From a virus: a stretch of 20,649 bases of DNA. The notes beneath the pieces are model-generated. The model was not told the DNA's origin. It was given only the letters and a program-made list of their open reading frames with translations, and ran no database searches. A program made the translations under genes and the position numbers. Positions 1 through 20,649 of this stretch are shown piece by piece. The DNA is taken from positions 1-20,649 of IMG/VR virus record IMGVR_UViG_3300009130_000172, one strand, 5' to 3'. Each line of letters starts with the position of its first letter. The first letter of the stretch is position 1.

Positions 1-651
1 GACATGCGTCATGTGCTCGTCGTAGGTCATCTGGAACTACTTTGGCACAGCACCCAGTCAAACGCCCCAGCAGGCGACATAGGACGCTACAGCGACGAAG
101 AGATAGCGATTGAGGTTCGGTGGTCCGAAGAGCCAGAGCGGCTAATCTCAGCCCTTGTGGAGTGCGGTTGGATCGATCCATGCAGTGAGCATCGATTCGT
201 CATCCACGATTGGTCGGACCACTGCCCCAACTGGGTCAAGGGATCTCTTAAGCGTCACGGCAAACCACTGGTTTCTGCCAAGGAACCTACTAAGGAGCCT
301 ACTAGGGAGCCTACTAAGGAGACTCCTAATAGCAGCGTCCCTGGCACCCATCTGAGCACCCTACCACCTAACGTAACCAAACCTAACGTAACCAAACCAA
401 ACCAAACCAAACGAAGAAAGGAGCGCGTAAAACGCGCAATGCCCCCGACTTTGGAAGAGGTGAAGGAATATTGCTCAGAGAAGAGCAGCAGCATCGATCC
501 AGAGCAGTTTGTTGATCACTACACGGCAAATGGTTGGGTTCAGGCGAACGGGAACAAGATCCGCGACTGGAAGGCAGCGGTGAGGACTTGGGAGCGAAAT
601 GGTTTTGCTTCCGGTGCAAAAAATGCCAGCAAACAGGAGTTGAAATTTTGA
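1..651 (+). CDS. Phage replisome organiser / replication initiator-like protein, 5' truncated
   Basis: The reading frame is open from base 1, so the true start probably lies upstream. 216 residues are visible. The N-terminal part (GHLELLWHST, then PAGDIGRYSDEEIA and ALVECGWID) matches the winged-helix N-domain of phage replication proteins, which normally has about 20-30 more residues in front. The middle (about residues 94-137) is a low-complexity linker made of EPTK-type and PNVTK-type repeats followed by a basic KRRKERVKR patch. The C-terminal part (PTLEEVKEYC, then WVQANGNKIRDWKAAVRTW) matches the small C-terminal domain common to phage replisome organisers. By family knowledge such proteins bind the phage origin and recruit helicase. 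The next gene starts on an overlapping TTGA. The family assignment is fairly sure; origin binding is inferred. Confidence 0.8.
   Translation, partial: DMRHVLVVGHLELLWHSTQSNAPAGDIGRYSDEEIAIEVRWSEEPERLISALVECGWIDPCSEHRFVIHDWSDHCPNWVKGSLKRHGKPLVSAKEPTKEPTREPTKETPNSSVPGTHLSTLPPNVTKPNVTKPNQTKRRKERVKRAMPPTLEEVKEYCSEKSSSIDPEQFVDHYTANGWVQANGNKIRDWKAAVRTWERNGFASGAKNASKQELKF
280..327 (+). repeat. Four tandem 12-bp units in the initiator linker
   Basis: Units at 280-291, 292-303, 304-315 and 316-327 follow the pattern AAGGAGCCTACT with few changes; the fourth is degenerate. They encode the EPTK/EPTR stretch of the protein linker. The repeats may simply be linker slippage, or they may act as DNA binding sites for the initiator. 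Confidence 0.85.
367..411 (+). repeat. Two perfect 15-bp repeats plus three CCAAA units
   Basis: CCTAACGTAACCAAA occurs at 367-381 and exactly again at 382-396. Three further CCAAA pentamers follow at 397-411. The region encodes the PNVTKPNVTKPNQTK segment of the initiator-like protein. It is a candidate iteron array but could be a protein-linker expansion. Confidence 0.85.
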
Positions 652-1286
652 CCGAAACAGAAGCGGATTCATGCATCGAATTCTTTTTCATTGCATTCCC
701 TCAGACACGCAAGTGGCTTTCGGAGCAACAGCATCCCAACAAAACGTATGACATCTGGACTCGCGTCCTGAGGGGATGTGATTACAACGATGTTGATGTC
801 GTTATGAACGAAATGATTGATGGGAAGCTTACCCTTCCCGCTGCCTACGAGCGTGATCAGGTTCCTCAGATCATTCGCCGGGAAGCGAACGCAAGGCGAT
901 CCCGTCGAAACGAAAAGCTACGAACTGAAAGAAAGTACCTGAACCAGAGCAAAGGTGCGTGGGACGAGGTACGCAAAACCCAGACAGGGCAAATGGCAAT
1001 TGCTCTTGGGAAAATGGCCGCACGCGGGGAGATCACTGAAGCAGAAAATGCTCGCCGGTTAGACGAATTAGTCGATCAGTGGGATAAGGGCAAGATCGAC
1101 TCGCCAGACTGGATTAAAGCAATGCTTGGAGGCAACCATGAGAGACTCGATTCTAAGAGAGGTAATACCTCTCAATCTGACGAACAGCAACAACGGTCAG
1201 GGACACTCTTGGCATTGGACAGCTTCGACGCGGACAGCAATCGAGAGGATGCTCAGAGCACAGAACTTATCACGCGAGCCGTTTGA
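648..1286 (+). CDS. Possible helicase-loader-like phage replication protein
   Basis: The protein has 212 residues. I chose TTG at 648 because AGGAG at 635-639 sits 8 bases upstream and TTGA couples it to the preceding stop; an in-frame ATG at 534 would lie deep in the previous gene. Residues 10-75 (AFPQTRKWL, YDIWTRVLRGCDYNDV, LPAAYERDQVPQIIR) have the helical pattern of small phage helicase loaders of the G39P type: a Trp-containing helix, a 'dY.dV' helix and a 'P...ei' segment. The rest is a charged, helical stretch, then a polar tail from about residue 164 that lies entirely inside the overlap with the next gene. The position after an initiator-like gene fits a loader, but sequence support is weak; it could be an unrelated accessory protein. 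Confidence 0.6.
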   Translation: MTETEADSCIEFFFIAFPQTRKWLSEQQHPNKTYDIWTRVLRGCDYNDVDVVMNEMIDGKLTLPAAYERDQVPQIIRREANARRSRRNEKLRTERKYLNQSKGAWDEVRKTQTGQMAIALGKMAARGEITEAENARRLDELVDQWDKGKIDSPDWIKAMLGGNHERLDSKRGNTSQSDEQQQRSGTLLALDSFDADSNREDAQSTELITRAV

Positions 1287-1521
1287 TTTTCCCGTGGAAA
1301 TCCAACTCACAAGGATCATCGGCCCGCGTCAACGTCTTTGGGATGCTGATAGCGTACTTCGCGGATCGGCCAAGCAATTGATTGATTCTCTGGTCGCGAT
1401 TGGATGGTTTCACGATGACGGTCCAAAGTGGATTACAAGTGCGACCGGGGTGCAGGACGCGAGCCAGCGGGTAAATGGACCCGCTGTCATGGTCGAAGTG
1501 TTTAAGTCGGAGGAACGCTGA
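1138..1521 (+). CDS. RusA-like Holliday junction resolvase
   Basis: The protein has 127 residues. ATG at 1138 is preceded by GGAGG at 1128-1132; the TTG at 1126 would overlap that SD. The spacing of acidic residues fits the RusA family: D69 and D71 (LWDADSVLRG), K79, D83 and the paired D93-D94 (GWFHDDGPKW), after an N-terminal strand and an N-x-x-HW region (residues 18-26). RusA enzymes are small dimeric endonucleases that resolve four-way junctions, in phages before packaging or during recombination. The Asn normally following the DxD pair is replaced by Ser. The first 149 bases overlap the previous gene in another frame, and the stop overlaps the next ATG (TGATG). The family call is likely; activity is inferred. 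Confidence 0.68.
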   Translation: MRDSILREVIPLNLTNSNNGQGHSWHWTASTRTAIERMLRAQNLSREPFDFPVEIQLTRIIGPRQRLWDADSVLRGSAKQLIDSLVAIGWFHDDGPKWITSATGVQDASQRVNGPAVMVEVFKSEER

Positions 1522-1817
1522 TGTCACAGCTTGAGAGATTGCTTAAACGAGTCAATGAGAAACGAGTCAATGAGCTTGAGCAAGAAATCGAGCGATTGCA
1601 AGCAAAAGTAGAACGACTCACGGCGAGAGGCCTTCAAGACCTGAATTGGGATAACGATGAGTTGCGCGCCGAGGTCAAGCGACTGCGCAAGATGATGGAG
1701 CATGTCGATGAGTTGCTTGAAGTGATCGACCGTCACGTTCCGAAGGACGGACTTCGATCTTGGAGATACGATATTCATGTGGCACGAAGCAGGATCAGTG
1801 ATGGCAAGCAAAAGTAA
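1521..1817 (+). CDS. Small coiled-coil protein
   Basis: The protein has 98 residues, starting at ATG 1521 in a TGATG overlap with a clear GGAGGA SD upstream. Residues 1-72 are nearly all charged and leucine heptads (LERLLKRVNEKRVNELEQEI and so on), with a small internal duplication of NEKRVNE and a second coiled segment around RLRKMMEHVDELLEVIDRHV. It has no membrane segment. The last 15 codons lie within the 57-bp direct repeat that recurs at 2126-2182. No function is recognised; phages often encode such coiled coils as accessory or DNA-associated factors. Confidence 0.65.
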   Translation: MSQLERLLKRVNEKRVNELEQEIERLQAKVERLTARGLQDLNWDNDELRAEVKRLRKMMEHVDELLEVIDRHVPKDGLRSWRYDIHVARSRISDGKQK

Positions 1818-1826
1818 TCGAAACAC
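1770..1826 (+). repeat. 57-bp direct repeat, copy 1
   Basis: This segment is identical over 57 bases to 2126-2182 (offset 356). Here it encodes the C-terminus of the coiled-coil protein (frame ending GKQK, stop at 1815-1817). It also carries an ATG at 1801 opening a 13-codon frame MASKSNRNTKLKG that ends at 1842. That frame is the vestigial counterpart of the gene starting at 2157 in copy 2. Confidence 0.95.
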
Positions 1827-1845
1827 AAAGCTGAAAGGGTGAGTG

Positions 1846-2124
1846 ATGAGTAACGTCCACGCATTGGCTAAAGTGACTTGCAGAGATGGCAAGGTGCGAG
1901 AGTTCGTCGCGACCATCGAAGGTGAGTGCCTGCACTTCGAGGGAAAGAAACATACATACGTTATCTTCGACGAACCGGAGGGAAGAGGTTTTGTGACGAT
2001 GGTTCCAGCATGGGACAGGGACAGTGAAAGAATTTACGCTCTTGCGCCTCTTAAGTGGCAACCAGAAAAGATAGTTGCAACAACATCGGCAGGGACATGG
2101 ACCTGGGAGTTGAATGATGAGTGA
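1846..2124 (+). CDS. Small hypothetical protein lying between direct repeats
   Basis: The protein has 92 residues. ATG at 1846 (AAAGGGTGAG just upstream) is preferred over GTG at 1843. The sequence is soluble and beta-rich, with alternating strands (HALAKVTCRDGKVREFVATI, HTYVIFDEPEGRGFVTMV) and a Trp-rich end (GTWTWELNDE). I do not recognise a family. The gene occupies almost the entire spacer between the two 57-bp repeats, so it looks like a cassette inserted next to, or duplicated with, the leader of the following gene. Confidence 0.6.
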   Translation: MSNVHALAKVTCRDGKVREFVATIEGECLHFEGKKHTYVIFDEPEGRGFVTMVPAWDRDSERIYALAPLKWQPEKIVATTSAGTWTWELNDE

Positions 2125-2125
2125 T

Positions 2126-2182
2126 GATATTCATGTGGCACGAAGCAGGATCAGTGATGGCAAGCAAAAGTAATCGAAACAC
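2126..2182 (+). repeat. 57-bp direct repeat, copy 2
   Basis: Exact second copy of 1770-1826. Here it supplies the SD-like AGGA and the ATG at 2157 with the first nine codons (MASKSNRNT) of the next gene, a different use from copy 1, where the same bases encode the end of the coiled-coil protein in another frame. Confidence 0.95.
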
Positions 2183-2450
2183 TACGACCCCCTACGCGAA
2201 GGGAGTGCAGATGCATCGCAGCGGTCGATATCGACCGCTGCCAGAACTGCATGCGTACACGATTCGCGAATTGACTTCGACTGTCACTCATGAGGTCATC
2301 GGTTCCGACCTGGAAGACGCGATCAAACGGTTCGCTGGACCGGCACTCGGTTATGTGCATCTGGGAGTCCCGATTTATGTCAGGCATGAGAGAAACTGGT
2401 ATGCCGCGTATCGCGGTGAGAAAACGAACACAGTAGAAAGGATTTATTGA
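2157..2450 (+). CDS. Small hypothetical protein
   Basis: The protein has 97 residues. ATG at 2157 has AGGA about seven bases upstream; GTG 2121, ATG 2124 and ATG 2133 are also in frame but lack an SD. The N-terminus is basic and polar (MASKSNRNTTTPYAKG). The remainder is a small mixed fold with LEDAIKRFAGPALGYVHLG and a Tyr/Arg-rich end (YVRHERNWYAAYRGEK). No family is recognised. Its translation start lies in the second copy of the 57-bp repeat, and its TGA overlaps the next ATG (ATGA at 2450). Confidence 0.6.
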   Translation: MASKSNRNTTTPYAKGVQMHRSGRYRPLPELHAYTIRELTSTVTHEVIGSDLEDAIKRFAGPALGYVHLGVPIYVRHERNWYAAYRGEKTNTVERIY

Positions 2451-2665
2451 TGATGACTGATGGTCAATGGCTAACCGTCCCGAAGGCAGCAAAACTCGCT
2501 GGTGTATCCGCACCCACGATGAGAAAATGGATCGCAAGTGACCTGATCGAAGTCGCATATTTGCCATCAATTGGGTCTACGAACTATCGTCACGCCCGAA
2601 TCCGGCGAACCACAATCGACGAATTCATCAGCAAATTATCGAAAAAGCGAACAGATCAGTCATAG
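2450..2665 (+). CDS. Excisionase/MerR-type helix-turn-helix DNA-binding protein
   Basis: The protein has 71 residues, starting at ATG 2450 (or 2453) behind AAAGGA. Residues 8-28 (LTVPKAAKLAGVSAPTMRKW) are the classic winged helix-turn-helix seen in excisionases and MerR-like proteins ('t..eaA..lgVs..Tvrrw'), followed by a beta-wing and RRTTIDEFISKL, the usual C-terminal 'r..dldefl' helix. By family it binds DNA. It could be a recombination directionality factor or a transcriptional regulator. No integrase is visible in the window to support the former. It ends with TAG, immediately followed by an inverted-repeat motif. Confidence 0.78.
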   Translation: MMTDGQWLTVPKAAKLAGVSAPTMRKWIASDLIEVAYLPSIGSTNYRHARIRRTTIDEFISKLSKKRTDQS

Positions 2666-2708
2666 TGTCATCGACTTCGTTGACACAAAACACAAATCGC
2701 TCGTTAAT
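2665..2708 (+). promoter_or_regulatory. Candidate promoter/operator: TGTCA-N10-TGACA with TTGACA -35
   Basis: The gap after the stop codon has the inverted repeat TGTCA (2666-2670) / TGACA (2681-2685). TTGACA at 2680-2685 is a perfect -35 match. After a 17-base spacer, GTTAAT at 2703-2708 matches four of six -10 positions. Transcription would begin within a few bases of ATG 2718, giving a leaderless or nearly leaderless message, consistent with the lack of an SD there. A close relative of this motif recurs at 3742-3763. Confidence 0.35.
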
Positions 2709-2717
2709 TCAGTTGCT

Positions 2718-3419
2718 ATGGCGACTGTATTAGCGATCCCCGACCTACACGCACCGTGCATTCACGCGAAGGCATTTGACTTCGTGAAGTCTCTCGCGGA
2801 CGAATACCAACCCGACCGGGTTGTGTTTCTGGGTGATGCTTATGATTTTGCTGCCGCGAGTTATCATCAGCAGGCAGCAGAACTTCCCTGCGTAGTCACG
2901 GAGTGGGAAGAGGCACAGCGGCAACTACAACCGTTCTTTGAATTCTTTGGTCGCGGCAAAGTTGATTTCCTGATCGGCAATCACGATGCGTTGCTGGCTC
3001 GCAGGGCGACCGATTCTGGATTACCCGAGAAGTGGTTGCGTCCTCCCAGAGAACTATTCGGGATGCCGAAGAACTGGAAAATCACAGAGCGGTTCGGGAC
3101 GGTCGTGATCGACGGGGTCGCGTATCGTCACGGTGATGCTGGTCCCGGTGGTCAGTTCCCTGCTCTCGCTCACGCAAAGCAGAATTTTCAATCAACCGTG
3201 CTTGGTCATTTCCACCAGGCATTTGGTGTCCAGTGGTATGTGAACCGTAACATGCGAGTCTTCGGTTGCTGCGCAGGAAGTCTCGCAGACAGCGACCACT
3301 TGGCGCATGCCTACGGACGAAAATTTAACCGCAAGCCGATCCTTGGTGCAGCAATCATTCAAGACGGAATGCACTGTTTCTGCGAAGTGCTCCCAATCAA
3401 AAACAAGGGAGTGCGATGA
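2718..3419 (+). CDS. Calcineurin-like metallophosphoesterase
   Basis: The protein has 233 residues. All motifs of the metallophosphoesterase superfamily appear in order: PDLH (D9, H11), LGDAYD (G39-D40), IGNHD (87-90), RHGD (H138) and GHFH (H164, H166). These residues hold a two-metal centre that hydrolyses phosphomono- or phosphodiesters. The substrate cannot be read from sequence; phage members are proposed to act on nucleic acids or nucleotides. ATG at 2718 fits the start of the fold (MATVLAIPDLH); the frame stays open upstream, but that part lies inside the preceding gene and resembles no domain. There is no SD before 2718, only a -35-like motif. The stop overlaps the next gene as ATGA. 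Confidence 0.88.
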   Translation: MATVLAIPDLHAPCIHAKAFDFVKSLADEYQPDRVVFLGDAYDFAAASYHQQAAELPCVVTEWEEAQRQLQPFFEFFGRGKVDFLIGNHDALLARRATDSGLPEKWLRPPRELFGMPKNWKITERFGTVVIDGVAYRHGDAGPGGQFPALAHAKQNFQSTVLGHFHQAFGVQWYVNRNMRVFGCCAGSLADSDHLAHAYGRKFNRKPILGAAIIQDGMHCFCEVLPIKNKGVR

Positions 3420-3742
3420 AGCGACTTGAACTCGAAACAATTCAGGTCACGATTCGCGGGCAACCGTGGGAGATTCGATTCGTTGGTCGCAAAGACATGC
3501 CACGGGCGACCTGGGGGGATTGCAATCGGGAGAGTCGTGTGCTTCGCGTCAGAAAAGACCTGTCGCCCGTAAACTTCACCGACACGCTTATTCATGAGAT
3601 CAGACACGCGCAACACGATGTACTCTTTGAGGCGGAAGAATTCATCGATTCGACCTCAACCGAGATCGCGGAAATTCTCATCGCGACCGGAAAGGTCATC
3701 GTCACTCCAAAAAAATCGATAAGACGAACAAAACGGAAATAG
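3416..3742 (+). CDS. Small HExxH zinc metallopeptidase-like protein
   Basis: The protein has 108 residues, ATG at 3416 inside an ATGA overlap, with AAGGGAG upstream. The motif LIHEIRHAQHD gives HExxH at residues 60-64, and an acidic helix with E83 (STSTEIAEIL) may supply a third ligand, as in compact gluzincin-like phage peptidases. Before it come two beta strands (IQVTIRGQPWEIRFVG; RVLRVRKDL), the usual layout of SprT/ImmA-like minimal folds. The basic tail (KKSIRRTKRK) may bind nucleic acid. The target is unknown; it may cleave a host or phage regulator. The metal-binding prediction is fairly good, the peptidase role inferred. Confidence 0.68.
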   Translation: MKRLELETIQVTIRGQPWEIRFVGRKDMPRATWGDCNRESRVLRVRKDLSPVNFTDTLIHEIRHAQHDVLFEAEEFIDSTSTEIAEILIATGKVIVTPKKSIRRTKRK

Positions 3743-3763
3743 TGTCAAGTAACTACGTTGACA
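3742..3763 (+). promoter_or_regulatory. Second TGTCA...TTGACA motif
   Basis: ATAGTGTCA overlaps the TAG stop of the metallopeptidase gene, and CGTTGACA follows. The same two blocks occur at 2662-2685, spaced one base closer. TGTCA (3743-3747) and TGACA (3759-3763) form an inverted repeat. TTGACA at 3758-3763 lies 34 bases before ATG 3792, but no good -10 is seen. Confidence 0.3.
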
Positions 3764-3791
3764 TCATCCTCCCGCGTGAAAAACTCATCGG

Positions 3792-4106
3792 ATGTTGTTA
3801 TCTGCGAATCGTCGTCGGCGGGTTAGAAAAATTGCCCGTGAAGAATACTTGGTCGCCAGTCGCTTGCAATTACATCCTGAGAAGCGTCCCGAGAGTGTTA
3901 GCGGCATGGCGATTCGCAGCACGGTCGTCAGAATTCAGAACTCTCGCGAGTACCAATCAATTGTCGGAACAATACTCGCAGGCATCGCGATTCGCTTGGC
4001 GATCCGGCTGATAGAAAAGTGGATTGAGGACAGTCTGTTCGGTGGCAGAGTCCCAGAGGACTACCAGAAGGGAGAACCGGGATATGCCAAACCGCCTACG
4101 CGATAA
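3792..4106 (+). CDS. Small basic protein with amphipathic/membrane segment
   Basis: The protein has 104 residues. The N-terminal part is strongly basic (NRRRRVRKIAREEY), followed at about residues 54-80 by a hydrophobic to amphipathic helix (SIVGTILAGIAIRLAIRLIE) and an acidic, Pro/Gly-rich tail. It overlaps the next gene by 23 bases. It lacks a good SD; ATG 3906 (MAIRSTVV) is an alternative start. The competing frame at 3742-4011 looks like noise. Location at the head of a run of membrane proteins suggests a lysis or membrane role, but no family is recognised. Confidence 0.55.
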   Translation: MLLSANRRRRVRKIAREEYLVASRLQLHPEKRPESVSGMAIRSTVVRIQNSREYQSIVGTILAGIAIRLAIRLIEKWIEDSLFGGRVPEDYQKGEPGYAKPPTR

Positions 4107-4464
4107 CAAAAGCTTCGTTTTCTTGGTTGGATGCGGAGTGATCGCTTTCGCCTGGTATTGCAGACAACCTTTGCTTGACTGGTTCTTTTCTGAGGGCAGT
4201 GAAGGCTACCACTCTTCGACTGCACTCGCAGTCATCCTGCTTCAGGCCGCGTACTCCGCGATCAGCATGATTGGATTGATTGCGATTGGGATCGTGTCTG
4301 GTCTTGCTCCTGTTGCCGAGTACATCGTTGATGCAGTTCGCAGCAAATTTCCCAAGGCCGATGCAGTTGCGACTGTTGCTGAAAACGCAATTGACTTCGA
4401 CAAGCTTACGGAAGTCTTGAGCGACATCGACGAACGTCTGAGAAAAGTCGAGGACAAAAGGTGA
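4084..4464 (+). CDS. Two-helix membrane protein, candidate holin or lysis accessory
   Basis: The protein has 126 residues. ATG 4084 is chosen because AGAAGGGAG lies about 8 bases upstream; a farther in-frame ATG at 4024 lies in the previous gene. Membrane segments are predicted at residues 11-26 (FVFLVGCGVIAFAWYC) and 47-71 (ALAVILLQAAYSAISMIGLI). A charged, helical C-terminal domain follows, ending in a short coiled coil (LSDIDERLRKVEDKR). The size and two-helix layout fit class II-like holins, though the long soluble tail is unusual. It is followed by a single-helix membrane protein (GTGA overlap) and the papain-like peptidase. Holin function is inferred from context. Confidence 0.55.
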   Translation: MPNRLRDNKSFVFLVGCGVIAFAWYCRQPLLDWFFSEGSEGYHSSTALAVILLQAAYSAISMIGLIAIGIVSGLAPVAEYIVDAVRSKFPKADAVATVAENAIDFDKLTEVLSDIDERLRKVEDKR

Positions 4465-4901
4465 TCGACATTGCCAAGACAGCGAGTCCCGCCCCAAAGC
4501 GCGATAGCCGGTTGGTTATTGTGCTGCTCGCTGCCTTGGCATTTATCGTTTGGGACAGCGGTTGGTTGATGAAGTTCGTTCCAGATCGCGAGCGTGACCA
4601 GGTCGATGGCGAAGTAGAGAACGTGCTGATCATCAAAAAACTTGATGGCATGACGGTCGAGCAGGCACAGGTCGCCGCGAGTCCTGTTCCAGATGAAATA
4701 TGCGATCAGCGTGGCATCGGATATCGGGCGGTTTGGCAGGACACCGACATCAAGAACGCTGACGAATGGGTGCGTCAGTTGTTTGGCTTTTATCGCGATG
4801 AAGCACCATGCCTGGCGACCATCGACAAGCATGGAAACCGAAAGAAACATGAATTGCCATCATCGATCAGTGAATTTCGACAACTCGTTGGAGCTCGCTG
4901 A
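4461..4901 (+). CDS. Single-pass membrane protein of unknown function
   Basis: The protein has 146 residues with a GTG start at 4461 coupled to the previous stop (GTGA). One membrane helix lies at residues 18-36 (LVIVLLAALAFIVWDSGWL) after a short basic N-terminus (PAPKRDSR), so the remaining 110 residues probably face the outside of the inner membrane. This exported domain contains LDGMTVEQAQVAASPVPDEI and ADEWVRQLFGFYRDEAPCLA with two Cys residues (80 residues in, and near 119). I do not recognise a family. It directly precedes the papain-like peptidase (TGATG overlap) and may be a partner of it. Confidence 0.6.
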   Translation: MIDIAKTASPAPKRDSRLVIVLLAALAFIVWDSGWLMKFVPDRERDQVDGEVENVLIIKKLDGMTVEQAQVAASPVPDEICDQRGIGYRAVWQDTDIKNADEWVRQLFGFYRDEAPCLATIDKHGNRKKHELPSSISEFRQLVGAR

Positions 4902-5647
4902 TGGACGAAGGTTCAAAGGGATATATCGAGCGTGACTTTGTCGAGCAACCATTTGGGAGTGTCGTTAAGCCATACTCGCGGCGAACGCATGCTCGTGACA
5001 CATGGAAAGACTTGCTCGATCTACAGCAGCAAAACAAAACGTCCGCACTCGATGTTATGAAAAGTGCAGGATTTCGTTCCTATGACCAGCGAAACACAAA
5101 TTACTGCTGGTCGTTCGGCGTCTGTGCTCCAGTCGCTGTCGCGATGGCACGATCCGGTCACGATCCGATTCCGCACTTGTCAGCATCGTATGTCGCAGGT
5201 CGCGTCAAAGGATGGAGGAATGTAGGTGGTTGGGGGATGCAAGCTGTCGAGGGTTTGCTGAAGTGGGGGTGTCCGACTACAGACGTATTTCCCGAGGCGT
5301 CGAGAAACCGAAGGCTCGCTGATACTCCAAAGGTAAAAGCATCAGCGTCACTGCACAGTATCGTTAAATTTGAAGAGATCGAATCAAACAATTTCGATGC
5401 CTGCATCTCTGCATTGCTCGATCCTATCGATCCGGCATGCGGGGTATCGACCGCATTCAACTACTGGCGTCACCTCGTCTTCGCGTGCCAGGCATGCTGG
5501 CATCGAACCAAGGGCTGGGGAATTGTCATCCAGAATTCCTGGGGTCCGAAGTGGGGCGACCAAGGAAGAAAAGAACTCTATGGGTCAAAAGCAATCGCCC
5601 ATGAAATGATTGCAGTTCGTTCCGCGAAGGTGAAGGCAGAAGGATGA
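4901..5647 (+). CDS. Papain-family (C1) cysteine peptidase
   Basis: The protein has 248 residues, ATG 4901 in a TGATG overlap. Papain landmarks appear in order: oxyanion Gln Q63 and catalytic Cys in DQRNTNYCWSFG (C69-W70), LSASYV where papains have their 'LSeq.lv' segment, GGWGMQAVEGLLKWG (papain GG...a..yi...G), catalytic His H191 in YWRHLVF, and catalytic Asn in IQNSWGPKWGDQG (N212). The length corresponds to a mature catalytic domain with a 50-residue N-terminal extension and no signal peptide. It cleaves peptide bonds; the substrate is unknown. The flanking membrane proteins, and the absence of any other recognisable endolysin in the window, suggest it may act in lysis with a holin, or attack a proteinaceous envelope layer. 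Alternatively it processes a host or virion protein. Confidence 0.83.
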   Translation: MDEGSKGYIERDFVEQPFGSVVKPYSRRTHARDTWKDLLDLQQQNKTSALDVMKSAGFRSYDQRNTNYCWSFGVCAPVAVAMARSGHDPIPHLSASYVAGRVKGWRNVGGWGMQAVEGLLKWGCPTTDVFPEASRNRRLADTPKVKASASLHSIVKFEEIESNNFDACISALLDPIDPACGVSTAFNYWRHLVFACQACWHRTKGWGIVIQNSWGPKWGDQGRKELYGSKAIAHEMIAVRSAKVKAEG

Positions 5648-5916
5648 GGACAAGGGTAATCGACTGGATCATGTACAGCGCAGCAACGCTGGCTGTTTGT
5701 TTTTGCATCGCAACAGCGTTCGCCGCAGAGCGGCAGGCGAAAGATGAGTTGAAGCAACAGGAGCAACGTCTGGTATCGATGCAACGACCAGTACTTGCCT
5801 CATGCAAGGATGGCGTTTGCCAGGTCGCGAAAGGGATCAAGCAAAACAAACCCGTTCGGTCAGCGGTCAAAACCACTGTTCGCCGAGGACTCTTTTGGCG
5901 ACTTAGGCGACGATAA
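5644..5916 (+). CDS. Small exported protein with signal peptide and basic tail
   Basis: The protein has 90 residues, ATG 5644 in an ATGA overlap with an AGAAGGATG context. Residues 1-28 form a signal peptide or N-terminal anchor (IMYSAATLAVCFCIATAFA then A), with likely cleavage after AFA. The mature part has a short charged helix (RQAKDELKQQEQRL), a CKDGVC pair (54, 59) that could form a disulphide, and a very basic end (RRGLFWRLRRR). There is no lipobox. Size and location in the putative lysis cassette recall spanin components, but no diagnostic motif is present. Function is unknown. Confidence 0.6.
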   Translation: MRTRVIDWIMYSAATLAVCFCIATAFAAERQAKDELKQQEQRLVSMQRPVLASCKDGVCQVAKGIKQNKPVRSAVKTTVRRGLFWRLRRR

Positions 5917-6143
5917 TGGCCGCACCAGATCCGACCACCATTGGAATGCTGCTCACCGCAATCACGGGACTTGGTTCCGCGATTGGGGTGTTGTGGCGTC
6001 AGGTTACAAAACACTTTGCCATGATCGAAGCGAAGCTGAAAGACTGCGAAGAGGACCGCAACGACCTGTGGAAAACATTAGCAAAGCAGTCGGGTGAGTC
6101 GCTTGAGGATCTCAGAAAAACAAGTACGAGGAATGATCGATGA
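5916..6143 (+). CDS. Small one-helix membrane protein with coiled coil (holin-like)
   Basis: The protein has 75 residues, ATG 5916 in a TAATG overlap. A membrane helix at residues 9-28 (IGMLLTAITGLGSAIGVLWR) is followed by a charged coiled coil (HFAMIEAKLKDCEEDRNDLW). This helix-plus-coil layout, ending in a KDCEEDRNDLW-like stretch, is common for small phage proteins annotated as holin-like or as tail-associated membrane proteins. It ends in an ATGA overlap with the next gene. A pinholin/holin-like role is inferred from size and context. Confidence 0.6.
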   Translation: MAAPDPTTIGMLLTAITGLGSAIGVLWRQVTKHFAMIEAKLKDCEEDRNDLWKTLAKQSGESLEDLRKTSTRNDR

Positions 6144-6715
6144 TTGACTACCTGCTCGATGTGAAACCGCTTGAAGACGCCGGGGTAGCAGATTCTGAAA
6201 TTGCGGTGCATCTCGCATCGCGAACATCCAAAGCGATGCCGTGTTCTGCGGCAAGGATTGTTCTCCAAGAGTCAGGTGCGGTGGTGGAAGATCCGGTCGC
6301 CGGTACGCGAACCGGACTGCTGATTGACCACTACTCATCGCTCCCCCAAGGAAATGAAAAATCACTTCTGGGTTGGTTTATTTCCCATGTCTTTGGCAAC
6401 GGAGACGAGGTCAGCACGAACACGCATCCGCGAAGCGTCCAGTGGAACAGCGTGACGCTCAACATGCCGGAAGCTTTACAGTACGTTGCTCAGTTACTGA
6501 TTGAAAAATCAGGAGGTCAACCAAATGCCGGGACAACGGCAGCGGATGTCGCGGCGAGTCGCGAGTCATATGAGGCAGATTTGCTGGAAGAACAAAGACG
6601 CGAGTTGATCATGTCGCTCGGAGCGACCATCGCTAATACATGGATCAATCCAGCGGTCGGTGATGGATCGAGCACCGAGGCTGAAGTCAGGGCAGCGATT
6701 AAGGCAGGGTTGTAA
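6140..6715 (+). CDS. Hypothetical phage protein
   Basis: The protein has 191 residues, ATG 6140 in an ATGA overlap. It is soluble and mostly alpha/beta, with a middle segment rich in VFGNGDEVSTNTHPRSVQWN and a C-terminal helical region (SYEADLLEEQRRELIMSLGA) ending in AEVRAAIKAGL. The N-terminus (DVKPLEDAGVADSEIAVHLA) looks like a small helical domain. I recognise no family. It lies directly before the beta-helix protein, so a structural or assembly role for the fibre module is possible but unproven. Confidence 0.6.
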   Translation: MIDYLLDVKPLEDAGVADSEIAVHLASRTSKAMPCSAARIVLQESGAVVEDPVAGTRTGLLIDHYSSLPQGNEKSLLGWFISHVFGNGDEVSTNTHPRSVQWNSVTLNMPEALQYVAQLLIEKSGGQPNAGTTAADVAASRESYEADLLEEQRRELIMSLGATIANTWINPAVGDGSSTEAEVRAAIKAGL

Positions 6716-7827
6716 TGACGACCTACTATGTCGATCCAGAGGCAGCAGGGATGGAGGATGGTTCCACTTGGGATGATGCTTGGTTGACCATGCAGGATGC
6801 GGTCGATGGAAGCAACGGGACGCAACCGACTGCTGGTGACACTGTCTTAATGAGGGGTGAAGAGGCATCGTACTCGACTGTCAGCCTCAATGGATCGGCG
6901 GGTTCGACCTCTGGTCGCGTAGCGTTTGTGGGGGTCAACGCCAGCGGAACCGAAGACGGTACGCGATATGTGATCGACGGCAGTTCCCATATGTCATACG
7001 GCATGCAACTGGATCAGGACTACATCGAGCTTCGCAACATCGAAATTAAAGACTGCAACTCCCACGGTTTCTACAAAGCGAATTATTCAGCGGCAGATTT
7101 TCTGCTCATGACCAATTGCTACATCCATGGCAACAGCGGATATGGTTATTACGCAGGAACATCTGGAACCCGATTCGGTCACTTCATTGCTTGCCGTTTT
7201 GAGGGGAACACTTCGTCTGGATGGTTCGGGAATGGTGTTCTCCAGGGATGTATCGCAAAGTCGAATGCTCACGGGTTCTACGTTAGCGGTTCGCAACCAA
7301 CAATCGTTTTCATCGACTGCATGGCAATCGCCAATACCGGTGACGGGTGGAAGATGGATTACTACGGTAACGACTTTACCGTGCTTCATAACTGTGTCGC
7401 AGACGGGAACGGAACAGCAGGGTATTCGCGAACATCCAACGGATACCTCGACGTACTTTCAGGCATGAGATTAACCGAAAATGGAACTGGTATTGAGTGT
7501 TCGTCGTCGTCGTCGATCACAAGCATAGTCGATTGCTACATGCCCGCGTCAACCGAAGACCGGGACAACACAACCAACCTCGACATCACCGCTGGATTGT
7601 CATCGCAATTGACTTTCAATGGCTCCAACACCAACGATTTCAGCGGAACCGACAGCGGTGGAGGATACGAAAACGCGGCATCTGGAGATTTTCAGACAGC
7701 ATCGACAGCAAGTAAGAGAGCAGTCGCCCGTGCAATCAACGCGACAACAGACACATATGTCACAGCAGGTCTTTCACCTAGCAGCGGTGGTGGCGGCGGA
7801 TCAACAGTAATCGTGATCGAGGAATAG
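6715..7827 (+). CDS. Right-handed parallel beta-helix protein (tailspike/fibre-like)
   Basis: The protein has 370 residues, ATG 6715 in a TAATG overlap. The start (TTYYVDPEAAGMEDGSTWDD AW..MQDAV) is the typical entry motif of pectate-lyase-like beta-helix proteins. Residues 90-260 show repeated turns of 20-25 residues with stacked 'I.DC...N..G' patterns (RNIEIKDCNSHGFY, MTNCYIHGNSGYGYY, IACRFEGNTSSGW, FIDCMAIANTGDGWK, LHNCVADGNGTAG). The end is a Gly-rich linker plus STVIVIEE. No catalytic residues can be assigned. In phages this fold forms host-binding or polysaccharide-degrading spikes. There is no signal peptide. Its place upstream of the terminase, beside a fibre-like gene, supports a virion adhesin. 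A beta-helix is confident; the spike role is inferred. Confidence 0.78.
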   Translation: MTTYYVDPEAAGMEDGSTWDDAWLTMQDAVDGSNGTQPTAGDTVLMRGEEASYSTVSLNGSAGSTSGRVAFVGVNASGTEDGTRYVIDGSSHMSYGMQLDQDYIELRNIEIKDCNSHGFYKANYSAADFLLMTNCYIHGNSGYGYYAGTSGTRFGHFIACRFEGNTSSGWFGNGVLQGCIAKSNAHGFYVSGSQPTIVFIDCMAIANTGDGWKMDYYGNDFTVLHNCVADGNGTAGYSRTSNGYLDVLSGMRLTENGTGIECSSSSSITSIVDCYMPASTEDRDNTTNLDITAGLSSQLTFNGSNTNDFSGTDSGGGYENAASGDFQTASTASKRAVARAINATTDTYVTAGLSPSSGGGGGSTVIVIEE

Positions 7828-7829
7828 AG

Positions 7830-9107
7830 ATGTCATTTGACGTAACAATCGCCAAGGGTACAACTAGCAAGATCGTAGAAATCACGATGCGTGATTCGTC
7901 TACCGGTGGTGGAAAGACCGCACTTGCTCACGGTGACGTAACAGCATCCTACGTTCGAGAAGGATCGACCAGAACAGCTATCACGCTGGCAGCAGGTTCA
8001 GCGGGTGATGCCTACAGTTCGGGTAAATGGTGTGAGGTAGACAGCACCAACTGCAAGGGTATTTACCAACTTCACATTCCAGATGCAGCATTGGCAACTG
8101 GTGTCAACGCTGTCACGGTCAGGCTTCAGGCTACCGGTGTCATCGACAAGGACATCAGGATCTCCCTGCTCGACGTTGACCTGCGTAACGCGACCACAGC
8201 GGGTCTGACGAACCTCGATGCTGCTATCAGTACCAGAAGCACGTTCGATTCTGCGAGCAGCACTGTTACCACGGACACCGCAAGTAGAACCGCATCGCAG
8301 GCTGACATCTCCACGCTGGCGACATCTTCTGCTCTTGCGACAGTCGATACTGTGGTCGATTCGATCAAGGTTGTTACGGACAATCTCCCCGATACGGGAG
8401 CGTTGACATCTCTGGCTACGGCAGCAAGTATCGCTGTTTTGAACGACCTGTCCGCTGCTCAGGTAAACACCGAGGTAGACACAGCATTGGCTGACTACGA
8501 TGCGCCGACCAAGGCAGAACTTGATTCAGGATTGGCCGCACTCGCCACCAGTGCCGCACTCGCCACGGTGGACGGTGTAGCAGATTCAATTCTGGTGATC
8601 GCAAACAAGCTTGATTCAGCACTGGAACTCGATGGCAGCGATTATCGGTTCACAACGAACGCTTTGGAACAGGGACCAAGTGGAACCGGTGGCGATGCGA
8701 CAGCATCAAACCAGTCAACGATCATCACGCACCTGAGCGATATCAAGGGTGCTGGCTTTGCTTCGACAGATACGCTCGAAGCAATCAGGGATCGAGGTGA
8801 TGCTGCGTGGACGACTGGCGGCAGCGGCAGCGGGATTTACACGCTCACTGTCACGGTGGAGGACAGCAGTGGTGATGCGGTTCCAAACTCGCGAGTTAAC
8901 ATCAGTGGAACGACGACCACTCTTGTCACTGACAGCAATGGTCAAGCCACATTCAATGTCGATGCTGATACTTACACGCTCGTTACATCACCACCCTCTG
9001 AATACAACACGCCTGACGATGTGTCAGTGACCGTGTCAACGAATACATCGCAGACTATCACGCTGACTACGGCATCGACTTCAGCGTCAGCGGGGTGGAT
9101 CGGCTGA
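7830..9107 (+). CDS. Fibre-like structural protein with C-terminal Ig/regulatory-type beta domain
   Basis: The protein has 425 residues, starting at ATG 7830 two bases after the previous stop. Residues 1-120 form a beta-domain (FDVTIAKGTTSKIVEITM, DVTASYVREGSTRTAITL, GIYQLHIPDAAL) of the type at the N-terminus of phage baseplate/fibre proteins. Residues 120-325 are Ala/Ser/Thr-rich and helical, with an internal repeat: LATSSALATVDTVVDSI near 163-179 and LATSAALATVDGVADSI near 238-254. Residues 335-415 (YTLTVTVEDSSGDAVPNSRV, then TDSNGQATFNVDADTYTL) form a carboxypeptidase-regulatory-like Ig fold often used for surface binding. The TGA overlaps the next ATG. The likely role is a tail-fibre or baseplate protein. 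Confidence 0.68.
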   Translation: MSFDVTIAKGTTSKIVEITMRDSSTGGGKTALAHGDVTASYVREGSTRTAITLAAGSAGDAYSSGKWCEVDSTNCKGIYQLHIPDAALATGVNAVTVRLQATGVIDKDIRISLLDVDLRNATTAGLTNLDAAISTRSTFDSASSTVTTDTASRTASQADISTLATSSALATVDTVVDSIKVVTDNLPDTGALTSLATAASIAVLNDLSAAQVNTEVDTALADYDAPTKAELDSGLAALATSAALATVDGVADSILVIANKLDSALELDGSDYRFTTNALEQGPSGTGGDATASNQSTIITHLSDIKGAGFASTDTLEAIRDRGDAAWTTGGSGSGIYTLTVTVEDSSGDAVPNSRVNISGTTTTLVTDSNGQATFNVDADTYTLVTSPPSEYNTPDDVSVTVSTNTSQTITLTTASTSASAGWIG

Positions 9108-9427
9108 TGTACTTTTGTAAATGTGGACAAATGATCGAAGACAAGAAACTTTGCGAGCGATGTAACAAGGGTCGCATGAACGCAGGTCAAAAAGGTTACG
9201 ACCATGCATGGCGAAAGTTGCGAGCCGAAGTTCTCGACGATCAACCACTGTGCATCGACTGTGAGTCAAAGGGAAAGGTGAAACCTGCTGTCGAGCTACA
9301 TCACATCAGGGGTATCCAGGTCGCACCAAACTTGCGACTGGAGAAAACAAACCTCGCACCACTTTGCGAGCGATGTCATGACGCCAGGCATGATCGAAAA
9401 CTTAAACGAGTGAGGCGATACCGATAA
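9107..9427 (+). CDS. HNH endonuclease, packaging-associated
   Basis: The protein has 106 residues. ATG 9107 (TGATG overlap) is preferred over GTG 9095. Four Cys pairs are seen: C4/C6, C16/C19, C49/C52 (CIDC) and C87/C90 (CERC), the last two framing the HNH core VELHHIRG (H65-H66), NLAPLCERCHDARH (N82, H91, H95). In HK97-like phages an HNH protein next to the terminase cooperates in cutting the packaging site and is needed for packaging; position immediately before small and large terminase fits this. The basic C-terminus (KLKRVRRYR) fits DNA binding. Confidence 0.9.
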   Translation: MYFCKCGQMIEDKKLCERCNKGRMNAGQKGYDHAWRKLRAEVLDDQPLCIDCESKGKVKPAVELHHIRGIQVAPNLRLEKTNLAPLCERCHDARHDRKLKRVRRYR

Positions 9428-9909
9428 TGGTCAAAGGCAGAAAACCACTTGCCCCAAGTGTTCACAAGGCAAAGGGAAGTTACATAAAAAATCCCCAGAG
9501 AGAGAATAAGGACTCACCTGAACTCGATGGCAAAGCACCACCGATGCCCCGGTGGTTCGGGGACGACGAAAAGAAAATGTGGAGGCAACTTGTCAAAGAC
9601 ATGAAAAGCATGGGCATCCTGTCATCGGATCAACGTCAGATCATGGTCGCCTACTGTACTGCTTACGCAGGATGGATGATGGCAAAGCGTCAATTTGACG
9701 AGTGCGGTGGAATCATCACCGACTCACGCGGCGAGCCGAAGCGTCACCCTGCCGGGGTGGACATGCACAAACACCGCGAGGCAATGAACAAGCTGATCCC
9801 AGAGTTTGGTTTGACGCCTGCATCACGCGGAAAGCTCGTCAGCATGAACCCAAAAAAAGACGACAATCCGTTTGGCGGGTTATTGGAAAAACTGCAAAGC
9901 AGAAACTAA
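9427..9909 (+). CDS. terS: Terminase small subunit, P27 family
   Basis: The protein has 160 residues, ATG 9427 in a TAATG overlap. It has the P27-type layout: a basic, Pro-rich N-terminus (GRKPLAPSVHKAKGSY), then PPMPRWFGDDEKKMWRQLV, a central helical domain (ILSSDQRQIMVAYCTAYAGW), and a C-terminal EFGLTPASRGKL segment, which is the conserved 'eFGltPssR' signature. It recognises phage DNA at the packaging initiation site and regulates the large subunit. It sits directly upstream of terL, with no gap. Confidence 0.9.
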   Translation: MVKGRKPLAPSVHKAKGSYIKNPQRENKDSPELDGKAPPMPRWFGDDEKKMWRQLVKDMKSMGILSSDQRQIMVAYCTAYAGWMMAKRQFDECGGIITDSRGEPKRHPAGVDMHKHREAMNKLIPEFGLTPASRGKLVSMNPKKDDNPFGGLLEKLQSRN

Positions 9910-11616
9910 ATGATTGCATCCGGCACGCTACACAAGATCCAAGGTTACATCGACGATGTCATGAATGATGACATTGTCGTTTGTGACTTGGTTCGCAAAG
10001 CGGTCGAGCGTCATGTGCGTGACCTTGAGCGGGAAGGCGACAAAGACTTTCCGTACTATTTCGATTCTCAGCATGCCGAAGTGACTATCGATTTTATCGA
10101 GTCACTGCTGTGCCATAGCATCGGTGAGCATGCGGGACTGCCACTAATTCTTGAACCTTGGCAGGCATTTGGGGTCGCCTGTCTGTTTGGCTGGAAACGC
10201 GCAGACGACAGCACTCGCAGATTTCGCAAGGCGTACTGGTCGATGGGGAGGAAAAACGGAAAGAGTACGCTGGGAGCGGCTCTGGCGGTTTTGATGGCAA
10301 GTTTCGACGTGAATCCATCAACCGGCAAACCAGAGTCAGTGGCGAGCGTGATCCTATGCGCGACCAAGCGTGAGCAGGTCGAAAAGATCATGTACGCGGA
10401 AATCGAACGAATGAGAATGCAAAGTCAGCACATCAAAAAGATGAGCGTTGCGATCAACAAGCAGATCACATTTAATCACAATCAGGGATCAATCCGCTGC
10501 GTGGGAAGCGATAAGCCCTACGATGGTCTGAGTCCATCGGGAGTGCTCCAGGACGAACTCCACGGGTGGAGAGAATACCACAGACCCTTCTACGATACCC
10601 TTCAGACTGGATCGGGTGCGAGGGTGCAACCGCTGATCGTCACGCTGACGACCGCTGGTGATGACCAATCTCACATTTGGTTGTCAGAATATAAATACGC
10701 GAAGGGAGTGCTGAATCAGGACTTCAGTGACGAGCAACTTTTTGCATTTTGCTTTGAACTCGATGAGCGGGACGATCCACTCGATCCAGACAACTGGGTG
10801 AAAGCAAATCCAAACTTGGGGGTATCGCTCAAACCACTGTATCTGGAACGCATGGCGAAAGAGGCGCGGCAAGATCAGTTAGCACTCAATCGGTTCAAGC
10901 GGTATCACGCGAACCAACTTGTCTCTTCGACAACACGAGCGTTTGACCTTCACCAATGGGACCAGTGCGAAGGAAGTTACAGTGATTGGCGTGACGCGGC
11001 GGCAGTGGGGGCTGGAGTGGATTTGGGAGGCAGGAACGACCTTGCCAGTTGGTCGCTCTGTGCGAAATTCCCGACCGGAGATTACACGGGTGACCAGACG
11101 CCGATCTGGAGATACGAGATACGCACTCAGTCGTACATCGCGACCAATACCAAACGCGATCTAGCGAAACAACCATTCGCTCAATGGGTGCATGACGATT
11201 TGATTCGTCGAGTCGAATACCCTGTCAGCGAAATGGAAAAGGATTTGCTTGAAGCCTGCGACCGTTACCGCGTTGACTCGCTCGCATTTGACCCTGCCGG
11301 GGCGCAGCAGTTCGCTGAGAATCTTCAGCAAGCAGGGGTCAACAGTGCGAGGATGGGCCAGAACTGCGGCATGTTCAACGGTCCAATTTGTGAGTTTCGA
11401 GCAGCAATGGCCGAGGGCAGATTGATGCACGATGGCAATCCGCTCTTGCGATGGTGCATGGGTAACGCGGTGCTCCAGCAGAACACTCAACAGCAGGTCA
11501 TGCTCAATAAGCGTGACTCAAACGAAAAAATCGACCCGGTCGTCAGTAGTGTCATGGCGGTGTGGGTATGCATGGTCACGGAACCAAGAATTGACGGTCC
11601 CTTGTTTATCTCTTGA
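9910..11616 (+). CDS. terL: Terminase large subunit (ATPase and nuclease)
   Basis: The protein has 568 residues. Walker A is GRKNGKST at 113-120, in the GRKNGKS variant typical of this family; Walker B is GVLQDE with D215-E216; the coupling motif is TLTTAG at 245-250. The C-terminal RNase H-like nuclease has D371 (GVDLGG), D461 (LAFDPAG) and D542 (KIDPVV). This matches the HK97/Terminase_1 branch. The enzyme translocates DNA into the prohead and cuts it at the end. The start directly follows the small subunit gene. The length is normal for the family and all active-site residues are present. Confidence 0.95.
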   Translation: MIASGTLHKIQGYIDDVMNDDIVVCDLVRKAVERHVRDLEREGDKDFPYYFDSQHAEVTIDFIESLLCHSIGEHAGLPLILEPWQAFGVACLFGWKRADDSTRRFRKAYWSMGRKNGKSTLGAALAVLMASFDVNPSTGKPESVASVILCATKREQVEKIMYAEIERMRMQSQHIKKMSVAINKQITFNHNQGSIRCVGSDKPYDGLSPSGVLQDELHGWREYHRPFYDTLQTGSGARVQPLIVTLTTAGDDQSHIWLSEYKYAKGVLNQDFSDEQLFAFCFELDERDDPLDPDNWVKANPNLGVSLKPLYLERMAKEARQDQLALNRFKRYHANQLVSSTTRAFDLHQWDQCEGSYSDWRDAAAVGAGVDLGGRNDLASWSLCAKFPTGDYTGDQTPIWRYEIRTQSYIATNTKRDLAKQPFAQWVHDDLIRRVEYPVSEMEKDLLEACDRYRVDSLAFDPAGAQQFAENLQQAGVNSARMGQNCGMFNGPICEFRAAMAEGRLMHDGNPLLRWCMGNAVLQQNTQQQVMLNKRDSNEKIDPVVSSVMAVWVCMVTEPRIDGPLFIS

Positions 11617-11624
11617 GAATAAAA

Positions 11625-13238
11625 ATGTTCGACTTTCTGAAACGAATTCTGAATACGGGACTCGCCAAACCTGCTGAGTGGTTTGTCAATGCAGTCACCT
11701 CTGCCAAAAGCGACAGTGGCATGCGGGTCACTGGGATCAACGCACTGGGTTTGCCAGCGGTGTTCTACGCGGTGAGCAAAATCAGTGGGCATGTCGCACA
11801 GTTACCGCTTTGCGTTCACCATCGACTGAACGAAGGTGGCAGCGAAAAAGCGAACTCGCATCCTGCGTACCGGTTGCTGAAAACGCGACCCAATAAATTT
11901 ATGACCGCAGCACAATTCAAAGAAACCCTGATGGTTCATGCTTTGATTTGGGGAAACGCAAAGGCAGCGATCATCCGCGATAAACTCGGCATGCCAATCG
12001 AGTTGCTGATCATCGATCCAACCCAGAGCACAACCGTCTATGACGAGGGACGAAAGCTTCATACGGTCAACCTGAATAAGCATGATCGACTGAATAACTA
12101 TAATGGAGACTTTACCGCTCAAACACTGATTATCGAAGACGACGATGTTCTTCACATACCAGGTCTGGGAGCAAACGGTGTCACCGGGTTGCAGTTATTC
12201 GAGCTTGCAAAAAATTCTATTGGACTCGGACTCGCGGCGGAGAAGGCATCGAACAAAGATTTCGCAAATGGATCTCGTCCCGGCATCATGTTGGAAGCAC
12301 CGCGATCAGCATTTCGGGATAAAAAGGATGCGGATGAATTCCTTTCGTCGTTCAATACATGGCACAAAGGGCTGGACAACGTAGGTCGCGCTGGTCTGAT
12401 TCGAGAAAACATGAAGGTGCATACCCTGAGCCACAGTGACGGTGCATCCAATTGGGTCGATCAGCGTAAATTTCAACGGCAGGAAGTGGCGTTGTTGTTC
12501 CAGTTGGAATCGATATTGGGTGACGACGACAGCGTTTCGTACAACTCGATGGAGCAGAAAAATCTTGCGTACCTTAGCAATTGCCTGATGAAGTGGTTGG
12601 TACGAATCGAGCAGGAGTGCGACGAAAAACTGTTATCCGGCAGACAGAAGAGAGCGGACTCTCACTATTGGAAATTCAACACTGCTGCGTTGCTTCGGGC
12701 CGATTACAAAACGACCATCGAGGCACTTGGTCTGGCGATCACGCATCGCATCCTCAGTCCGAATGAGGCTCGCGAGAAACTCGACCTCAACCCATATGAT
12801 GGTGGTGACGTTTACGAGAATCCAGCGATCACGCCGGGGCAGAGCGATAGCGACTCAGAGGACGCTCAGGAGGCTCCAGAAGAGCCGTTGGATGCCAACT
12901 CCCGTGCAATTGTCGCACACATGGAACATCGCCTTAAAGTCGAAGCAGGACACGTCCTGAGGGCCGCAGGCAATTCTGGAAACTACATCAGTTGGCTAGA
13001 CAAATTTTATGACCGGCGTTGGAAAAACACGATGGAAAATGCCTGTGAGAATCTCGGTGGATCTCGCGAAACAGGATCGAACCATTGCAAGCAATCCAAG
13101 GACGAACTACTCGAAATTGCTGGATCGGTGACCCTCGATGGACTTGCCGATGCAGTAGCAGAGGCAGTCGAAAAATGGCCGACCAGAGCAGAACAACTCG
13201 CAAACGAAATCCTAATAGGAGACTTAATCGATGTTTGA
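11625..13238 (+). CDS. Phage portal protein, HK97 family
   Basis: The protein has 537 residues from ATG 11625, with TGAGAA upstream; the in-frame TTG 11613 lacks an SD. The start (FDFLKRI, then INALGLPAVFYAVSKISGHVAQLPL) is the usual portal N-terminus. LKTRPNKFMTAAQFKETLMVHALIWGNA, VLHIPGLGANGVTGLQLFELA and RPGIMLEAPRSAF are hallmark segments, as is MKVHTLSHSDG followed by F.RQEVA. The portal forms a dodecameric ring at one capsid vertex. After the clip and crown region (about residue 400) comes an acidic linker (QSDSDSEDAQEAPEEPL) and a 120-residue helical extension. The end overlaps the protease start by 8 bases. Confidence 0.93.
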   Translation: MFDFLKRILNTGLAKPAEWFVNAVTSAKSDSGMRVTGINALGLPAVFYAVSKISGHVAQLPLCVHHRLNEGGSEKANSHPAYRLLKTRPNKFMTAAQFKETLMVHALIWGNAKAAIIRDKLGMPIELLIIDPTQSTTVYDEGRKLHTVNLNKHDRLNNYNGDFTAQTLIIEDDDVLHIPGLGANGVTGLQLFELAKNSIGLGLAAEKASNKDFANGSRPGIMLEAPRSAFRDKKDADEFLSSFNTWHKGLDNVGRAGLIRENMKVHTLSHSDGASNWVDQRKFQRQEVALLFQLESILGDDDSVSYNSMEQKNLAYLSNCLMKWLVRIEQECDEKLLSGRQKRADSHYWKFNTAALLRADYKTTIEALGLAITHRILSPNEAREKLDLNPYDGGDVYENPAITPGQSDSDSEDAQEAPEEPLDANSRAIVAHMEHRLKVEAGHVLRAAGNSGNYISWLDKFYDRRWKNTMENACENLGGSRETGSNHCKQSKDELLEIAGSVTLDGLADAVAEAVEKWPTRAEQLANEILIGDLIDV

Positions 13239-13965
13239 TATCACGAATGCGCCTGAACCCATCAAGGCGGACGCAGCGGTCGCACCGGGACTGGCAATGG
13301 CTCTTAAGAATCAGGCAGAGAGCGATGCTGCTGAGTTGTACATCCTCGATCAGATCGGTGAGGACTGGATGAGCGATGGAATCACCGCTCAGGATGTGGT
13401 TGCGTTCCTGAACAGCAATCAGGACCGCGACATTCGCGTTGTAATCAACTCGCCTGGCGGATCTGTCTACGATGGATTGACCATGTACAACGCTCTCAAA
13501 ACGCACGCTGGCGAGGTCAGAGTCGAGATCGTTGGTCAGGCGTACTCAGCAGCGAGTTTCGTTGCGATGGCAGGCGACCACATTGCAATTCACCAAGCAG
13601 CCGACATCGGCATTCATCAGGCCCATGTCGTCTACGCAGGCAACGCAAACGGCATGCGAGCGATTGCCAGTTACCTGGAAACCATTGACGAACACCTCGT
13701 TGATATTTACGAGGCACGAACTGGTCAGGCTCGCGATGTCATTGCTTCCCAGATGGAAGGCGAAGACAAGGGAGTGCTTGGAACGCTGATGTCAGCGACC
13801 GAGGCAAAGGAACTTGGATATGTCGATGAAATCATCGAGAACAAGAAAAAGAAAAAGCAGTACGCATCGGTTGACCAAACAGCAAAAACAGCAAAAAAGA
13901 GAATTGCTGCAACCCACGCTATCGAACTCGCAAAACTTCGTAGCAAAAAACGCTTGACGAACTGA
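13231..13965 (+). CDS. ClpP-like prohead maturation protease (S14)
   Basis: The protein has 244 residues, ATG 13231 behind AGGAG at 13218. It shows ClpP-fold motifs: INSPGGSVYDGL, the nucleophile S106 in GQAYSAASFVAMAGD, H129 in IGIHQAHVV, and the region TGQARDVIASQMEGEDKG containing the candidate acidic residue D179, with EAKELGYVDEI at the end. In HK97-type phages this enzyme removes the capsid delta domain and itself during maturation. Beyond residue 204 there is a basic tail with a run of five lysines and about 35 more residues, possibly scaffold-like. The major capsid gene follows after 181 non-coding bases. Confidence 0.92.
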   Translation: MFDITNAPEPIKADAAVAPGLAMALKNQAESDAAELYILDQIGEDWMSDGITAQDVVAFLNSNQDRDIRVVINSPGGSVYDGLTMYNALKTHAGEVRVEIVGQAYSAASFVAMAGDHIAIHQAADIGIHQAHVVYAGNANGMRAIASYLETIDEHLVDIYEARTGQARDVIASQMEGEDKGVLGTLMSATEAKELGYVDEIIENKKKKKQYASVDQTAKTAKKRIAATHAIELAKLRSKKRLTN

Positions 13966-14023
13966 ATACAACACTGTCGAATCCCGACATCGAACTTGTT
14001 CGGTGAGCGTCAAACTAGCTCAT

Positions 14024-14108
14024 AAGCGGCTTGACTCACTGCACCAGCGATACGTTTTTGTTTAATCACAAACCCGTGCGCTGGTCGGTAGGTCGCGCCG
14101 CTTTTTTT
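14024..14108 (+). terminator. Nested stem with T7 tract (terminator- or processing-like)
   Basis: AAGCGGC (14024-14030) pairs with GCCGCTT (14097-14103), and a run of seven T follows (14102-14108). Inside, ACCAGCG (14043-14049) pairs with CGCTGGT (14079-14085), ACG (14052-14054) with CGT (14075-14077), and TTTGT (14057-14061) with ACAAA (14068-14072) around a six-base loop. The outer stem plus T tract looks like an intrinsic terminator, but the branch is long, so partial read-through or RNA processing is possible. Confidence 0.6.
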
Positions 14109-14112
14109 GTGG

Positions 14113-14140
14113 TTTCCCTACTGACTACGCAGTAAGGAAA
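14113..14140 (+). promoter_or_regulatory. Hairpin covering the capsid ribosome binding site
   Basis: TTTCC (14113-14117) pairs with GGAAA (14136-14140) and TACTG (14119-14123) with CAGTA (14130-14134), with a single C/A mismatch and loop ACTACG. The SD AAGGAAA (14134-14140) lies in the 3' arm, seven bases before ATG 14147. The stem could restrain translation until it is opened. Confidence 0.6.
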
Positions 14141-14146
14141 TTTGAA

Positions 14147-15496
14147 ATGGCTAAGTTTAAGAGCCTTCGCGACTATCGCGAAGAAAGAGCAGAACTGATC
14201 GCCCAAAGCGAAGCGATCATCGAGAATGCAAAGCAGGAAGACCGCGAGTTGCTTGCTGATGAGCAGGCACAAATCGATGACATCATCGAGAAGCAGTTGC
14301 CCGTAAATCAGGCAAACATTGATCGCGGCGAGAACATCAATCGCATCCAGCAGGAGTCGGCAAAGGCTCGGATCGTATCCGGTGACATCATCGTACCCGG
14401 TGGATCTGACAAGAGTGCTGAACCATTCGCGAACATCCGCGTACCCTCAAGCGTTGCCATTCCCGCGAACCGAAAAGGTTTCAGGAACAACGCAAAAGCC
14501 GGTTACGTGTCTGGACTCTGGATCGCTGCATTGGTCGGTAACAAGTGGGCGAAAAACAAGCTTGCTGACGTTGCGCCTGATGTCAGCAACGCGATGAGCG
14601 AAGGAACAAATTCCGCCGGTGGATTTTTGGTTCCCGACCCACTTGCCGCTGAGATCCTGCGACTCGTCGAGTCCGCTGGTGTCTTCCGCCAGAACGCTCG
14701 CGTTGTTCCGATGTCGAGTGACACGCTCGCCGTGCCTCGTCGCACCGCTGGGCTGACCGTTTACTATCCAGCAGAGGGAGCAAGCATCACTGCCAGCGAT
14801 CTTACTTTTGCCAGTGCCTCCATCAGCGCAGTCAAGTATGCGACCATTTCTTTGATGAGCACTGAGCTTAACGAAGACTCAGTGATCAGCATGAGTGCGT
14901 TACTTGCCGAGGAAATCAGCTACGCCATCAGTGTCGCTGAAGATACCAATGGTTTCATTGGTGACGGTACGAGCACCTACGGCAGCATCACCGGTGTTGC
15001 AAGTGCCTTGGCCGCAGGGTCGAAGGTTCAAGCAGCAAGTGGAAAGGACACGGTTGCTGAGTTGGCTCTGGCCGATTATCACGCTGCCCAGGCCGCACAG
15101 TTGCAAGTTTCTGGCGCACAGAACAAATGGTTCTGCCACAGTTCTGTGTACTACAACTCCATGGCCCCGTTGATGACTGCTGCCGGTGGAAACACCGCAT
15201 CGGACATTGCCAACGGAACTCAGCCACGGTTCCTTGGCTCGCCAGTGGTCTTCACGCAGGTGCTTCCAGAATCCGATGCTGCTGCCGATTCCTTGGTCGC
15301 CTACTTCGGTGACCTCTCCATGGCAGCAACCATGGGATCTCGCCGGGAAGTCTCAGTGAAAGTGCTGAACGAACTGTATGCCGCATCGGACTCCATCGGA
15401 ATCCAGGCAACCAGTCGCTCAGGCATCACTGTGCATGAGGTTGGCAGTGCCAGTGCTGGCGGACCTCTGGTCGGCGTCCAGTTGGCAGCTAGCTAA
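14147..15496 (+). CDS. Major capsid protein, HK97 fold
   Basis: The protein has 449 residues. Residues 1-75 are a charged coiled coil (YREERAELIAQSEAIIENAK and on) equivalent to the HK97 delta domain that acts as scaffold and is removed by the protease. The mature part probably starts near residues 100-120. SEGTNSAGGFLVPDPLAAEI is the conserved N-arm/entry segment, followed by E-loop region residues (RRTAGLTVYYPAEGASI), a spine helix (LLAEEISYAISVAEDTNGFI) and domain-A segments (LGSPVVFTQVLP, FGDLSMA). It forms the icosahedral shell. Its start is preceded by a hairpin over the SD and a terminator-like structure. An HK97-type fold is confident; the cleavage site is not determined. Confidence 0.93.
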   Translation: MAKFKSLRDYREERAELIAQSEAIIENAKQEDRELLADEQAQIDDIIEKQLPVNQANIDRGENINRIQQESAKARIVSGDIIVPGGSDKSAEPFANIRVPSSVAIPANRKGFRNNAKAGYVSGLWIAALVGNKWAKNKLADVAPDVSNAMSEGTNSAGGFLVPDPLAAEILRLVESAGVFRQNARVVPMSSDTLAVPRRTAGLTVYYPAEGASITASDLTFASASISAVKYATISLMSTELNEDSVISMSALLAEEISYAISVAEDTNGFIGDGTSTYGSITGVASALAAGSKVQAASGKDTVAELALADYHAAQAAQLQVSGAQNKWFCHSSVYYNSMAPLMTAAGGNTASDIANGTQPRFLGSPVVFTQVLPESDAAADSLVAYFGDLSMAATMGSRREVSVKVLNELYAASDSIGIQATSRSGITVHEVGSASAGGPLVGVQLAAS

Positions 15497-15498
15497 CG

Positions 15499-15711
15499 AT
15501 GAAGGTCGTATTAAAAAAAGCGTGGCTGGGTTTTGCACCCGGTCACGCTTTCACGGAAATGAACGGTGGTCTTGCATCGACTCTAGTCGCCAGCGGATTT
15601 GCAGAATTCCATGCCAATAACGTACAGCCTAAATCGAACAGTCGGTCCCGCAAGCGAGCCAGTAAGTCTGGCCGAAGCAAAGGATCATCTGGAACTAAGC
15701 GCAAGCGATAG
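15499..15711 (+). CDS. Small basic-tailed protein after the capsid gene
   Basis: The protein has 70 residues, ATG 15499, two bases after the capsid stop. The first 40 residues (MKVVLKKAWLGFAPGHAFTE then VASGFAEF) match a small domain often found after capsid genes, of the form 'kVklLk.w.gyaPG......g.A..Li..G.Ae'. The C-terminus is a Lys/Arg/Ser-rich tail (SRSRKRASKSGRSKGSSGTK). The last 101 bases overlap the following connector gene in another frame. The function is unknown, likely a minor head or connector component. Confidence 0.6.
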   Translation: MKVVLKKAWLGFAPGHAFTEMNGGLASTLVASGFAEFHANNVQPKSNSRSRKRASKSGRSKGSSGTKRKR

Positions 15712-16189
15712 TACGCACGAAACCAAGTTAACGCGGTTTCTCCAAGCGGCTCGCGAGCGAGTAGAGGCAGACACGAACTACGCGATGATATCGCAGACGT
15801 ACACGCTGACGCTCGATGCGTTCCCAACGGACGCTATTGAGATCCCACTACGTCCGATGACAAGCGTGTCGAGTATCACCTACTTCGATGCTGACAACGC
15901 GGAGCAGACGCTCGCGACGAGCGTGTATGCAACTGATCTCGCCCGGCGAATCGTGCATCTGAAATATGATCAGGAATGGCCCGAGGTCATTGATGCTCGT
16001 AGTGCGGTGACCGTCACGTTCGCTGTTGGTTACAGCAGTGCGTCAGCGGTCCCTGACCTGTTCAAGCAATTGATTCTCGTCCAGGTCGCATTGATGTTTG
16101 AGGATCGGGGCGATCTGACGAAAAAGACTCACTGGGAAACCGCTTACGAGCGATTGCTGAATCCAGTCAAAAGGAGCAATTACCCGTGA
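15611..16189 (+). CDS. Head-tail connector protein (gp6-like)
   Basis: The protein has 192 residues from ATG 15611. EPVSLAEAKDHLEL, the helix RFLQAARERVEADTNYAMISQTYTLTLDAFP, LRPMTSVSSITYFDADN and the C-terminal PDLFKQLILVQVALMFE follow the consensus of the phage head-tail connector / phi-HK97 gp6 family ('ePvtlaeaK.hLrv...AaRe.vE..t...l..q.w...ld.fp....l.lPP..sV.si.y.d'). It joins the portal to the tail, forming the first neck ring. It overlaps the preceding small gene by 101 bases, and its stop overlaps the next GTG. Confidence 0.87.
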   Translation: MPITYSLNRTVGPASEPVSLAEAKDHLELSASDSTHETKLTRFLQAARERVEADTNYAMISQTYTLTLDAFPTDAIEIPLRPMTSVSSITYFDADNAEQTLATSVYATDLARRIVHLKYDQEWPEVIDARSAVTVTFAVGYSSASAVPDLFKQLILVQVALMFEDRGDLTKKTHWETAYERLLNPVKRSNYP

Positions 16190-16530
16190 GGCGAGCAGGA
16201 GCAGCAAGGCATCGTGCTGACTTTCAGCAGCATGATGGAACTCAGGACGGTCACGGGACTCCGACCTACACCACTGCTGGTGATTGGGATACGGTCGTTT
16301 CCGCTTGGCCTTGCGAGTTGCTGACAACCAATGGTGCTGAGTCGCTGCGAGGGCAACAGGTTCAGCCGACCACAACTCATGTGCTCTTAGGTGAGTATCA
16401 CGGGGCAAAGACGGTGACCCCTGACATGCGAGCGGTCATCGATAGCGTGACCTACGCGGTCGTTGCTTCGTTCGACCCGATGGGTAACTCGCGAGAGATC
16501 CGTATCGAATTGAAAAGGGATGCGGAATGA
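16186..16530 (+). CDS. Head-tail joining / head completion protein
   Basis: The protein has 114 residues, GTG 16186 in a GTGA overlap. After a basic start it shows the gp16/gpFII-like pattern: WDTVVSAWPCELLTTNGAESLRGQQVQPTTTHVLLGEY, then VTPDMRAVIDSVTYAVVASFDPMGNSREIRIEL. This is the usual sequence of head closure adaptors of the SPP1 gp16/HK97 gp7 group. It lies between the connector and gp10-like genes, as expected. It forms the second neck ring. Residues 9-30 are polar and disordered-looking. Confidence 0.82.
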   Translation: MRRAGAARHRADFQQHDGTQDGHGTPTYTTAGDWDTVVSAWPCELLTTNGAESLRGQQVQPTTTHVLLGEYHGAKTVTPDMRAVIDSVTYAVVASFDPMGNSREIRIELKRDAE

Positions 16531-17000
16531 GTATGAGGGGAGGGACATCGCGAGTGCAGGTAACCGACAAGGGCATGCAGAATTTCCTTGCAAAGTTTCC
16601 ATTTGAATTACGCGAGCGAATGCTAAAGCGAGCACTCGCAAAAGCTGCCCGCATCATGGCTCGCCAGGCGAGAATTGAGGCAAAGCGAAAGAAGCCTGGT
16701 TGGGGTCAACCGAGAGGTGGACGAGGTCGAGAGGAGCCGTTGAACCGAAGCATCCGCAGCAAAGCGTTGCCGACAAAGGGAACGCGGATAATTCACAGGA
16801 CAAAAACGACTGGCAAGGCCAATGTCCACGCGGTCGCTGCGGAGTACGGTCATAAAAAGGACGGTTGGGCAAAGGGGGCCGAGGGCAGGGTTCCAGAGAA
16901 AAGATTCTGGCGACCCGCGATAGACGAAACACTTGACGCTCAACATGCGGCGATCATGAAGTCGCTGCGAACCGACCTGAAAAACATCGCGAAGTTTTGA
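16527..17000 (+). CDS. Neck/tail completion protein, HK97 gp10-like
   Basis: The protein has 157 residues, ATG 16527 in an ATGA overlap. VTDKGMQNFLAKFPFELRERMLKRALAKAARIMARQARIEA matches the gp10-like family entry ('l.....kl.kal..al..a...v...ak...p'). A basic disordered loop follows, then ANVHAVAAEYGHKKDG, the 'y..f.EyGt' segment, and PEKRFWRPAIDET, the 'a.PFmrpA.d' segment, in degenerate form. This protein sits in the neck between head closure and tail terminator. The order of genes supports the call. Confidence 0.82.
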   Translation: MSMRGGTSRVQVTDKGMQNFLAKFPFELRERMLKRALAKAARIMARQARIEAKRKKPGWGQPRGGRGREEPLNRSIRSKALPTKGTRIIHRTKTTGKANVHAVAAEYGHKKDGWAKGAEGRVPEKRFWRPAIDETLDAQHAAIMKSLRTDLKNIAKF

Positions 17001-17422
17001 TGCCCGACATAAGTGCAACAATTCGATCAATCACGGTTGCCGACAGTGCAGTTGCAGCACTGGTAGGAACACGCATGTATTCGGATGTGATCCCGCAGAA
17101 ATGCACGATGCCAGCGATTTTGTACGCGGTCGTAGACACGGTCGCTAATGAGCACCTGTCAGGGATCGCGGATGTATCGCGTGCAAGAATTCAGATCGAT
17201 TGCTTTGCAAAAACACGATCACAAGCCAACTCGCTTGGAGACGCTGTGAGGTTAGCGTTGGAGAAGCAGAATCGTGGCGACAACGATGGTCAGTTCATTA
17301 ACGAAATCAACCTGGTCGGAGGCGAAGAGTTCGCTTTCGATCAGGCTGAATCGGGAACCGACCAACGCCGCTACATCACAACGCTCGACTTTTACGTTTT
17401 CTACCGGACAACTACGTCCTAA
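17000..17422 (+). CDS. Tail terminator protein
   Basis: The protein has 140 residues, ATG 17000 in a TGATG overlap. ISATIRSITVADSAVAALVGTRMYSDVIPQ, MPAILYAVVDTVANEHLSG, SRARIQIDCFAKTRSQANSLGDAVRLAL and the C-terminal ITTLDFYVFYRTT follow the DUF3168/lambda gpU-like fold. The protein caps the finished tail tube and fits it to the neck. It is followed after 15 bases by the tail tube gene, the normal order. Confidence 0.87.
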   Translation: MPDISATIRSITVADSAVAALVGTRMYSDVIPQKCTMPAILYAVVDTVANEHLSGIADVSRARIQIDCFAKTRSQANSLGDAVRLALEKQNRGDNDGQFINEINLVGGEEFAFDQAESGTDQRRYITTLDFYVFYRTTTS

Positions 17423-17437
17423 CTTTGGAGTTTAAAA

Positions 17438-17854
17438 ATGGCCGACACTGGACAAGGCGCAACCTTGACGCTTGCGACGACTGGGAGCGTGGGAACCATC
17501 CGTTCCCTCACGCTACCTGACATCACAATTGACACGCTTGAAGACAGCAACCTCAGTACCACTGGATTCAAGACTTACGTCAAAACGGATCTCGCGGAAC
17601 CGGGAACCATCCAAGCTGAAATTCTTTGGGATGCGACCAGCAACTCTTTGCCTACCTTGGGAACCCCCGAAACGGTGACTGTCACGTTCCCGATTCATAC
17701 GTCTGGCAACACCACCAATGCCACGTTTGCTGGCACGGGTTTCATCAGCGGGATCAAAATGCCCGACATGCAAATTGGCGAATTACAAGTCGCCACTTTG
17801 ACGATTCAGTTGGATGGCAAAACAGATCCTGCCTTCACCGCAGAAGCATCATGA
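17438..17854 (+). CDS. Major tail tube protein
   Basis: The protein has 138 residues, ATG 17438 behind GGAG. It is a small all-beta protein, Thr/Gly-rich (TGQGATLTLATTGSVGTIRS, LPDITIDTLEDSNLSTTGF, KTYVKTDLAEPGTIQAEILW, FAGTGFISGIKMPDMQIGEL), the typical tube fold of siphoviral tails (gpV-like). Hexamers stack to form the tail tube. The gene is followed by an ATGA-coupled acidic tail gene containing a strong hairpin, then the chaperone and tape measure. Confidence 0.87.
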   Translation: MADTGQGATLTLATTGSVGTIRSLTLPDITIDTLEDSNLSTTGFKTYVKTDLAEPGTIQAEILWDATSNSLPTLGTPETVTVTFPIHTSGNTTNATFAGTGFISGIKMPDMQIGELQVATLTIQLDGKTDPAFTAEAS

Positions 17855-18177
17855 CCCTGAAGGTGACAGTAGAGCCGTTCATCGGTAACAGCGTGCTAAA
17901 AAACCCTGACGGGTCAAATAAACCCGTCAGGTTTGATCAGTATCGCGTGCGGGTGGACGGCATGCATGCCGGGTTCATTGGGTTTGCACCGGGAAGCAAA
18001 TTGATGCTTACCCTTCGGTTCTCGCCTATCGAGATCGATGAGATTGAAAAACAGGTTGCTGGTTTGGTCGGTAGCGAAAACCAGCAGAGTGTTACCGTAC
18101 CGGACGTTCCGGCAGAACTTTTGAATCCTGACAGTGAGGACTGGGATGACGACGACGAAGACGACTTTGACCCGTGA
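17851..18177 (+). CDS. Small acidic-tailed tail protein of unknown function
   Basis: The protein has 108 residues, ATG 17851 in an ATGA overlap; the frame extends farther upstream but only through the tube gene. It is a beta-rich protein (YRVRVDGMHAGFIGFAPGSK) with a helix (IEIDEIEKQVAGLV) and a very acidic end (DWDDDDEDDFDP). I do not recognise a family. It lies between tube and chaperone, where small tail proteins are common. Codons 19-27 form a perfect 10-bp stem. Its last 32 bases overlap the next gene. Confidence 0.68.
   Translation: MTLKVTVEPFIGNSVLKNPDGSNKPVRFDQYRVRVDGMHAGFIGFAPGSKLMLTLRFSPIEIDEIEKQVAGLVGSENQQSVTVPDVPAELLNPDSEDWDDDDEDDFDP
17905..17931 (+). other. Perfect 10-bp intragenic hairpin after the tail tube gene
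   Basis: CCTGACGGGT (17905-17914) is the exact reverse complement of ACCCGTCAGG (17922-17931), with a seven-base loop CAAATAA. It lies about 50 bases after the tail tube stop, inside the next coding region. The bases after it (TTTGATC) are only weakly T-rich. Confidence 0.85.
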
Positions 18178-18517
18178 GGCAGTATTCGATAAGGCGAAAC
18201 CTCGCTACGAGGTAGTCCAGGTCGAAGGCTGGGGAACGGTTGGAATAAAGTCAATCAGTGAAGTGCAGCGATCACGCAGAGCGTCAAGATTCTGGGATCA
18301 AGACGGTGAACTCAACGAGGATGCGGCCACGATGCGCCGCGTCCATTCGATCATTGATCAGGTGATGGTCGATGAGAAAACACCGATGTTTTCAGAGTCT
18401 GACGCCAAGCAAATAGGCGAGCTTGATCCAATCATGCTCGATCAGTTGTACGTTGCAATCATGAACTTCAACTCGACAGAGGAAGACGCTGGAAAAAAGG
18501 ACGAATCGAGCGACTGA
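18146..18517 (+). CDS. Tail assembly chaperone, short (0-frame) product
   Basis: The protein has 123 residues, ATG 18146 with AGGA at 18137-18140; GTG 18134 is an alternative. The sequence begins MTTTKTTLTREAVFDKAKPR YEVVQVEGWG and has a helical core (LNEDAATMRRVHSIIDQVMVDE, DAKQIGELDPIMLDQLYVAI). The position between tube and tape measure genes, small acidic helical character and a slippery site near its end identify it as the lambda gpG-equivalent. Such chaperones bind tape measure and tube proteins during tail assembly and are not in the virion. It ends at TGA 18515-18517, which lies inside the predicted stimulatory stem. Confidence 0.82.
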   Translation: MTTTKTTLTREAVFDKAKPRYEVVQVEGWGTVGIKSISEVQRSRRASRFWDQDGELNEDAATMRRVHSIIDQVMVDEKTPMFSESDAKQIGELDPIMLDQLYVAIMNFNSTEEDAGKKDESSD

Positions 18518-18738
18518 AAAAAGAATTCAGTCGCAACGGCAGACTGAAATTCGTTTTCGGTTTGTGCAAGGAATTATGCATCGACGATCCGATCAGTTGG
18601 TTCAATGCGGCACCACCGAAAGTGGTGGATTCATGGATCGCGTATGAGTCGGTGCTCGCAGACGAACGAACGGCGACAAATGATGAAAGCGTTTCACCCG
18701 CAAAGGCACTTGAGCAGTTGAGCGAAAAATATGGCTAG
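18146..18738 (+). CDS. Tail assembly chaperone, -1 frameshift product (gpGT-like)
   Basis: Ribosomes slipping back one base on A AAA AAG (18493-18499) would read 118 residues in frame 0 and then 79 more in the -1 frame, from GGA 18499 to TAG 18736-18738, giving about 197 residues. The extension (RIERLKKEFSRNGRLKFVFG, LCKELCIDDPISWFNAAPPK, VVDSWIAYESV, ending ALEQLSEKYG) has the 'W....p.....W.Ay' pattern of T-domain chaperones that recruit the tail tube protein. It has no early start codon of its own, so it would be missed by standard calling. Its stop overlaps the tape measure ATG at 18731 by 8 bases. This is the conserved GGT organisation of long-tailed phages. Confidence 0.85.
18493..18534 (+). 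promoter_or_regulatory. Programmed -1 ribosomal frameshift signal
   Basis: The slippery heptamer A_AAA_AAG (18493-18499) is in the correct phase (GGA AAA AAG). After a ten-base spacer a perfect 9-bp stem follows: GCGACTGAA (18510-18518) and TTCAGTCGC (18526-18534) around loop AAAAGAA. The same heptamer is used in E. coli dnaX. Confidence 0.87.
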
Positions 18739-20649
18739 CGGAAAAATTGGATCGCTCGTTTACGATGTGATTGCTGATACGAGAAAGTTCACAGAAGGAC
18801 TTGTGCCAGCAAAAAAGGAGATAACAGCATTCAACAGAATGCTGTTAAATACGCGAACGCCGCTTGAGGCAATGCAACTTGACTTGGAAGGGATCGGAAG
18901 AGTTGCAAAGTCTGGCCTACAACCGATCAGTGCTATGACGAGGTCGGTGGCGCAGTTAGCGGTAGAAACAAAAGGGGGTGGTGTTGCCGCTAGAGAATAT
19001 GTCGCTGCGTTGCGTAGGGAACTGTCGGCAATTGAAGATGTAGTGGTGGCAAATCGCAGCATGACTGAATCGCAGCGCACGCAGATGCAACTTTTAAGGA
19101 CTCTCGCAAACGAAACAGAAGAAGAGGTAAATGCCGCGAGGGATGCACAGGCGGCAAGCCTGAAAAACAAACGCGCAAAAGAAAGGGAAACCGCTGCCCT
19201 GAGAGAGCAAAGAAAGGAACGCGAGCGGATCAATGCTCTAGAGAAGTCAGCAAGGTCCGCGAGGCACTCAAGGGTTATGGGAGCGGTCCCTGTAGATGAG
19301 CAGGAGCGACTTAAACGATTACTTCGGGAAACAAACAAGGAGTACAACCGGGGGCAAATCAGCACCAAAAACTACAAAGCAGCGGTCGCAAACCTGAAGC
19401 GACAACTACATGAACTTTCACCAGCGTTTGCAGCAGAGAAGCAAGCAGCCGCTGCCTCTGATGCAAGAATGCAGAGACTCAATGCAACATATCGGTCACT
19501 GATTACACCACAACAAAGGGTGCAACAGGAGATCAAAGAACTTGGTATAGAGTTTAGAGCAGGCAACATAACCGCTGAAATGCATACTGCCCTACTTACG
19601 CATTTAACAAATAAGTATAGGTCATTGTCGCCTGCGGTAATCGAGGCAGACGCGAGACTAAAGCGGGTGCAGTCAACTATTGCAAGGTCGGTTCCTGCAA
19701 GCGACAGATTACAAAAGGAAATGCGGGAACTGCACCTTGAGTACAAGAGAGGAACAGTAACAGCGACACAGTATCGCCAGGCTTTATTGCTTCTCAGAAA
19801 AGAGATGACCGCTCTTACACCCCGCGTTGACGAAGCTGGTAAGAAAACGTCAGGATTCGGTAGCCAGTTAATGGCAATCGGTAAACACATCGGTTTCATC
19901 ACTGCTGGTTACGCTGCATTGCGTCAAGTCAAGTTGGCGATTGGTGACGCACTTGAACTTGAGCGATCTCAAGTGCAGTTCCAAGTGTTCACGGGAAGCG
20001 TGAAAGAGTCGAAGCGATTGATTGCTGACCTTCGCGATTTTGCAGCACGAACGCCGCTGACATTCAAAGGCTCCCAGCAGGCAGTCAAGACCCTGATGCT
20101 ATATGGGGTCACGTCAGAGGATGTGATGAAGCGACTCAAGCAACTTGGTGATGTATCAGGCGGATCGCTTGAATCGCTGCAACGACTGTCGCTTGCATTT
20201 GGTCAAATTAGTGCAAACACCAGATTACAGGGACAGGAACTCAGGCAACTCATTGAGGCAGGATTCAATCCTCTCCAAGTGATTTCAGAGAAGACCGGCG
20301 AGAGTATGTCATCACTAAGGCAGCGAATGGCAGCCGGTGCTGTCAGTGCTCAGGAGGTTGCAGATGCGTTGGAAGCGGCAACCACTGAGGGTGGGCGATT
20401 CAACGACATGCTCAAGACGATTGGCGAAGACACTGCGTTTGGCAAAGTACAGATCCTGAAAGGCGAGATAGAAAAACTGCGAGCAGACATAGCAGCAGGA
20501 ACAGCAGAAAACCTTGGTGGTGCTGCTGAAGTTACAACCAAGGGGATACAAGAGTTTCGCAGTGCAGCAAAGTCTGTTGCTGAGTCAACTACTGAGTCTC
20601 AGCAGAGCATGCTCGCATGGGGAACGACTGCCGCGTTGGTCTACAACCC
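18731..20649 (+). CDS. Tape measure protein, 3' truncated by window edge
   Basis: The frame from ATG 18731 is open for 639 codons to the window end, so the C-terminus is missing. Start MASGKIGSLVYDVIADTRKF is the usual 'G.l.y.l..d...f..gl..a' tape measure entry. Residues 120-175 are coiled coil. Three repeats of 63-70 residues follow (about 190-369). From about 397 the conserved segment LQFQVFTGSVKESKRLIADL, then FAARTPLTFKGSQQAVKTLM, NTRLQGQELRQLIEAGFNPL and AQEVADALEAATTEGGRF is the canonical tape measure core. It sets tail length and helps DNA ejection. The start overlaps the frameshifted chaperone stop by 8 bases and lacks a strong SD, so coupling is likely. Confidence 0.92.
   Translation, partial: MASGKIGSLVYDVIADTRKFTEGLVPAKKEITAFNRMLLNTRTPLEAMQLDLEGIGRVAKSGLQPISAMTRSVAQLAVETKGGGVAAREYVAALRRELSAIEDVVVANRSMTESQRTQMQLLRTLANETEEEVNAARDAQAASLKNKRAKERETAALREQRKERERINALEKSARSARHSRVMGAVPVDEQERLKRLLRETNKEYNRGQISTKNYKAAVANLKRQLHELSPAFAAEKQAAAASDARMQRLNATYRSLITPQQRVQQEIKELGIEFRAGNITAEMHTALLTHLTNKYRSLSPAVIEADARLKRVQSTIARSVPASDRLQKEMRELHLEYKRGTVTATQYRQALLLLRKEMTALTPRVDEAGKKTSGFGSQLMAIGKHIGFITAGYAALRQVKLAIGDALELERSQVQFQVFTGSVKESKRLIADLRDFAARTPLTFKGSQQAVKTLMLYGVTSEDVMKRLKQLGDVSGGSLESLQRLSLAFGQISANTRLQGQELRQLIEAGFNPLQVISEKTGESMSSLRQRMAAGAVSAQEVADALEAATTEGGRFNDMLKTIGEDTAFGKVQILKGEIEKLRADIAAGTAENLGGAAEVTTKGIQEFRSAAKSVAESTTESQQSMLAWGTTAALVYN
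19295..19837 (+). repeat. Three 63-70-residue repeats in the tape measure protein
   Basis: Each repeat has a helix, then 'eY.rG.it...y..al..l...l..LsP', then a polar link. The turn glycines are at residues 208, 278 and 341 and the S/T-P pairs at 230, 300 and 363 (spacings 70 and 63). The DNA repeats are diverged, so the duplication is old. Confidence 0.75.

Follow-up and report, generated by a model that had tools for sequence, protein, structure and literature searches.

The window, by which we mean the whole 20,649-nucleotide stretch of viral DNA that was analyzed, shows a siphovirus-like gene order of capsid, adaptors, tail terminator, candidate tail tube, G/T region and tape measure. The tail tube candidate at 17438 has a weak match to PF04985 (E 0.046), below the cut-off of that family. 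The tape measure gene (18731-20647, plus strand), which runs past the end of the window, matches PF20155 (TMP_3, E 9e-27) as well as several PHROGs tape measure families. An additional ORF of 199 residues in the related locus L002 (L002:10372-10971), flanked by its head closure and neck genes, is missing at that position in the window.

The ORF at 18146-18517 (plus strand) encodes 123 residues from an ATG at 18146, with a GTG at 18134 as a possible alternative start. Judged by homology, its product is a predicted gpG-type tail assembly chaperone. The PHROGs profile search assigned it to the tail assembly chaperone family phrog_344 (E 1.6e-12), and the best PDB match of its AlphaFold model (mean pLDDT 79.8) is the HK97 chaperone 2OB9 (E 1.2e-3, probability 1.00, 22% identity), which is distant in sequence and is matched by the G half only. 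G found no good match within the annotated phage collection searched, and neither G nor T of the window matched a Pfam or NCBIfam family. The overlapping −1 frame, with 79 codons and a TAG (18499-18738, plus strand), encodes the predicted T-type domain, an assignment that draws on T profile matches across 42 distinct junctions described below. The profile search for the T domain, which the earlier note on this DNA had proposed as a check, gave a mixed outcome. The window T alone has no significant family match; its best hit, to phrog_25875 (E 0.028), is weak and falls in the second half of that family, where the T homologue in L083 matches more strongly (E 5.8e-6). A PDB fold search with the model of the window T (mean pLDDT 76) returned no match.

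At the junction of the two frames, the slippery heptamer A_AAA_AAG (18493-18499) lies in the 0-frame phase GGA AAA AAG and is followed by a spacer of 10 nt (18500-18509) and by stem-loop 1 (18510-18534), a perfect 9-bp stem closed by a 7-nt loop. The arms of the stem, 18510-18518 and 18526-18534, are fully complementary and enclose the loop at 18519-18525. The 0-frame stop codon TGA (18515-18517) is located within the 5' arm. The earlier note had described exactly this cassette, including the phase of the heptamer, the gap, the stem-loop and the stop codon in the stem, and every coordinate matches. From 18427 onward, the −1 frame is open and contains no ATG; its first TTG (18562) falls within the conserved core of T, and its stop TAG (18736-18738) lies within the tape measure ORF, which begins with the ATG at 18731. 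The description of T as an extension of 79 codons lacking a start codon, ending over the start of the tape measure gene and escaping ORF finders, also holds, as standard ORF calling overlooks the T domain here. The second AAAAAAG pointed out within the stem-loop is indeed present (18517-18523), but it is an unlikely slip site: ribosomes in the 0 frame are unable to use it, as its first base is the final A of the TGA, and read in the −1 phase it provides no site for tandem slippage. We identified an additional hairpin that the earlier note did not contain, namely stem-loop 2 (18539-18565) with an 11-bp stem and a 5-nt loop, which spans the codons for RLKF and appears in both the minimum free energy and the centroid structures of 18500-18580.

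Relatives of the window, designated by L numbers, were retrieved from viral contigs by scans anchored on the capsid, on a tape measure alignment and on narrow alignments of G and T. Single-protein scans with G, T or the tape measure protein as the query found no viral relatives. Genome contigs were scanned with the portal and the tape measure proteins, and neither scan found a relative; because of the result with the tape measure protein, no host was assigned. The G and T profiles revealed 42 distinct junctions, the window counted among them, which include several near-identical contigs and are not independent lineages. T resides in the −1 frame relative to G in all 42. As for the conservation of the heptamer, which had been suggested as a check, an in-phase heptamer is found within the G/T overlap in 37 of the 42 junctions, the nearest relatives included: GGGAAAG in 13, GGGAAAC in seven, AAAAAAG and AAAAAAA in six each, and AAAAAAC in five. 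The position aligned with the A_AAA_AAG of the window carries this heptamer in L002, which shares 65% identity with the window in G and 43% in T, and in L083 and L084; L124 and L129 have it as well. The five junctions without an X_XXY_YYZ motif belong to one sublineage (L042, L046, L053, L057 and L078), in which T is still in the −1 frame and the junctions that were read have CTG GGG GAG in common.

The RNA downstream of the heptamer in the window is strongly structured. Stem-loop 1 in isolation folds at −12.2 kcal/mol (z −6.6), which none of 200 shuffles matched, and the stretch 18500-18580, with a folding energy of −27.7 kcal/mol (z −4.2), forms two hairpins in tandem. Near the heptamer, the structure is also stronger than in sequences that encode T with synonymous codons (P about 0.0025, z −3.6), and the value over a longer stretch is similar (z −3.7). 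Over the longer stretch, the family mean z against synonymous recodings is negative for every heptamer type, ranging from −1.5 to −3.0. The position of stem-loop 2 over the RLKF codons is also that of the hairpin in a sublineage of nine relatives with a compact hairpin, in which the spacer measures 7-8 nt as compared with 10 nt in the window. The covariation score of this compact hairpin is 0.391 versus 0.212 ± 0.039 in shuffles and is well above that of slid registers; the paired cells also exceed the shuffles, and the counts of pairs and of pair types do not. Two further elements were considered and given no weight. In place of a compact hairpin, relatives with G_GGA_AAG (L140, L143, L144 and L148-L162) show an apparent long-range pairing of the RIEK codons with the FSIC codons; this stem is absent at that register in the window, and L139 and L147 were mis-anchored in the alignment used. 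GAGG-like sequences upstream of the heptamer, resembling a Shine-Dalgarno-type stimulator, are not retained in L019 and L066 and could simply be glutamate codons.

Perfect stems are abundant in this DNA: stems of at least 9 bp with loops of 3-10 nt occur at five places in the window, whereas 20 shuffled windows contained 0.55 on average, and three of the five places closely follow in-phase A-run heptamers. One of these, on the plus strand within the tape measure gene (18811-18847), consists of an in-phase A_AAA_AAG, 4 nt, and a perfect 11-bp stem with a 4-nt loop. The equivalent position in L002 reads AAAAAAA, and the hairpin is absent there; since the hairpin is not conserved, we set aside this candidate for an extra frameshift cassette. 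At 17898-17931, an in-phase A_AAA_AAC abuts a perfect 10-bp stem. On the minus strand, this element reads as an intrinsic terminator, a hairpin followed by GTTTTTT; in L002, the part aligned with it showed no such stem. Because both of these stems follow heptamers and are unconserved in L002, the presence of a stem-loop is by itself weak evidence in this window.

The split between G and T might also be explained by a sequencing or assembly error, to which regions with A-runs are prone, or by decay of T into a pseudogene. Two findings argue against these explanations: the 42 distinct junctions, which stem from many separate assemblies, all show the same −1 relation, and the substitutions in T of relatives point to purifying selection. 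Within the T frame, the differences at the first, second and third codon positions number 4, 0 and 21 between L083 and L084 (dN 0.019, dS 0.65), 3, 2 and 14 between L083 and L124 (dN 0.022, dS 0.39), and 6, 5 and 22 between L019 and L066 (dN 0.045, dS 0.34). The resulting dN/dS ratios of about 0.03-0.13 in these close pairs indicate purifying selection; the figures come from pairs of relatives, as dS is not estimable for the pair of the window and L002. The concentration of differences at the third position implies that T is translated and constrained in these relatives, and we regard error or decay as having a negligible chance of being correct. Alternatively, T could be a product of its own, made through internal initiation or through reinitiation following termination of G; the heptamer would then be an accident of lysine codons. 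Some relatives with G_GGA_AAC (L011, L016 and L036) do possess a T-frame ATG that closely follows the stop codon of G. Against this, no ATG of the T frame occurs close to the core or upstream of it in 33 of the 42 junctions, the T frame of the window has no ATG and its first TTG falls inside the core, and the heptamers, retained in most junctions, are of differing types at equivalent places. Separate production of T therefore appears highly improbable.

Slippage itself can be separated from the question of what stimulates it. Ribosomes might slip on the heptamer without any aid, the 9-bp stem-loop being incidental or serving another purpose, as A_AAA_AAG is reported to be strongly shift-prone in E. 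coli (PMC5009743). In L002, eight of the nine pairs of stem-loop 1 are retained at the same columns, one of them as G-U, and the equivalent structure folds at just −4.6 kcal/mol. L083 and L084 contain a 6-bp repeat near this place, which is not part of their best fold, and the 9-bp stem is not preserved as such. The two unconserved stems behind the A-run heptamers at 17898 and 18811 point in the same direction. On the other side stand the excess of structure in the window over synonymous recodings, two compensatory changes among the pairs retained in L002, and the covarying structure that related sublineages keep directly after their own heptamers. We consider action of the heptamer alone to be a possible but rather doubtful account. 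The precise 9-bp stem is nevertheless less secure than the heptamer because it is less well conserved: the heptamer is well supported as the slip site, and stem-loop 1 is a probable rather than a proven 3' stimulator.

The earlier note had also raised a link between termination and frameshifting efficiency, for which the position of the stop codon is relevant. The 0-frame stop codon follows the heptamer by 1-28 nt in all 37 heptamer-bearing junctions, which is compatible with a coupling role and would also follow from the short overlap. It lies inside a hairpin in the window and in only some of the relatives, and in most of the nine compact-hairpin relatives it is found within the apical loop. 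In SARS-CoV-2, moving the 0-frame stop codon away or removing it lowered frameshifting, which was explained by the fast departure of terminating ribosomes, allowing the pseudoknot to refold (PMC8168617). By analogy, the placement of the stop codon near the heptamer and in the hairpin might have been selected, tuning the ratio of G to G-T through refolding of the hairpin after termination. We consider such selection unlikely, and a link between termination and frameshifting efficiency in the window is speculation; if true, it would represent stop-coupled frameshifting in a bacterial virus.

The arrangement closely resembles that of phage lambda, whose heptamer is G_GGA_AAG. As for gpG/gpG-T of lambda, the overlapping G and T frames are directly upstream of the tape measure gene, the −1 shift would take place on an X_XXY_YYZ motif near the end of G, and T lacks a separate start; the lambda heptamer itself occurs in several relatives of the window. 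Unlike lambda, the window has A_AAA_AAG with tandem hairpins downstream, and its G and T escape the Pfam and NCBIfam models. The dnaX cassette of E. coli likewise has a downstream stem-loop. In dnaX, however, the frameshift truncates the product, whereas in the window it would extend it, and a conserved upstream Shine-Dalgarno-like element is not established for the window. The heptamer A_AAA_AAG is the dnaX site, and lambda-type G-T frameshifting is described as conserved across a wide range of long-tailed dsDNA phages, even though their sequences show little similarity (PMC5009743). Predictors have also been trained on frameshifted tail chaperone genes (PMC10885494).

Both halves are homologous to those of the other junctions, T adjoins the tape measure gene, the heptamer and the −1 relation are conserved, and T is under selection in the relatives. 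On these grounds, we infer that the T domain is appended by −1 frameshifting and that the locus very probably encodes a lambda-type G/G-T tail chaperone pair of a siphovirus-like phage, made by slippage at A_AAA_AAG. Most ribosomes would finish 18146-18517 and produce the 123-residue G chaperone. A few would pause on the heptamer, presumably aided by the downstream RNA structure, whereupon both lysine tRNAs would move back by one base, from AAA AAG to AAA AAA, and translation in the −1 frame would give a G-T fusion of 197 residues. By analogy with lambda, G would coat the tape measure protein, and the T domain of the few G-T molecules would recruit the tail tube protein.

The site in the window adds to the already known lambda-type frameshifting of tail chaperones, as a well-supported case of G/G-T frameshifting in uncultivated phages. 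Since the 42 junctions vary both in heptamer type and in downstream structure, the set is usable for testing a trade-off between the strength of the heptamer and the structure that follows it.
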